From Rahnella inusitata (GTDB lineage Bacteria; Pseudomonadota; Gammaproteobacteria; Enterobacterales; Enterobacteriaceae), in NCBI RefSeq assembly GCF_003263515.1, contig NZ_JYDE01000031.1, positions 1-64,000 on the forward strand: a stretch of 64,000 bases of DNA. Reading direction: 5' to 3'. The notes under the pieces are model-generated. The model had not been told where the DNA came from, searched no databases, and was given only the letters and a program-made list of their open reading frames with translations. A program made the translations under genes and the position numbers. Positions 1-64,000 of the stretch are shown here, piece after piece; position 1 is the first letter of the stretch, and the number at the start of each line of letters is the position of its first letter.

Positions 1-30
1 TTCGCAGGGGGAGGACCAGGGCTGCATCAT

Positions 31-417
31 TTACTTAAATTTCTTATGGTTCTCATTCCTGGTCGCCTTAAATCCTTCAGCTTCTTTCTTCGCTTCATCC
101 ACTTTGCCCGCTTTAGCTAAAGCGGCAGCCGAATCGATCTGGCCAATCAGCGTATCCAGCCCTTTGTGGTAGTCCTTCATCTCAGGGCTGTCCGGCGCTT
201 TGCCTTTCAGCTTCGGTGGGGTCGCTTTCTTCGCATCTTCCGCTGCTGCTTTCATGTTCGCCAGACCGGTGGTCAGTTCCGCCTGATCGTTGGTTTTCAA
301 CACTTTGCCGTAGTTATCGGCAATCGTGTCCATGTCTGTTTCTAAATCTGCCGCCAGTGCGACCGTACTGCTTCCTAATAAAGCCACTACGGCTAACGCC
401 ATCAGATGTTTACGCAT
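31..417 (-). CDS. cybC: Cytochrome b562, periplasmic
   Basis: Soluble periplasmic four-helix-bundle b-type cytochrome of uncertain electron partner. The 128-residue product has a signal peptide (hydrophobic core AVVALLGSS, predicted cleavage after ALA, residue 22), leaving a 106-residue mature protein, the length of E. coli cytochrome b562. The haem ligands are in place: mature Met7 (ETDMD) and His102 (RNENHKKF near the C-terminus). The motif RNENH lacks the CxxCH of cytochrome c', so haem should be non-covalent. It lies downstream of pmbA on the same strand, as in E. coli, but a terminator-like hairpin sits between them, so it probably has its own promoter in the AT-rich 418-540 region. Confidence 0.95.
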   Translation of the reverse strand: MRKHLMALAVVALLGSSTVALAADLETDMDTIADNYGKVLKTNDQAELTTGLANMKAAAEDAKKATPPKLKGKAPDSPEMKDYHKGLDTLIGQIDSAAALAKAGKVDEAKKEAEGFKATRNENHKKFK

Positions 418-542
418 AAGGGAGTCTCTCTATTGTTATAAATTTGTTATTTAAAACGACATTGCTTGTAAGGCTTTATAAAAATAGGCTGAGAAGGGGC
501 AAAGTGGAACGACTTTTTTTGTAAAGAGGCGTGATAGGCGAG

Positions 543-577
543 GAAAAAAGTAAGCAGCGATCGGGCGACCGCTGCTT
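543..577 (-). terminator. Intrinsic terminator of pmbA
   Basis: On the minus strand AAGCAGCG pairs with CGCTGCTT (552-559 and 570-577), with further pairing inside, and is followed by ACTTTTTT. It lies just past the pmbA stop codon. Confidence 0.75.
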
Positions 578-584
578 CGGGAGA

Positions 585-1931
585 TTATTCGCCGGCGATT
601 TTCATCGACGGGAGCAATACAGAACCACACTGGATGTTGCTGCGGGTTTCGATATCGCTGCCGATGGCGACCATATCGCGCCACATGTCTTTCAGGTTAC
701 CGGCGATGGTGATTTCACTTACCGGATACTGGATTTCACCGTTCTCGACCCAGAAACCTGCCGCACCGCGGGAGTAGTCGCCGGTAACGCCGCTGACGCC
801 CTGCCCCATCAGTTCCGTCACCACCAGACCTTTGTCCAGCTTACGCAACATGCCGGCGAAGTCGTCACCCTGACCGGCGATGCGCCAGTTGTGGATGCCG
901 CCTGCGTGCCCCGTGGTTTGCAGACCGAGTTTGCGCGCGGAATAGCAGGTCATCAGCCAGGTTTGCAGCACGCCCGCTTTAACGATGTCACGACGCTGGG
1001 TGCGTACACCTTCGCTGTCGAACGGCGTCGAGGCCAGCCCCTGCAACAGGTGCGGATGTTCTTCGATGGTCAGCCACTCGGGCAGGATCTGTTCGCCAAG
1101 GCTGTCGAGCAGGAAGGAAGATTTACGGTAAATGCTGCCGCCGCTGATCGCACCAACCAGATGGCCGAACAGGCCGGTCGCCACTTCGGCAGCGAACAGC
1201 ACCGGTGCGTGCATGGTCGGTAATTTACGCGGTGCCAGACGCGACAACGTGCGGCGTGCGCACTCTGCGCCAACCCATTCCGGGTCTTTCAGATCGCTCA
1301 TTTTACGGGCAATGGAATACGCGTAATCGCGCTCCATGTTGCCTTCGTGCTCGGCGATGACTGAGGCGGAGATCGAGTGGCGCGTCGAGCAATAACTTTG
1401 CAGCATGCCGTGGCTGTTGCCAAAGACGCGAATGCCGTAATGGCTATTGAAGCTGCCGCCTTCGGTGTTAGTGATGCGTTTGTCGGCTTTCAGCGCGGCC
1501 TGTTCAGCGCGCGCCGCCAGCTCAATGCTGCGATCCGGATCCAGCTCTTCCGGATGGAATAAATCCAGATCCGGCGCGTCGAACGCCAGCATCTCTTTAT
1601 CCGCAACGCCTGCGAAGGGATCCGGCGAGGTGTAACGGGCAATGTCCAGCGCGGCCTGCACGGTGCGGGAAATCGCGTCCGGGCTTAAATCTGTGGAAGA
1701 CGCGCTGCCTTTGCGGTTTTGATAGTAAACGGTGATGCCCAGCGCGCCGTCGCTGTTGAATTCAACGTTCTCGACTTCACCAAAACGTGTACTGACGCCG
1801 ATACCGGTGGTTTTGCTGACCGCCACTTCCGCGGCGTCTGAACCCGCTTTCGCCAGTTCTAATGCCTGAGATACGGCCTGTTCGAGGGTTTTACGCTGCT
1901 GCGCAACTTGATTCACTACGTTCATCGGCAT
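585..1931 (-). CDS. pmbA: Metalloprotease subunit PmbA/TldE
   Basis: PmbA (TldE) pairs with TldD to form a heterodimeric cytosolic zinc protease that matures microcin B17 and degrades CcdA-type unfolded antitoxins. The 448-residue sequence aligns over its whole length with E. coli PmbA (450 aa), including the stretches [35 protein letters not shown] and [16 protein letters not shown]. It lacks the HExxxH zinc motif, as expected for the TldE partner; that motif is in TldD at 10.2-11.7 kb. Two in-frame ATGs lie close together (1931 and 1925) and neither has a strong Shine-Dalgarno, so the start may be two residues shorter. The gene is divergent from darP. Confidence 0.96.
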
Positions 1932-2142
1932 GCCATCGCTTATGAGATAAAAGGGATTGTTCTACACTGAAACACAGATACTTATACTTTTGAGTCTAAC
2001 AGAGACTCGCCATAATTTCGCATGGCGTGCGGCGTTGTTAAGACCGAAGTTGCAACAGAATAGCCATCTCTGTGGCATAATGCCGCCGAAGCAATAAAGC
2101 ACAATCAAACTGACAGGATTACCTCGATAAGAGGAAGCGCCC

Positions 2143-2694
2143 ATGACAAAGAAAATTGACGACTGGCTCGATGACGTTCCCGAGAATAATGAGAACGAAG
2201 AAGATGATGAGATCATCTGGGTCAGTAAAAGTGAAATCAAACGTGACGCCGAGGCGCTGAAAGATCTCGGTGCAGAAATGGTGGATCTGGGTAAAAACTC
2301 ACTCGATAAACTGCCGCTGGATGAAGATCTGCGTGCGGCCATCGATTTAGCTCAGAAAATCAAAAAAGAAGGCCGTCGCCGCCAGTTACAGCTGATCGGT
2401 AAAATGCTGCGTTCGCGCGATGTGGAGCCGATTGAAACCGCGCTCGACAAGCTCAAAAACCGCCACAACCAGCAGGTTTCGCTGTTCCATAAACTGGAAA
2501 TGCTGCGTGACCGTCTGGTCGAAGAAGGCGATGAAGCGGTGCCAACGGTGCTGGAGTTATATCCGGAAGCCGACCGCCAGCAGCTGCGTGCATTAATCCG
2601 CAACGCACAGAAAGAGAAAGCGACCAACAAACCGCCGAAATCTTACCGCCAGATTTTCCAGTATCTGCGCGAACTGGCTCAGGCCCAGGAATAA
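2143..2694 (+). CDS. darP: Ribosome biogenesis factor DarP (YjgA)
   Basis: Acts late in assembly of the 50S ribosomal subunit. The product is 183 residues, the E. coli YjgA length, highly charged and mainly helical, with a strongly acidic N-terminus ([18 protein letters not shown]) and the family stretches [35 protein letters not shown] and [11 protein letters not shown]. It is divergent from pmbA, an arrangement shared with E. coli. A CATAAT hexamer at 2076-2081 is a possible -10 element. The gene ends at a strong bidirectional terminator shared with the converging barstar gene. Confidence 0.96.
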
Positions 2695-2700
2695 AAAACA

Positions 2701-2725
2701 AAACCCGCTGAAAGGCGGGTTTTTT
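2701..2725. terminator. Bidirectional terminator darP/barstar
   Basis: AAACCCGC (2701-2708) pairs with GCGGGTTT (2715-2722) around a 6-nt loop. T-runs follow on the plus strand and A-runs precede it, so it can stop transcription from both converging genes. Confidence 0.85.
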
Positions 2726-2729
2726 GTTT

Positions 2730-3029
2730 TCAGCCTTTCGCTTTCGCGACAGGTTTCTCCAGCAGGTTCAGACGCAACTCGCCTTCCAGCTCTTCTTCTG
2801 CCTCTTCAAACAGCAAAATCAGTGCGCCGAAACGCCGCTTACGGCTGGCAGTCAGATTGATAAAATCTATCTCCACCGGCAGCGCAATACCGCCCGTGAC
2901 TTCATCCCAAAGTGCATCCAGATTCGCGCCAAAGCTTTCTGTCAGTGCAAACTGACGGACAAACTCGGCATAGAATGCCGGTAAATCCGGGATGTGATTA
3001 AAATCGAAGCTCACTTTATTCATCGACAT
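2730..3029 (-). CDS. Barstar-family RNase inhibitor
   Basis: Cytosolic inhibitor expected to bind and block the RNase encoded just upstream. The 99-residue product carries the barstar signature FGANLDALWDEVTGG (barstar YGANLDALWD), including the aspartates and tryptophan that plug the barnase active site, followed by LPVEIDFINL. There is no signal peptide, which fits protection of the cell from RNase retained in the cytosol. Its ATG overlaps the RNase stop codon (TAATG), so translation is probably coupled. Two further ATGs lie in the first three codons (MSMN), so the exact start is open. E. coli keeps only a lone barstar homologue (yhcO) beside aaeB. Confidence 0.93.
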   Translation of the reverse strand: MSMNKVSFDFNHIPDLPAFYAEFVRQFALTESFGANLDALWDEVTGGIALPVEIDFINLTASRKRRFGALILLFEEAEEELEGELRLNLLEKPVAKAKG

Positions 3030-3478
3030 TACTCCACCCGAACAAAATTCTGATAATGGTCACGGCTGACATAAATCAGCCCGTCGCTGGCGAACAGCAC
3101 GCGGTCAGCGCCGCGACGTCCGCAGCGATAGTTGATATCCGCCTCACGCCAGACCCGTTTGTACGCTGTCGGTAAACGCCCTTCCCGGTTCGAGAAACGG
3201 TCGCCGCCGATGGCTTTTCCCGGCAGCACGTCGCAAAGATTACCGGAACGTGCATCCCAGCCCGCTTCCCGCGCTTTTTTCTTGGTGATGTAGTTGTCAG
3301 GCAACCGGTGATTCTGGCGTAAATAGCTGACTACCGTTTTCTCATCGGTGCCCGAGACGATGGTGCCAGAGTTGTATGTCGTTTTCGCGACAACCTGCCC
3401 GGCGACGCCGGACAGCCCCAGAATCACGGCGGCGACCATCATCAGCGTGCGTGAACGCAGCCCGTTAAATACCTTCAT
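3029..3478 (-). CDS. Secreted barnase-type ribonuclease
   Basis: Exported guanyl-specific endoribonuclease of the barnase (N1/T1) family. The chosen ATG at 3478 has AAGGAC upstream and opens a clear signal peptide (positive MKVFNGLRSR, hydrophobic core, cleavage near AGQVVA, residue 31); an in-frame ORF continues further upstream but is unlike the family. The mature part follows barnase closely: LPDNYITK, FSNREGRLP, WREADINY, DHYQNF. Catalytic residues line up with a constant offset of 39: Lys66, Arg98, Glu112, Arg122, Arg126 and His141 match barnase 27, 59, 73, 83, 87 and 102. The enzyme should therefore be active. The barstar gene follows with overlapping stop and start codons. Confidence 0.94.
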   Translation of the reverse strand: MKVFNGLRSRTLMMVAAVILGLSGVAGQVVAKTTYNSGTIVSGTDEKTVVSYLRQNHRLPDNYITKKKAREAGWDARSGNLCDVLPGKAIGGDRFSNREGRLPTAYKRVWREADINYRCGRRGADRVLFASDGLIYVSRDHYQNFVRVE

Positions 3479-3555
3479 TGACGTCCTTTGTGCATAGCCG
3501 GAAATGATGTGTTCCTCTTTATTGTTTCCTAAAATCCGCTTTCTGAAAAGGTGAC

Positions 3556-5016
3556 TTATAGATTTCCTAAATGTAACGTTTTTACCTGCAAATACTCTTC
3601 CAGCCCCAGCACCGACCCTTCGCGCCCCAGACCGGACTCTTTCACCCCACCAAACGGCGCGGCTTCGTTGGAAATCGCGCATTCGTTCACGCCGATCATG
3701 CCGCTTTCAATCGCGTCCGCGACGCGGAAAACGCGTTGCAGGTTCTGGCTGTAGAAATAGGCTGCCAGCCCGAACGGAGTATCATTGGCGCGCTGAATAA
3801 CTTCCTCTTCCGTTTTGAAACGGAAACAGGCCGCCAGCGGGCCAAAGGTTTCTTCGTGGGCGACTTTCATATCGTCGGTGGCATCGGCAATCACCGTCGG
3901 CTGGAAGAAGTTGCCGCCGAGCTTGTGACGCTCGCCGCCTTCCATCAGTCGTCCGCCTTTCTCCAGCGCATCTTTGACGTGATCTTCTACTTTCTCCAGC
4001 CCTTTGATGTCGATCAGCGGCCCGACAATCACGCCGTCATCCATGCCGTTGCCGACTTTCAGCTTGCGGACTTCTTCCACCAGACGGGAAACGAACGCAT
4101 CGTAAACGCCGTCCTGCACGTAGATGCGGTTGATGCACACGCAGACCTGTCCGGTGTTACGGAATTTACAGGTGATCGCGCCTTTGACGGCGGCTTCGAG
4201 ATCGGCATCGTCAAACACGATATACGGCGCGTTGCCGCCGAGCTCCATCGACACTTTTTTCATGGTGTCGGCGCTGTTACGCACCAGCGTTTTGCCCACT
4301 TCGGTCGACCCCGTGAAGGAGACTTTGCGCACTTTGTCGCTGGCCATGATGGCGTCACTGATAGCATGCGTATCACCGGCCACGCCGTTTATCACACCAT
4401 CAGGCACACCGGCGTCTTTTGCCAGCTGTAACAGCGCGAAGGCCGAAAGCGGCGTGTTATTGGCCGGTTTGATGAGGCCGGTACAACCCGCCGCCAGCGC
4501 CGGGCCGAGTTTGCGGGTCAGCATCGCCAGCGGGAAATTCCACGGTGTGATTGCCGCGACCACGCCGACGGGTTCACGGGTGGCAAAAATGCGGGAACCG
4601 GCCTTTGCTGGCGGAATAATTTCGCCGTTCGCGCGCTTAGCTTCTTCGCTGAACCATTGCAGATAGCTGGCGGCGTAATCGACTTCGCCCAGCGCCTCTT
4701 TCAGCGGTTTGCCCTGCTCCGCCACCATCAGCTCGCCGAGAAACTGTTTGTTCTCCAGCATCAGCTCATACCAGCGGTGCAAAATTTCAGAACGTGCTTT
4801 GGCAGTGGTTTTGCGCCACGCCGGGAAGGCATCGCTGGCCGCTTTGATCGCCGCTTCGGTTTCCGCTTTCCCGGCTTTGGCGACTTTTGCCACCACGTCG
4901 CCGGTGGCCGGATCCAGCACATCAAACGTGGTTTTGGCTTCATGCCATTTACCGCCGGTGAAATAACCGGTCTTAAATAAAGGATGTTCGGACAGTTTCA
5001 TAGAGTGGGCAGACAT
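3556..5016 (-). CDS. gabD: NADP-dependent succinate-semialdehyde dehydrogenase
   Basis: Oxidises succinate semialdehyde to succinate, the last step of GABA catabolism. The 486-residue product is a full aldehyde dehydrogenase: ITPWNFPLAM, SFTGSTEVGK (cofactor binding), the catalytic glutamate in MELGGNAP and the catalytic cysteine in NTGQVCVC; EETFGPLA and PFGGVKESGLGREG are also present. A perfect Shine-Dalgarno AGGAGG (complement of 5023-5028) lies 6 nt before the ATG. gabT, gabP and a dedicated regulator are not next to it. The RNase gene follows 77 nt downstream on the same strand with no strong terminator between, so read-through is possible. GabD and the related Sad cannot be told apart with certainty by eye; the sequence favours GabD. 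Confidence 0.88.
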   Translation of the reverse strand: MSAHSMKLSEHPLFKTGYFTGGKWHEAKTTFDVLDPATGDVVAKVAKAGKAETEAAIKAASDAFPAWRKTTAKARSEILHRWYELMLENKQFLGELMVAEQGKPLKEALGEVDYAASYLQWFSEEAKRANGEIIPPAKAGSRIFATREPVGVVAAITPWNFPLAMLTRKLGPALAAGCTGLIKPANNTPLSAFALLQLAKDAGVPDGVINGVAGDTHAISDAIMASDKVRKVSFTGSTEVGKTLVRNSADTMKKVSMELGGNAPYIVFDDADLEAAVKGAITCKFRNTGQVCVCINRIYVQDGVYDAFVSRLVEEVRKLKVGNGMDDGVIVGPLIDIKGLEKVEDHVKDALEKGGRLMEGGERHKLGGNFFQPTVIADATDDMKVAHEETFGPLAACFRFKTEEEVIQRANDTPFGLAAYFYSQNLQRVFRVADAIESGMIGVNECAISNEAAPFGGVKESGLGREGSVLGLEEYLQVKTLHLGNL

Positions 5017-5198
5017 GTAAATCCTCCTGACGTATGCCGTTTAAAGCAGTGAATAGAAATAAGTATAGCGGCTCAGGAGGAAGCGTCTCTCAGACAGCAC
5101 TGAGAGACACAGCTCGCAAAGTGGAATGTCACACGTTCACAACCGCAAAGCCGGTGAGTAAACTGAGTTATCACGGTCTTAATAATTAAGGAAAAGGG

Positions 5199-5780
5199 AT
5201 GTCGACACGCGTAAAAATGAATATCGGCGAGCTGTATACGGACATGGGCGAAGGGCTGCCGGAAGAGCGCCGCGCAGGGAAAGAACGGGTGTACGATTAC
5301 AACCTCACCCGCCCCTCGGAAGAGGAAAAGCGCCAGCGGATGCTGAAAGACATGATGGGCAGCATCGGCGAGAACGGCTGGATTGAACCGCCGCTGCGCG
5401 TGGCCTACGGCACGCATACGCACATCGGCAAGAACTTCTATGCCAACTTCAATCTCACGCTGGTAGATGACGCCACGGTCACCATCGGCGATAACGTGAT
5501 GATTGCGCCGAACGTGACCCTCGCCACCGCCGGGCATCCCATCGATCCGGAAATCCGCATCACCGGGCAACAGTTCTCCCTGCCAATTGTGATTGAAGAT
5601 AACGTCTGGCTGGGTGCGGGCGTAATGGTGAATCCGGGCGTAACGATTGGTCGTAACAGCGTGATTGGCGCAGGCAGCGTGGTCACAAAATCTATCCCGG
5701 CGAATGTAGTCGCGGCAGGCGTCCCGTGCCGCGTTATGCGGGTCATCGGGCCGCAAGATCGCGAAGCCTTCCCGACGTAA
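5199..5780 (+). CDS. Galactoside/maltose O-acetyltransferase (LacA/Maa family)
   Basis: Acetyl-CoA-dependent sugar O-acetyltransferase with a left-handed beta-helix. The 193-residue product resembles E. coli LacA along its length: GELYTDMGEGLPEER, the hexapeptide repeats IGKNFYANFN, VTIGDNVMIAPNV, VWLGAGVMVNPGVTIG and NSVIGAGSVVTK, and the closing AAGVPCRVMR. The catalytic histidine is His113 in TAGHPID. It is not next to any lac or mal gene, so the physiological acceptor is unknown. It converges with aaeB and shares its terminator. Together with gabD it separates aaeB from barnase-barstar, which suggests insertion relative to E. coli. Confidence 0.88.
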   Translation: MSTRVKMNIGELYTDMGEGLPEERRAGKERVYDYNLTRPSEEEKRQRMLKDMMGSIGENGWIEPPLRVAYGTHTHIGKNFYANFNLTLVDDATVTIGDNVMIAPNVTLATAGHPIDPEIRITGQQFSLPIVIEDNVWLGAGVMVNPGVTIGRNSVIGAGSVVTKSIPANVVAAGVPCRVMRVIGPQDREAFPT

Positions 5781-5794
5781 AAGAGAACGAAAAA

Positions 5795-5826
5795 GGCCGG
5801 TGCTTTTCAGCATCGGCCCTGCTTTT
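5795..5826. terminator. Terminator between converging lacA-like gene and aaeB
   Basis: GGCCGGTGC (5795-5803) pairs with GCATCGGCC (5810-5818) around TTTTCA, with CTGCTTTT after it on the plus strand and AAAA before it, so it may act in both directions. Confidence 0.7.
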
Positions 5827-5833
5827 GATTGAC

Positions 5834-7792
5834 TCAGGCGACGAACGAATGCTGATAACGGTGCAGCATGTCGGTCAGGCGCCGCACCGGTTCGGTGACT
5901 TTCAGCGGCGCGTCGTATTCCACCAGTTTTTCCTGATACTCCCCGAGCTCACTCAGCAAGCGCTGATAATAATACGTCCGCTTTCCTTCGCCCGAGGCTG
6001 ACACTACGTGGTCAGCCGTATTACGGATTTTCTTATGGAAGGCCGACAGTTCGTCGTTCACCGGCACTTCCGCCAGCTTCATCCGCTGATGCGCGATTAT
6101 CAGCATCAGCGCCAGGCGGTATTTACCGATGTCGTTCGGGAACATCACCAGCAGCTGATTCAACTGATGGTATAACGCAGGCAGATGGTTCTCGCGGCGG
6201 CGATAGGCTTTGGTGGTCAGCGCGGAAACGGCGCTGCTCATAAAGCGGTTAAGCAGCGTGCGGCCCGTTTTCTCCCGCGATTTATCACGCACCACCAGCA
6301 GCACCACCATTGCAATCACCGTACCGATCGCCTGACCGGTGACGTTATCCAGAAACGACGTCACGTTGAATTTCATCGGGTTACTCAGAACCAGAATATT
6401 GATGGTCCCCGCCAGCAGCCCAAGCATACCGAGGCGGCGCTTGGTCACTTCAATACCGATGAAGAAGGTGAAAATCCCCAGAGACAGACACAGCAGGAAC
6501 AGGCTTTGCTGCGTCGCGGGCATGATCAGCATAAACATCATCGACCCCACCGGGATCGCCAGCAGCATACCGACGATAAAGTCCATCGCCATGCCTTTCG
6601 GGTTAGGCGTGCGCATCGCCAGCGAGGTCACGACGGCGATAATCACCACGCAGCCGCTGCCCGACGTCCAGCCGGTCCACAGCCACATCAGGCAGCCGAT
6701 GGCGGTCGCGGTAAAGGTGCGCAGGCCGTTAATCAGCGCATGATGGCGCTCCGCCGAAGCAGGTCGCACCACCACTTCGCTGTCCAGCACGCTGCTTTCA
6801 ATACTGCTGATGCTGCTATTAGTGTGAACGCCTTTCATCAGCAACAGCGCACGGGTAGCCGCTCCGGCCCAGGCGCTGATGGTCATCAGGACGTTATCAC
6901 TGTGCGAACCGGTAATGGTCTGGCGCAGCAGTTTCAGCCGGCGGTGTACATCCGCGATGGTTTCCGCGGGTTCATCGAACATCGCCTTCAATTCCGGAGA
7001 CAATCTTTCCGGCGTGTTTTGCAGGATCAGATAGGTTTCGCAGGCCTGCGTAATCATGCTCAGCGAGGTGCTGTGCAGCGCTTTCAGACGCCGGTTGCAG
7101 CGCTGCCAGCGTGATGATTCCATCATCAGACTGCTGCGCATGCCGTTGAGCGCCGTGGTGCTTTTCACCAGATTATTCCACGATTTATCAATATCTTCCT
7201 TTGACGCGTTGTTCACGCAAATCCGCATCAGCGCGAACTGATCGAGCAACAGCTGACTGACGGCGCGGTCGATATCTTTTTTGATAGAACGGGGAGAAAA
7301 CAACAGATCAGCGACGATCGCACAACAAATCCCGAGGACGATTTCACTGCAACGCTCTACCGCAAACTGCGGCGTTTGCAGCGGCGTGGCGGCGGACGTG
7401 ACGACGATAATCAGCGCGGTGTAACCGGCCAGACCGAGCGCATAGGAGTTTTCGACGCGAACCAGCGAAGACCACCAGGTGCAGACGCCCGCCCAGATAC
7501 AGCACAGGAGCAGCATCACCACCGGTGCGCGCGCCGTGGCGATCACGATCACCAGTGCGGCCAGACAGCCGATAAAAGTGCCGATAACGCGCAGAAAACC
7601 ACGGTGGCGGATGGCACCGGCAAACGGCTCGCCACCGGCCGCCAGCGCAGGGCCGGAGGTCACGATGGCGGCGGTCATGGCCGACCAGCGCGGGGTTTCG
7701 AGTTGCAGATAGAACCCGAGCACCAGCGCGCCGAGGATCGCGAACGTCAGCTTAAACGCAAAACGGACACGGGGAATAAGTACGCTATTCAT
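5834..7792 (-). CDS. aaeB: p-Hydroxybenzoic acid efflux pump subunit AaeB
   Basis: Inner-membrane subunit of the AaeAB pump that exports aromatic carboxylic acids. The 652-residue product (E. coli 655) is a FUSC/aromatic-acid exporter family protein with two membrane bundles (about residues 15-180 and 355-500), each followed by a soluble domain. It opens with [21 protein letters not shown] and contains [13 protein letters not shown], typical of the family. It is the last gene of aaeXAB, 9 nt after aaeA. Confidence 0.95.
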
Positions 7793-7801
7793 CTTCCGGC
7801 C

Positions 7802-8737
7802 TTAGCCAAATTCTCTCAGGCGGTGTAACAGACGACGGAACGGCGAGCCGTCAGTTTGCTTACGATCGTGACTGCCGGTAATAACAACGGTCGCCGTAGT
7901 GCCTGCCGGATACGGATGCAGCTGATCGGCATCATCAAGGACAATTTTGACCGGCACACGCTGCGCCAGACGTACCCATTCGAGGTTGCTGTCGATAGTC
8001 GCCAGCCCGTTGGTTGCCGCAGAGGATGAACTGTTGGTTACCGCGGCCGCCACGCTGTCGACCGTGCCGTGCATGATGCGATTGCTGCCAAGCGGCGTGA
8101 TTTCCACGCGGTCACCTTTGCTCAGGCCGGACAGTTTCGTTTCTTCCAGATAGGCAAGAATATAGAAGGAGTTTTTCTTCACCAGCGCGACGGCGGTCGA
8201 GCCGCGGTTGATGTAGTTACCCGGATGCACGGTGAGGTTAGTCACCCAACCATCGGCAGGGGCAACAACCACGGTGCGCTGGAGATCAAGCACCGCCAGA
8301 TCGCGCGCAGCCTGGGCTTTCGCCAGCTGATGTTGTGCAGTTTGCAGCACGTTGTTCGCCTGGTCGATCTCTTCCTGCGACATCGCCTGCACACCCAGTT
8401 TCACACGACGTCCGGCTTCGCGTTTTTTCTCAGCGGCCAGCGCCTGATAGTACGCGACGTCAGCACTCGCTTCGTCCAGCGCCTGCTGATAACGCGGCTG
8501 ATCGATTTTGAACAGCACTTGCCCCTTCTTCACCAGCTGGTTATCAATGACCGGCACATCGGTGATAAGACCGGTGACGTCGGGTGCGATGGATACCACG
8601 TCAGCGGTAAATTTGGCATCACGGGTCCACGGTGATTCAGTGTAGAACGCCCAGGCTTTGAAGATTGCGATGACAGCCAGAACGACAAGAATCAGCGTAA
8701 TTAGATAACGTATTATTTTTATAGAGAAATTTTTCAC
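7802..8737 (-). CDS. aaeA: p-Hydroxybenzoic acid efflux periplasmic adaptor AaeA
   Basis: HlyD-family membrane-fusion protein linking AaeB to an outer-membrane channel. The 311-residue product has one N-terminal membrane anchor (residues 10-31, [20 protein letters not shown]), a lipoyl-like half motif ([25 protein letters not shown]), a helical hairpin around residues 85-150, then the second half ([21 protein letters not shown]). It lies 7 nt after aaeX and 9 nt before aaeB, so the three genes form one operon. Confidence 0.95.
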
Positions 8738-8744
8738 AACGCCC

Positions 8745-8951
8745 TCAGACGAACATGCAGGAGATCAGGTAGAAAAGACAGCAGTACAAAGCTGTGTTGA
8801 ACAACGCCGGGTGCCAGACAAAGTCGTAAATTCCCGTAGGCTGCAAAACGCGCCGCAGCAGGAAAAACACCACCAGCGCCAGCAGTATTTCAAAGAACAC
8901 CGGGGGAAACGACAATCCGAAAATCACCATTACCGGAAGCAAACTCATCAA
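8745..8951 (-). CDS. aaeX: Small membrane protein AaeX
   Basis: First gene of aaeXAB. The 68-residue product has two hydrophobic segments and the conserved block [29 protein letters not shown] in near-identical form (here beginning LQPTGIYDF). E. coli AaeX is 67 aa and starts at the second of the two adjacent methionines here (MMSLLPV), so the start may be 8948. Function is unknown (DUF1656); it is assumed to accompany the pump. Confidence 0.93.
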
Positions 8952-9195
8952 AAATTCCTTACATTATGACGACGGGCAGTATGACGGCAGAAATGCTGGT
9001 TAATCCCGCGCGCACATTATTCATTATTTTAGGCAACAGCTCACAAACCCGGAGAAATAATTCACGGGAGGCAGAGATGGAAACTGTGGGGTTGCCAGGG
9101 AAGTGTGCGAAGGTAAGTAATCAGGATAACTGAAACCTGAGGTTTATCGCCCGGAAGGGTATATTAGCCTGCTTATTATCAAGGGATCAACGTTA

Positions 9196-9211
9196 TGTGA
9201 TCTAAATCACT
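9196..9211. promoter_or_regulatory. CRP/FNR-like site before aaeR
   Basis: TGTGA-TCTAAA-TCACT matches the CRP consensus TGTGA-N6-TCACA at nine of ten arm positions and contains the perfect palindrome GTGAT-CTAA-ATCAC. It ends 18 bp before the aaeR start codon in the divergent aaeX/aaeR region. FNR (TTGAT-N4-ATCAA) is a weaker alternative. Confidence 0.55.
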
Positions 9212-9229
9212 TTTAAGCCAGAGTTAACA

Positions 9230-10168
9230 ATGGACCGATTAAAACGCATGTCAATTTTCGCTCAGGTTGTGGAGAGCGGCTCATTTACCGCCGCGGCGCG
9301 ACGCCTTGATATGAGCGTTTCCGCCATCAGCCAGACGATCTCAAAGCTTGAAAATGAGTTACAAATCAAATTATTAAACCGAAGCACCCGCAGTATCGGC
9401 CTGACCGAAGCCGGAAAAATTTATTATCAGGGCTGCCGGAAAATGCTTCATGACGTGCGTGAAGTGCATGAGCAATTATACGCCTTCAACAACACACCCA
9501 CCGGGACGTTACGCATCGGCAGCTCATCAACAATGGCACAAAATGTTCTTGCTGCGATGACCGCCGAAATGCTCAGTGAATACCCCGGCCTGACCGTCAA
9601 TCTGGTCACCGGCATCCCGGCGCCGGATCTGATCGCCGACGGCTTAGACGTAGTCATCCGCGTCGGGGCGTTACAGGACTCGAGTCTGTTCTCCACGCGA
9701 CTCGGTTCGATGCCGATGGTGGTGTGCGCCGCCCGCAGTTATCTGGCTCAGCACGGCACGCCGGAAAAACCGGCGGACATGGTGAATTTCTCATGGCTGG
9801 AGTACAGCGTCCGTCCGGACAGTGAATTTGAACTCATCGCCCCCGAAGGTATCACCACCCGTATCAATCCGCAGGGACGCTTCGTCACCAACGATTCGCA
9901 GACGATGATCCGCTGGCTGAAAGCAGGCGTCGGCATCGCCTACGTACCGCTGATGTGGATTATCGAAGAGATTAACGCCGGAGACGTGGAGATTCTGTTT
10001 CGCAGCTATCAGTCGGATCCGCGCCCGGTTTACGCGCTGTACACCGAAAAAGACAAACTGCCGCTGAAAGTGCAGGTCTGCATTAACTATCTGACGGATT
10101 ACTTCAAACAGGTCGGCAAGGTATATCAGGGCTACCGGCAGGGGAAGAAGGGGATGCCGTGGGAGTGA
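9230..10168 (+). CDS. aaeR: LysR-type activator of the aae efflux operon
   Basis: Senses aromatic carboxylic acids and activates aaeXAB. The 312-residue product has the N-terminal winged HTH (SGSFTAAARRLDMSVSAISQTISKLENELQIKLLNRSTRS) and a LysR effector domain; SSTMAQNVLA, GIPAPDLIADGLDVVIRVGALQDSSLFS and SWLEYSVRPD are near-identical to E. coli AaeR (309 aa). It is divergent from aaeX, with 278 bp between them, the normal arrangement. Confidence 0.95.
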   Translation: MDRLKRMSIFAQVVESGSFTAAARRLDMSVSAISQTISKLENELQIKLLNRSTRSIGLTEAGKIYYQGCRKMLHDVREVHEQLYAFNNTPTGTLRIGSSSTMAQNVLAAMTAEMLSEYPGLTVNLVTGIPAPDLIADGLDVVIRVGALQDSSLFSTRLGSMPMVVCAARSYLAQHGTPEKPADMVNFSWLEYSVRPDSEFELIAPEGITTRINPQGRFVTNDSQTMIRWLKAGVGIAYVPLMWIIEEINAGDVEILFRSYQSDPRPVYALYTEKDKLPLKVQVCINYLTDYFKQVGKVYQGYRQGKKGMPWE

Positions 10169-10201
10169 TGTCTGGAAAAAACACACCAAAATCCCACCTA
10201 A

Positions 10202-10223
10202 CCTCCCCTTATCAAAGGGGAGG
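10202..10223. repeat. Perfect 9-bp inverted repeat between aaeR and tldD
   Basis: CCTCCCCTT pairs with AAGGGGAGG around ATCA between converging aaeR and tldD. No T-run follows on the plus strand and only a weak one on the minus strand, so it is not a textbook terminator; it could stop both transcripts or be a copy of a small dispersed repeat. No second copy was noticed here. Confidence 0.55.
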
Positions 10224-10246
10224 GATAAAAACAAAAAGAGTAGAGA

Positions 10247-11692
10247 TTACGCCGTGCCACCCACCGTCAGATTATCCAGCTTGAGGGTCGGCTGGCCGAC
10301 GCCGACCGGCAGGCTCTGGCCTTCTTTGCCGCATACACCGACACCTTTATCGAGCGCCAGATCGTTACCGACCATCGAAATCTGCTGCATCGCTTCGATA
10401 CCGGAACCGATAAGCGTCGCGCCCTTAACGGGTTTGGTGATGCGACCCTTTTCAATCAAATAGGCTTCGGACGTGGAGAACACGAATTTGCCGGAGGTGA
10501 TGTCCACCTGACCGCCGCCGAAGTTCGGTGCATACAGACCATATTCGACGCTGCTGATGATGTCTTCCGGCGTGGATGTTCCCCCCAGCAGGTAGGTGTT
10601 GGTCATACGCGGCATAGGCAGATGCGCATAAGATTCACGACGGCCATTACCGGTCGGCGCAACGCCCATCAGGCGCGCATTCAGTTTGTCCTGCATGTAG
10701 CCTTTCAGCACACCGTTTTCGATCAGCACGTTGTACTGGCCCGGCACGCCTTCATCATCAATCGCCAGCGAGCCGCGCAGGCCGTGCATCGTACCGTCAT
10801 CGACCACGGTACACAGTTCAGATGCCACCAGTTTGCCCATCTGACCGCTAAAGACCGACGTACCGCGACGGTTGAAATCGCCTTCCAGCCCGTGACCCAC
10901 CGCTTCGTGCAATAAAACGCCCGGCCAGCCCGCGCCCAGTACCACCGGCATACCGCCAGCCGGTGCAGCAACCGCCGTCAGGTTCAGCAGCGCCATACGC
11001 ACGGCGTCACGTGCAAAAGCTTCGGCGCGCACTTCACCGTTCACAGTTTCGAGGAAGTAATCATACCCGACGCGCGCACCGCCACCGCTGGAGCCGCGCT
11101 CACGGCGACCATCATGCTCGACCAGTACGCTGACGGACAGACGCACCAGCGGACGGATATCCGCCGCCAGCGTGCCGTCTGTCGCTGCGACCAGTACGGT
11201 TTCATAGACGCCGGTGATGCTGGCGCTGACTTCCTGCACGCGCTTATCGGCCGCGCGGGCAATTTTGTCCACGCGATGCAGAAGGTCAATTTTCGCTTCG
11301 CGCGACAGGCTTTGCAGCGGATCCAGCGCAGAGTACATAGATTTGTAGGCCACTTCGCCCAGCGTTCGCGTTTTTCCGTTGCCCTGTTCGCGGACAATAC
11401 TGCGCGCCGCCGTGGCGCTTTGGTTCAGCGCATTCAGTGTTATCTGATCGGCGTAGGCAAAACCGGTTTTCTCGCCGCTGATGGCGCGCACGCCGACGCC
11501 CTGATCGATATTGTAAGACCCATCTTTGATGATGCTGTCTTCGATTACCCAGGCTTCATGGAAGCTGGACTGGAAAAAGAGATCGGCGTAATCGAGACGA
11601 CGTTCTGACAACTGGCCCAAAACGGAAAACAGATCCTGATGACTCAGATTATTGGCAGTTAGTAACTGCTCACTGACTAAGGCCAGACTCAT
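10247..11692 (-). CDS. tldD: Metalloprotease TldD
   Basis: Zinc-bearing subunit of the TldD/TldE protease. The 481-residue product (E. coli 481) contains the zinc motif [11 protein letters not shown] (HExxxH) and the family stretches [46 protein letters not shown] and [25 protein letters not shown]. It is the last gene of the mreBCD-maf-rng-yhdP-tldD cluster, as in E. coli. Its partner pmbA lies only about 8.3 kb away, whereas in E. coli the two are far apart. Confidence 0.96.
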
Positions 11693-11833
11693 AGATGTTC
11701 ACTCTCTTTTAGACGAAAATCCGGCGTGCTGAGGTGCAGAGATGACCTCAGTCCACCGGACAATCCATTGTTACAGGGTTATTAACAGCCTAACACAGCC
11801 CGCACGAGGTTGCCTGCCGCCATCTTTATGGCA

Positions 11834-14800
11834 TTACTGCGCGGCGGCTTTCGGTGCGGTGACAGGTTTACGCAGAATTTCATTAATGTGCGGCTCCGCG
11901 ATGGTGCCGGTTATCTGATAGCGAATCAGCGAAATTTTATTCCACAGCGGGGCGAGCACTTTACTGGCGGCAAACACCGCCACGCCGACCACCGGGTTAA
12001 TCACAAAGGCGGTTGCCACGCCAACGGTAGCGGAAATTTCCGGGGCGATCACGGCCTGGAGATCCAGCTGCTGATTCACAAAATTCACTTTGCCGGTGAT
12101 GGCGATGTCCGCCGCCAGCCCGTCAACCAGCAGATCGTCGGTGTGTAACGTGCCGTCTTTAATCCATGCGGTCGATTTGATCGAATCGAAGTAGAAGCCC
12201 TCTCCGAAGGTATCGCTGAAATCGAGGCGCAGCTTACGCAGCAATGCGTCGAAGCTCACCAGACGCAATAACTGACCGGCACGGCCACCGCCGACGTCGG
12301 CGATTTCACCTTTACCCAGCTCGTTTTTCAGCGTGCCGTTGAGGGTACTGACGTCCGGTTTCCACGGCACGGATTTCCAGTGCAGGTCGAAGTTGATGTC
12401 AAACGGCGCGCCCTTCAGCGGTGTGGTGACGCCAAAGAAAGACATCGCCTGATCGATATTTTTGCCGCTCAGCTTACCCTTCAGGCCGGTACTTTCGCCC
12501 TGAGCATTCTGTTTCCAGTCGCCCTGAACGTCCAGACGCGCGACGCCAGTGTCGATCAGGCCGTTGCGCAGCATCAGTTGATCGCCCTGCGGTGTCACAT
12601 CGGCGTTCACCTTACGGAAGTTCTGACCGAGGAACCAGCAGACCTCACAGCGCAACTGCACCGCAGGCCAGCTGGCGAAGGAAACTTTGTCACTGGCAAA
12701 CGGATTCCCCGCCGGTTTGCCGCTGCCTGCGACATCGGCCACCGTCCATTGCGGGTTGAAATAGAGATAGCTAAGGTTCGCCAGCCATGGACCGTTGTCG
12801 TTCATGTTCAGCGTGCCGTCAATCTCTTTGCCTTTCGCCTTGATCTCCATGCCCTGACGCCCCTGCGTGGAGCTTATCGTCAGGTCATTCCATACCTGTC
12901 CCCCCAGCGTCAGCGCCGGTGTCGTCAGGATGATTTCATGCGGGAAGCTGAATCCGGCCATTTTGCCGTTGCCGCTTTTACCATTACTGCTGCTTTGCGC
13001 GGCTTTATCCGGCGACAGCAAACCGAGCCAGCTTTCGCCATCGAGCGGCGGCAGGTTTAGCGTCAGGCTGCTGTCTGCGGGCAGCGGCGGCGTTTTTTTG
13101 GTATTGGCCTGCCAGGAAGCACGATCCAGTTTCAGCTGTTTACCCAGCAACCAGCGGCTGTTGAAATGATCTTTACCCGCCAGCACACCTTCGAGATTGA
13201 AACTGTGTAAATCGCCTTTCACCTTCACCAACAGTGGCATGGCGTTTCCGGCCTTTTTGCTCAGCGGATCAGGTAAGTGACTGCTCACATCTTTCAGATC
13301 GGCGTTCACATCCACGGTGTAGTTGGGTGTGCCTTTGTGCGGCAGGGAGATATTGACGTCACCCTTCCACGGCGTTCCTCCGGAAATTTTGCTCGCTGCT
13401 GCGGCAGGCAGACCCGGCAATTTCGAAAGTTGCCAGTTTGCGTTCAGACCGACCTGAATTTTGAAGTCATCCGCCAGTTCCTGCGTACTGAACATCACGT
13501 TGACTGGCTGCCCGAACCAGGTGCCGGTTAACTGATTGCTTTGCAGGTTGCCGTTGTCATAGCTGAACTGACCGGTGAGATGGCTGATCGTGCTTTCCAG
13601 CGGTTTGATCAGCAGGCTGTTGTCTTTAAGCGTCACGCCACCGGTCGCGCGAACTTCCTCGCCGTCCAGCGGAATATCCAGATGTAAGCGGCCATTCACT
13701 TCGCCGCTGATTTGCAGCTCCTGTAATGCGCCGCCCAGCGTGTCGTGCAGCGGCGTATTCATGAAGTAATCGCCGATATCTTTGCCTGAACCGCGCAGGT
13801 CGGCATCAACAAACAGCTTTTGTTTCAGATAGTCAGGAATATTGGCGACAACATTATTACCATCAACATTGCCCAGTTTGGTGTGCTCAGCCTTCATGAA
13901 CAGGCCGTCGTTGAGGAAATCGAGATCGATATCCAGATCGGTCAGCGCTGGCCATTTCGGCTGGAATTCGAATGTGGAATGACGCAGGGGCACCCAGACC
14001 TGGAACTGCCCTTCGTTCTTTTTGAACGGGAAGTGATGCGGATTGCCGTTGAAGGTCAGCGTAGCGTTATCCACCTGACCGCCTTTAATCGCGCCGGTCA
14101 GATAATCCACCAGATGTTTACCCATCAGGTGTTCAGGGAAGTAGCGCCACGCCTGTCCGGCGTCGTACAAACGGATACCAGCCAGAATATTCAGCCACGG
14201 CTCGCCTTTTGCCGGCTGAGCATAGTGGAAATCGCCCTTCGCCCACAGCGCATCGGCTTTGACGTCGACGTCTTTACCGGACAGCGTCCAGCCATCCTGA
14301 TCGTTCGTCCAGCTGATGGACCCGGTTGCCGCACTCACATCCAGCGGCGCGCGGAACATTTCCCCGTAAGGCAGCAGGCTGTCTTGCAGTTTGACGTCTA
14401 GCTGACCGCTGGCCACGCTGCCTTTCAGGCTGCCGTTGAAATGATTAATACCCGGCAGTAATTCCCAGCGCTGCCAGCTGACATCGTGCCAGTCGGCGAT
14501 AAAACGGGTGTTTTCAGGTTGTTTAAGTGGAATGTCGAGCGCGAGGCGATCGATATTGCCCGCCGGTTTCAGATCCTGCCAGCGTTCTAACAGCGTTGGG
14601 GTAAGGAAAGAAATGGTCGGAATGACCGGCCCCAGACGTTCCAGTTGCAAATTGGTGCCGCGAATGCGCAGTTCTTCACCCTGCGACGGGCCAAGAAATT
14701 CGTTATTTTCCGGCAGATACAGTGCCTCCAGCGTACCTTTCGGCCAGGCGACGCCGTCGGTTTTGATGTTCAGCTGTTGAGTACCGAGCTGCCAGCCATT

Positions 14801-15694
14801 GCCCTGACGGTTTCCGTGCAGCGTCAGGTTATCGACGTCCAGACGGTGTAGATCATCACCGGTTTTCCAGGTCGCGGAACCGGCCTTCAGCAGCGCGTCA
14901 CCGGCGTAGACATCGCCGTTGCGTACGGTCAGCCACGCCGCCAGACTGAAATTAGCCGTCTCAAGACCGGTGTTGCTGCGCAGCCAACGGCTAAACCACG
15001 GCTTCATGTCGATATCATCGGCCTGAAGGTAAATCTTGCCGTTGTTCAGCAGGCCGTTGGAATCGTTCAGATCCATACGCAGTTGCACCACGCCATGCTG
15101 GCCGTTGAAACTCGACAGGCTCAGTTGCCCCTCGGCACGGTGGCGGTTGTGCGTGTTCAGCCAGGTCAGCTGCGGGATATCAAATTCGGCGCGCGGGCCG
15201 GACGGGGTCAGGAAGGAAATACGACTGTTGCGCAGGTCGAAGTGATCCACCTGGCGGAGGAAAATATCGCTGATGCGGTTGGGCTTAAGGCCGTTGCCTT
15301 GGTTGTCTCCGCCCAACGTACTGTTGAGATCCAACTGCATATTGTAGAAAGTGAGATCGCGGAACTGCCAGCGCAGATGCAGCATCGATTGCCAGACGTC
15401 CAGCGCCATGGTGATACGCTGAACCTTCAGGTTGGCATCCGGCAACGTGACCTGCAGGCCGCGGATCTCCATAATCGGGCCAAAGGTTTTCCAGCTGGCA
15501 CTGATCTGTGACAGTTCGATCGGCACGCCCGTGACGGATTCAACTTTTTCGACCAGCTGATTCTGGAAACGGCTCAACTGAGGCAACGCCAGACGTAAGC
15601 CACTGATCACCAAAGCCACTATCACGACAAGGGTTGCGCTGGTGGTTAATAAGATACCGGGCAGTCGCCTCAAACTTCTCTCCTTGTTTCCCAT
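11834..15694 (-). CDS. yhdP: AsmA-family phospholipid transport protein YhdP
   Basis: Giant inner-membrane-anchored periplasmic protein which, with TamB and YdbH, carries phospholipid to the outer membrane. The 1286-residue product (E. coli 1266) has one N-terminal membrane helix (LLTTSATLVVIVALVISGL) followed by a long beta-rich region. Conserved landmarks are LALDVWQSMLHLRWQFRDLTF, HFDLRNSRISFLTPSG, AWRYFPEHLMGKHLVDYLTGAIKGG, a CEVCWF pair of cysteines and, near the C-terminus, the AsmA_2-type block TFGEGFYFDSIKSTAWIKDG. The ATG at 15694 adds a few residues before the E. coli start (LRRLPGIL). It lies 77 nt after rng. Confidence 0.95.
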   Translation of the reverse strand: MGNKERSLRRLPGILLTTSATLVVIVALVISGLRLALPQLSRFQNQLVEKVESVTGVPIELSQISASWKTFGPIMEIRGLQVTLPDANLKVQRITMALDVWQSMLHLRWQFRDLTFYNMQLDLNSTLGGDNQGNGLKPNRISDIFLRQVDHFDLRNSRISFLTPSGPRAEFDIPQLTWLNTHNRHRAEGQLSLSSFNGQHGVVQLRMDLNDSNGLLNNGKIYLQADDIDMKPWFSRWLRSNTGLETANFSLAAWLTVRNGDVYAGDALLKAGSATWKTGDDLHRLDVDNLTLHGNRQGNGWQLGTQQLNIKTDGVAWPKGTLEALYLPENNEFLGPSQGEELRIRGTNLQLERLGPVIPTISFLTPTLLERWQDLKPAGNIDRLALDIPLKQPENTRFIADWHDVSWQRWELLPGINHFNGSLKGSVASGQLDVKLQDSLLPYGEMFRAPLDVSAATGSISWTNDQDGWTLSGKDVDVKADALWAKGDFHYAQPAKGEPWLNILAGIRLYDAGQAWRYFPEHLMGKHLVDYLTGAIKGGQVDNATLTFNGNPHHFPFKKNEGQFQVWVPLRHSTFEFQPKWPALTDLDIDLDFLNDGLFMKAEHTKLGNVDGNNVVANIPDYLKQKLFVDADLRGSGKDIGDYFMNTPLHDTLGGALQELQISGEVNGRLHLDIPLDGEEVRATGGVTLKDNSLLIKPLESTISHLTGQFSYDNGNLQSNQLTGTWFGQPVNVMFSTQELADDFKIQVGLNANWQLSKLPGLPAAAASKISGGTPWKGDVNISLPHKGTPNYTVDVNADLKDVSSHLPDPLSKKAGNAMPLLVKVKGDLHSFNLEGVLAGKDHFNSRWLLGKQLKLDRASWQANTKKTPPLPADSSLTLNLPPLDGESWLGLLSPDKAAQSSSNGKSGNGKMAGFSFPHEIILTTPALTLGGQVWNDLTISSTQGRQGMEIKAKGKEIDGTLNMNDNGPWLANLSYLYFNPQWTVADVAGSGKPAGNPFASDKVSFASWPAVQLRCEVCWFLGQNFRKVNADVTPQGDQLMLRNGLIDTGVARLDVQGDWKQNAQGESTGLKGKLSGKNIDQAMSFFGVTTPLKGAPFDINFDLHWKSVPWKPDVSTLNGTLKNELGKGEIADVGGGRAGQLLRLVSFDALLRKLRLDFSDTFGEGFYFDSIKSTAWIKDGTLHTDDLLVDGLAADIAITGKVNFVNQQLDLQAVIAPEISATVGVATAFVINPVVGVAVFAASKVLAPLWNKISLIRYQITGTIAEPHINEILRKPVTAPKAAAQ

Positions 15695-15771
15695 TCCATA
15701 CCGGTCTTCACCCGTACAGACGGCAATGGAAACCTGTTACTTCCTGATGCATCTGACACTTTGCCTTCAGA

Positions 15772-17241
15772 TCACATCATCACGACGTCAAACTGCTCCT
15801 GACTGTAGAGCGGCTCCACTTGCACTTTGACCTGTTTGCCGACGAAAATTTCGACTTCAGCCAGTGCATGGGATTCTTCGCCCTTCAGCGCTTCGCCCAC
15901 GGCCGCCGAGGCGTAAACCAGGAAGCGGTCGGAATCATACGCATGATGCACGCGCACGATTTCGCGCAGAATTTCGTAGCATACCGTTTCGACGGTTTTC
16001 ACCGTGCCGCGCGCATGACAGGTCGGGCAATCGCTGCACAACACATGTTCGACGCTTTCACGGGTGCGTTTGCGGGTCATTTCAACCAGACCGAGCGCAG
16101 AGAAACCGTGAATGCCGGTTTTCACGCGGTCTTTCGACAACGCCTGCTCAAGACTGTGCAATACGCGACGGCGGTGATCTTCATTCGACATATCAATAAA
16201 GTCGATGATGATGATGCCACCGAGGTTACGTAACCGCAGCTGACGGGCAATCGCCTGCGTCGCTTCGGTGTTGGTGTTGAAAATGGTGTCTTCCAGATTG
16301 CGATGGCCGACGAACGCACCGGTGTTGATGTCCACGGTGGTCATGGCTTCGGTCTGATCGATGATCAGATAGCCGCCGGATTTGAGTTCCACCTTGCGCT
16401 CGAGCGCACGCTGGATTTCATTTTCCACATCGTACAAATCGAAAATCGGTTGCTTGCCGTTGTAATGCTCAAGCTTGCTGGTCATTTCCGGCATGTACTC
16501 ACTGGTAAATTCCACCAGTAATTCATAGGTCAGGCGGGAATCAACACGAATGCGATCCAGCGCTTCACCGGCAAAATCACGCAGCACGCGGTGCGCCAGT
16601 GCCAGCTCGCCGTACAATTTGTACTTGGTTTTGTTGCGACGTTTGCGCTCCATCACCTTGGTCCACAGGCGCTTGAGATAAGCTGCATCCTGCTTGAGTT
16701 CTTCTTCGCCCACGCCTTCGGCGGCGGTACGAATAATGTAGCCACCGTGCTCGTCACAATATTCAGAGACGATACGTTTCAGGCGATCGCGCTCGGCTTC
16801 GCTTTCAATGCGCTGCGAAACGCCCACGTGCGACGCACCCGGCATAAACACCAGATAACGTGAAGGCAGAGTGATGTCCGTGGTCAGACGCGCGCCTTTG
16901 GTACCGAGCGGGTCTTTCACCACCTGCACCATCAGATCCTGGCCCTGATGCACCAGTTCTGCGATGTCGCGCACGTTGAAATTTTTCTGCTCATCACGGG
17001 CGACACATTCAGTGTGCGGCATAATGTCAGACGCGTGTAAAAACGCGGCTTTCTCAAGTCCGATATCAACAAACGCGGCCTGCATCCCAGGCAATACGCG
17101 ACTGATTCGTCCTTTATAAATGTTGCCGGCAATCCCGCGCTTGGTTTCGCGCTCAATATGGATTTCCTGCAGAATGCCACCGTCAATGTAGGCCACGCGG
17201 GTTTCAGACGGCGTGACATTGACCAGTAATTCAGCTGTCAT
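15772..17241 (-). CDS. rng: Ribonuclease G
   Basis: Endoribonuclease that matures the 16S rRNA 5' end and degrades some mRNAs. The 489-residue product equals E. coli RNase G in length. It has an S1-like N-terminus (VGNIYKGRI-type block, here [24 protein letters not shown]), the catalytic magnesium site ([20 protein letters not shown]) and the zinc-link CPTCHARG. The ATG at 17241 has AGGAGA upstream and gives [13 protein letters not shown]; longer in-frame extension is not conserved. It overlaps maf by 11 nt, indicating a shared transcript. Confidence 0.97.
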
Positions 17242-17824
17242 GTTTTCTCCTAAGCTCGCGTAAGGCAGCAAATTCATTGAGCAGCTCCTGAGTCTCCACC
17301 AGCGGGAGCCCCACGACTGCATAGTAACTGCCGCGAATTTCACGGACGAAACAACCGCCCTTTCCCTGAATACCATAAGCGCCCGCTTTATCCATGGGCT
17401 CACCGCTCAGAATATAGTGTGCAATGTCATCGGCAGATAGCGAACGAAAGGTGACATCGGTCACAACCAGCGTACTCAGACAATCTCGCCTGTCAGCGAA
17501 AGCGACAGCGGTCATGACCTGATGCTGCCTGCCGGACAATGCATTAAGCATAACAGCGGCTTGCGATTCATCACGCGGCTTTTCCAACACTTTACCGTCG
17601 AGGACAACAATGGTGTCCGCGCCCAGCACCGGCAGATCTTCCGTCGCGACCGCAACACCGGCTCGCGCTTTATCTTTCGCCAGACGCATAACATACGCGT
17701 CCGGTGCTTCATCATGCTGACGTTCTTCCGCCACGTCAGTTACCAGACGCTCAAAAGGCAGATCCAGTAACCCCAGCAATTCACGCCGGCGGGGCGATCC
17801 GGAAGCGAGATAAAGTTCGGTCAT
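17231..17824 (-). CDS. yhdE: Maf-like nucleoside triphosphate pyrophosphatase YhdE
   Basis: Hydrolyses dTTP, UTP and modified pyrimidine nucleotides to monophosphates and pyrophosphate. The ATG at 17824 with GAGGA upstream gives 197 residues, the E. coli YhdE length. Maf motifs are present: [12 protein letters not shown] at the start, [20 protein letters not shown], the substrate-contacting [13 protein letters not shown] and GLPLVE near the end. It lies between mreD (7 nt away) and rng (overlapping), the standard enterobacterial order. Confidence 0.95.
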
Positions 17825-17831
17825 AACATCC

Positions 17832-18320
17832 TCATTGAACAGCAAACTGACGACGAATTTTACGCATCAGCAAGAACAGCCACGGCCACAGAATACCGTC
17901 CACCACGCTGCTCCAGAAAACTTCAGGGCGAAACGACACGTTCACCACCATGAACTGGCCCCAGAACACCATCACGTCTACCGCCAGCGACAGCACCATG
18001 ACGATAAGCGCCTGCTGCCAGAGTGCCAGATTGCGGAATAACTGGAATTTGAACGCGACCAGATAAGCGGTGATGGCAAACGCCAGCGCGCGAATACCCA
18101 GCGTTGAACCGAGGATCAAATCCATGATGAAACCGACAATAAAACCGGTGCCGACGTTGACGCGGTGCGGTAATGCCATCACCCAGTAAATTAAGATCAG
18201 CAACAACCAGGAGGGCCGGAACATATAGATCTGTTCAGGCCACGGCATGACCTGCAACAACATGGCTATGATAAAGGATAGCCAAATAATCCAGCGTCCG
18301 TGGCTCCGGTAGCTGTTCAT
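17832..18320 (-). CDS. mreD: Rod-shape protein MreD
   Basis: Integral membrane partner of MreC and MreB in the elongasome. The 162-residue product (E. coli 162) has about five membrane segments, starting at [15 protein letters not shown] and including the family block [17 protein letters not shown] (here [10 protein letters not shown]). It overlaps the mreC stop codon by 4 nt, so translation is probably coupled. Confidence 0.96.
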
Positions 18321-19324
18321 CGCGTCGCCCTCGGCGTCACGGATGTGCTAACCGGTGCCGTCACAGTGCCGGTTGCCGGTGCCGGAAGCGGTGCCGGAGG
18401 CCCCATATCACCCGGCGGCGGCAATACCTGAGGCATCATTTGCATCAGACGTTCATTGGCCACACGATGGACTTCATCAGGCGGCAACGGATGATCACCG
18501 TTGCGATCCGAGCCCCACAGCAGTAGCAGATAACGCAGACGTTGCAGACCGGCCGTCGGACGTGCCTGAATCACCGTATAAGCGCGCTGGTTGTCGACTT
18601 TGACAGAAGACACCACGCCCACCGGATAACCTTCAGGGAAACGGCCACCGAGACCAGAGGTGACAAGTACATCGCCGACGCGAATATCGGTATTGCTTGG
18701 CAGATGTTCCAGTTGCAGATCGTCCGCACAGCCGCTGCCGGCAGCGATCACGCGGATATCGTTACGCAACACCTGAATCGGCAGGGCATGAGACGCATCG
18801 CAAATAAGCAGCACACGGCTGGTGAGTGCACCGACGGCAACGATCTGACCAACAACGCCCTTATCGCTTATGACCGGCTGGCCGACGTAAACGCCGCTAT
18901 TGCTGCCTTTATCAATGACGACCTGATCACTGTACGGATCATCGCTGGTAGACAGAACCTGAGCCACCATTTTGTGCTCGTCCTGACGCAGCGGCGAGCC
19001 CAGCAGCTCACGCAAACGGGCGTTCTCTTGTTTGTATTGACCAAGCAGCATCAGGTCGCTGTTTTTCAGCAACAATTCCTGGCGCAAAGCACGGTTTTCC
19101 AGCTCGAGCTGGCCGCGCGTCGCGAACGTCGAGGAAACCTGATCTAAGAATTCACGCGGGGCGTTTGACAGAAAATAGAAGGGACTGACGGCAGTATCCA
19201 TATAGGTGCGGATTTTAACAAACGTACCTATTTTACTGTCGGCAACAATCAGGACAATGGCCGTAAGAATAGCCAAAAAAAGTCGCAGTTGCAGGGAAGG
19301 TCCCCTGCTAAAAATTGGCTTCAT
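18317..19324 (-). CDS. mreC: Rod-shape protein MreC
   Basis: Bitopic scaffold of the elongasome, periplasmic. The 335-residue product has one membrane helix ([18 protein letters not shown]), a coiled coil (about residues 70-110, [19 protein letters not shown]) and the beta-barrel domain ([27 protein letters not shown]). The C-terminal tail is proline and threonine rich and shorter than in E. coli (367 aa). Confidence 0.96.
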
Positions 19325-19592
19325 AAAATATGCGAGTTCCTCGGCAACAGAAGGTTTCAGTCAGACGAAGTCAATGCTTCCCCTGACAGAAAAGGCGGCA
19401 ATCTCATGGGATAGCCGAAAACACCGCCTAAACATTCTCAGTTTAGACAGTGTTTGCGCGGATCCACATTGAACACTGCACACTTCGCGTTGCAGGTTTT
19501 ACCTGACGGACAACCACCTTCCCGGGCAGACTATTTTTTGAGAGGAATAAAGGAAAAAACGTATTCCGTCATCAATCAAATCGTCGCTGAGA

Positions 19593-20991
<1,399 letters not shown>

Positions 20992-22926
20992 TTAAACATC
21001 GCTGTTGTGTGAATATTTTTTACCAACCGGTTCAACGGGCTCCGGTCCGGCAAAAAAATCACCCTGGCCGCCGTGGATCCCCTTACTCAGCAGGATCGAC
21101 CACTCATCCTTTGTTCGCACGCCGGAGGCAAAGACCAGAGCCTGAGTCCCTTCACATGCACTCAGCAGGCTTTGTACAAACAGCTGATTTTCAATTCTTT
21201 TATCTATATCGCGCACCAGACCCGGATGAAGTTTGACCCTTTCCACCGGGAAGGTTTTCAGATAAGAGGTACTGACCACCGTCAGACCGGCCTGTGAAAC
21301 TGCCAGACGACAGCCTAAACCTTGCAATAAACGAATCGCAGGACGCAGGCGGTCGGTATGTTGACAAAGATCTGCCTCAGCAAGTTCAATCAAAATCCGA
21401 TTTCGCTGTAATCTTTCACACTGAAGCAGCGTATCGCGCAGCCAGCGAACAAATGAGCGCTGCAATAATGAATCAACCGTCAGGTGAAATGCCAACGTTT
21501 CGTCCGGCCAGCGGTTAAGTAACGGAATAATCTGACTTATCATTATGCGGTCGTAACTTTGAGAAAGACCGAACTGCACGACCAGTGGCACAAACTCTGC
21601 GGCCAGCAACTCATTCTCCCCGTCGAAGACGCGGCGCTGTAATTCACGATGATCGAGTTTGCCATTTCGGGAGAAGGCCGGTTTCTGATACAAACGCGGC
21701 CCGCCGCGCGCCAGTGTATTTTCCAGTAAGGTTCGCCAGCGCACGCTGCCGCGCCCTTTCTCAGGCACATTATTGTCGAAAATAAACCAGCTGTTGCTGC
21801 CCTGGAACGCCGCGTGACGCGTTGCCTGCTGAACCATATCCATTACCTGATCCGGCGTCTGGCCAAAACGATAGGCGCTGATGCCGATGTACATCAGGGC
21901 ATCGCGATCAATCAGCGACGACGTCGGTAATACCCCGAGCGCATTGACCAGCTGCGCCGCCATCACTTCAGCTTCTTTGAGCGTCCGGTGTGGCAGCAGA
22001 ACGGCAAAATCACTGTGGAAATAACGCGCCAGTAAGGCATCAACGTGGCGCATCACGAAGGTTGAGAGCAGATTAACCATCGCGGAGCGCAACTCATCGA
22101 CCATCGCCTGACCGTGAGTTTCACGCATCAGGTCGAAATCAGGCAGGCGCAGCAGCATGATCACACCATGTGTGCCCTCTTCTTCCAGCTGCGTCGCCAG
22201 CTGATTATCAAAGAACAAGCGGTTACTGAGCCCGGTTTGTGAATCCTGCTGGGCGTAGGCGCGGATCAGAGTATCAACGCGGCTGCGCTGCTCGCGGGCT
22301 TCATTAAGATCGGTCAGCAGGAGATCAATGGCGCTGCTGGCGGAATGCGGCCATTCGCCCAGATTTCCGGTCAGTCCCTCGCGCTCACCGCGTAAAATCC
22401 GTATCGCGCGATCTTCCAGTTTCTCAACGCCATCGGTTTCCTGTCGCAGCCAGCGAAAACTGAGCAATACCATGCCGAACATAATCAGGATCGCCACACT
22501 GATGGTTAGCGTCGAGCGCATGGAACGGATGTAACTGCTGACGGGGTCAATATAAGACACATGCAGCGACATATCGGGGTGTTGCATGAGAGGGTAAATG
22601 GCCGTGTTGTATTCAGGCATCACGCTGTCCCACGAGCGGTGTAAATCCGGACGTTCGTGGTACTCGTACACAGTGGAGCTGTTGAGTTTCACCACAATAT
22701 CGGTGACGTCCAGCATGCGCATCGCCTGCGGCAGCCAGCGCTGCGCTTGTTCGGGAGATTGGGTCAGCAGCGCCTGGTCATAGGTCGTCGTCAGTGCCTG
22801 AAGATGTTGCTCTGTGTTTTGCTTATTCAGATAGATAAAACTAAAGGTCACGCCGAGCAACATCAACAACATTGCCAGCGCAACTAACATCGAAATCAGT
22901 GCTGAGAGTCGGGTAGTAAATCGCAT
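20992..22926 (-). CDS. csrD: RNase E specificity factor CsrD
   Basis: Membrane protein that triggers RNase E decay of the CsrB/CsrC RNAs and so raises CsrA activity. The 644-residue product (E. coli 646) has two membrane helices (about 8-33 and 137-160) around a periplasmic loop, then degenerate GGDEF and EAL domains. The GGDEF site reads HSDF and the EAL loop that should read DDFGTG reads SQAGLTVV, so it should neither make nor break cyclic di-GMP; this degeneracy is diagnostic of CsrD. It is upstream of mreB as in E. coli. Confidence 0.95.
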   Translation of the reverse strand: MRFTTRLSALISMLVALAMLLMLLGVTFSFIYLNKQNTEQHLQALTTTYDQALLTQSPEQAQRWLPQAMRMLDVTDIVVKLNSSTVYEYHERPDLHRSWDSVMPEYNTAIYPLMQHPDMSLHVSYIDPVSSYIRSMRSTLTISVAILIMFGMVLLSFRWLRQETDGVEKLEDRAIRILRGEREGLTGNLGEWPHSASSAIDLLLTDLNEAREQRSRVDTLIRAYAQQDSQTGLSNRLFFDNQLATQLEEEGTHGVIMLLRLPDFDLMRETHGQAMVDELRSAMVNLLSTFVMRHVDALLARYFHSDFAVLLPHRTLKEAEVMAAQLVNALGVLPTSSLIDRDALMYIGISAYRFGQTPDQVMDMVQQATRHAAFQGSNSWFIFDNNVPEKGRGSVRWRTLLENTLARGGPRLYQKPAFSRNGKLDHRELQRRVFDGENELLAAEFVPLVVQFGLSQSYDRIMISQIIPLLNRWPDETLAFHLTVDSLLQRSFVRWLRDTLLQCERLQRNRILIELAEADLCQHTDRLRPAIRLLQGLGCRLAVSQAGLTVVSTSYLKTFPVERVKLHPGLVRDIDKRIENQLFVQSLLSACEGTQALVFASGVRTKDEWSILLSKGIHGGQGDFFAGPEPVEPVGKKYSHNSDV

Positions 22927-23202
22927 CCCTGTGCCTTACTCGCTACGGTGAAGTGAAAACAGGACCGTTCTCCTGCCATAAAAAACGTGGCTATATTACC
23001 TCAGTAAGAGAAACAGGATTTGACATACATTCATAGCATAGCAACTGAAAAACCCATTAATTCAGAATTGTTATACTTCCGATCACTTTTTAGAAATTCG
23101 TTTTTACTTTCCATACCTCGCAAAAGCCGGAGTTACACGCCATGCTGTCTGAATAATCATAAAAATTATGAATGCGTTTGATGTTTAAAACCGGAGACTG
23201 CC

Positions 23203-24204
23203 ATGTACAAACCCCGCAAACTCACCGAGGCGGATGTCACGCCCGAAAGCATATTCTACGATCGCCGCAAAGTGTTGCAGGCGCTGGGGATTAGCGCTGC
23301 AGCACTGGCACTGCCGCAGACTGCCCAGGCGGATATTCTCTCCTGGTTTAAAGGCCACGACCGACCGCCTGCACCTTCGGGTAAACCGCTGGACTTCAGC
23401 AAACCTGCTGCCTATCAGAATGACCTGCCGCTGACGCCGGAAGATAAAGTCTCCGGTTACAATAATTTCTATGAATTTGGTCTGGACAAGGCCGATCCGG
23501 CTGCCAATGCGGGGCAACTGGTCACATCGCCGTGGAAGATCACCCTTGATGGCGAAGTCGGTAAACCGATGACGCTGGATATGGATGACATCATGAAGCG
23601 CTTCCCGCTCGAGCAACGCATCTACCGTATGCGCTGCGTCGAGGCGTGGTCGATGGTGGTGCCCTGGGTTGGTTTCCAGCTGAGTGATATTCTCAAACTC
23701 GCTGAACCTACCAGCAACGCACGCTATGTGGCCTTCACCACGCTGTATGACCCGGAGCACATGCCCGGCCAGAAAGACCGGTTTATTGGCGGCGGGCTGG
23801 ATTATCCGTACGTGGAAGGATTGCGTATAGATGAAGCGATGAATCCGCTGGCGATGCTGACCGTCGGCGTTTATGGCAAAGCGTTGCCGCCACAAAACGG
23901 TGCACCTATCCGCCTGACGGTGCCGTGGAAATATGGCTTCAAAGGCATCAAATCGATCGTGAATATCAAATTTACCAAAGATGAACCGCCAACGACGTGG
24001 AATCAGATTGCCAACAACGAATACGGCTTTTATGCCAACGTGAATCCGCATGTGGATCATCCGCGCTGGTCGCAGGCAACAGAACGCTTTATCGGCGCAG
24101 GCGGATTACTCGACGTCAAGCGCCAGCCTACGCTGCTGTTCAACGGTTATGCCGAACAGGTGGCGTCGATGTATCACGGCATGGATCTTCGTAAGTTCTA
24201 TTAA
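23203..24204 (+). CDS. msrP: Periplasmic methionine sulfoxide reductase catalytic subunit MsrP
   Basis: Molybdenum-cofactor enzyme that repairs oxidised methionine in periplasmic proteins. The 333-residue product has a twin-arginine signal (Arg21-Arg22 in [10 protein letters not shown], cleavage after AQA at residue 43) and the molybdenum-ligating cysteine Cys145 (RMRCVEAW), mature Cys102, as in E. coli YedY. GGAG precedes the ATG. It is followed 18 nt later by msrQ. Confidence 0.97.
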
Positions 24205-24222
24205 GGAAAGGAAGTCATACGT

Positions 24223-24825
24223 ATGCCCCGTCTGAGCCCTGCAAACATTACCTGGCTGAAAGTCATCATCTGGCTTGCCGCAATCCTGCCCTTTATATGG
24301 CTGCTGCTTTCTGTCGATCAGGGCTGGTTCAGCGCCGATCCGGCGAAAGACATTCAGCACTTTACCGGTCGGATGACGCTGAAATTTTTACTGGTGACGC
24401 TGCTGGTGACGCCGGTTGCACGCTATGGCAAGCAACCGTTGCTGATCCGCACCCGCCGTCTGCTGGGATTGTGGTGTTTTGCGTGGGGAACACTGCATCT
24501 TCTGAGTTATTCCTTCCTCGAACTGGGGGTCAGTAACCTGCGACTGTTAGGCAGTGAACTGATTTCGCGCCCCTATCTCACGTTGGGGATTATCAGCTGG
24601 ATACTGCTGCTGGCACTGGCCTGCACTTCGACGCTGTGGGCACAGCGTAAAATGGGCACAACCTGGCAGAAATTGCATAATTTTATCTATCTGATCGCCA
24701 TTCTTGCGCCGATCCACTATCTTTGGTCGGTGAAAGTGTTATCGCCACAACCCGTGATCTACGCGGCAATCGCCGCCATTTTGTTGGCACTTCGTTATAA
24801 GAAATTCCGCCAGTGGCTGCGATAG
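24223..24825 (+). CDS. msrQ: Haem b membrane subunit MsrQ
   Basis: Passes electrons from the quinone pool or flavin reductase to MsrP. The 200-residue product (E. coli 211) is a ferric-reductase-like protein with about five or six membrane helices; likely haem-ligand histidines are in [11 protein letters not shown], the LHNFIYL segment and PIHYLWSVK. The motif [15 protein letters not shown] is typical of the YedZ family. Second gene of msrPQ. Confidence 0.96.
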
Positions 24826-24867
24826 GCTGCGGAACTTTTCTGTGTTCTGCCCCTCATAATTCCTGTA

Positions 24868-24900
24868 AATCAACCCTCTTGCACCGGCCGAGGGTTGATT
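24868..24900 (+). terminator. Hairpin after msrPQ
   Basis: AATCAACCCTC (24868-24878) pairs perfectly with GAGGGTTGATT (24890-24900) around an 11-nt loop, 43 nt past msrQ. The following sequence ATCTTC is a poor U-tract, so termination strength is uncertain. Confidence 0.5.
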
Positions 24901-25066
24901 ATCTTCGCTGATAAGACCAGTATTTAGCTGCTAATTGCCACGATATCATTATAATGCCCGACCTCATGTTGAGGAGACAGGACGATTTGCCCCGAAACAG
25001 GTGACAAATCGGTGACATCAGGGTATTTTCTACAATCTTTGTCTAATTGCCGGAGATAGGCTCACA

Positions 25067-25519
25067 ATGGCGCATAAGTTTGACATTTTGCTACTGAACG
25101 GTCCTAACCTGAATTTGTTAGGTACCCGTGAGCCTGAAACGTACGGACACACCACGCTCAACGATATTGTTAAAGGTTTGGAAACGCAGGCTGCTGCCGC
25201 TGATGTGGCACTGAGCCATCTGCAATCTAACGCAGAACATGTCCTGATTGAACGCATTCATCAGGCACGCGGAAATGTCGATTTTATCCTGATCAATCCC
25301 GCGGCCTTTACCCATACCAGCGTGGCGCTACGCGATGCATTACTGGGGGTCTCGATTCCGTTTATCGAAATCCATCTGTCAAATGTACATGCCCGCGAAG
25401 CGTTCCGGCATCATTCCTATCTTTCCGACATCGCAGTGGGCGTCATTTGCGGACTTGGCGCAGACGGCTACCACTTTGCTTTACAGGCAGCAGTTAATCG
25501 CTTGTCTAAAACCCACTAA
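25067..25519 (+). CDS. aroQ: Type II 3-dehydroquinate dehydratase
   Basis: Third step of the shikimate pathway, converting 3-dehydroquinate to 3-dehydroshikimate. The 150-residue product has the type II signature [20 protein letters not shown]. Active-site residues by comparison with the family: Tyr26 and Arg21 in the lid, Asn77 (INPAAFTH), His103 ([19 protein letters not shown]) and Arg114. It precedes accBC by 32 nt, as in E. coli relatives that carry aroQ; no terminator lies between, so co-transcription is possible. Confidence 0.97.
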
Positions 25520-25551
25520 TTTCTACGCAAAAAGAGTACGGAATCACACCC

Positions 25552-26016
25552 ATGGATATTCGTAAAATTAAAAAACTGATCGAACTGGTTGAAGAATCAG
25601 GTATTTCTGAACTGGAAATTTCTGAAGGTGAAGAGTCAGTTCGTATCAGCCGTGCTGCACCTGCGCAGGCTTATCCTATGATGCAACAGGCTTACGCTAT
25701 GCCTGTTCAACAGCAGCCGGGTCTGGCTGCTGCGGTCGCTCCAGCAGCACCTGCTGAAGCCGCTGCTCCGGCTGCAATCAGTGGTCACATCGTTCGCTCC
25801 CCGATGGTAGGTACCTTCTACCGCACGCCAAGCCCGGACGCGAAAGCCTTTATCGAAGTGGGCCAGAAAGTGAATGCTGGCGATACTCTTTGCATCGTTG
25901 AAGCGATGAAAATGATGAACCAAATCGAAGCGGACAAATCCGGTGTTGTTAAAGCAATTCTGGTAGAAAGCGGCCAACCGGTTGAATTCGACGAGCCGCT
26001 GGTCGTCATCGAATAA
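25552..26016 (+). CDS. accB: Biotin carboxyl carrier protein of acetyl-CoA carboxylase
   Basis: Carries biotin between AccC and AccAD in the first step of fatty-acid synthesis. The 154-residue product has an alanine/proline-rich linker (about residues 35-75) and the biotinyl domain with Lys120 in EAMKMMNQ. The thumb segment [10 protein letters not shown] is present. It lies 12 nt before accC in the usual accBC operon. Confidence 0.98.
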
Positions 26017-26028
26017 ACGAGGCGTACC

Positions 26029-27378
26029 ATGGTAGATAAAATTGTTATCGCGAACCGCGGCGAAATTGCCCTGCGTATTTTGCGTGCCTGTAAAGAAATG
26101 GGCATCAAAACCGTTGCTGTGCACTCCACCGCTGACCGTGACCTGAAACACGTGCTGCTGGCAGATGAAACCGTCTGTATTGGCCCTGCACCTTCAGTTA
26201 AAAGCTATCTGAACATCCCTGCAATTATCGCTGCAGCAGAAATCACCGGCGCGGTGGCTATCCATCCTGGCTATGGTTTCCTGTCCGAGAATGCGGATTT
26301 CGCAGAGCAGGTTGAGCGTTCTGGCTTCATCTTCATCGGCCCGAAAGCAGAAACTATCCGCCTTATGGGCGACAAAGTATCTGCAATCCACGCGATGAAA
26401 GCCGCTGGCGTTCCTTGCGTGCCGGGTTCTGACGGCCCGCTGGGCGACGACATGGATCTTAACCGTGGCTTCGCAAAACGCATCGGCTATCCGGTCATCA
26501 TCAAAGCCTCTGGCGGCGGCGGTGGTCGTGGCATGCGCGTTGTACGCAGCGACAAAGATCTCGAGCAATCCATCAACATGACCCGTGCTGAAGCCAAAGC
26601 GGCTTTCAACAATGACATGGTGTACATGGAGAAATACCTCGAAAATCCACGCCACGTGGAAATTCAGGTACTGGCCGATGGTCAGGGCAATGCGGTCTAT
26701 CTGGCCGAACGTGACTGCTCCATGCAGCGTCGTCACCAGAAAGTCGTGGAAGAAGCGCCAGCACCTGGCATTACAGAAGAACTGCGTCGCTTCATCGGTG
26801 AACGTTGTTCAAAAGCCTGTGTGGATATCGGCTACCGCGGTGCGGGTACTTTCGAGTTCCTGTACGAGAACGGTGAGTTCTTCTTCATCGAAATGAACAC
26901 CCGTATCCAGGTTGAACATCCGGTTACTGAGATGATCACCGGTGTGGACTTGATCAAAGAGCAGCTGCGGATCGCATCCGGCCAGCCTTTGTCGATCAAG
27001 CAAGACGAAGTGCGTGTCAAAGGCCATGCGGTGGAATGCCGTATTAACGCGGAAGACCCAAACACCTTCCTGCCAAGCCCGGGCAAAATCACTCGTTTCC
27101 ATGCGCCTGGTGGTTTCGGTGTTCGTTGGGAATCGCACATTTACGCAGGCTACACCGTGCCTCCGTACTACGATTCCATGATTGGTAAACTGATCACTTA
27201 CGGCGAAACCCGTGAAGTGGCCATCGCCCGCATGAAAAATGCACTGGCGGAACTGATCATCGACGGCATCAAGACCAACATTGAACTGCAACAACGCATC
27301 ATGAATGACGAGAACTTCCAGATCGGTGGGACTAACATCCACTATCTGGAGAAAAAACTCGGTTTGCAGGAAAAATAA
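26029..27378 (+). CDS. accC: Biotin carboxylase subunit of acetyl-CoA carboxylase
   Basis: ATP-dependent carboxylation of the biotin on AccB. The 449-residue product (E. coli 449) opens with [19 protein letters not shown] and has the ATP-grasp glycine-rich loop [15 protein letters not shown], the [15 protein letters not shown] block and the catalytic region [17 protein letters not shown] strong terminator follows. Confidence 0.99.
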
Positions 27379-27408
27379 AAAGACCGTACCGTTGCGTACT
27401 CTCTTATC

Positions 27409-27433
27409 AAGGCCGGATATTCCGGCCTTTTTT
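27409..27433 (+). terminator. Intrinsic terminator of accBC
   Basis: AAGGCCGGA (27409-27417) pairs with TCCGGCCTT (27421-27429) around TAT, followed directly by a T-run to 27433. Confidence 0.9.
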
Positions 27434-27453
27434 ACGTTTAGGGGGAGAAGAAA

Positions 27454-27702
27454 ATGACATTTGATAAACGTTTTCTGCAAGCCAACCGGGAAGCCCGCTG
27501 GGCATTCGGGCTGACCATTGCTTATCTGCTGGCGTGGTGTTTTGCCGCTTATATTCCTGATGATAAACAGGGCATAACCGGTCTTCCGCACTGGTTCGAG
27601 ATGGCCTGCCTTCTGGTTCCGCTGATTTTTATTCTTTTGAGCTGGCTGATGGTGCGCGTCATCTATCGCGACATTCCGCTGGAGGACAGTCATGAAGACT
27701 GA
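27454..27702 (+). CDS. yhdT: Small membrane protein YhdT
   Basis: DUF997 protein of unknown function with two membrane segments. The 82-residue product (E. coli 80) contains ANREARWAFGLTIAYLLAWC, then IPDDKQGITGLPHWFEMACL and a charged tail. Shine-Dalgarno GGGGAGAAG precedes the ATG. It overlaps panF by 11 nt, the usual arrangement, so it probably assists or is co-regulated with panF. Confidence 0.95.
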   Translation: MTFDKRFLQANREARWAFGLTIAYLLAWCFAAYIPDDKQGITGLPHWFEMACLLVPLIFILLSWLMVRVIYRDIPLEDSHED

Positions 27703-29137
27703 AGTCTTATTGCCGCTGATCGCCTATTTGCTGCTGGTCTTCGGATTGTCGGTGTATGCCTACACCCGCCGTCAACAGGGCAGCTTCCTCACCGAGTACT
27801 TCCTCGGTAATCGCTCAATGGGCGGCTTCGTCCTGGCGATGACCCTCACCGCGACGTACATCAGTGCCAGCTCCTTTATTGGCGGACCGGGTGCGGCGTA
27901 TAAATTCGGCCTCGGCTGGGTGCTGCTGGCAATGATCCAGTTGCCGGCGGTCTGGCTGTCGCTCGGCGTGCTGGGCAAAAAATTCGCTATTCTGGCGCGG
28001 CGCTATAACGCCGTCACCCTCAACGATATGCTGTTCGCACGCTATCAGAGCCGTCTGCTGGTCTGGCTGGCAAGCCTCAGCCTGCTGGTGGCGTTCCTCG
28101 GCGCAATGACCGTGCAGTTCATCGGCGGCGCACGTCTTCTGGAAACAGCGGCCGGGATCCCTTACGACACCGGTCTGCTGATTTTTGGCGTGAGTATTGC
28201 GCTATACACCGCGTTTGGCGGTTTCCGTGCCAGCGTGCTCAACGATGCGATGCAAGGACTGGTGATGCTGCTGGGCACGATTTTGCTGCTGGTGGCGGTG
28301 ATTCATGCGGCCGGTGGCCTGCACACCGCGGTTGATAAGCTGCAACAGATCGACCCGAAACTGGTTTCCGTCCATGGCGGCGACGACGTTCTTTCGCTAC
28401 CGTTTATGGCATCCTTTTGGATTTTAGTGTGCTTTGGGGTGATCGGCCTGCCGCACACCGCCGTGCGCTGTATCTCCTACAAAGACAGCAAAGCGGTGCA
28501 CCGCGGTATCGTGCTCGGCACCGTGGTGGTCGCCATCCTGATGTTTGGGATGCATCTGGCCGGGGCGCTAGGGCGCGCTATCTTGCCGGATTTGAAAATA
28601 CCCGATCAGGTCATTCCCACGCTGATGATCACTGTCCTGCCGCCTTATGCCGCTGGGATTTTCCTTGCAGCGCCAATGGCCGCGATTATGTCGACCATCA
28701 ACGCGCAGCTTTTACAGTCGTCCGCAACGATTGTTAAAGATCTGTACCTCGGCGTCAAACCAGAGCAAATCACCAATGAGCGCCGTTTAAAACGCTTCTC
28801 CAGCTGGGCGACATTCATCCTTGGTTTACTGGTGGTACTGGCCGCGTGGCGTCCGCCTGAAATGATTATCTGGCTTAATCTTCTGGCCTTTGGCGGGCTG
28901 GAAGCGGTGTTCCTGTGGCCACTGGTGCTCGGCCTTTATTGGGAGCGCGCGAATGCCACCGGTGCGCTGAGCTCAATGATTGTTGGCGCAGTTTGTTATA
29001 CCCTGCTCGCCAGTATCGACCTGCACATTGCCGGTCTGCATCCGATTGTGCCGTCGCTGTCGCTGGGCTTGCTGGCGTTTTACATCGGCAATAAATTTGG
29101 CGTACAGCCGCGCGAAACCGCACTCAAGCCGTCCTGA
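27692..29137 (+). CDS. panF: Sodium/pantothenate symporter
   Basis: Sodium-driven uptake of pantothenate, the precursor of coenzyme A. The 481-residue product (E. coli 483) is a solute:sodium symporter family protein with about 13 membrane segments; family landmarks are TEYFLGNRSMGGFVLAMTLTATYISASSFIGGPGAAY, FGGFRASVLNDAMQG and IMSTINAQLLQSSATIVKDLY. It overlaps yhdT. Confidence 0.97.
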   Translation: MKTEVLLPLIAYLLLVFGLSVYAYTRRQQGSFLTEYFLGNRSMGGFVLAMTLTATYISASSFIGGPGAAYKFGLGWVLLAMIQLPAVWLSLGVLGKKFAILARRYNAVTLNDMLFARYQSRLLVWLASLSLLVAFLGAMTVQFIGGARLLETAAGIPYDTGLLIFGVSIALYTAFGGFRASVLNDAMQGLVMLLGTILLLVAVIHAAGGLHTAVDKLQQIDPKLVSVHGGDDVLSLPFMASFWILVCFGVIGLPHTAVRCISYKDSKAVHRGIVLGTVVVAILMFGMHLAGALGRAILPDLKIPDQVIPTLMITVLPPYAAGIFLAAPMAAIMSTINAQLLQSSATIVKDLYLGVKPEQITNERRLKRFSSWATFILGLLVVLAAWRPPEMIIWLNLLAFGGLEAVFLWPLVLGLYWERANATGALSSMIVGAVCYTLLASIDLHIAGLHPIVPSLSLGLLAFYIGNKFGVQPRETALKPS

Positions 29138-29180
29138 CCGGGCGGCACTGATTTAACAGATTGCTAAGAAGAGAATCGCT

Positions 29181-30065
29181 ATGCCTTGGATCCAACTGAA
29201 AATTAACACCACCGGTAATGATGCAGAAACGCTGAGCGACGCGCTTATCGAAAGTGGTGCGGTGTCTGTCACTTTCCAGGACACGCATGATAATCCGGTG
29301 TTTGAACCACTGCCGGGTGAAACCCTGCTGTGGGGCGATACCGACGCTATCGGCCTGTACGATGCCGAGACCGACATGACAGAAGTCGTTGCCATGCTGG
29401 AGAACGAGCCGCTGCTGGGCAAAGGTTTCGTACACAAAATCGAACAACTGGAAGACAAAGACTGGGAACGCGAGTGGATGGATAGCTTCCACCCGATGCG
29501 TTTTGGCGAGCGTCTGTGGATTTGCCCGAGCTGGCGTGACGTCCCGGATCCGACCGCCGTGAACGTGATGCTGGATCCGGGCCTGGCGTTCGGCACCGGG
29601 ACTCACCCGACCACGGCGATGTGCCTGCAATGGCTCGACAGTCTGGATCTTACCGATAAAACCGTGATCGACTTCGGCTGTGGCTCCGGCATTCTGGCGA
29701 TCGCCGCGCTGAAGTTGGGCGCGAAACACGTCGTCGGGATCGACATCGATCCCCAAGCGATTCAGGCCAGCCGCGATAACGCCGAACGTAACGGCGTATC
29801 CGAGCGTCTGTCGCTGTTTCTGCCAAAAGATCAGCCAGAGAACCTGTCAGCAGACGTGGTGGTCGCCAATATCCTGGCCGGCCCGCTGCGTGAACTGGCG
29901 CCGCTGATTGGCGTGTTACCGGTGGCGGGCGGTCATCTTGGGCTTTCCGGTATTCTGGCGAGTCAGGCGCAAAGCGTGGCCGATGCTTATCAGGATAAGT
30001 TCGAGCTGGATGCCGTGGCTGAGAAAGAAGAATGGTGCCGGATCACCGGCGTTAAAAAAGCCTGA
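29181..30065 (+). CDS. prmA: Ribosomal protein L11 methyltransferase
   Basis: S-adenosylmethionine-dependent trimethylation of L11. The 294-residue product (E. coli 293) has an N-terminal L11-binding domain ([33 protein letters not shown]), [12 protein letters not shown], the SAM loop [20 protein letters not shown] and [14 protein letters not shown]. In E. coli dusB-fis follows directly; here a carbonic anhydrase gene intervenes. Confidence 0.97.
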
Positions 30066-30080
30066 TCCCTGCAATTTCAT

Positions 30081-30103
30081 GCCCGTTCCCCTCAGGAGCG
30101 GGC
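30081..30103 (+). terminator. Probable terminator of prmA
   Basis: GCCCGTTCC (30081-30089) pairs with GGAGCGGGC (30095-30103) with one G-T pair, 15 nt past the prmA stop. The U-tract (TATTTCC) is weak. Confidence 0.6.
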
Positions 30104-30242
30104 TATTTCCTGCACATTAAGTGCGATCTGATCTGTGAAGTGATCCCTGCCACTTTTTGCTCTATTTACCTTTTTATAAAGTCATTACAATCCACGCGGT
30201 TTTTATCCATGTGTTTCTACGACTTTAGAAAAGGGATGTTCC

Positions 30243-30980
30243 ATGAAATTCAAATTACTGGCCATTATTCTGGCCGCTTGCAGCATTTCTGCCTTTGCCA
30301 GTGAACAAACACACTGGTCTTACGAAGGTAACGGCGCTCCGCAAAACTGGTCCAAAATCAGTCCGGAATTCAGCGAATGTACTAACGGAAAGAACCAGTC
30401 ACCCGTCGATATCCATAACTCTTTCACGGTTCACGCCACGCCATTATCTTTGAGCTATCTGGCTTCGCCTGAAAGCATCGTGAACAACGGCCACAGCGTG
30501 CAGGTCAACGTTCCTAAGGGCGACACCCTCATTGCAGATGGTGAAACCTTCACACTGCAACAGTTCCATTTCCATTCACCAAGCGAAAACACCATCGATG
30601 GAAAATCCTTCCCGATGGAAGCTCACTTTGTTCATACCAACGCCGCGGGTGAAATCGCCGTGGTCGCAGTGATGTTTAACGTGGGTGATGAAAATAAAGA
30701 ACTGGCGAAAATCTGGGAAAAGATGCCGTCTGAACACGGCAAACCGGCAAATATCACTGAAAAAGTGAATCTGGCGAAATTGCTGCCTGCTGAACACAAT
30801 CACTATCGCTTTAGCGGTTCGCTGACCACGCCACCGTGCACCGAGGGCGTTCGCTGGCTGGTGATGAAACAGCCTCAGACGCTGTCAGAAGCGCAGCTGG
30901 AGAAATTCCAGCATGCGATGCATCATGCCAATAATCGCCCTGTGCAGGACCTGCACGGCCGCGTCATCGTCGCTGAATAA
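30243..30980 (+). CDS. cah: Alpha-type carbonic anhydrase, periplasmic
   Basis: Zinc enzyme that interconverts carbon dioxide and bicarbonate in the periplasm. The 245-residue product has a signal peptide (FKLLAIILAACSISAFA, cleavage near residue 19). Family landmarks: HWSYEGNGAPQNW, NGKNQSPVDI, and the zinc ligands His109 and His111 (FHFHSPSEN) and His128 (EAHFVH). Cys46 and the cysteine in TTPPCTEGV probably form the usual disulfide. AAGGGAT precedes the ATG. E. coli K-12 has no alpha-class enzyme, and this gene interrupts prmA-dusB-fis, so it is an insertion relative to that order. It is likely monocistronic. Confidence 0.94.
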   Translation: MKFKLLAIILAACSISAFASEQTHWSYEGNGAPQNWSKISPEFSECTNGKNQSPVDIHNSFTVHATPLSLSYLASPESIVNNGHSVQVNVPKGDTLIADGETFTLQQFHFHSPSENTIDGKSFPMEAHFVHTNAAGEIAVVAVMFNVGDENKELAKIWEKMPSEHGKPANITEKVNLAKLLPAEHNHYRFSGSLTTPPCTEGVRWLVMKQPQTLSEAQLEKFQHAMHHANNRPVQDLHGRVIVAE

Positions 30981-31143
30981 CTACGTCTGCCAAATGAGGC
31001 ACAGAACTCGCTTCTGCTGCCTCTCTTTTCACGGGTTAATCCTTTCCACATTTCCTAAAAAGAAGTTACTTTCTGACCATATAGCGACCTGCATCACAGA
31101 ATTTTGTGGTTGTTGATGCTTAAAACGGCGATCAAGCCCTTAG

Positions 31144-31168
31144 AATCACCTGTTATAACAGGGTGATT
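31144..31168. promoter_or_regulatory. Palindrome upstream of dusB
   Basis: AATCACC-TGTTA / TAACA-GGGTGATT, perfect over the central CCTGTTATAACAGG and extended by AATCAC/GTGATT arms with one unpaired G. It lies about 170 bp upstream of the dusB promoter -10 element and may be an operator or the 3' hairpin of cah. No known site is recognised. Confidence 0.4.
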
Positions 31169-31310
31169 TAGAGAGATATTAGGAATTTCTTCAAGCGCAC
31201 AATTTAGCCAATCACACCTAACTCAATGTTAATGTTCAATAAAATAAAAAACGCCTCAACACATTAGCTGTCGTAAGGCATTTTCTTATCAAATCGCTCA
31301 AAGTTTGGCC

Positions 31311-31339
31311 TTTCATCTCACATCAAAAATGCGTAATAT
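31311..31339 (+). promoter_or_regulatory. dusB-fis promoter with GC-rich discriminator
   Basis: TTTCAT (31311-31316), 17-bp spacer, TAATAT (31334-31339), then ACGCGCCC. The -10 and GC-rich discriminator resemble the E. coli fis promoter, which is stringently controlled; the same control is inferred here. Confidence 0.7.
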
Positions 31340-31378
31340 ACGCGCCCTTGCGGACATCAGTATGGTCATTCTAAGTCT

Positions 31379-32344
31379 ATGCGCATCGGACACCACCAGC
31401 TTACAAATTGCCTGATTGCGGCCCCAATGGCCGGTATAACAGACCGACCGTTTCGTGCCTTATGTCATGCGATGGGTGCTGGGATGGCTGTATCCGAAAT
31501 GCTCTCTTCCAATCCGGAAGTGTGGCGGACGGACAAGTCCCGATTGCGTATGGTGCATAACGATGAACCGGGAATCCGGGCCGTGCAAATTGCCGGTTGC
31601 GATCCCGAAGATATGGCGGCTGCCGCCCGAATTAATGTGGCGAGCGGTGCGCAGATCATTGACATCAATATGGGCTGCCCGGCCAAGAAAGTGAACCGCA
31701 AACTGGCAGGATCTGCGCTGTTGCAGTATCCGGATTTGGTCAAACAAATCCTCACTGCCGTGGTTAACGCGGTAGATGTGCCAGTCACGTTGAAAATTCG
31801 TACTGGTTGGGCACCGGAACACCGTAACTGTGTACAAATTGCCCAATTGGCTGAAGACTGTGGAATTCAGGCCCTGACGATTCATGGCCGAACCCGTGCC
31901 TGCCTTTTCAATGGAGATGCAGAGTACGACAGTATTCGGACAGTTAAGCAGAGTGTTTCCATTCCGATTATCGCGAATGGCGACATAACTGACCCGCATA
32001 AAGCCAGAGCGGTGCTCGACTACACCGGAGCTGATGCTCTGATGATAGGACGTGCCGCTCAGGGGAGACCCTGGATCTTCCGGGAAATCCAGCACTATCT
32101 GGACACAGGGGAACTGTTACCGCCACCGCCTTTGGGTGAGGTACAGCGCTTGTTAATAGGGCACGTACGGGAACTGCACGACTTTTATGGTCAAGGCAAG
32201 GGATTCCGTATCGCCCGTAAGCATGTTTCATGGTATCTCCAGGAACATGCCCCGAGTGACCAGTTTCGGCGCTCCTTCAACGCCATAGAGGATGCCAGCG
32301 AACAGCTGGAGGCGTTGGAAGCATATTTCGAAAATCTTGCGTAA
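31379..32344 (+). CDS. dusB: tRNA-dihydrouridine synthase B
   Basis: FMN-dependent reduction of uridine 17 in tRNA D-loops. The 321-residue product (E. coli 321) has the TIM-barrel start [17 protein letters not shown], the catalytic Cys100 in [10 protein letters not shown], the KIRTGW and HGRTR phosphate-binding motifs and [16 protein letters not shown]. First gene of dusB-fis; fis begins 21 nt later. Confidence 0.98.
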
Positions 32345-32365
32345 CAAAAAAGAGCTGACAGAACT

Positions 32366-32662
32366 ATGTTCGAACAACGCGTGAATTCTGACGTACTGAC
32401 CGTTTCAACCGTAAACTCACAAGACCAGGTGACTCAAAAGCCTCTGCGTGACTCGGTAAAACAAGCACTTAAGGGCTATTTTGCTCAACTGAACGGTCAG
32501 GACGTGAATGACCTGTATGAGTTGGTTTTGGCTGAAGTTGAACAGCCACTGTTGGACATGGTGATGCAGTACACCCGTGGCAACCAGACTCGTGCGGCCC
32601 TGATGATGGGTATCAACCGCGGTACGCTGCGTAAGAAACTGAAAAAATACGGCATGAACTGA
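32366..32662 (+). CDS. fis: Nucleoid protein Fis
   Basis: DNA-bending activator abundant in early exponential growth. The 98-residue product equals E. coli Fis in length and nearly in sequence, ending in the helix-turn-helix [20 protein letters not shown]. It is co-transcribed with dusB and ends at a strong terminator. Confidence 0.99.
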
Positions 32663-32683
32663 TACTAATCAGTCGTTGTCTTG

Positions 32684-32718
32684 AAAAGGCGCTTTTCCGC
32701 AAGGGGAGCGCCTTTTTT
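32684..32718 (+). terminator. Intrinsic terminator of dusB-fis
   Basis: AAAAGGCGCT pairs with AGCGCCTTTT (32684-32693 and 32707-32716); the interior TTTCC/GGGG extends it, and a T-run follows. Confidence 0.9.
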
Positions 32719-32783
32719 GTTTATATCCGCGTAAGAATTCTGCTTGTCATATCCGCTCAAAACTTAACCCAGATCAATCGCAA

Positions 32784-32798
32784 TGAGAATAATTCTCT
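32784..32798. promoter_or_regulatory. Fur-box-like site upstream of doxX-type gene
   Basis: TGAGAAT-A-ATTCTCT fits the 7-1-7 Fur pattern TGATAAT-N-ATTATCA with two base changes per arm at most and is a perfect GAGAAT-A-ATTCTC palindrome. It is centred 74 bp upstream of the start codon. Confidence 0.5.
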
Positions 32799-32864
32799 CC
32801 CGCATTCAACGATTAAGAATTACTTTAGAGTGACAAAAAAATCATCTCTGGGGAGTGGCAATCA

Positions 32865-33293
32865 ATGAAGCAACTTTATACGCGTTTTACCGCCGCGCTG
32901 AATAAGCCTGATCTGGCAATTCTGCTGTTACGTATCACCTACGGGCTGCTGATTTTTCATGGCTGGCATAAGTTGCACGACGGACTGGGTGGCATTCAGG
33001 GGATGCTGGCGGGTTATGGCATTCCAGCATTCGTGGCGTATGGCGTGATCATCGGCGAGGTGATTGCCCCGATCATGATGATACTGGGGATCTTCACCCG
33101 TCTGGCGGCGCTTTCTGCCGCTGCCACCATGGTTGTCGCCTGGTTGATGGTTGGGGTTCACCATACGTTCGCGCTGTCACCGGTCGGTGCATGGGCGATT
33201 GAAGATATTGTTTACTACTTTATGGCCGCTATTGTCATTGCGCTTTACGGCAGTGGCCGTTACTCGGTGATGAGCAATCCGCTGTATCGATAA
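32865..33293 (+). CDS. DoxX-family membrane protein
   Basis: Four-helix inner-membrane protein of the DoxX/DoxD-like family; the role of such proteins in gammaproteobacteria is mostly unknown, with links to redox and oxidative stress. The 142-residue product has LAILLLRITYGLLIFHGWHKL (the family G-HG-K motif), GIPAFVAYGVIIGEVIAPIMMILG, LSAAATMVVAWLM and a last helix IVYYFMAAIVIALYGSGRYS. GGGGAG precedes the ATG. It is alone between terminator-flanked fis and lpxP. The Fur-like box upstream suggests iron-linked expression. Confidence 0.85.
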   Translation: MKQLYTRFTAALNKPDLAILLLRITYGLLIFHGWHKLHDGLGGIQGMLAGYGIPAFVAYGVIIGEVIAPIMMILGIFTRLAALSAAATMVVAWLMVGVHHTFALSPVGAWAIEDIVYYFMAAIVIALYGSGRYSVMSNPLYR

Positions 33294-33407
33294 GCCGGTT
33301 TGCGGCATACCTTTTCACCAAAGTATGTCGCTCTCCCACCCCGGTCTGAGCGCTTTATCAACGGTAAAGCCCTGCTTTGCGTGGTGTTTTAAAATGGTCT
33401 TTTAAAT

Positions 33408-33423
33408 CATCCAAAATTGGATG
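33408..33423. promoter_or_regulatory. Inverted repeat upstream of lpxP promoter
   Basis: CATCCAA-AA-TTGGATG, a perfect 7-bp inverted repeat with a 2-bp centre, about 55 bp upstream of the candidate lpxP -10 element. It has the form of a repressor or activator site; no known regulator is recognised. Confidence 0.35.
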
Positions 33424-33475
33424 CAAATTCGCGTAATTATCAGAAAATTACCCTCTCCGGAACGATGATAGAACA

Positions 33476-33484
33476 TGTTATACT
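33476..33484 (+). promoter_or_regulatory. Candidate extended -10 promoter of lpxP
   Basis: TG-T-TATACT is a near-perfect extended -10 element. No good -35 is visible. A start near 33491 would give a leader of about 220 nt. The 418 bp between doxX and lpxP contain no convincing gene; a 94-codon frame at 33417 has no family or ribosome site. Confidence 0.45.
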
Positions 33485-33711
33485 TTCCGTAAGAGTCGTA
33501 TTCGCCCGCTCAACGCCTACGGACAGCCCTTCAGCTTCGCGATCCCGTCTTCTCAATGTACCGTCTGTTAATGTAAAAGTTTCGTCAATTGGCGGCTTTT
33601 ATAAAACATTGCCAGACATGTGTTGTCCCACTCTTTGCAGGATAATCCGTACCGCGCCGCGCTATTCGCCATGCGTTACACCGGTTTTTTTATGCAGATG
33701 ATTAGGCATTT

Positions 33712-34632
33712 ATGACATCTCCACGATTTCAGGCTTCGTTTTTACATCCACGCTACTGGCTGACCTGGTTCGGTCTCGGCATTCTGTTTCTTCTGGTTCA
33801 GCTTCCTTATCCGGTCTTATACCGGTTAGGCGTTTGGCTTGGCCGTACTTCCATGCGTTTTCTGAAACGCCGCGTGTCGATCACCCGCCGCAACCTGCAA
33901 TTATGTTTCCCTGATCTCACGCCAAAACAGGTAGAAGCCAGAATTGTCAGCAACTTTGAATCTCTTGGCATGGGCTTACTTGAAACCGGCATGGCCTGGT
34001 TCTGGTCAGACGCCCGTGTTAAACGCTGGTTTGACGTCAGCGGTCTGCACAATCTGAAAAAGGCGCAGGAAAACAATCAGGGCGTACTGGTTATCGGCGT
34101 ACATTTTATGTCGCTGGAACTGGGTGGCCGTGCGATGGGGTTATGTCAGCCGATGATGGCGATGTACCGTCCGCATAACAATAAAGCGATGGAATTCGTG
34201 CAGACCTGGGGTCGTATGCGTTCTAACAAAGCGATGCTGGATCGCAAAGATTTACGCGGCATGGTTCATGCGCTGAAAAAGGGCGAAGCCGTCTGGTTTG
34301 CACCAGATCAGGACTACGGCCCGCGCGGCAGTGTGTTTGCCCCGCTGTTTGCCGTTGATGAAGCGGCCACTACCAGCGGCACTTACATGCTGGCACGTCT
34401 GGCAAAACCTGCGTTAATAACCGTGGTCCTGGTGCGTAAACCGGCCGGTAAAGGTTATGACCTGGTGATTCAGCCGGCGTTACAGGATTACCCTATCGAT
34501 GACGAACTGGCCGCGGCGGCTTACATGAACCGCGTCATTGAAACCGAAATTATGCGCGCGCCAGACCAGTATCTCTGGCTCCATCGCCGCTTTAAAACCC
34601 GCCCGGCGGGCACGCCTTCGCTCTACCTGTAG
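33712..34632 (+). CDS. lpxP: Kdo2-lipid IVA acyltransferase, LpxP type
   Basis: Adds the secondary acyl chain to the lipid A precursor at the inner membrane. The 306-residue product has the N-terminal anchor (LTWFGLGILFLLVQLPYPV) and the catalytic HX4D/E motif as His131-FMSL-Glu136. Internal stretches GVHFMSLELGGRAMGLCQPMMAMYRPHNN and GEAVWFAPDQDYG follow E. coli LpxP (cold-induced, palmitoleoyl) much more closely than LpxL. In E. coli lpxP is induced below about 12 degrees; the long leader here would suit such control. The LpxL alternative is possible but less likely. Confidence 0.85.
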   Translation: MTSPRFQASFLHPRYWLTWFGLGILFLLVQLPYPVLYRLGVWLGRTSMRFLKRRVSITRRNLQLCFPDLTPKQVEARIVSNFESLGMGLLETGMAWFWSDARVKRWFDVSGLHNLKKAQENNQGVLVIGVHFMSLELGGRAMGLCQPMMAMYRPHNNKAMEFVQTWGRMRSNKAMLDRKDLRGMVHALKKGEAVWFAPDQDYGPRGSVFAPLFAVDEAATTSGTYMLARLAKPALITVVLVRKPAGKGYDLVIQPALQDYPIDDELAAAAYMNRVIETEIMRAPDQYLWLHRRFKTRPAGTPSLYL

Positions 34633-34649
34633 ACGTGATAACTACATCA

Positions 34650-34679
34650 AGCCCGATGCCACCGCGTCGGGCTTTTTAT
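34650..34679 (+). terminator. Intrinsic terminator of lpxP
   Basis: AGCCCGA (34650-34656) pairs with TCGGGCT (34667-34673), followed by a T-rich tract TTTTATTT. Confidence 0.88.
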
Positions 34680-34713
34680 TTGAACAACATCTGATAAGAG
34701 ACCGGTAATCCTC

Positions 34714-34899
34714 ATGGCTAAAAAATCCGACGCTGCGCCTTCCATTTTTGATCACCTTAAAGATGACGACAGTTTTGACCTCTGGGGACGTTCGAGCCTC
34801 AGCACCGCGCTTAACAAAACCAAGCCTAAGACGCCGGATAACGACCAAATCGCCGCAGCCCGTAAACTGATCAATGGCAGTAAAGATCAGGCGGAATAA
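34714..34899 (+). CDS. Small acidic hypothetical protein (61 aa)
   Basis: Not recognised. The 61-residue product is hydrophilic, without signal or membrane segment: an N-terminal SIFDHLKDDDSFDLWGRSSLSTALN block, a KTKPKTPDNDQ linker and a short helix IAAARKLINGSKDQ. The gene is enclosed by two good intrinsic terminators (34650-34679 and 34920-34944), so it forms its own transcription unit within about 40 bp of upstream space, or is expressed by read-through from lpxP. Shine-Dalgarno is weak (AAGAGA about 12 nt upstream). The balanced codon use and tight terminators argue that it is real. Confidence 0.65.
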   Translation: MAKKSDAAPSIFDHLKDDDSFDLWGRSSLSTALNKTKPKTPDNDQIAAARKLINGSKDQAE

Positions 34900-34919
34900 C
34901 ATCCGCAGCGGCTTAAAAT

Positions 34920-34944
34920 AACCCACTTCGCGTGGGTTTTTTAT
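34920..34944 (+). terminator. Intrinsic terminator of the small gene
   Basis: AACCCAC (34920-34926) pairs with GTGGGTT (34932-34938) around TTCGC, followed by TTTTATT. Confidence 0.85.
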
Positions 34945-35116
34945 TGCCTGTTTAGCCGTAACGCGCCGCACTGATCAACGCCCTGCTCTAAATAAATCCT
35001 TCCTGCCGCGCCTTAATCATACGAAATGTTTCTGTTTTCGAATGATTAAGAAGCAACGAGATCTGCACTCCAAATAATAAATTCTCCGCACCCTTTTACG
35101 GCAGTCACATTGACCG

Positions 35117-35133
35117 CGCACTGAAACAGGGCA
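35117..35133. promoter_or_regulatory. NtrC-like enhancer site upstream of aapJ
   Basis: CGCACTGAAACAGGGCA resembles the NtrC consensus (GCAC-N7-GGTGC type). It lies about 75-90 bp upstream of the sigma-54 promoter, a normal enhancer distance. A second half-site TGCAC occurs further upstream near 35060. Confidence 0.5.
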
Positions 35134-35208
35134 ATACATTTCATAACGTACATCAATGTTACTGAGCAATTCCTCACTGTGACTAGATTGATGGCCGTTT
35201 TTCGATGT

Positions 35209-35224
35209 TGGCACTCCCCTTGCA
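35209..35224 (+). promoter_or_regulatory. Sigma-54 promoter of aapJQMP
   Basis: TGGCAC-TCCCC-TTGCA has both sigma-54 elements (-24 GG and -12 GC) at the exact spacing. It lies 92 bp upstream of the aapJ start. In E. coli the orthologous yhdWXYZ operon is activated by NtrC under nitrogen limitation, which agrees. Confidence 0.85.
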
Positions 35225-35316
35225 ATGACAGGTGCAGAGGGCGACGCCCCAAAACAGACAGGGTGCCCCGGCACTCACACAATAATAATTCTCAGTTTTG
35301 TCTCACAGGACGCTTT

Positions 35317-36342
35317 ATGAAAAAAATATTGCTCTCAACGCTGATTGCCGCAGCAAGCTTCGTGACACTGGCTGGTCAGGCGCATGCCGGTACTACTCTG
35401 GACGCTGTTAAAAAGAAAGGTTTCGTACAATGCGGTATCAGCGACGGTTTACCGGGTTTCTCCTACGCTGACTCAAAAGGCAAATTCACCGGTATCGACG
35501 TAGATCTTTGCCGCGCAGTCGCCGCTGCCGTATTTGGTGACGCTGAGAAAGTAAAATACACACCGCTGACCGCCAAAGAGCGCTTCACCGCGCTGCAGTC
35601 TGGCGAAGTGGACATCCTGTCACGTAATACCACCTGGACCTCTTCCCGCGACGCGGGCATGGGAATGATCTTCGCTGGGGTCAACTACTACGACGGCATC
35701 GGCTTCCTGACGCACCAGAAAGCCGGCCTGAAAAGCGCCAAAGAGCTCGACGGCGCGACAGTCTGTCTGCAGGCCGGTACTGATACTGAGCTGAACGTCG
35801 CTGACTACTTCAAAGCCAACAAAATGACCTACACGCCGGTGACCTTCGACCGTTCTGACGAAAGTGCTAAAGCGCTGGATTCAGGCCGCTGCGACACCCT
35901 CGCCTCTGACCAGTCTCAGCTGTATGCACTGCGCATCAAACTGGGCAAACCGGATGAATTCATCGTTCTGCCGGAAGTGATTTCGAAAGAACCTCTCGGC
36001 CCGGTTGTTCGTCGTGGTGATGAAGACTGGCTGGCCGTTGTTCGCTGGTCTCTGTACGCCATGCTGAATGCTGAAGAAATGGGAGTGACCTCTGCCAACG
36101 TCGATCAGCTGGCTGCTAACCCGACTACGCCGGACATGAGCAATCTGCTGGGCAAAACAGGGACCTACGGCGCTGACCTGAAAGTCCCTAACGACTGGGT
36201 AGTGAAAATCGTTAAACAAGTCGGTAACTACGGCGAAAGCTTTGAACGCAACGTCGGTCAGGGCAGCGAGTTGAAAATCAAACGTGGTCAGAACGCCCTG
36301 TGGAATAAAGGCGGGATCCAGTACGCACCACCGGTTCGCTAA
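35317..36342 (+). CDS. aapJ: General L-amino acid ABC transporter binding protein
   Basis: Periplasmic receptor of the AapJQMP (YhdWXYZ) uptake system for many L-amino acids. The ATG at 35317, preceded by ACAGGA, gives 341 residues, the length of rhizobial AapJ; the frame remains open upstream but that part is not conserved. Signal peptide KKILLSTLIAAASFVTLAGQAHA. Family landmarks: GFVQCGISDGLPGFSYAD, DVDLCRAVAAAVFGD and DILSRNTTWTSSRD. In E. coli K-12 yhdW is a pseudogene; here it is intact. Confidence 0.94.
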   Translation: MKKILLSTLIAAASFVTLAGQAHAGTTLDAVKKKGFVQCGISDGLPGFSYADSKGKFTGIDVDLCRAVAAAVFGDAEKVKYTPLTAKERFTALQSGEVDILSRNTTWTSSRDAGMGMIFAGVNYYDGIGFLTHQKAGLKSAKELDGATVCLQAGTDTELNVADYFKANKMTYTPVTFDRSDESAKALDSGRCDTLASDQSQLYALRIKLGKPDEFIVLPEVISKEPLGPVVRRGDEDWLAVVRWSLYAMLNAEEMGVTSANVDQLAANPTTPDMSNLLGKTGTYGADLKVPNDWVVKIVKQVGNYGESFERNVGQGSELKIKRGQNALWNKGGIQYAPPVR

Positions 36343-36383
36343 ATATCCCTGGTTCCTGACGTTGAAAAGTGTTTAAGGATGCT

Positions 36384-36410
36384 GATGCACCGGTCGTTCC
36401 CCGGTGCATC
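36384..36410 (+). promoter_or_regulatory. Intercistronic hairpin aapJ/aapQ
   Basis: GATGCACCGG (36384-36393) pairs perfectly with CCGGTGCATC (36401-36410). It lacks a T-run. Such hairpins after binding-protein genes usually stabilise the upstream mRNA or attenuate read-through, giving more receptor than permease. Confidence 0.6.
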
Positions 36411-36445
36411 ACTTCCAGGGTTTTACCTGCAGGTCGAGGTTAATA

Positions 36446-37624
36446 ATGTCGCAACGCCCAACCGTAAAGGCTTCGTTCTCGCTGACCAACCCGGCAGTCC
36501 GCGCCTGGATTTACCAAATTTTCGCGGTGGTGTTGCTGGTAGCCTGTCTCGGTTACCTTCTCCACAACACCATTACCAATCTGACTACACGAGGGATCAC
36601 CTCGGGATTTGCGTTTCTTGAAAAAGGTGCCGGTTTCGGCATTGTTCAGCATCTCATTGATTACCAGGAAGGCGACACCTACGCCCGCGTCTTTGTCATT
36701 GGCCTGCTTAATACCCTGCTGGTTTCGGCGCTGTGCATCGTGTTCGCATCGATTCTCGGTTTCATTATTGGATTAGGACGCCTCTCCGATAACTGGCTGA
36801 TTCGCAAAGTCTCGACGGTGTATATTGAGACGTTCCGTAATATTCCCCCGCTGCTGCAAATCTTCTTCTGGTATTTCGCGGTACTGCGTAACCTGCCAGG
36901 CCCGCGTCAAAGTCTCAATGCATTTGATCTGGCCTTCGTCAGCAACCGCGGTTTATACCTGCCGTCGCCGGAACTATCGCCAGGCAGTCTGGCCGGTTTC
37001 ATCGCCCTGCTGCTGGCCGTTTTTGGGATTTTCGCCCTCAAGCGTTACAACCATTTTCGTCAGATTCACACTGGCCGCGTCTGGCATATCTGGCCCTGGG
37101 CTGTGCTGATGCTGCTGGTTTTCCCGGCTCTCGCACACCTGTTCTTCGGGCCTGCGGTGCATTGGGACGTACCTGCCCTGCGCGGATTTAACTTCCGTGG
37201 CGGCATGGTGCTGATACCTGAGTTGGCGGCGTTAACGCTGGCGCTGTCGGTCTACACCTCGACGTTTATCGCCGAAGTGATCCGCTCCGGTATTCAGTCG
37301 GTATCGCACGGTCAGCATGAAGCCGCCCGTTCTCTCGGCCTGCCGAATCCGGTCACGCTGCGTCAGGTCATTTTACCGCAGGCGATGCGGGTCATCATTC
37401 CCCCGCTGACCAGTCAGTACCTGAATATCGTCAAAAACTCCTCGCTGGCTGCCGCTATCGGTTATCCGGATATGGTGTCGCTGTTTGCCGGTACGGTGCT
37501 CAATCAGACCGGTCAGGCGATTGAAACCATCGCCATTACCATGTCGGTTTACCTGATCATCAGCCTGCTGATCTCGTTCCTGATGAACATTTATAACCGG
37601 CGTATTGCGCTGGTCGAGCGTTAA
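36446..37624 (+). CDS. aapQ: General L-amino acid ABC transporter permease AapQ
   Basis: First membrane subunit. The ATG at 36446 with GAGG upstream gives 392 residues (E. coli YhdX 393). About eight membrane segments; the ABC permease EAA-type loop is HEAARSLGLPNPVTLRQVILPQAMRVIIPPLTSQYLNIVKNSSLA. VYIETFRNIPPLLQIFFWYFAVL is the polar amino-acid family block. Confidence 0.94.
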   Translation: MSQRPTVKASFSLTNPAVRAWIYQIFAVVLLVACLGYLLHNTITNLTTRGITSGFAFLEKGAGFGIVQHLIDYQEGDTYARVFVIGLLNTLLVSALCIVFASILGFIIGLGRLSDNWLIRKVSTVYIETFRNIPPLLQIFFWYFAVLRNLPGPRQSLNAFDLAFVSNRGLYLPSPELSPGSLAGFIALLLAVFGIFALKRYNHFRQIHTGRVWHIWPWAVLMLLVFPALAHLFFGPAVHWDVPALRGFNFRGGMVLIPELAALTLALSVYTSTFIAEVIRSGIQSVSHGQHEAARSLGLPNPVTLRQVILPQAMRVIIPPLTSQYLNIVKNSSLAAAIGYPDMVSLFAGTVLNQTGQAIETIAITMSVYLIISLLISFLMNIYNRRIALVER

Positions 37625-37633
37625 GGGAAACTC

Positions 37634-38743
37634 ATGACGATGACAACACTTCCTCCGGGAGTCAGAGCCGTGAAGCCCGGCACGCCGCTGGGGACTGCCG
37701 TGCTGTGGGCGCGCAAAAATCTGTTTTCGAGCTGGTTCAACAGCCTGCTGACGGTATTTTGTTTGTGGCTGATGTGGCTGGTGATCCCTCCGATGCTCAA
37801 CTGGATTGTCTTCCAGGCAAACTGGGTGGGTACCACGCGCGCAGACTGTACCAAAGCCGGTGCGTGCTGGGTCTTTGTGCATCAGCGCTTCGGACAGTTT
37901 ATGTACGGCCTGTATCCGGGCGATCAGCGCTGGCGCATCAACCTCACGCTGATTGTCGGGCTGCTGACTCTTGCGCCGATCTTCTTTAAAGCGATGCCGC
38001 GTCGCGGACGTTATATCGCGGTATGGATCGTCCTCTTTCCGATCTTCACCTGGTTCATGCTTTATGGCGGATTCTTTGGTCTCAGCCGCGTCGAAACCCG
38101 CCAGTGGGGCGGCCTGACGCTGACGCTTATCATTGCCGCCGTGGGTATCGCCGGGGCGTTACCGCTGGGGATTTTGCTGGCGCTGGCGCGACGTTCGCGT
38201 CTGCCGATCGTCCGCATCCTGTCGGTGATTTTCATCGAGTTCTGGCGTGGCGTGCCGCTCATCACCGTGCTGTTCATGTCCTCGGTCATGCTGCCGCTGT
38301 TCATGACCGAAGGAACTAACATCGACAAACTGGTGCGCGCACTGGTGGGTGTGGTGCTGTTCCAGTCGGCGTATGTCGCGGAAGTGGTACGCGGTGGTTT
38401 ACAGGCGCTGCCTAAAGGGCAGACCGAAGCTGCTGAATCTCTGGCGCTGGGCTACTGGAGGACGCAGGGATTAGTCATTCTGCCGCAGGCGTTGAAAATG
38501 GTAATACCGGGTCTGGTCAATACCATTATCGCCCTGTTTAAAGACACCAGCCTGGTGATCATCATCGGCCTGTTTGATTTGTTCAGCAGCGTACAGCAAG
38601 CCACCGTCGACCCTGAGTGGCTCGGTATGTCGACCGAAGGCTACGTCTTCGCCGCCGCCGTTTATTGGATTTTCTGTTTTAGCATGTCGCGTTATAGCCA
38701 GCATTTGGAAAGACGCTTTCACACCGGACGTTCCGCACACTGA
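37634..38743 (+). CDS. aapM: General L-amino acid ABC transporter permease AapM
   Basis: Second membrane subunit, 369 residues (E. coli YhdY 367), about eight membrane segments. ABC permease motif TEAAESLALGYWRTQGLVILPQALKMVIPGLVNTIIALFKDTSLV; FIEFWRGVPLITVLFMSSVMLPLF is the family block. It lies 9 nt after aapQ and 8 nt before aapP. Confidence 0.94.
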   Translation: MTMTTLPPGVRAVKPGTPLGTAVLWARKNLFSSWFNSLLTVFCLWLMWLVIPPMLNWIVFQANWVGTTRADCTKAGACWVFVHQRFGQFMYGLYPGDQRWRINLTLIVGLLTLAPIFFKAMPRRGRYIAVWIVLFPIFTWFMLYGGFFGLSRVETRQWGGLTLTLIIAAVGIAGALPLGILLALARRSRLPIVRILSVIFIEFWRGVPLITVLFMSSVMLPLFMTEGTNIDKLVRALVGVVLFQSAYVAEVVRGGLQALPKGQTEAAESLALGYWRTQGLVILPQALKMVIPGLVNTIIALFKDTSLVIIIGLFDLFSSVQQATVDPEWLGMSTEGYVFAAAVYWIFCFSMSRYSQHLERRFHTGRSAH

Positions 38744-38751
38744 GGTAAACC

Positions 38752-39513
38752 ATGAGCGACCATCAAGTCACTGAAAACCAAAATATGATGATCACGCTGG
38801 AAAACGTGAATAAGTGGTACGGACAGTTCCACGTATTGAAAGACATCAATCTGAGCGTCAAACCGCGCGAGCGCATTGTGCTGTGTGGCCCGTCCGGTTC
38901 CGGTAAATCAACGACCATTCGTTGCATCAACCATCTGGAAGAGCATCAGCAGGGCCGCATCATCGTTGACGGCACGGAGCTCAACGATGATCTGCGTAAC
39001 ATCGAACGCGTACGCACGGAAGTCGGCATGGTGTTCCAGCACTTCAATCTGTTCCCGCATCTGACCGTGTTGCAAAACTGCACGCTGGCGCCGTGCTGGG
39101 TACGTAAGATGCCCAAGAAAGAGGCGGAAGAACTGGCGATGCATTATCTCAAACGCGTGCGCATTGCCGAGCACGCCCACAAGTTCCCCGGCCAGCTTTC
39201 CGGCGGCCAGCAACAGCGCGTTGCCATCGCCCGTTCGCTGTGTATGAAGCCGAAGATCATGTTGTTCGACGAACCGACGTCCGCGCTGGATCCGGAAATG
39301 GTAAAAGAAGTCTTAGACACTATGATCGGGTTAGCAGAAGAAGGCATGACAATGTTATGCGTGACGCATGAGATGGGATTTGCGCGGACTGTCGCTGATC
39401 GCGTGATCTTTATGGATCGCGGGGAGATCGTGGAGGAAGCGCCACCGCTGGAGTTCTTTGCGAATCCTAAATCTGCGAGAACCCGGGAGTTCTTATCGCA
39501 GGTTATTCATTAA
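38752..39513 (+). CDS. aapP: General L-amino acid ABC transporter ATPase AapP
   Basis: ATP-hydrolysing subunit, 253 residues (E. coli YhdZ 252). Walker [10 protein letters not shown] at residues 46-54, Q-loop [11 protein letters not shown], signature [15 protein letters not shown], Walker [16 protein letters not shown] and switch histidine VTHEMGFAR are all intact. Last gene of the operon. Confidence 0.96.
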
Positions 39514-39563
39514 CGTTAAACGCCGGGGCGGTGTTTAATCGCGCCAATTTTAAGAAGAGTAGT

Positions 39564-39602
39564 GGCTGCCGCCGACCCGTGACGCGGGTTTGGGCGGCAG
39601 CC
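39564..39602. terminator. Nested hairpin between aapP and lrgB-type gene
   Basis: GGCTGCCGCC (39564-39573) pairs with GGCGGCAGCC (39593-39602), with an inner ACCCG/CGGGT stem. It separates two converging genes but has no T-run, so it may act as a Rho-assisted barrier rather than an intrinsic terminator. Confidence 0.45.
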
Positions 39603-39638
39603 GAAGAATTTGCCCTTTACATAAGACACGGGGGATCG

Positions 39639-40328
39639 CTACCACATCAAGATCCCAATCGCTGGCGCCATCACCACCGTCACGACTCCCGCCAACATCA
39701 TCACCAGACTCGCCACAACGCCCTCCTCAGCCCCCAGTTCATACGCCCGTGCAGTCCCGGCGCCATGGGATGCTGCGCCAAACCCGGCACCTTTCGCCAG
39801 CCCGCTTTTCACCGCCAGTCGCAGGAACAACATATCCCCGACGGCCATACCGAATACGCCGGTGATCACGACAAACAGCGCCACCAGATCCGGTTGCCCG
39901 CCCATTTGTTTTGCCGCAGCCAGCGCGAACGGCGTGGTAATCGAACGCACCGCCAGACTGCGCTGAATTTCTTCCGGCAGCGTCAGCATTCTCGCCAGCC
40001 AGACCGAACTGCTGACTGCCACGACGATAGCCGTCAGCACGCCCGCACTGAGCGACATCCAGTGACGACGGATCACCGCCATGTTTTCATATACTGGCAC
40101 CGCGAAGGCGATCGTTGACGGCCCGAGCAGCCACAGCAGCCAGTGGGTTTCACCGATATAATCCTGATACGACGTGTGCGTCGCGACCAGCAACACCACC
40201 AGCACGATCGGCGTGAACACCAGCGGCATCAGCAGCAACGTGCGGCGCTGGCGGTAAAGTTTTTTATTGGCGTAGTACAGGCCAAGCGTGATGACAAAAC
40301 ACATAATACTGATGAGCAGATCAGTCAC
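39639..40328 (-). CDS. LrgB/CidB-family membrane protein
   Basis: Partner of LrgA/CidA in holin/antiholin-like or, in later work, pyruvate and small-acid transport modules. A GTG at 40328 gives 229 residues (E. coli YohK 231) and overlaps the lrgA stop codon by 8 nt; an upstream TTG is the other possible start. About six to seven membrane segments; RSITTPFALAAAKQMGGQPDLVALFVVITGVFGMAVG and GAASHGAGTARAYELGAEEG are the family core. Translation is probably coupled to the upstream gene. Confidence 0.88.
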   Translation of the reverse strand: MTDLLISIMCFVITLGLYYANKKLYRQRRTLLLMPLVFTPIVLVVLLVATHTSYQDYIGETHWLLWLLGPSTIAFAVPVYENMAVIRRHWMSLSAGVLTAIVVAVSSSVWLARMLTLPEEIQRSLAVRSITTPFALAAAKQMGGQPDLVALFVVITGVFGMAVGDMLFLRLAVKSGLAKGAGFGAASHGAGTARAYELGAEEGVVASLVMMLAGVVTVVMAPAIGILMW

Positions 40329-40743
40329 GGGATGCCTTCCTCGCCGCCAGACGCTGTTCCAGCCGGTAAACCCGATCGACAACTAACGCCGTTGCGCCGA
40401 GTGTCAGCACAGTGCTGATGCCAATCACCAGAAAAATTTTCCAGCCCTCGATCATCAGCAACTGCGCGTAATTCACTACCGCGACCACCGCGGGCACGAA
40501 GAACAGCAGCATTTCCGCCAGCAACCAGCGCGAACCGGCCTTCACCCATTTTAGTGGTAACACACGGCACATAATCAGCAGCAAAAGCATCAGCATGCCG
40601 ACAATGTTGGCGGGTAACGGCAGATGCAGCGCGGTGACAAGACGATCGGCAATCACAAATAAAAGCGCATATAAAATCACCTGAACGGGGATTTGACAGC
40701 GGATCAGCAGGGACGGCGCTTTAGTGCGCAACGCCAACAACAT
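40321..40743 (-). CDS. LrgA/CidA-family holin-like protein
   Basis: Small four-helix membrane protein, 140 residues from the ATG at 40743. Family landmarks: LPANIVGMLMLLLLIMCRVLPLKWVKAGSRWLLAEMLLFFVPAVVAVVNY. The frame continues upstream but without family similarity. It is divergent from a LysR regulator (113 bp), the standard cid arrangement. Confidence 0.88.
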   Translation of the reverse strand: MLLALRTKAPSLLIRCQIPVQVILYALLFVIADRLVTALHLPLPANIVGMLMLLLLIMCRVLPLKWVKAGSRWLLAEMLLFFVPAVVAVVNYAQLLMIEGWKIFLVIGISTVLTLGATALVVDRVYRLEQRLAARKASRD

Positions 40744-40856
40744 GGGAACGACCTCGAAAGGCGAAATAAGAGAAGAAATGAAGTATACGCTGGCAGGAAA
40801 CCGGTAAAGAAATGAATTAAAATCATAAAAATGATTCCAAAACGGAATACTCAAAG

Positions 40857-41750
40857 ATGGACGTTCGTACGCTACGTTATTTCGTCGAAGTGGTCCGCCA
40901 GCAAAGCTTCACCCGTGCGGCGGAAAAGCTGTTCGTCACCCAACCGACTATCAGCAAAATGCTGCGGCATCTGGAAGAAGAGCTGGAATGCACACTGATT
41001 GTCCGTGAAGGGCGGCGCTTACGCCTGACCGACAGCGGTCAGGCGCTTTATCAGCGCGGGCTGAATATCCTCGAAGAGTTTCGGCAACTGGAGGCCGAAC
41101 TCGAGGACATTAACGCCTTGAAATCAGGCCACCTGCGGCTGGGCATTCCGCCGATGGTTGGCACACAGATCGCACCGCTGATCGGCAGTTTCCGCCAGCA
41201 ATATCCGGGCATCGAACTGGTCATCTCCGAATTTGGCGGGCTGACCGTGCAACAGGCGGTGATTTCCGGCGAACTGGATCTGGCACTTACCGCCCTGCCC
41301 GCCGATGCCGTCCCCTCTATCGCGTCGCTTCTCCTCTTCAGCCATCCGCTGTGCGTAGTGGTGCCACGTACGCCGCACTGGCAGAACCGCGCCAGCATCG
41401 CCCTTAGCGAGCTGTCGGAAGAAAGCATCCTGATTTACAACGAAGATTTCGCGCTTTACCGGCAACTGATGGACGCCTTTGCTGCGCAAGGTTTCATTCC
41501 GAAAATCGCCGCCCGCAGCGGGCAATGGGACTTCCTGGCTGCGATGGTGCAAACCGGCATGGGTGTCGCAATCCTGCCCGAACCCATCTGTCAGCGATTG
41601 GATAAAAACGTGCTGATGTGGCTGCCGCTGGTGCCCTTGATGCCGTGGCAACTCGGCCTAATCTGGCACGACGGCAGTTACCTTTCCAACAGCGCACAGG
41701 CATGGATTACGCTGTGTCGGGATTACTGGAAACCGGCGCAACACGGATAA
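40857..41750 (+). CDS. LysR-type regulator of the LrgAB-like pair
   Basis: Probable CidR-like activator of the divergent operon. The 297-residue product has the LysR HTH (MDVRTLRYFVEVVRQQSFTRAAEKLFVTQPTISKMLRHLEEEL) and an effector domain with LRLGIPPMVGTQIAPLIGSFRQQYPGIEL. In Gram-positive bacteria CidR responds to acetate; the ligand here is unknown. Confidence 0.88.
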   Translation: MDVRTLRYFVEVVRQQSFTRAAEKLFVTQPTISKMLRHLEEELECTLIVREGRRLRLTDSGQALYQRGLNILEEFRQLEAELEDINALKSGHLRLGIPPMVGTQIAPLIGSFRQQYPGIELVISEFGGLTVQQAVISGELDLALTALPADAVPSIASLLLFSHPLCVVVPRTPHWQNRASIALSELSEESILIYNEDFALYRQLMDAFAAQGFIPKIAARSGQWDFLAAMVQTGMGVAILPEPICQRLDKNVLMWLPLVPLMPWQLGLIWHDGSYLSNSAQAWITLCRDYWKPAQHG

Positions 41751-41755
41751 AAATG

Positions 41756-41782
41756 AAAAAACCCGCTCAAGGCGGGTTTTTT
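41756..41782. terminator. Terminator between LysR gene and cspA
   Basis: AAAAACCCGC (41757-41766) pairs with GCGGGTTTTT (41772-41781) around TCAAG; A-run before and T-run after, so it serves both converging genes. Confidence 0.9.
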
Positions 41783-41852
41783 ATCACTATCACTTATCTG
41801 CTCAGGCTCAGGCCTTCATCGCTGTCGTAAATGTTAGTGCAATTATCGGCAA

Positions 41853-42065
41853 TTAAAGCGCGACAACGTTTACTGCTGACGGGCCTTTCGCGCCGTTCTC
41901 GATAGAGAACTCCACTTTTTGGCCTTCGTCTAAGGTTTTAAAATCGCTGCTCTGAATGGCGGAGAAGTGTACGAACACGTCCTTGCTACCGTCTTCAGGA
42001 GTGATGAAGCCGAAGCCTTTTTCAGGGTTAAACCATTTTACTAAACCAGTAATTTTATTAGACAT
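41853..42065 (-). CDS. cspA: Cold-shock protein, CspA type
   Basis: RNA chaperone of the cold-shock domain family. The 70-residue product has RNP1 KGFGFITPE and RNP2 VFVHFSAIQ. Protein similarity alone does not separate CspA, B, E and G, but the leader closely follows the E. coli cspA leader, marking it as a cold-inducible member. GGAAG precedes the ATG. Confidence 0.92.
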
Positions 42066-42240
42066 AGATACTTCCTTTCATTTTTTTGAGCCGCTTATGC
42101 AGCAAAGATGGCCTGTTTTGCAGAGTTTTACTTATTGGGCACTTAGGAGGAGGCTCATGAAGAAGGGGTATCTAGGATAACGCTTGAAATGAGGACTGCT
42201 TTACTAAAACTGCTTTCATAAGGTCTGTGTTCCAAACCGA
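42066..42240 (-). ncRNA. cspA-type 5' UTR thermoregulator with cold box
   Basis: The mRNA leader of about 175 nt begins near 42240 with CGGTTTGGAACACAGACC (42222-42239), matching the cold box of E. coli cspA (CGGTTTGACGTACAGACC). Further along come AAGCAGT and GTTATCCTAGATACCCC, like AGTTATCGTTGATACCCC in E. coli cspA. In E. coli this leader changes structure in the cold to expose the ribosome site and stabilise the mRNA. Confidence 0.85.
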
Positions 42241-42247
42241 TGCCATC

Positions 42248-42277
42248 ATAATAGGCTTGGTTTGATTTTTTAAGCAA
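42248..42277 (-). promoter_or_regulatory. cspA promoter
   Basis: On the minus strand TTGCTT (42272-42277), an 18-bp spacer and TATTAT (42248-42253), placing the start at about 42240, at the beginning of the cold box. Confidence 0.75.
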
Positions 42278-42370
42278 GGATTAATTTTTGATTAATAATT
42301 AGGCAGATAGCGGCGAAGCATTAAAAAAGGGGGAGGATAGAGGGAAATTCAGTGTTGATGCATAAACAAT

Positions 42371-42401
42371 AAAAGCCCTGACCATTGCAGTCAGGGCTTT
42401 T
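42371..42401. terminator. Strong bidirectional hairpin left of AT-rich locus
   Basis: AAAAGCCCTGAC (42371-42382) pairs perfectly with GTCAGGGCTTTT (42390-42401) around CATTGCA. On the minus strand it is followed by ATTGTTTATG. No recognised gene ends here: cspA starts on its left, so it most likely ends a minus-strand transcript coming from about 42.9 kb. Confidence 0.85.
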
Positions 42402-42618
42402 AAGGTACTACGAACTTAAGATTTAACATTAATGGACTTACTGATTATTACTGCTCATGGTACTGCTTTTAAATGCACACGTTCACTAAGATAATATCGG
42501 GTTAATACTAACTAAAACCTCCCTCTATTTCCCGTTTAAACTACACCACTCTAATAATACAACTCGAGAATGGCACCTTAAACAAGTACATTTCCCCTCG
42601 CGACATATATTTTTGATG

Positions 42619-42840
42619 CATGGCCTTACTTTCGTTGCGATGACTTAACCAAAAAATCCTAAAACCCATATCGCAAACAATCACTCTTTGTATCATGGCC
42701 TTACATCGTCGCGCTAACGTCACTACTTTGCGATTTGATATATCAACTACAGAGCCTTAAAGCATTGCCGATTTAAGATTTTAAACTTCTCTTAACCTCG
42801 GACATCCCATACAAAAACACTTCGTGGCCTTTATCGCAAA
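42619..42840 (-). repeat. Diverged repeat motif, three or four copies
   Basis: On the minus strand a motif of the form [19 protein letters not shown] recurs: 42619-42640 (AACGAAAGTAAGGCCATG), 42694-42713 (GACGATGTAAGGCCATG), 42823-42840 (GCGATAAAGGCCACG), and perhaps a fourth near 42750-42765 (GGCAATGCTTTAAGGCTCTG). Spacing is about 75 and 55-130 bp. It is too diverged and irregular for CRISPR. Confidence 0.4.
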
Positions 42841-42921
42841 TAACACTTTACACTTATCCAAAACTAATCAACTACAACTCAACTTCAACAGCAAACTCCT
42901 ATAACGCCGCTGTTGATGGCT

Positions 42922-42949
42922 AATTTACGGATTTTTAAAACAGTGTCAA
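42922..42949 (-). promoter_or_regulatory. Sigma-70 promoter facing the AT-rich locus
   Basis: On the minus strand TTGACA (42944-42949), 16-bp spacer, TAAATT (42922-42927). The -35 is perfect and lies against the inverted repeat at 42952-42995. Confidence 0.55.
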
Positions 42950-42951
42950 TA

Positions 42952-42995
42952 CTGTTTTTAATAACATGTTTTAATACACATGTTATTAAAAACAG
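42952..42995. repeat. Perfect 18-bp inverted repeat
   Basis: CTGTTTTTAATAACATGT (42952-42969) and ACATGTTATTAAAAACAG (42978-42995) around an 8-bp loop. A further AAAACAG (42937-42943) precedes it, so AAAACAG/CTGTTTT occurs three times. Each arm contains CTGT-N8-ACAT, one base from the LexA pattern CTGT-N8-ACAG. It directly abuts the -35 of the promoter at 42922-42949. Confidence 0.8.
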
Positions 42996-43048
42996 CATGC
43001 GCTAATCGTTGCGCTTTAAGATGTTGCTTATTCCTTTATCCCTGGAAT

Positions 43049-43130
43049 GCGCCATTGAAGCTAATGGCGCAGGCAGGCCACGAAGTATCACTAGCACAGG
43101 TGATAGCCCGCTTGCTAAAGCGGGCTTTTT
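43049..43130 (+). ncRNA. Candidate small RNA 3' end with terminator
   Basis: Three consecutive plus-strand hairpins: GCGCCATT/AATGGCGC (43049-43056, 43063-43070), TATCAC/GTGATA (43086-43091, 43100-43105) and the terminator AGCCCGCTT/AAGCGGGCT (43105-43113, 43118-43126) followed by TTTTT to 43130. The T-run is on the plus strand, away from yjcE, which converges from the right, so a plus-strand transcript from the intergenic region must be ending here. No open frame of note. The 5' end and promoter are not clear. Confidence 0.45.
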
Positions 43131-43148
43131 ACACTCATCTGGCGGACG

Positions 43149-44798
43149 TTACACTTCTTTTTCCACGAGGAGAGCTTCCAGCAAATCGAGGTCGTGCAGC
43201 AGTTTTTGCAGCGTCTCGTTGCTGATTTTCTGCGTGGCGCGCAGGTGATACAGCTCGCCACGCTCAGCGCGCAGCGCGGTCAGGCGGAAACGTCGCTCCA
43301 GGTTTTCCAGCTTCAGTGCGGTTTCCATGTCATCACGGTTCGCCGTCCTTCGCCGCAGAGTCCCGATCACCCGCGAACTGATTTCCTTCAGCGTCTGTTC
43401 ATCAATGTTCTCTTCGGTATCGGCCGCCAGACGTTCTTCCATCTTATGCAGGCTTTCGATCGCCACTTCCGCCGCAATGGATTTCGCCATGCGCTCTTCT
43501 TCGCGATACGCCGAGCCATCGGCGACAACCACGCCTTTGAGCAGGAACGGCAAGGCAATCACACCGGCAATTAACGAGAACAGAATGACGCCGGTCGCCA
43601 GAAAGACCAGCTGATAGCGCGACGGGAAGGCAGAACCATCGGCCAGGAACAGCGGAATCGACAGCACACCAGCAAGAGTAATGGCCCCACGCACACCAGC
43701 AAACGAGGCCACCCACAGCTCACGCGTACTGTAGCTGCCGAACAGCAGCGGTTTCTTTTTCAGGAAACGGTTACTGAAGTTCTTCATCACCCACAGCCAG
43801 ACGAAACGCAGGATCAGCAGCGCGAAGTAGATAATCCCGACGTCGGCGAACAGGTGCCAGGTCACGATAGACGGATCATGCGTTGCCTGATCGATCGAGT
43901 TTTCCAGAATGCCCGGCAGTTGCAGGCCCAGCATGATAAACACCATGCCGTTGAACACAAACTCAAGCATCGCCCAGACGCTGTTCGCACGCAGACGCAT
44001 CGCCAGCGGCGCATTGCGGATAATACCGGACTGGCTGATCGTCATACCGGCGGCGACGGCGGCCAGAATGCCCGATACGCCGATGTGTTCGGCAATCAGA
44101 TAAGACGCGAATGGCAGCAGCAGCAGGAACACGATTTGCGTCGCCGGGTCATCTCCGCTCCAGCGGCTCATGATGCGCAGCGATTTACTGTACAACCACG
44201 TCACCGCGACACCGGCCATCAGGCCGCCGATGGCGACTTTCAGGAACTCGACGCTCGCCCCACCGACAGTGAAGATCATCGTGCCCATTGCCACGGCAAT
44301 GGCGAATTTCAGCGACACCAGACCGGACGCGTCATTCATCAGCGCTTCACCTTCCAGCACACTCATGATCGACTTCGGAATGCGACCCTTGCCGACAATC
44401 CCGCCCAACGCCACGGCATCGGTTGGTGACAACACGGCAGCCAGCGCAAACGCAGCAACCAGTGGAATATCCGGCACCATCATATAAATCAGATAGCCGA
44501 TACCGACGACGGTGAGCAGCACCAGTACCAGCGCAAGCCCAAGTATTTCGCGCCCGTGGTGGAGGAATTCACGGGTCGGGGTTTTCCAGCCATCAGCGAA
44601 CAGCAGTGGCGGAATGAAGAGGACTAAAAACAGTTCAGGGTCGAAATCCACGTGCAGACCGAAATTCGGCCAGGCCAGCAAGGCACCGACGGCGATCTGC
44701 ATTAATGGAAGAGGAACCTGAAACGGCAACATTCTGGTTACGACACCGGAGAGCGACACCACCAGAATCAAAATCAGAATGGTAAAGAATATTTCCAT
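43149..44798 (-). CDS. yjcE: CPA1-family sodium/proton antiporter YjcE
   Basis: Monovalent cation:proton antiporter of the inner membrane. The 549-residue product equals E. coli YjcE in length. It has about 12 membrane segments; the ion-binding aspartates lie in SPTDAVALGGI and EGEALMNDASGLV. A cytosolic helical tail (about 410-549) is rich in charged residues. ghxP is the upstream neighbour, as yjcD is in E. coli. Confidence 0.93.
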   Translation of the reverse strand: MEIFFTILILILVVSLSGVVTRMLPFQVPLPLMQIAVGALLAWPNFGLHVDFDPELFLVLFIPPLLFADGWKTPTREFLHHGREILGLALVLVLLTVVGIGYLIYMMVPDIPLVAAFALAAVLSPTDAVALGGIVGKGRIPKSIMSVLEGEALMNDASGLVSLKFAIAVAMGTMIFTVGGASVEFLKVAIGGLMAGVAVTWLYSKSLRIMSRWSGDDPATQIVFLLLLPFASYLIAEHIGVSGILAAVAAGMTISQSGIIRNAPLAMRLRANSVWAMLEFVFNGMVFIMLGLQLPGILENSIDQATHDPSIVTWHLFADVGIIYFALLILRFVWLWVMKNFSNRFLKKKPLLFGSYSTRELWVASFAGVRGAITLAGVLSIPLFLADGSAFPSRYQLVFLATGVILFSLIAGVIALPFLLKGVVVADGSAYREEERMAKSIAAEVAIESLHKMEERLAADTEENIDEQTLKEISSRVIGTLRRRTANRDDMETALKLENLERRFRLTALRAERGELYHLRATQKISNETLQKLLHDLDLLEALLVEKEV

Positions 44799-44890
44799 GC
44801 TTTCCTTAGACTCTTGTTTTTATGATTTCAATCAGACAGCGTCTGACACATACAGGGGGAATAGTAGATCAAAAGAGGCGTTTTTTTAAA

Positions 44891-45235
44891 TCAGAGCGTG
44901 CTTAAACCCGCATTTAAACGCACGGTCGGGGGCTCGTTGCTGAAGCACTGAGTCTTCAGTCTGCTCCGTTCGGCAGGATTTTTCGATCGCGCCATCTCAA
45001 CATTTAAAAAAACAAAACCAGAAAATTTGCTCAACGTATTGGGTTTTCTCAAATGTTCCGAGCCGGTGAAGTTGTGACCTAAAAAGCTTTGGCCGCTTTC
45101 AAAAATCACGCCGGAGGGAGAGGTGGAAAACCGCGCGGCTTTTTTTGCGCGGGTTGTAACCCGACCGGAGGGCACCGCGCAGCGGCGAGATTTTGCGGCA
45201 ATCACAGAAGCTGCTGAAACATAGCCCGTCTGCAT
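44891..45235 (-). CDS. Putative phage Ash/Icd-like ORF, possibly fragment
   Basis: A 114-codon frame in the 585 bp between ghxP and yjcE. The product is basic and serine/arginine rich, starting MQTGYVSAASVIAAKSRR and containing VFLNVEMARSKNPAERSR. This pattern (GYxSxASxxAKSR near the start, a later MARxKxPAE) is reminiscent of the Ash/Icd-like small proteins found in P4-type satellites and prophages. There is no good ribosome site and no other phage gene nearby. It may be a relic or a non-coding frame. Confidence 0.35.
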   Translation of the reverse strand: MQTGYVSAASVIAAKSRRCAVPSGRVTTRAKKAARFSTSPSGVIFESGQSFLGHNFTGSEHLRKPNTLSKFSGFVFLNVEMARSKNPAERSRLKTQCFSNEPPTVRLNAGLSTL

Positions 45236-45265
45236 GGCACGTGTTTGAAAAAGCGAGGAGAGTGT

Positions 45266-45289
45266 AGAGGGGAAAAGCTTTTCCCCTCT
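45266..45289. terminator. 24-bp perfect palindrome after ghxP
   Basis: AGAGGGGAAAAG (45266-45277) is followed immediately by its exact complement CTTTTCCCCTCT (45278-45289). It is 95 bp past the ghxP stop and could fold into a terminator stem, but the sequence after it on the minus strand (CTACACTC) is not a U-tract. Confidence 0.5.
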
Positions 45290-45383
45290 GCTAGTTTTAC
45301 GCGCGGTAAGTTAAACGATCACCGCTATTGAGAAACCGAAAACTTCGATCAAAAATTAAGGCCGCCAAATGCCCGGCCAGGCA

Positions 45384-46751
45384 TTAGATAGCCCATCCAC
45401 CCGCATAAAACACCACCAACGCCACCGCGATGATCACCGTCCCGACGTTAAGCTTGCGCCATTCCCCCGAGAAGATACGGCCAATCACCAGCGCGCTGAA
45501 GCCCAGCATGATCCCTGTGACGATGTTACAGGTCAGCACGATAAATACCGCGCATAACAAACCCGCCATGGCATCGACAAAATCTGTGAAATCCAGCTTG
45601 TTAACGTTGCTCAGCATCAGCAGGCCGACGTACATCAGCGCTGGCGCGGTGGCATAAGCCGGCACCAGATAAGAGAGCGGAGACAGGAACAACATCAGCA
45701 GGAATAACACGCCGACAACGGTGGCCGTCAGGCCGGTTTTGCCGCCCGCTGCCGTACCTGCGGCTGACTCAATGTAAACCGCAGCGGGAGAAGCACCTAC
45801 CAGTGAGGCGAAAATGCTGCTGACGGAGTCGGCTGTCAGAGCTTTACCGCCGCTGATGATCTGACCCTTTTCGTCCAGCAGATTAGCCTGCCCGGCGACT
45901 GCACGGATGGTGCCCGTGGCGTCGAAGACCGCTGTCATCACCAGCGCCAGAACGCTTGGCAAGACTGCCGCTTTCATCGCGCCCATGATGTCGAGATCGA
46001 AAATCACTGATTTGCCATCCGCGCCCGCCAGAGAAGGCATCGCGAATAAGCCCTGATATTTCACTGCCGGATCGAAAATCAGACCGATAATCGAAATCGC
46101 GATGATCACCAGAAGAATGCCGCCCGGCACGCGCAGTTTTTCAAGGCCGAAAATCACCGCCAGACCAAGCAACGTCATGACCACCGGGAAAGAGGTGAAG
46201 GCACCCAGCGCGACAGGCAAACCGTCTAAAGGATTTTTCACCACCAGGCCAACACCGTTGGCGGCTATCAGCAGCAGGAAAAGACCAATACCGATGCCTG
46301 TCCCGTGCGCAACGCCCATCGGCAAATTGCGCAATATCCACGAACGGATCCCAGTGACCGAGATAATCGTGAACAACACGCCCATCAGGAAGACCGCGCC
46401 CAGCGCAACCGGCACGCTGATGTGCTGACCGAGTACCAGACTAAACGCAGTGAACGCCGTCAGGGAGATGGCGCAACCAATCGCCAGTGGCAGATTTGCC
46501 CACAGCCCCATCAGCAGGGAACCGAAACCGGCGACCAGACAGGTCGCGACAAACACCGCGGTCGGAGAGAAACCCGCTTTGCCGAGCATCGACGGCACCA
46601 CAATCACCGAATACACCATGGCCAGGAACGTCGTTAACCCGGCGATCACTTCCTGACGCACGTTACTGCCACGCGCACTGATTTTGAAATAAGCATCAAG
46701 CGGGCCCTTTGGCGCAATCGCGCGGCCCGTTTGAGGTTGTTGACTCGACAT
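45384..46751 (-). CDS. ghxP: Guanine/hypoxanthine permease GhxP
   Basis: Proton-linked purine base importer of the NCS2/AzgA family. The ATG at 46751, with AGAGGA six bases upstream, gives 455 residues (E. coli GhxP 449). Near-identical blocks: [68 protein letters not shown] and [21 protein letters not shown]. The frame is open upstream but not conserved. Two PurR-like boxes lie upstream; the E. coli orthologue belongs to the PurR regulon. Confidence 0.94.
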
Positions 46752-46869
46752 GGGAAATCCTCTGGATGTCTTTACTGAATAGCCTGCGTGGTCATTATGA
46801 AATCGTTTCTTCACGTTCGCTTCCCTGCCTGCTGCGATGAACACCGGCGAAACCGGCATCAACACCGCA

Positions 46870-46885
46870 GGGCAAACGTTTAACT
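46870..46885. promoter_or_regulatory. PurR-like box 1 upstream of ghxP
   Basis: GGGCAAACGTTTAACT matches the PurR consensus ACGCAAACGTTTTCGT over the full central GCAAACGTTT. Confidence 0.7.
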
Positions 46886-46914
46886 CACATCGCGTATGGC
46901 GGGACTAAAATTTG

Positions 46915-46930
46915 GCGCAAACGATTATCC
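46915..46930. promoter_or_regulatory. PurR-like box 2 upstream of ghxP
   Basis: GCGCAAACGATTATCC matches the PurR consensus in CGCAAACG and TT, 45 bp from box 1 centre to centre. The rest of 46752-47297 holds no credible gene; a plus-strand 85-codon frame at 46912 overlaps this box and looks non-coding. Confidence 0.6.
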
Positions 46931-47297
46931 GGCCTCTTATACCCTCTTTTCAACTCCGTTTGCCGACAATTTACCTTTGTCCGGTCAATAAAAATGCGGA
47001 TTTGCTGCAATTTCACTCCCATGGCGATTTACTGAACGGTATCGGTTGCGCACGCGGGCACGGCAATGGAGAAATCGCGGGTGGGGGAAAAGGAAGGAAA
47101 GTGGCATCAGAATTAAAAACAGACACTGAAAAAGAAGAGAGAAAACCAGAGCAGAGATCGGACAAATGAAAATCAAAAATAGCATGACTGTTTTTAAGGG
47201 TTATTTTTAGAGGCGCTCATTAAGTAAAATATTTCACTGATGAACGCCAGAAATAAAAATAACAGCAGTGTTAAAACTCAGAGGGGTTTAAAAAAGC

Positions 47298-47966
47298 CTA
47301 GCGCATTATCGTAAATGGCCCTCCTGTTTCCAGGGCTTTTTGATAAGCCGGGCGCGCCGTGACATTTGATAACCACGCATTCAGATGAGGATATTTACCC
47401 AGCCCGGCGCGCGCACTGATGGCTTCGACCGGGAAGCTCATCTGTATGTCAGCTGCGCTGAACTGATAACCGGCGAAATAAGGATGGGTGGCGAGATGTT
47501 GCTCGAGGTAATCCATGTGGGTCACCAGCTGCTTGTCGATGTAATTTTTCTGCACCCCCTGCCCGATAGCACCGGCCATCGGACGGATCAGCCACGGCAT
47601 CGGCGGCTTACCTAATCGGCCAAATATCAGCTTCATGACCAGCAGCGGCATTAGCGAACCTTCAGCATAATGCATCCAGTAACGGTATTGCTGGCGCTCG
47701 GCAAAGGCGGCCGGTTTGAGCAGCCCTTCGGCATCATAAACTTCCTGCAAGTATTCAATGATGGCGCCCGACTCGGCAAGGATCAGCCCGTTGTCTTCCA
47801 GGACCGGTGATTTTCCCAGAGGATGCACTTTTTTAAGTGAAGCGGGCGCCAGCATAGTGGATTTATCCCGCTGATAACGCTCAATTTCATAAGGGACGCT
47901 CACTTCTTCCAGCATCCACAGAATTCGCTGTGAACGTGAATTATCCAGATGATGCACTTTAATCAT
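47298..47966 (-). CDS. Glutathione S-transferase family protein
   Basis: Thioredoxin-like N-terminal domain and helical C-terminal domain, 222 residues. It starts IKVHHLDNSRSQRILWMLEEVSVPYEIERYQRD, with the glutathione-contacting KSPVLEDNGLILAESGAIIEYL; C-terminal HPYFAGYQFSAADIQMSFPVEA. The likely catalytic residue is the serine of NSRSQR. Substrate is unknown. It is divergent from the MHYT-GGDEF-EAL gene. Confidence 0.88.
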   Translation of the reverse strand: MIKVHHLDNSRSQRILWMLEEVSVPYEIERYQRDKSTMLAPASLKKVHPLGKSPVLEDNGLILAESGAIIEYLQEVYDAEGLLKPAAFAERQQYRYWMHYAEGSLMPLLVMKLIFGRLGKPPMPWLIRPMAGAIGQGVQKNYIDKQLVTHMDYLEQHLATHPYFAGYQFSAADIQMSFPVEAISARAGLGKYPHLNAWLSNVTARPAYQKALETGGPFTIMR

Positions 47967-48234
47967 AATTCTGTTCTATCCCGTGACGTTTAATTATTTG
48001 TTAACTATAGACAACAGTTTCGCTCTCTGTTTATCACGCTTTTAAAAACCACGCTGTTCGCAGGTGTAATTGTGTGGCTCTATATTTTTATTTGATTAAA
48101 TTCACTTACAGATTAATCTTAATTACACGAAAAACTCTCTCGTGACTTCATTCGCGTTTAATAACTCTACTGCGATTAATGCCGAATATAAAAATAGCCT
48201 GTCGTTTTTGACCCCTGCTTGTGTGGAGCCTTAC

Positions 48235-50328
48235 ATGTTTTCCAGTAATTACAACAATGTGCTGGTGATGTTTTCATTCATTGTTGCAATGCTTGCCTCT
48301 TATACCGCGCTGGATATGGCCGGTCGGGTCGCGACCACTCAGGGAAAGGCCTCCCGTCTCTGGTTAACCGGTGGCGCCATCGCCATGGGGATCGGTGTCT
48401 GGTCGATGCATTTCATCGGAATGCTGGCATTCAATTCTACCATATCAATGGGTTACGACCCTCTGATCACCTTGCTTTCTATGCTCATCGCCATTATCTC
48501 TTCCGCCTTTGCGCTGTGGCTGGTGTGCCTGCCACAGTTGCCGATGATGCGCTTACTGGCCGGTTCGTTGCTGATGGGCGGCGGGATTGCCGCGATGCAT
48601 TACACCGGTATGGCGGCGATGCGCATGATGCCCGCTATCGTATACAGCATACCGTGGGTGATGGTGTCTGTGCTGGTGGCCGTGGTGGCCTCGGGCGCGG
48701 CGCTGTGGATGGCGTTCCATTTGCGCCAGCAGTCGCCGAATGTGCGTTTGTTGCGCATCAGCGCGGCGGTGATCATGGGCACCGCAATTGTCGGAATGCA
48801 CTATATCGGCATGGCTGCGGCCAGTTTCCCGCCAATGAGCCACAGCATGGCGGAGTACAGCGGCGTGGATAACAACTGGCTGGCGTTGCTGGTCATTGTC
48901 GTGACGCTGGCGATACTGGCGATCACGCTGATTATCTCGGTGCTCGATGGCCGTATGCAGGCACGCACCTCGGTGCTGGCCTCTTCGCTGGCGCAGGCCA
49001 ACCGCGAGCTGACGCAACTGGCGCTGCACGACAATTTGACCAAACTGCCAAACCGTTTACTGCTTGAAGACCGCCTCGGTCAGGCGGTGCAGAAAGCGGT
49101 GCGCGAGGAATCTGAGTTTGCAGTGCTGTTTATCGATCTTGATGGTTTTAAAGCAGTGAACGACGCCTTTGGCCATCACATTGGCGATCAGTTGCTGATC
49201 TCGGTGACCGAACGCCTGCTCTCGCATGTCCGCGCATCGGATACGCTGGCGCGTCTGGGCGGTGACGAATTTGTCCTGCTGACCGAAATCACCGAGCCTA
49301 CCGATGCCTCGCAGCTGGCGGATAAACTGGTGCATCTGATTGCGCGACCGTTCTACGTTTCCCGCTATGAGCTGCTGGTCTCGGCCAGTATTGGTATCGC
49401 GGTGTATCCGGGCGATGGCGAGAACGAACGTGAGCTGATGCTCAATGCCGATGCGGCGATGTACCACACCAAAAACTCCGGGCGCAACGGCCACAGCTTC
49501 TTCCAGCCGTCGATGAACGCCAATGCACAGAACCAGCTACAGATGCTTAACGATCTGCGTCTGGCTATCGAACACCACGAGCTGCGCCTGCATTATCAGC
49601 CAAAATTTATCGCGCCTTACGGGCCGGTCAGCGGTTTCGAAGCCCTGCTACGCTGGGAGCGTGATGGGAAAACCCTTAGCCCGGACGTGTTCCTGCCGCT
49701 GGCGGAAAAAACCGGTCTGATTATTCCCATCGGCGAATGGGTTTTGAATGAAGCCTGCCGCCAGCTGCGTGAATGGCACCTCCAAGGTCACACCACCTGG
49801 ACGGTGGCCGTTAATCTTTCCGCGCTGCAATTTGAGCAGGCAAATCTGGTGGAGATGGTGATCGATACCGTGGAACGTCATCACATTCCACCGGCGATGC
49901 TGACGCTGGAAGTGACCGAAACCACCGCGATGCGCAACCCGGACGTCAGCGTGGCGATCCTCGAGCGTCTGACGCAGTTTGGCGTGAAGGCGTCGATTGA
50001 TGATTTCGGCACCGGCTATTCGAGCCTGCTGTACCTGAAACGTTTACCGGCCAGCGAGCTGAAAATCGACGGCGCCTTTATCAACGATCTGATTGCCGGA
50101 AGCGAAGACGCCAGCATTGTCTCGGCGATTATCGCCCTCGGCCAGACGCTGAATCTGAAAGTGGTGGCCGAAGGTGTGGAAACCACCCAGCAGCAGGATT
50201 TCCTGACCCAGCTGGGCTGTGACACCCTTCAGGGTTACCTGCTCGGACGCCCGATGACGCCTGAGCAAATCGCCCGGCACCCGGATTCGGCGTGGGAGCC
50301 GCAGCTGACCATTACGCAGCAACCCTGA
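48235..50328 (+). CDS. MHYT-GGDEF-EAL cyclic di-GMP protein
   Basis: Membrane sensor with both cyclic di-GMP synthesis and hydrolysis domains. The ATG at 48235 with GGAG upstream gives 697 residues and matches the usual start of MHYT proteins; a GTG at 48142 would add 31 residues but has no ribosome site. Seven-helix MHYT domain with three repeats (MHFIGM, MHYTGM, MHYIGM), which may bind a metal or gas. GGDEF is intact (RLGGDEFVLL) with an inhibitory RxxD site (RASD) five residues before it. EAL is intact (GFEALLRW, DDFGTGYSSLLYLKRL). Net activity cannot be told from sequence. The chemoreceptor gene converges 12 nt downstream. Confidence 0.92.
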   Translation: MFSSNYNNVLVMFSFIVAMLASYTALDMAGRVATTQGKASRLWLTGGAIAMGIGVWSMHFIGMLAFNSTISMGYDPLITLLSMLIAIISSAFALWLVCLPQLPMMRLLAGSLLMGGGIAAMHYTGMAAMRMMPAIVYSIPWVMVSVLVAVVASGAALWMAFHLRQQSPNVRLLRISAAVIMGTAIVGMHYIGMAAASFPPMSHSMAEYSGVDNNWLALLVIVVTLAILAITLIISVLDGRMQARTSVLASSLAQANRELTQLALHDNLTKLPNRLLLEDRLGQAVQKAVREESEFAVLFIDLDGFKAVNDAFGHHIGDQLLISVTERLLSHVRASDTLARLGGDEFVLLTEITEPTDASQLADKLVHLIARPFYVSRYELLVSASIGIAVYPGDGENERELMLNADAAMYHTKNSGRNGHSFFQPSMNANAQNQLQMLNDLRLAIEHHELRLHYQPKFIAPYGPVSGFEALLRWERDGKTLSPDVFLPLAEKTGLIIPIGEWVLNEACRQLREWHLQGHTTWTVAVNLSALQFEQANLVEMVIDTVERHHIPPAMLTLEVTETTAMRNPDVSVAILERLTQFGVKASIDDFGTGYSSLLYLKRLPASELKIDGAFINDLIAGSEDASIVSAIIALGQTLNLKVVAEGVETTQQQDFLTQLGCDTLQGYLLGRPMTPEQIARHPDSAWEPQLTITQQP

Positions 50329-50340
50329 AGCGCTTCTGAC

Positions 50341-51903
50341 TTATTCGACCGCCGTGCGGAAAAACCGCACGGCGTTGCGCAATTCGAGACTCTGTTCCGT
50401 CAGCGATTGCGCCGCCGCAGCGGCCTGTTCCACCAGCGCGGCGTTCTGCTGCGTCACCCTGTCCATCTGATCCACCGCAATCCCGACTTCATGAATGCCC
50501 GTGTGTTGCTCGGTGCTGGCGGTGGAAATCTCACTGACGATCCCTGCCACTTTATTCACTGAATTCACAATCTCGTTCATTGCCTGGCTGGCACGATCGG
50601 CCTGCTGCGACCCTTCGGCAATTTTTGTCACGGTGCCGTGGATCAGGTTTTTAATCTCCTTCGCCGCCTGCCCGCTTTTTTGCGCCAGCACGCGCACTTC
50701 GCTGGCGACCACCGCAAAGCCTTTGCCCTGAGTGCCCGCCCGCGCCGCTTCCACGGCGGCATTCAGCGCCAGAAGATTGGTCTGGAAGGCAATCCCTTCA
50801 ATCACGCTGATGATATTGATGATTTCTTTCGAACTGCCGGAAACGTCACGCATGTGTGCCTGCATCCCGCTGACGATCGACCCGCCCTGCGATGCCGTCT
50901 CAGACGTCGCATGCGCCAGCTGGCTGGCTTCTCGCGCGTTATCTGCATTCTGGCTGACCGTCGTCGTCAGGTTCTGCATGTTGGCGCTGGTCTGCACCAG
51001 CGACGCCGCCTGCTCTTCGGTGCGCTGCGATAAATCGATGTTGCCCTGCGCAATCTCGCTGGCGGCATGATTGATCGACTCGCTGCCGCTCATAATCTGA
51101 TGGATGGTCTGATTGAGCTGCTGATTCATGCTGCTCAGCGACGCCAGCAAACTGCTTGTATCGCCAGGGCGCAGGATAATGTCCGTCGCCAGATTCCCCG
51201 CCGCAATCTCCTGCATGATTGACGCCGCATATGCCGGTTCGCCGCCCAGTTGCCGGTTAAGATTTCGCGCCAGCAACAGCGCCATACCGAGAGACATCAG
51301 CAACGCCACAATCACCAGCACCAGAAAAAGCACGCTGGCGGCGTGATAATGACTGCGCGCCGAGGCAGCCGCCTGCTCGCTGTTGCTCACTTCGTCTTTG
51401 ACCAGCCGGGCCAAATCGGCCATCAGCTGCGTGCGGTATTTACGTGAGTTGTCACCGCTGATTTGCGTGGCCTGCGCAATATCATTGCGCGCCATCGCTT
51501 CAATGACCTGATCGTTAGCCAGCGAAAACTGCTCAAAGTTAGCGACGATTTGCTTAAACAGCGCCGACTGACTGCCGCCGCTGTTCAGGTTGCGGTAAGC
51601 ATTTTCAGCGGCTTTAAAGTTCTCTACCGCCTGCATGATTTCTACCCGATGGCCGTCGCGCGGCGCACCCTGCGGGGAGGCAATGTATTGCACCTGTTGC
51701 AGGCGCAGCTCGGCCAGCGTGCCGCGCATCACCAGCGGGTACTGCACGCCCGGCAAACGGTAAGCCCGGTAGTCTTCAATTTGCTGATTAATGTTCTTCA
51801 ACTGCCAGGCGGAGGTAGCCGCCATTACCAGCATCAGGGAAAGTACGAGCGCAAACGCTCCCAGGAGACGGTTAAGAATAGAAAGCTTGGTCAATTTGTT
51901 CAT
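50341..51903 (-). CDS. Methyl-accepting chemotaxis protein
   Basis: Transmembrane chemoreceptor, 520 residues: membrane helix 1 (about 12-33), a four-helix-bundle-type periplasmic domain, helix 2 (about 188-212), HAMP, then a signalling domain with the hairpin tip [41 protein letters not shown]. The C-terminus FRTAVE lacks the NWETF-type CheR/CheB tether, so it would depend on other receptors for efficient methylation. The ligand is unknown. Confidence 0.93.
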
Positions 51904-52136
51904 CAGGACACAACAAGGTGAGTGACGGGAATCAGAGATAACGGCAGCGCGGAGGGGAACTTTATGGTGAAATGAAACAATATTTCATTTTGTTAAATTC
52001 AATTATTTATCCTGTAATCAGCCGGTTACTGGACGAATTCAGGATGTTACTTAACGTCAGTAAAGAGGGATGGCAATCGCATTTTCCGCTGTGCCCCCGA
52101 AAATAACCGGGAGCGCAGTTAAGCAAAAATAAAGCC

Positions 52137-52937
52137 TCAGCGCGGCTCGAAATCAGGCCATAACGGTTCTGTCGCTGCCATCAGGGAAGGTGTTCCGGTG
52201 GCGACCGCCATATGGCGATAATTTTCGTTTCCCGCGGTGCCGGTAAAGCGGACGACGGTTTGTAAACCGGCTTCCTGACACAGCACCGCGCCACCGGCAA
52301 TATCCCACAGCGTGGTGCGCCGTTGCAGGTGACCGTCGATAATTCCTTTCGCGGCGAACACCATGCCGATGGTGGTGCAACGATAGCAATGCACCGACCA
52401 CTCAGCCGCACGCAGGCCGCGATAAAACGCCGAGGCTTCATCCAGCTTGTCATCCGAACTGTCGCCCAGTGAGACAATTTGTACATCGCCGAAACGGTCA
52501 TCACGGCGGAAAGGTTTGCCATTGTGGAAGATGCCTTTACCGGATTCTGCGGCCAATAACTCGTTCAGCACTGGCAGGGCCACCACGCCGATCACCGGCT
52601 TCTTGTTCTCCACCAGCCCCAAAGACACGCCCCACAGCGGCGAACCGCGCAGGAAATTCGACGTGCCGTCAATCGGGTCGATCACCCAACAGGCCGCATC
52701 CGTCAGCACGCCGCCCATCTCCTCGCCGATGACGGCATCCTGCGGGAAATGCTCAGCCAGCTGCGCACGGATAAACTGCTCTACCGCCACATCGGCCTCC
52801 GACACAAAATCCTGCGTGCGTTTACTGCTGACTTCGATGCTGTCACGGCGGTTAAAAAATCCCAACGCCAGTTCAGCGGCCTGAGCCGCAATATGGCTGG
52901 CTTTCGCCAGACGCGCCGACATCGTGGTATTGCTCAT
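52137..52937 (-). CDS. Inositol monophosphatase family protein
   Basis: Magnesium-dependent phosphatase fold, 266 residues from the ATG at 52937. Metal-binding motifs are complete: EEMGG (GEE), WVIDPIDGTSNFLRG (DPIDGT) and LWDIAGGAVLCQEAG (WD). It is not SuhB, which is closer to E. coli in sequence; the substrate could be an inositol, histidinol or nucleotide phosphate. Monocistronic as far as can be seen. Confidence 0.85.
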   Translation of the reverse strand: MSNTTMSARLAKASHIAAQAAELALGFFNRRDSIEVSSKRTQDFVSEADVAVEQFIRAQLAEHFPQDAVIGEEMGGVLTDAACWVIDPIDGTSNFLRGSPLWGVSLGLVENKKPVIGVVALPVLNELLAAESGKGIFHNGKPFRRDDRFGDVQIVSLGDSSDDKLDEASAFYRGLRAAEWSVHCYRCTTIGMVFAAKGIIDGHLQRRTTLWDIAGGAVLCQEAGLQTVVRFTGTAGNENYRHMAVATGTPSLMAATEPLWPDFEPR

Positions 52938-53119
52938 TATCAATCCTGATTTATAGTCTGAAGGGAAAGTCGCTCTCATAGAATGTACCTGATTTTATCT
53001 GGAGAGGATGAAGGCAGGATGACAAACGGCGTGATAATCATTTTCTGAAGGCTTGCCAAGACAGCCTAAAAACCTCTATATCTTTTTGCTTAACGTTTCT
53101 GATTCCCCCGGAGAATGCC

Positions 53120-53752
53120 ATGCCCGATGCCGCCCATTTGCTGCCCTTTTTACTGATTTGCGTCGGGCTGGTGCTCACGCCCGGACCGAATATGATTTAC
53201 CTGATCTCGCGTTCGCTGTGTCAGGGCCCGAAAGCAGGTCTTATCTCGCTCGGCGGCGTAGTGGTCGGTTTTTTGTTTTACATGGTGTTTTCAGCGCTGG
53301 GCATCACCGCATTGCTGATGGCAGTGCCGTTCGCCTATGATGCGCTGCGGATTTGTGGCGCGGCATACCTGCTGTATATGGCGTGGAATGCAGTAAAACC
53401 CGGCGGCCGCTCGCCGTTTCAGGTGAAAGATTTACCGCGAGACAGCAACAAAAAGCTGTTCACCATGGGGCTGGTGACCAATCTGCTGAACCCGAAAGCC
53501 GCAGTGTTGTACCTGTCGTTGCTGCCGCAATTTATTGTGCCGTCACAAGGGCATGTGCTGATGCAGTCACTGGTGCTGGGCGGTTCGCAAATCATGGTCA
53601 GCTTTACGTTTAATGCGCTGATCGCGGTTTCAGCGGGCTATATCGCGGCATTTCTGGCCGGGCGTCCTTTGTGGATGGTCATTCAGCGCTGGCTGATGGG
53701 CGCCGTGCTCGGCGGGCTGGCGGTGAAAATGCTTACCGAAGGCCGTAAGTAA
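53120..53752 (+). CDS. LysE/RhtB-family amino-acid exporter
   Basis: Six-helix inner-membrane exporter, 210 residues. Family landmarks: LLICVGLVLTPGPNMIYLISRSLCQGPKAGLISLGGVVVG and GLVTNLLNPKAAVLYLSLLPQFI. Substrate unknown (homoserine, threonine, leucine or similar). An imperfect hairpin follows near 53764-53800 without a clear T-run. Confidence 0.9.
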   Translation: MPDAAHLLPFLLICVGLVLTPGPNMIYLISRSLCQGPKAGLISLGGVVVGFLFYMVFSALGITALLMAVPFAYDALRICGAAYLLYMAWNAVKPGGRSPFQVKDLPRDSNKKLFTMGLVTNLLNPKAAVLYLSLLPQFIVPSQGHVLMQSLVLGGSQIMVSFTFNALIAVSAGYIAAFLAGRPLWMVIQRWLMGAVLGGLAVKMLTEGRK

Positions 53753-53863
53753 CCTGCTCTTTTGCGACAGTGCTGTTTCTAAAAGCGGCATTGTCGCCGG
53801 TCATATTCATCACGCCCTTAACGCTATATAATCCTCTGCATAACGAAACCAGAGGATTTCCCC

Positions 53864-54937
53864 GTGCGCGCTTTTTCATCCACTGTTCTACTCGGACTCG
53901 TTCTGAGCCTTGCTTCGCATTCCGCTCTCGCTTCCCGCCAGATAACCGACCAGTTGGGTCGTCAGGTCACCATCCCCGATCACGTCGATCGCGTGGTCGT
54001 GCTGCAACATCAGACCCTTAATTTGCTGGTGCAACTGGACGCCACGAAAGACATCGTCGGCGTGCTCAATAACTGGCAGCAGCAGCTCGGCAGCGGCTAC
54101 GTGCGTCTCGCGCCGTCTCTGGTGAAAACGCCGGTGGTGGGCGACCTGACCAGCGTAAATCTGGAAAGCGTGGTGGCTTTGCATCCGCAGGTGGTGTTCG
54201 TTACCAACTATGCGCCGCAGGAAATGATCGACCAGATTAGCCAGACCGGCATCGCCGTGGTGGCGGTTTCATTGCGGGACGATCCGAAGGGCGAAGAACA
54301 CAAAATGAACCCGGCGTTGCCGGATGAGGACAAAGCTTATACCGAAGGACTGAAGAAGGGCATTCAGTTGATTGGTGAGGTGGTGAACCGCCAGAAACAG
54401 GCGCAGGCATTGATCGACTATACTTTTTCACAGCGCCAGTTAACCGGCGAACGGCTGAAAGCCATTCCGGCTGACCAGCGCATCCGCACGTACATGGCCA
54501 ATCCTGACCTGACCACCTACGGTTCCGGAAAATATACCGGGCTGATGATGGCGCGTGCGGGGGCGATGAACGTGGCCGCCGCGACGGTGAAAGGCTACAA
54601 ACAGGTGTCGCTGGAACAGGTGATCGCCTGGGATCCACAGGTGATCTTCGTACAGGACAGGTATCCGGAAGTGGTCGGACAGATAGTCAGCGACCCAAAC
54701 TGGCAAAGCATTGACGCGGTGAAAAACCATCGTGTGTACCTGATGCCTGAATACGCCAAGGCCTGGGGCTATCCAATGCCTGAAGCGATGGCGATCGGTG
54801 AATTGTGGATGGCGAAAAAACTCTATCCACAAAAATTCACCGACATCGACATGCAAAAGCAGGCGGATGCCTACTATCAGCGTTTCTACCGGACGGATTT
54901 CAAACCCGCCGCAGAAGCCCCGCACGCCGGGAAATAA
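53864..54937 (+). CDS. Iron-siderophore/metal-type substrate-binding protein
   Basis: Periplasmic binding protein of the FecB/TroA (cluster A-II) class, 357 residues, with signal peptide AFSSTVLLGLVLSLASHSALA (cleavage near residue 23). Family landmarks: ITDQLGRQVTIPDHVDRVVVL, NLESVVALHPQVVFVTNY, YGSGKYTGLMMARAGAMNVAA, ISLEQVIAWDPQVIFVQD-type block and AWGYPMPEAMAIGELWMAKKLYPQKF. No permease, ATPase or TonB receptor gene is adjacent. The next gene encodes a second, unrelated binding-protein fold. Confidence 0.86.
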   Translation: MRAFSSTVLLGLVLSLASHSALASRQITDQLGRQVTIPDHVDRVVVLQHQTLNLLVQLDATKDIVGVLNNWQQQLGSGYVRLAPSLVKTPVVGDLTSVNLESVVALHPQVVFVTNYAPQEMIDQISQTGIAVVAVSLRDDPKGEEHKMNPALPDEDKAYTEGLKKGIQLIGEVVNRQKQAQALIDYTFSQRQLTGERLKAIPADQRIRTYMANPDLTTYGSGKYTGLMMARAGAMNVAAATVKGYKQVSLEQVIAWDPQVIFVQDRYPEVVGQIVSDPNWQSIDAVKNHRVYLMPEYAKAWGYPMPEAMAIGELWMAKKLYPQKFTDIDMQKQADAYYQRFYRTDFKPAAEAPHAGK

Positions 54938-54989
54938 TCGTCTTCTCCGGCATCGCGCTTATTTTCAAGCAATGTGACAAGGAGATCTG

Positions 54990-55730
54990 ATGACCAAAGC
55001 GATCAAAGTGCTCGCCGCAGGCAGCCTGCGACGGGCGTGGGCGCCCCTGTGTGAGGCGTTCCTGGCACAAACCGGCATCAAAGTGGTGACGGAATTTGGC
55101 CCCGCCGGGCTGCTGCGTGAGCGAATCGAAAAAGGGGAAAAAACGGATTTATTCGCCTCGGCTAACACCACGCATCCGCTGGCGTTGCAGCAGCACGGTA
55201 AAGCGCTGAGCGTGGAGACTTTCTGCGGCAACAGTCTGTGTGTGACGGCGCGTAAAGGGCCGGATCTGGAGAAGCTGAACTGGCTGAGCGTACTGCTGGA
55301 TCCGCGCTTTCGCCTCGCGACATCGACGCCGCTGAGCGATCCGTCCGGCGATTACACCTGGAAGATGTTCGAGCAGATCGAACGCCGCCACCCGGATGCC
55401 GGTGCGATACTGCGCAATAAAGCCTTACGACTGGTGGGCGGTGAGAACTCGGCGAAAGTGCCGGAGGGGAAACTGGCGGCAGAATGGCTGATTTGCACCG
55501 GGCAGGCCGACGTGTTTATCGGCTACACCAGTTACGCCACCCTGCTGCGGGAAAACGATGAGCTGGAGGTCTTTAATATTCCTGCGGATTATAACGTGCG
55601 CGCCAGCTATGCGCTTGCCACCTGTACCGGGAAAGCGAAACCGCTGGCGGATTTCATCCTTTCAGAAACCGGGCAGCATATTTTGCAGAACGCCGGTTTT
55701 TGCGGGAAACATGCGGTGATGCCTGACTGA
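54990..55730 (+). CDS. ModA-like substrate-binding protein without signal peptide
   Basis: 246 residues of the molybdate/tungstate-type periplasmic-binding fold: IKVLAAGSLRRAWAPLCEAFLAQTGIKVVTEFGPAGLLRERIEKGEKTDLFASAN is the typical start of the mature protein (AASL, GSSG-like and DVFASA positions). The start codon at 54990 has AAGGAG-type sequence upstream (ACAAGGAGATCTG) and leads directly into the first strand, so there is no export signal. It follows the metal-type binding protein by 52 nt on the same strand and ends 5 nt from the converging RIO kinase gene. It may be a cytosolic sensor or depend on an unusual export route. Confidence 0.8.
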   Translation: MTKAIKVLAAGSLRRAWAPLCEAFLAQTGIKVVTEFGPAGLLRERIEKGEKTDLFASANTTHPLALQQHGKALSVETFCGNSLCVTARKGPDLEKLNWLSVLLDPRFRLATSTPLSDPSGDYTWKMFEQIERRHPDAGAILRNKALRLVGGENSAKVPEGKLAAEWLICTGQADVFIGYTSYATLLRENDELEVFNIPADYNVRASYALATCTGKAKPLADFILSETGQHILQNAGFCGKHAVMPD

Positions 55731-55735
55731 GCAAC

Positions 55736-56590
55736 TCAGTCGAAATCTCTTTCCTTCATTGCCCGCTGACGATCGTAAAACTCATCTTCGGCGGCAATGA
55801 TTTCATCGAGCAGTGAATCTACATCGGCTTTATGCGTATCTTCTGCGAACTCACCGGTCAGAATGGTTTGCGGCGTCAGTTTGCCATCTTCATACAATGC
55901 CCAGATTTCTTTCGCAAAACGCGTGGTCGCCAGCTGCGGTGCAAAGCGGCTGTAGTATTCGGTCATGTTATTCACATCGCGCTCAAACATGGATTCGGCA
56001 TGGTTATTGGCTGCCGCATCCACTGCCTGCGGCAAGTCGATAATCACTGGCCCTTCGGCATCCATCAGCACGTTAAATTCTGATAAATCGCCGTGAACGA
56101 TACCGGCGCACAACATACGCACGATGTTGCGGATCATCGTCTCGAAATCCGCGACGGCTTCCTCTTCTGTCAGGATCACATCGCTCAGACGCGGCGCAAC
56201 GACACCATCGCCATCGGTGATGAGTTCCATCAGCAGCACGCCGTCGAGGCAGATATAGGGCTGCGGAACGCGCACGCCGGCATTTGCCAGACGAAACAGC
56301 GCATCGACTTCCGCCGTCTGCCAGGATTCTTCCTGCTGCTTACGGCCAAACTTCGAGCCTTTTTGCATCGCACGCGCGTTGCGGCTGTTACGGACTTTTC
56401 GGCCTTCCTGATACTGCACAGCCTGCTTAAAGCTGCGCTGCGTCGCTTCCTTATAAACCTTGGCGCAACGGATCTCTTCACCGCATAAAACAGTGTAAAC
56501 GTCGGCTTCTTTGCCACTTTTCAGTCGACGGACCACATCGTCTATCAGGCCGTCATCCACCAGAGGTTGGATTCTATTTGGGATTTTCAT
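55736..56590 (-). CDS. RIO1-family serine kinase (PA4780 type)
   Basis: Atypical protein kinase, 284 residues. ATP-binding lysine Lys44 (CAKVYKEATQRSFK), catalytic loop His166-Gly-Asp168-Leu-Ser-Glu-Phe-Asn173 and metal-binding Asp185 (IIDLPQAVD). Bacterial members of this family are widespread in proteobacteria with poorly known substrates, perhaps ribosome-linked by analogy with eukaryotic RIO kinases. Confidence 0.9.
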   Translation of the reverse strand: MKIPNRIQPLVDDGLIDDVVRRLKSGKEADVYTVLCGEEIRCAKVYKEATQRSFKQAVQYQEGRKVRNSRNARAMQKGSKFGRKQQEESWQTAEVDALFRLANAGVRVPQPYICLDGVLLMELITDGDGVVAPRLSDVILTEEEAVADFETMIRNIVRMLCAGIVHGDLSEFNVLMDAEGPVIIDLPQAVDAAANNHAESMFERDVNNMTEYYSRFAPQLATTRFAKEIWALYEDGKLTPQTILTGEFAEDTHKADVDSLLDEIIAAEDEFYDRQRAMKERDFD

Positions 56591-57065
56591 GCAGCCTTGT
56601 ACCTTATTTCAGCGCGTGAGGGAATGACCTGCGCAATATTCCCTGCATTACACACCAGACACGCCGTTCGCGTCATCCTCGTTATCGCTATAGACCGGTC
56701 AAAAGACAGACCCCCTAAACACCACTAGTTTAACGTAGTGACAGCATGGTGGATACTTTCTGCACGTATCTTCTCACTTTTACCTGCAAAAAAATGTCGT
56801 CCGCGCTTAGGCTTTCCTCATCGAGAGATTACGGTGTAATTTGACTTAAATGATGATTTATTATTCCATCACCGTTTAATTAAAATGTTTCCCCGTGTAA
56901 GTAAGAAATGCCAGTTATTTAATTTTTTAATAAAAATGAACTTTTCCAAATCTTTAAGCTTTTCGTGCTGTTGAGCTACCGTTTAATAAGCGCAAAAAAC
57001 GGTATACGTTCCGTTTATCATGCCGGTGGTACTGTCGCAGGACTTTCCCGCTGCAGGTCTTAAAG
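56591..57065. other. AT-rich spacer, no gene seen
   Basis: 475 bp between the divergently oriented RIO kinase and reductase genes; no credible frame. CACTA/TAGTG with an 8-bp centre occurs near 56730. Promoters of both genes should lie here. The right half (56820-57000) is clearly AT-rich. Confidence 0.5.
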
Positions 57066-58181
57066 ATGAACAGCATTTTAATTACCGGAGCCACCGGTTT
57101 TGTCGGCGGCGCAGTTATCGAATATCTCTTACGCCAGAAACTTACGGCAAAAAACCAGATATTATTATTAGTCAGGGCCGACGATAATGCGACGGGACTC
57201 GCCAGAATTATCGATAATCTAAAAAAATTTGAATTAAGCGATGAAATACTTTCCGCACTCACCGAACAATCTATTTTGACCGGTGACCTTGCCGAGCCGG
57301 AGAGTTTTATTCACGATGCGCGTTTAGATAACGTCACCCATGTGATCAATTGCGCCGCGATTGCCTCGTTCGGCAATAATCCGGCAATGTGGCGGGTGAA
57401 TGTCGAAGGCTCGCTGGTCTTCGCCAAACGCATGGCGCAGGTGAAAGGCTTGCAGCGTTTTGTCCACGTCGGCACGGCGATGGCCTCGATGCCGGACAAA
57501 GACAGCGTGTTCTACGAAGGAATGCCGGACAACGAGCACAACGAAGATCTGGTGCAGTACACCATTTCCAAACGCGCTATCGAGAATCTGGTACGTTCAG
57601 AATGCCCGACGTTGCCGTTTGTGGTCGCGCGTCCGTCTATTATCGTCGGTCACACCCAGTATGGCTGCCAGCCTTCCAGCAGCATTTTCTGGGTGTTCAT
57701 GATGGCGATTAAACTCAAAAAATTCACCTGTAACCTCGATGATGAAGTCGATGTTATTCCTGTGGATTACTGCGCCATGGTGCTGGTGAAATTATGCCTG
57801 GCCGATGAACTCAGTCACAGCTTCTATCATATTTCCTCCGGCGAAGAAATGTGTACCCCTTTCCATGAAATTGATACGTCGGTGGCGCAAGCCAATAATA
57901 CGCCACGCATTATTAGCGAGTATGAACAGATCAGTTATCAGGAATTCACGGGCATCCGGAAACAGTTTAAAGATGTACTTGGCCCGTGTAATGACAAGAT
58001 TATTCTACGCGCCATTAAGCTTTACGGCGGTTTCGCACAATTAAATGTGAAATTTGATAATTCCCGACTGATGGATATGGGCATTCCCAAACCCGCGGCG
58101 TTTAAAAGTTATATTGATAAATGCGTCTACTCGACGCATGGCCAGACCATTCCCGAGCTTATGAGAGTTGATTTTAAATAA
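57066..58181 (+). CDS. Thioester-reductase/male-sterility-like NAD(P) protein
   Basis: Rossmann-fold protein of the extended SDR, NAD_binding_4 (fatty acyl-CoA reductase / thioester reductase domain) class, 371 residues. Dinucleotide motif ITGATGFVGGAVIEYLL, VTHVINCAAIASFG, the catalytic YTISK tyrosine and lysine, then VARPSIIVGHTQYG. In biosynthetic clusters such domains release products as aldehydes from carrier proteins; here no carrier or synthetase is near. The AT-rich upstream sequence and lack of a core neighbour suggest acquisition. A weak AGGT precedes the ATG. Confidence 0.8.
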   Translation: MNSILITGATGFVGGAVIEYLLRQKLTAKNQILLLVRADDNATGLARIIDNLKKFELSDEILSALTEQSILTGDLAEPESFIHDARLDNVTHVINCAAIASFGNNPAMWRVNVEGSLVFAKRMAQVKGLQRFVHVGTAMASMPDKDSVFYEGMPDNEHNEDLVQYTISKRAIENLVRSECPTLPFVVARPSIIVGHTQYGCQPSSSIFWVFMMAIKLKKFTCNLDDEVDVIPVDYCAMVLVKLCLADELSHSFYHISSGEEMCTPFHEIDTSVAQANNTPRIISEYEQISYQEFTGIRKQFKDVLGPCNDKIILRAIKLYGGFAQLNVKFDNSRLMDMGIPKPAAFKSYIDKCVYSTHGQTIPELMRVDFK

Positions 58182-58215
58182 ACCGATGCGTTTGTTTTAA
58201 AAATACAAAAAGTAT

Positions 58216-58250
58216 AATGACGCAGCGCGATACCGTGCTGCGTCATTTTG
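58216..58250 (+). terminator. Intrinsic terminator after the reductase
   Basis: AATGACGCAGC (58216-58226) pairs perfectly with GCTGCGTCATT (58237-58247), followed by TTGTTATTT; A-rich sequence before it could make it bidirectional for the converging GST. Confidence 0.88.
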
Positions 58251-58283
58251 TTATTTCTCCGGTTTTAGATCACCAGACACCCT

Positions 58284-58907
58284 TCATACCATGCCATTTC
58301 GGCCAAACAGCCGGTAACCCTCGCGCTGATTCAACCGGTCATAATAGGCCGAGACCGCAGGCAGCGCCGGGCGCGACATCGGCGTCATCGACCAGCGGTT
58401 AACGGAAAGCCCGACCGGGATATCCGCCAGCGAAAAATTATCGCCCAGCACGTAATCGCCGCTGCGCTGGAGTTGTTCTTCCAACATCTGCATATGGCGG
58501 TTCCATTCGCTGACACCCGCATCAATCAGCGCCTGATCGGTATGCTGCGGACTGTTGCGTGCCAGCGCCGGAAACGCATAGCGCCAGGAATTGTTCAGCT
58601 CGCCCGCTTGCCAGTCCATCCATTGTTCGGCCAGCGCACGGCGTTTCGGATCCGACGACAGTAAATCCTCCCGCCCTTCCCTCGCCGCCAGATAGCGGCA
58701 AATCACGTTGGATTCCCACAGCACAAACTCGTCGTCGAGCAGCACAGGCACCATGGCGTTCGGATTCAGCGCCTTAAATTCCGGCGTCTGAGTGGACTGA
58801 AAACCCGAACCAAATTGCGCCTGTTCAACGTCCAGTCCCAGCTCGTGACAGGTCCACAACACCTTGCGCACATTGATCGACGTCGATTTACCCAGAATCT
58901 TCAGCAT
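58284..58907 (-). CDS. Glutathione S-transferase family protein
   Basis: 207 residues from the ATG at 58907, with AGGGGAAATC upstream. N-terminal thioredoxin-like half LKILGKSTSINVRKVLWTCHELGLDVEQAQFGSGF, glutathione site NAMVPVLLDDEFVLWESNVICRYLA, C-terminal DNFSLADIPVGLSVNRW. It resembles the YfcG/YghU-independent 'GST N-3' type with Ser/Asn near residue 12; substrate unknown. It lies 42 nt after the GNAT gene on the same strand, so they may form an operon. Confidence 0.88.
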   Translation of the reverse strand: MLKILGKSTSINVRKVLWTCHELGLDVEQAQFGSGFQSTQTPEFKALNPNAMVPVLLDDEFVLWESNVICRYLAAREGREDLLSSDPKRRALAEQWMDWQAGELNNSWRYAFPALARNSPQHTDQALIDAGVSEWNRHMQMLEEQLQRSGDYVLGDNFSLADIPVGLSVNRWSMTPMSRPALPAVSAYYDRLNQREGYRLFGRNGMV

Positions 58908-58949
58908 GATTTCCCCTGCAAAATGGAACAACCAGAATGACTGGCGAGG

Positions 58950-59483
58950 TTACGTGCGGCGCAGAAAAATCCGCGTCGCCGAGCCGTGATAAGTGGTGTC
59001 GGTTTCTGCGACAAATCCGCACTTCTCCGCCAGCCGGATTGACGCCTGATGCTGCGGGTCAATAATGCAGCATAGCTGACGATCGAGATGTGTATCGGCC
59101 CATTCCAGCACCGCCTGCGCAGCTTCGAAAGCGTAACCCTTTCCGTGAAAGGCAGGCGCAATCACCCAGCCCATTTCCGCCATGCCGTCGAGCGAGGGGG
59201 TGATTTCACGCTGGTAATCCGCCAGCCCAATCTCACCGGCAAACGCACCTTCCGCGCCGTTGTTTTTTTCGTACAGGATCCAGTAACCAAAACCGAGCAT
59301 CTGCCAGTGGCCGGGATAACGCAGCAAGCGACTCCAGCTGGCTTCGCGGCTCGACGGCGTTCCACCGATATATTTCACTACGGCGGGATCGGCCCACTGC
59401 GCAGCAATCGCTTCAAAATCTTCTGCACGATGACCGCGTAAAATCAGGCGTTCGGTTTCAATAACGGGGGCTTGGGTAGGCAT
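58950..59483 (-). CDS. GNAT-family N-acetyltransferase (RimJ/RimL type)
   Basis: 177 residues from the ATG at 59483 (AGGGAAAATC upstream; a TTG further upstream is unlikely). IETERLILRGHRAEDFEAIAAQWADPAVVKYIGG is the usual acetyltransferase_3 start; EMGWVIAPAFHGKGYAFEAAQAVLEWA holds the acetyl-CoA-binding V-x-x-x-x-x-G-K-G motif; NQASIRLAEKCGF-type ending (here HQASIRLAEKCGF). Acceptor unknown. Confidence 0.88.
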   Translation of the reverse strand: MPTQAPVIETERLILRGHRAEDFEAIAAQWADPAVVKYIGGTPSSREASWSRLLRYPGHWQMLGFGYWILYEKNNGAEGAFAGEIGLADYQREITPSLDGMAEMGWVIAPAFHGKGYAFEAAQAVLEWADTHLDRQLCCIIDPQHQASIRLAEKCGFVAETDTTYHGSATRIFLRRT

Positions 59484-59580
59484 GATTTTCCCTGAGATTT
59501 TTTCTGATAATGTGGACAACCGTTAAATTAGCACCGGAACCGAGCGGACGGGAAGAGAGCAAAAGAGAAGGGGAAGTATT

Positions 59581-60459
59581 TCAGACGATAATGCCGCTGC
59601 GCAGCGCGGTCGGCGTCATCCCGCGTACGGATTTAAAGCGGTTGCTGAAGTGGCTGGTGGAGCTGAACCCGCATTCCAGCGCGATAGCAGTGATCTCCAT
59701 ATCCGTGGTTTTCAGCAGCTGTTCCGCGCGGATCAAACGGGCATTCATCACGTACTGATGTGGCGCCATGCCCATACTTTGTTTGAACATGCGCGCAAAA
59801 TGGAATTCGCTGAGCCCGGCCAGCAGTGCAAGTTCAGGCAGCATCAGGGGTTGTGCAAGATGGGCATGAATATAGTCTTTCACGCGATTAAGAATATGCG
59901 GAGCCAGCCCGCCGCGCACCGTCGGCAGTGCCCATTGCAGATGGGTATAGTTTTTTACCAGATGCGCCATTAGCAGATTTGCTGCGCTGCTGAGCATCAG
60001 CTGATTGCTGTTTTCCTGCCACTGACTGCTGAGTAAAAAGTGGCGATACAGCAGGGTAATCTGCGGATCTTCCTCGAACGTGCGTTCTTCCATCTGAATA
60101 GCCGCAGGGCTGCGATCCCAGGTTTGCTCCACCAGATGCCGCAGATGCTCGTCGGAGCAATACAGATGCACGAACGACAAATCATCACGCACATCCCAGC
60201 TGGACATGCTGTTTTTGGGCATGATGCAGAACCGGTCCGGCCCGCCACCGTTGCGCCAGCCGCCGCGGGTTTTGTGATAGCACTCGTAACCGTCAGCGAC
60301 GTACAGGCTCAGCGTATGGTGATCCGGGCTTTCCTGCGTCACGGTGTCATTTTTATTCGACCAGGCCGCCAGCTGGATGCCGGACCCCAGCTCCACACTG
60401 TCGTGCAGAACCGCTTTGTGCTTACGCAGCGTGTCGAAAGCCTGATAAACCTTAGTCAT
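59581..60459 (-). CDS. AraC-family transcriptional regulator
   Basis: 292 residues from the ATG at 60459; the frame is open upstream without similarity. N-terminal cupin-type sensing region and two C-terminal HTH motifs: LPELALLAGLSEFHFARMFKQSMGMAPHQYVMNARL and ITAIALECGFSSTSHFSNRFKSVRGMTP. It is divergent from the EamA transporter with 187 bp between, so it probably controls that gene. Confidence 0.9.
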   Translation of the reverse strand: MTKVYQAFDTLRKHKAVLHDSVELGSGIQLAAWSNKNDTVTQESPDHHTLSLYVADGYECYHKTRGGWRNGGGPDRFCIMPKNSMSSWDVRDDLSFVHLYCSDEHLRHLVEQTWDRSPAAIQMEERTFEEDPQITLLYRHFLLSSQWQENSNQLMLSSAANLLMAHLVKNYTHLQWALPTVRGGLAPHILNRVKDYIHAHLAQPLMLPELALLAGLSEFHFARMFKQSMGMAPHQYVMNARLIRAEQLLKTTDMEITAIALECGFSSTSHFSNRFKSVRGMTPTALRSGIIV

Positions 60460-60646
60460 GGCATGCACCGGTAGAAGAAAGAAGACGCCCAGTTTACGGG
60501 TTATGGCGGCATCAGAGCCAGATTTTGCTGCTGCTGTGCACGAAAAAATGCGCAAGAATCTGCAACTCACCGCAAGCCGTTGAACGCCAACGCCGCCGCT
60601 TTCCCGCACACTTCACTCAGGCCAATATTTTTAATGAGAGAAGTCC

Positions 60647-61558
60647 ATGAATGCACTGCTTTATATCTCGGTGATTATTATCTGGGGCACGACCTGGTTT
60701 GCGATTTACCTGCAACAGGGCGATGTGCCTGTGACGGTGTCGATTTTTTACCGCTTCCTGCTGGCGGCGGTGATCATGCTGGTGGCGCTGCTGGCCGCAC
60801 GTCGCCTGCGTCGTCTGGCGCTCAAAGACCACCTGTTCTGCATGGTGCAGGGCTGCTGCGTCTTCGCCTTTAACTTTTACTGCTTCTATCACGCGGCGGC
60901 TTACATCACCAGCGGGCTGGAATCGGTGATTTTTTCGATGGCGGTGCTGTTTAACGCCTTCAACGGTATGCTGTTTTTCCGTCAAAAGCTGGCACCTGCG
61001 GTAATCCCGGCGTCCCTTCTCGGGCTGGCGGGGATCGTCACGCTGTTCTGGCATGACCTGAGCGCTGCCCACATCGCACCGGAACTGCTAAAAGGCATCG
61101 GCCTCAGCCTGCTCGGCACTTACGGTTTCTCGCTGGGTAATATGATCAGCGCCCGCCATCAGCGCCGCGGTCTGGACGTGCTCTCGACCAACACTTACGC
61201 AATGTTCTACGGCACCGGGGTGATGGGCGTACTGAGCCTGTTTCAGGGCGCTTCGTTTGCCATCGATATGACCCCGCAGTACCTCGGTTCGCTGGTCTAC
61301 CTTTCGGTATTCGGATCGGTACTCGCCTTCGGCATTTACTTCACGCTGGTAGGCCGCATCGGTGCCAGTCAGGCCGCCTACAGCACCCTGCTCTTCCCGC
61401 TGGTCGCCCTGACGGTTTCCACCTTCTACGAAGGCTATCAATGGCACACCAACGCCGTCGTCGGACTGGCGCTCATTCTGCTCGGTAATCTGGTGATGTT
61501 CTGCCGCCCGAGCTGGCTGGAAGTCTTCAGACGGAAAGTGGCGGTGGTGAGAAGTTAG
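60647..61558 (+). CDS. EamA-family (DMT) metabolite exporter
   Basis: Ten-helix drug/metabolite transporter, 303 residues, two EamA repeats (about 5-130 and 150-290). It starts NALLYISVIIIWGTTWFAIYLQQG, the typical family opening with WG-TW. The ATG has GAGAGAAG upstream. Substrate unknown. Divergent from the AraC regulator. Confidence 0.9.
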   Translation: MNALLYISVIIIWGTTWFAIYLQQGDVPVTVSIFYRFLLAAVIMLVALLAARRLRRLALKDHLFCMVQGCCVFAFNFYCFYHAAAYITSGLESVIFSMAVLFNAFNGMLFFRQKLAPAVIPASLLGLAGIVTLFWHDLSAAHIAPELLKGIGLSLLGTYGFSLGNMISARHQRRGLDVLSTNTYAMFYGTGVMGVLSLFQGASFAIDMTPQYLGSLVYLSVFGSVLAFGIYFTLVGRIGASQAAYSTLLFPLVALTVSTFYEGYQWHTNAVVGLALILLGNLVMFCRPSWLEVFRRKVAVVRS

Positions 61559-61570
61559 CGGTCTTTTTGC

Positions 61571-61607
61571 AGCCTAAAGATTGCCCTTGGCAGGCAATCT
61601 TTAGGCT
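61571..61607. repeat. Perfect 15-bp inverted repeat after eamA
   Basis: AGCCTAAAGATTGCC (61571-61585) and GGCAATCTTTAGGCT (61593-61607) around CTTGGCA. It contains the stop codon of the converging 61601-61894 frame. There is no T-run on either side. Confidence 0.65.
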
Positions 61608-61894
61608 CCGTTCAAAAAGGCCACAGCTTCTCCTACGGTAAAAATTGTCCACCCCGGCAATTTAACGGGTACAAGATTAATAGCTATTTTCTCTGCGGCC
61701 CACGCAGCGTCCAGAGTTATGACCGTATTTCGCTCATCGTTGACCTGATGGCAAAGTTGAGGCAAAGAGTATCTTTGAGTTTCTAACATTTGAAGATCAC
61801 CATGAAGTGAAGTGTCCGTTAGGGAATAAATATCTTTCCAACTTTTGGCAGTGAGAAGCTTTTGTTGGTTTGTGCTGGGATTGGAGTACTTCAT
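61601..61894 (-). CDS. Hypothetical ORF overlapping the ZorA-like gene
   Basis: 97 codons from an ATG at 61894, in a different frame and overlapping the end of the ZorA-like gene by 98 nt. No ribosome site is visible and the sequence is not recognised; the tail DAAWAAEKIAINLVPVKLPGWTIFTVGEAVAFLNGA looks protein-like. It may be a separate coupled gene, or the remainder of a longer reading frame after a frameshift. Confidence 0.4.
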   Translation of the reverse strand: MKYSNPSTNQQKLLTAKSWKDIYSLTDTSLHGDLQMLETQRYSLPQLCHQVNDERNTVITLDAAWAAEKIAINLVPVKLPGWTIFTVGEAVAFLNGA

Positions 61895-62291
61895 GTATAT
61901 GGTCAGGCGTTACGGTCACTGGCGAAGCGATACCATTGTTCTTAGATGACGGCAGTAATCTATCTAAAATATTAAAAGCTAATGCACCCACCATTCCGAC
62001 AATACTCGTAATAAACGCTGTTTTTAGGCCGCCAAGTAAAACAGGAATACTGTGTTCTATATTGGTTGTATCGAAATGCAGAAGCCCGATGACAACCCCT
62101 ACGAAGGTTCCGAGGATCCCAAGCGCAGTCATCAAAGTAGGGGCATATTCCAGGAAATGTGATGATTCACCTTTTTTTCTGGCATATAAAGCACCTAAAA
62201 ACACCGCGATAACAGCCCAAATAAAACAATCAGTGATCGTTGTCGAGTTCATTGTACTCAGCAAAGATTCCAGCACTTTTGATAGCATCAT
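61797..62291 (-). CDS. Truncated ZorA/MotA/ExbB-like membrane protein
   Basis: 164 residues, with AAGGG upstream of the ATG. Three membrane helices: FIWAVIAVFLGALYA, LMTALGILGTFVGVVIGLL and TAFITSIVGMVGALAFNIL, with SIPVLLGGLKTAFITSIVGM between. This is the MotA/TolQ/ExbB proton-channel pattern, and FLEYAPTLMTALGILGTFVGVVIGLLHFDTTNI-type sequence is typical of ZorA of the Zorya anti-phage system. Full ZorA has a long coiled-coil tail of several hundred residues after TPDHIHEVL-type sequence; here the frame ends about 30 residues later, and no ZorB, ZorC/D or ZorE gene is adjacent. AT-rich surroundings suggest horizontal origin. It may be a decayed remnant or a minimal form. Confidence 0.65.
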   Translation of the reverse strand: MMLSKVLESLLSTMNSTTITDCFIWAVIAVFLGALYARKKGESSHFLEYAPTLMTALGILGTFVGVVIGLLHFDTTNIEHSIPVLLGGLKTAFITSIVGMVGALAFNILDRLLPSSKNNGIASPVTVTPDHIHEVLQSQHKPTKASHCQKLERYLFPNGHFTSW

Positions 62292-62649
62292 GATCCCTTT
62301 GAAACCTATACAGAAGCGAAGGTTTATACCTTAGCTTGTACAAATTATTACGATGGAGTCTGAAAACTGTTGTTGTCAGAAAAAGGAAACATAAAATACC
62401 AAAAAATAAATGATAAAGGCATGATAAATATCATTCTTCATCACTTATTAATTTTATTGTAAATTGCATTATTTCACTTAAGTGGATGCTTAGTTTTCAT
62501 CTATTTAAAAAATAACTTTAAGAGAAAGAAAAAACATAAAGAAATAATTCGTACAAAATTCAACTCGACACATCTCTTCCTATCATGCATACCTGAAAGG
62601 CCGCATCCAGCGAGATGCGCGCCCTGCAAATAAAAATGAGGATACGAAG
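62292..62649. other. AT-rich spacer with Fur-like palindrome
   Basis: 358 bp, no credible gene; divergent promoters of the ZorA-like gene and the tautomerase are expected. ATGATA-AA-TATCAT (62421-62434) is a perfect palindrome. Confidence 0.45.
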
Positions 62650-63030
62650 ATGCCATTTGTTCGAATTGATATGGTTGAAGGAAAACCCGAAACCTACCGT
62701 AAAACTGTGGGCGATACCATTTACGAAGCATTGCGTACCCAGATGAACGTGCCTGAGAACGATCGGTTTATTGTCATAGCCGAACACTCTCCGGAAGAAA
62801 TGATGATTTCTCCGGATTATCTGGATATCCAGCGCAGCCCTAACTGCATCGTCATTCAGATAACACTTAACACCGGCCGCACGGTGGAAATGAAGAAAGC
62901 CTTCTACCACGCCGTGGCCTATGGCCTGCATGAAAGAGTCGGTCTGCGTCTGGAAGATGTCTTCATCAGTCTGGTGGAAGTGCCGAAAGAAAACTGGTCC
63001 TTCGGCAACGGTGAAGCGCAGTACGCGTGA
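62650..63030 (+). CDS. Tautomerase-family protein
   Basis: Tautomerase superfamily (4-oxalocrotonate tautomerase / MIF-like) protein, 126 residues. The catalytic base should be Pro at position 2 (MPFVRIDMVEGK), exposed after Met removal. The pattern GKPETYRKTVGDTIYEALRTQMNVPENDRF and IQITLNTGRTVEMKKAFYHAVAYGLHERVGLRLEDVFISLVEVPKENWSFGNG is that of the tautomerase_2 group. GAGGATACGAAG precedes the ATG. Substrate unknown. Confidence 0.88.
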   Translation: MPFVRIDMVEGKPETYRKTVGDTIYEALRTQMNVPENDRFIVIAEHSPEEMMISPDYLDIQRSPNCIVIQITLNTGRTVEMKKAFYHAVAYGLHERVGLRLEDVFISLVEVPKENWSFGNGEAQYA

Positions 63031-63031
63031 T

Positions 63032-63187
63032 TTAAGCAGAGTAAAGCCGCTTCAGGCCAACAGTGTTTCCCTGCCGGTGACGCCAGCCCATCGTGTAGAT
63101 GTGCGTGGTAGCGACAACACAGGGTGAACCGAGGTTGTTCACCCGCACTTCGTCCGGCGCGCCACGCAGGCTGGTGCTTATCGGCAT
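63032..63187 (-). CDS. Small hypothetical ORF after the SDR gene
   Basis: 51 codons, beginning 10 nt after the SDR stop with a strong GAGGGGG upstream of the ATG. The product starts MPISTSLRGAPDEVRVNNLG and includes PCVVATTHIYTMGWRHRQG; no membrane segment, not recognised. The ribosome site and spacing argue for a translated small protein co-transcribed with the SDR. It ends 1 nt past the converging tautomerase stop codon. Confidence 0.5.
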   Translation of the reverse strand: MPISTSLRGAPDEVRVNNLGSPCVVATTHIYTMGWRHRQGNTVGLKRLYSA

Positions 63188-63197
63188 ACAAACCCCC

Positions 63198-63941
63198 TCA
63201 AACAATCCCCCCGTTCGCCTTCAGCGTTTGCCCGTTAATCCACGCACCGTCGGGGCCTGCGAGGAAAGCGACGACGGAGGCGATGTCTTGCGGCTGGCCG
63301 AGGCGTTCGAGCGGCGCGATTTTGGTGATGTTTTCAATCAGTTGCCCGGATTTACCGTTGAGGAATAAATCCGTTGCCGTCGGACCGGGCGCTACCGTGT
63401 TCACGGTAATATTGCGGCCACGCATTTCTTTAGTCAGGACACGGCTCAGCGCTTCCACTGCGGCTTTCGTCGCGGCGTAGACGCCATACGTCGGCTGATA
63501 TAATCCCACCACGCTTGAGGAGAAATTGATGATGCGGCCACCGTCGTGCAGATTTTTCGCCGCTTCACGCAGGGTGTTGAAAGTGCCTTTCAGGTTGATA
63601 TCAATCAGCCGGTCAAACGCGGCGTCATCGGTGTCGGCAATGGCGGAGAGCATCATGATCCCGGCATTATTCACCAGCACGTCAACGCCGCCGAACGCCT
63701 GTTCTGCGCTGGCAAACATCCGGCGGACAGCGGCTGCATCGCTGACATCAGCCTGTGCGCTGACCGCTTTTCCGCCCGCTTGTTCGATCTTACTTACCAC
63801 CGCATCGGCCTCAGCTGCGCCGCGTGCATAGTTCACGATCACCGTAAAGCCGTCCTGCGCCAGACGCTCAGCAATCGCCGCGCCAATACCGCGTGATGCG
63901 CCGGTCACCAGCGCCACTTTGTGTTGAGTCGAAGAAGTCAT
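63198..63941 (-). CDS. SDR-family oxidoreductase
   Basis: Classical short-chain dehydrogenase, 247 residues from the ATG at 63941 (AAGGAAAT upstream). Cofactor motif VTGASRGIGAAIAERL, VLVNNAGIMM, the catalytic serine in INFSSSVVG and YAATK tyrosine and lysine, then VNTVAPGPTATDLF. Asn-Tyr after the second strand (VIVNYARG) suggests NADP preference. It resembles 3-oxoacyl-ACP-reductase-like enzymes; substrate unknown. Confidence 0.9.
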   Translation of the reverse strand: MTSSTQHKVALVTGASRGIGAAIAERLAQDGFTVIVNYARGAAEADAVVSKIEQAGGKAVSAQADVSDAAAVRRMFASAEQAFGGVDVLVNNAGIMMLSAIADTDDAAFDRLIDINLKGTFNTLREAAKNLHDGGRIINFSSSVVGLYQPTYGVYAATKAAVEALSRVLTKEMRGRNITVNTVAPGPTATDLFLNGKSGQLIENITKIAPLERLGQPQDIASVVAFLAGPDGAWINGQTLKANGGIV

Positions 63942-64000
63942 GGAATATTTCCTTAAGGCTAATTGTCGGTCAGTGAACAAAGCATAGCGGATTGACGCTG

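Follow-up and report, generated by a model that had tools for sequence, protein, structure and literature searches.

Where E. coli records annotate a complete operon of the type II Zorya defence system, zorA2, zorB2 and zorE lie consecutively on one strand. ZorA and ZorB reportedly form a 5:2 complex, and mutagenesis has indicated that the ZorA tail, peptidoglycan binding by ZorB and ion flow are important for defence (PMC11890865). ZorE is described in the same text as a nickase effector, which needs ZorAB at its native expression level. Host DNA is damaged upon over-expression of ZorE or phage attack, although it stays intact at native ZorE expression without phage (PMC11890865). A 2026 preprint assigns to ZorE a "central HNHc" and, among 59 ZorE leaves associated with Druantia III, reports a C-terminal nuclease-like extension in 53; a PD-(D/E)xK-like pocket is described for this extension (PMC13192584).

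Here, we describe a locus of Rahnella inusitata at which the two outer ends of such an operon lie directly next to each other. It is located in a window of 64,000 nt, which is the whole stretch of DNA analysed (positions 1 to 64,000 of contig NZ_JYDE01000031.1). The locus is best explained as a horizontally acquired type II Zorya operon that was inactivated by one internal deletion (probability of about 0.95). It is most likely a real yet ordinary remnant of an already known system, and none of the papers listed by a literature search was seen to describe this Zorya remnant. The case illustrates that one internal deletion can kill a defence operon and leave what appears to be a novel two-ORF system; with the frames annotated separately, a genome scan would list a "ZorA-like channel" on its own beside an "orphan" protein.

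Two overlapping frames and their identity

The ORF list of the window gives two frames on the minus strand, ORF1 (61797-62291, 164 aa) and ORF2 (61601-61894, 97 aa), which overlap by 98 nt (61797-61894) just as the initial annotation had described. The ZorA-like character that it ascribed to ORF1 is confirmed by profile searches, in which ORF1 matches the NCBIfam ZorA2 profile NF041792 with E = 1.1e-74 over positions 1-142 of 550 and the PADLOC ZorA2 profile with E = 2.5e-52; by these values, the likeness is far above chance. ORF2, which had been regarded as unknown, turns out to match ZorE (NCBIfam NF041791, E = 5.7e-38; PADLOC, E = 4.3e-20). Judged from these alignments, ORF1 corresponds to ZorA2 from residue 1 to about residue 141, followed by unrelated codons, and ORF2 is the last ~90 residues of ZorE, not a chance frame. 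ZorB and effectors had been taken to be missing; ZorB was indeed not found, whereas the C-terminal end of the effector survives as ORF2. The bit scores (252 for ORF1 and 131 for ORF2) do not reach the curated cut-offs for full-length proteins (700 and 600, respectively), as expected of fragments. Intact ZorA2 proteins align from the second ATG (62288), one codon downstream of the start listed for ORF1. The features of the locus are as follows.

61541 to 62549, no strand: AT-rich insert of ~1.0 kb, flanked by the genes of an EamA transporter and a tautomerase
62293 to 62300, minus strand: probable ribosome-binding site of zorA, AAAGGGAT 5' of the start, recognized by eye
61869 to 62288, minus strand: 5' part of zorA2, 140 codons, channel core; based on NF041792 1-142 and on alignment to E. 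coli and other ZorA2
61870 to 61894, minus strand: chance start of ORF2 within the zorA part
61860 to 61885, minus strand: presumed deletion junction, best estimate 61869/61870, with a margin of ~10 nt that is itself an estimate
61601 to 61870, minus strand: 3' end of zorE with its stop codon and roughly 89 codons before it, C-terminal nuclease-like domain; based on NF041791 269-358 of 358 and on E. coli ZorE, to which it aligns from residue 271
61571 to 61607, no strand: perfect hairpin of 15 bp, overlapping the stop codon of zorE

The hairpin may be the preserved 3' end of the operon, since hairpins are also seen by eye just 3' of zorE in 6 of 10 intact loci. It is followed by no T-run on either strand, and a terminator scan omits it while listing one weaker site elsewhere (1 found, 1.0 expected). 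A repeat or mobile element was considered for this hairpin and rejected, as the genome gave, besides the hairpin itself and its own inverted copy, just a 16-nt match.

The junction and the missing middle

The two pieces keep the order and orientation of the operon, with the start of zorA2 followed by the end of zorE. When aligned to the E. coli proteins, the ZorA similarity stops and the ZorE similarity starts at adjacent codons near 61869/61870. In ten intact loci (L010, L011 and L049-L056), the stretch between the two corresponding points is 2754-2914 nt long. This missing stretch spans the ZorA tail, the whole zorB and ZorE residues 1 to about 270, and the space between the two pieces is too small for ZorB. 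A sub-threshold match to the Pfam family HNH_3, at residues 222-242 of E. coli ZorE, falls within the lost part. The deletion ends near domain boundaries in both zorA and zorE, a point that counts against the preferred reading as plain decay. Past the junction, ORF1 continues out of frame for ~23 codons until a stop at 61797. The closest intact relative among the best 80 of 103 relatives shows 59% protein identity over the ZorA part, and with the nearest intact relatives 54-59% identical over this part (L049-L056), microhomology and the exact junction are not visible.

The initial annotation had suggested a frameshifted remnant of a Zorya-type locus. It was right as to the remnant, and the cause has to be replaced: a simple frameshift of one gene is rejected as the two frames stem from different genes, and the alignments point instead to an internal deletion of ~2.75-2.9 kb affecting three genes, of which the frame change is apparently a by-product. 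The condition named there, that both frames should be one continuous longer gene in homologues, does not hold literally, because there they belong to separate genes of the same operon, on either side of zorB.

Genomic site

The coding part of the insert has a GC content of ~42%, as compared with 50-61% in the flanks; upstream of zorA it is 28-33%, lower than in the coding part. Among 14 genomes of the genus searched for ZorE, the source is the only one with a match. The tautomerase gene (E<=1e-20) is present in eight of the 14, namely the source and seven others, and at six of these seven sister sites 30-83 nt lie between the aligned blocks on the EamA and tautomerase sides, as against about 1.03 kb here. 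The seventh sister site (L028:121-1440, on G002:C46) has a different insert of 1.3 kb with an Hcp-type T6SS gene (PF05638, 1.8e-18), and the spacer between the EamA-transporter and tautomerase genes may be a minor hotspot of insertion. Most simply, the source lineage would have acquired the island after its split from the compared sisters; the host species is represented here by one strain. No direct repeats are listed at the two ends of the insert, no integrase is found among its ORFs, and Rfam gave no match over 60500-63200.

Distant ZorA-like frames are present elsewhere in two genomes of the same genus, one of 732 codons (L006, on G004:C1) and one of 749 codons (L007, on G006:C6). Both are long like type I ZorA.

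Related loci

In the species-genome collection, an alignment scan confirmed 103 relatives, of which the best 80 were kept, and a viral scan added 5; an earlier pattern scan with ORF1 alone had given 55 matches, none of which was confirmed. In 83 of these 85 loci, a ZorA frame of at least 436 codons (stop to stop) is accompanied by ZorB downstream. The two exceptions are L090, which is cut by a contig end and is not judgeable, and L094 from Candidatus Enterovibrio escacola (6001-7640), where zorA is in pieces in different frames and neither ZorB nor ZorE was matched within the locus. The N-terminal part of ZorE is recognized by similarity to the E. coli protein in 62 of the 85 loci, in one of them (L107, at a contig end) over just 69 residues. 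Among the other loci, PADLOC identifies the third gene as a very divergent ZorE in each of the three tested (L102, L106 and L112); the third gene of L086 had no PADLOC match. L104, which is metagenomic and has a long ZorA, carries the C-terminal ZorE match directly after zorE in a 51-codon frame of its own, a split that is probably due to a frameshift.

Sixteen mostly Microbulbifer loci (L095, L102, L105, L106, L109, L112-L114, L116, L118, L120-L123, L125 and L126) have a shorter ZorA, of 436-472 codons, and ZorB, and gave no tblastn match to the N-terminal part of E. coli ZorE.

A ZorA stub with a detached ZorE end is found in none of the 85 loci, L090 being not judgeable, so that the check proposed in the initial annotation, whether homologues keep the stop of the stub and the overlapping partner, came out negative. 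This count bears on the short two-gene system that the annotation had offered as an alternative. A compact system of this kind would pair a tail-less ZorA-like channel with a small, translationally coupled partner encoded in the overlapping frame, and would account for two frames that are both open, for an overlap resembling that of coupled genes and for the plausible ribosome-binding site of ORF1. It has little place, however, for a partner that is the C-terminal end of ZorE and whose ATG occurs by chance inside the zorA part and has no upstream ribosome-binding site that can be recognized by eye, nor for the restriction of ZorE to the source among the 14 genus genomes. Together with its absence from the related loci, this leaves the two-gene reading unsupported and very improbable.

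Apart from the source, ZorA matches were found in six of 59 genomes in frames of 472-749 codons, and in six of 392 genomes in frames of 452-558 codons; among the 392, G411 is the only one to pass the ZorA2 cut-off. ZorE matches (E<=1e-10) occur in 18 of 394 genomes of the order, two of which, the Rahnella inusitata genome and G545, have the C-terminal piece alone. The ZorE of G516 carries an internal TAG.

On a Klebsiella plasmid (NZ_CP031815.1; L012:6001-7179), a 5' piece of zorA2 to which the PLSDB table assigns no gene is followed by an IS1 transposase gene. It is probably another decayed Zorya II.

The surviving ZorE domain

ORF2 covers what the preprint describes as the C-terminal nuclease-like extension of ZorE (PMC13192584). 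Unlike in intact ZorE, the extension is here severed from the HNH nickase. The structure of ORF2, modelled with 27 relatives, has a mean pLDDT of 84, with the first 12 residues below 50. Foldseek gave no match for this model at E<=0.001. A second-look structure alignment returned weak matches to PvuRts1I (Z 5.0), AbaSI (4.7), the catalytic domain of I-Bth0305I (4.5) and Vsr (3.2), interleaved with the unrelated mitoribosomal proteins (4.6 and 4.5) and UEV domains (3.5). The predicted fold is thus compatible with a PD-(D/E)xK/Vsr-like fold, which such weak and mixed matches do not prove. In the 28-row alignment of the C-terminal domain, the six invariant columns are invariant in ORF2 by construction, as ORF2 is one of the rows.

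The same domain occurs alone in G545 (L046:6273-6548, on G545:C49), where a solitary frame of 92 codons (NF041791 279-358) lies between a fis-like gene and fimbrial-type genes, as labelled by eye. This frame is either another remnant or a stand-alone domain gene. In L072 (3625-5934), a 770-aa GmrSD-type (type IV restriction-like) protein encoded upstream of a Zorya II operon has a ZorE-like domain at its own C-terminus, matched, like the frame in G545, by a profile of this domain, which suggests that this domain might be a module shared among defence effectors. That the surviving ZorE piece is the C-terminal nuclease-like domain, solitary in G545 as well, is only a mild novelty.

It is conceivable, with a chance of a few percent at most, that the operon is dead and the free C-terminal domain has been kept and is used, perhaps like the frame of G545. 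That ORF2 is predicted to fold alone would suit this reading, as would the solitary copy in G545 and the similar C-terminal domain of the GmrSD-type protein. However, ORF2 lacks 8 of the 22 columns invariant in ten intact ZorE, its start has no visible ribosome-binding site, and a sigma-70 consensus scan of 61500-62700 found no promoter (3.1 expected by chance). It is equally doubtful that the free domain, possibly with the ZorA stub, continues to be expressed and has been retained as a minimal element. By analogy with the copy in G545, the domain might for instance serve as a stand-alone DNA-acting part beside other defence systems, which we consider just as improbable. If the domain were still used, the locus would be a natural test of the role of the poorly understood ZorE extension.

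Probable history and present state

In the reading that we prefer, decay of a type II Zorya operon through an internal deletion, zorA2-zorB2-zorE would have entered the spacer between the two flanking genes (EamA transporter and tautomerase) by horizontal transfer and would once have been whole there. A single deletion of about 2.75-2.9 kb would then have removed the middle and inactivated the operon, leaving zorA, up to about codon 141, fused out of frame to zorE from about codon 271 on. An assembly artefact, by which the middle of an intact operon was dropped from what is a draft of 60 contigs, is the least probable of the alternatives, as the junction is inside a contig of 125 kb, a whole-family profile search found no further ZorA2 or ZorE pieces elsewhere in the genome, and a ZorB query without a positive control had no match there either.

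The remains presumably give no defence because the ZorA tail, ZorB and the HNH region of ZorE are lost. ORF1, if translated, would be an ExbB-like membrane stub without its ZorB partner, and the locus most likely has no present function. A cost of the operon possibly favoured its loss.

Of the columns invariant in ten intact members, ORF1 keeps 57 of 62 for ZorA2 and ORF2 keeps 14 of 22 for ZorE, whereas intact members, left out one at a time, keep 62/62 to 62/67 and 22/22 to 22/27, respectively; the comparison is rough, since several of the ten are near-duplicates. Neither surviving piece has acquired a stop, so that the loss may be recent, or one piece may still be kept. This state of decay would fit a fairly recent deletion and is no proof of selection.

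Comparison with known systems

Among known families, MotA/TolQ/ExbB (PF01618) is the more general one to which ORF1 belongs. ORF1 scores 23.8 bits, barely above the cut-off of 22.9, and this match is far weaker than that to ZorA2. MotA/TolQ/ExbB channels differ from ORF1 also in their partner: no ExbD/TolR/MotB/ZorB-like gene adjoins it, and its flanks are the EamA-transporter and tautomerase genes.

Two of the E. coli Zorya II operons (L010 and L011) adjoin a divergent pair of an STY4851/ECs_5259-family gene and a helicase gene. We take this pair to be Druantia III (DruH/DruE), probably; a DruH query of the source genome for the presence of Druantia III, carried out without a positive control, gave no match.

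A functional type II Zorya has a ZorA2 core with a long cytoplasmic tail, a zorB2 gene adjoining zorA2, and a ZorE with an HNH nuclease domain. At the present locus, just positions 1-142 of the 550 of the ZorA2 profile are covered, zorA2 has no neighbouring ZorB2 gene, and of ZorE positions 269-358 of 358 remain. Compared with the intact system, the locus thus lacks the ZorA tail, ZorB and ZorE residues 1 to about 270, and its pieces are out of frame. The surviving ends nevertheless lie in the same order and on the same strand as in the type II Zorya operons of E. coli (NZ_CP031609.1 and plasmid NZ_CP127005.1). The zorA part of ORF1 is 57% identical to E. coli ZorA2, and the alignment of ORF2 with E. 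coli ZorE spans residues 271 to about 354 of the latter. With ends that are homologous to ZorA2 and ZorE and are arranged and oriented as in the operon, the locus has what is expected of a descendant of type II Zorya.
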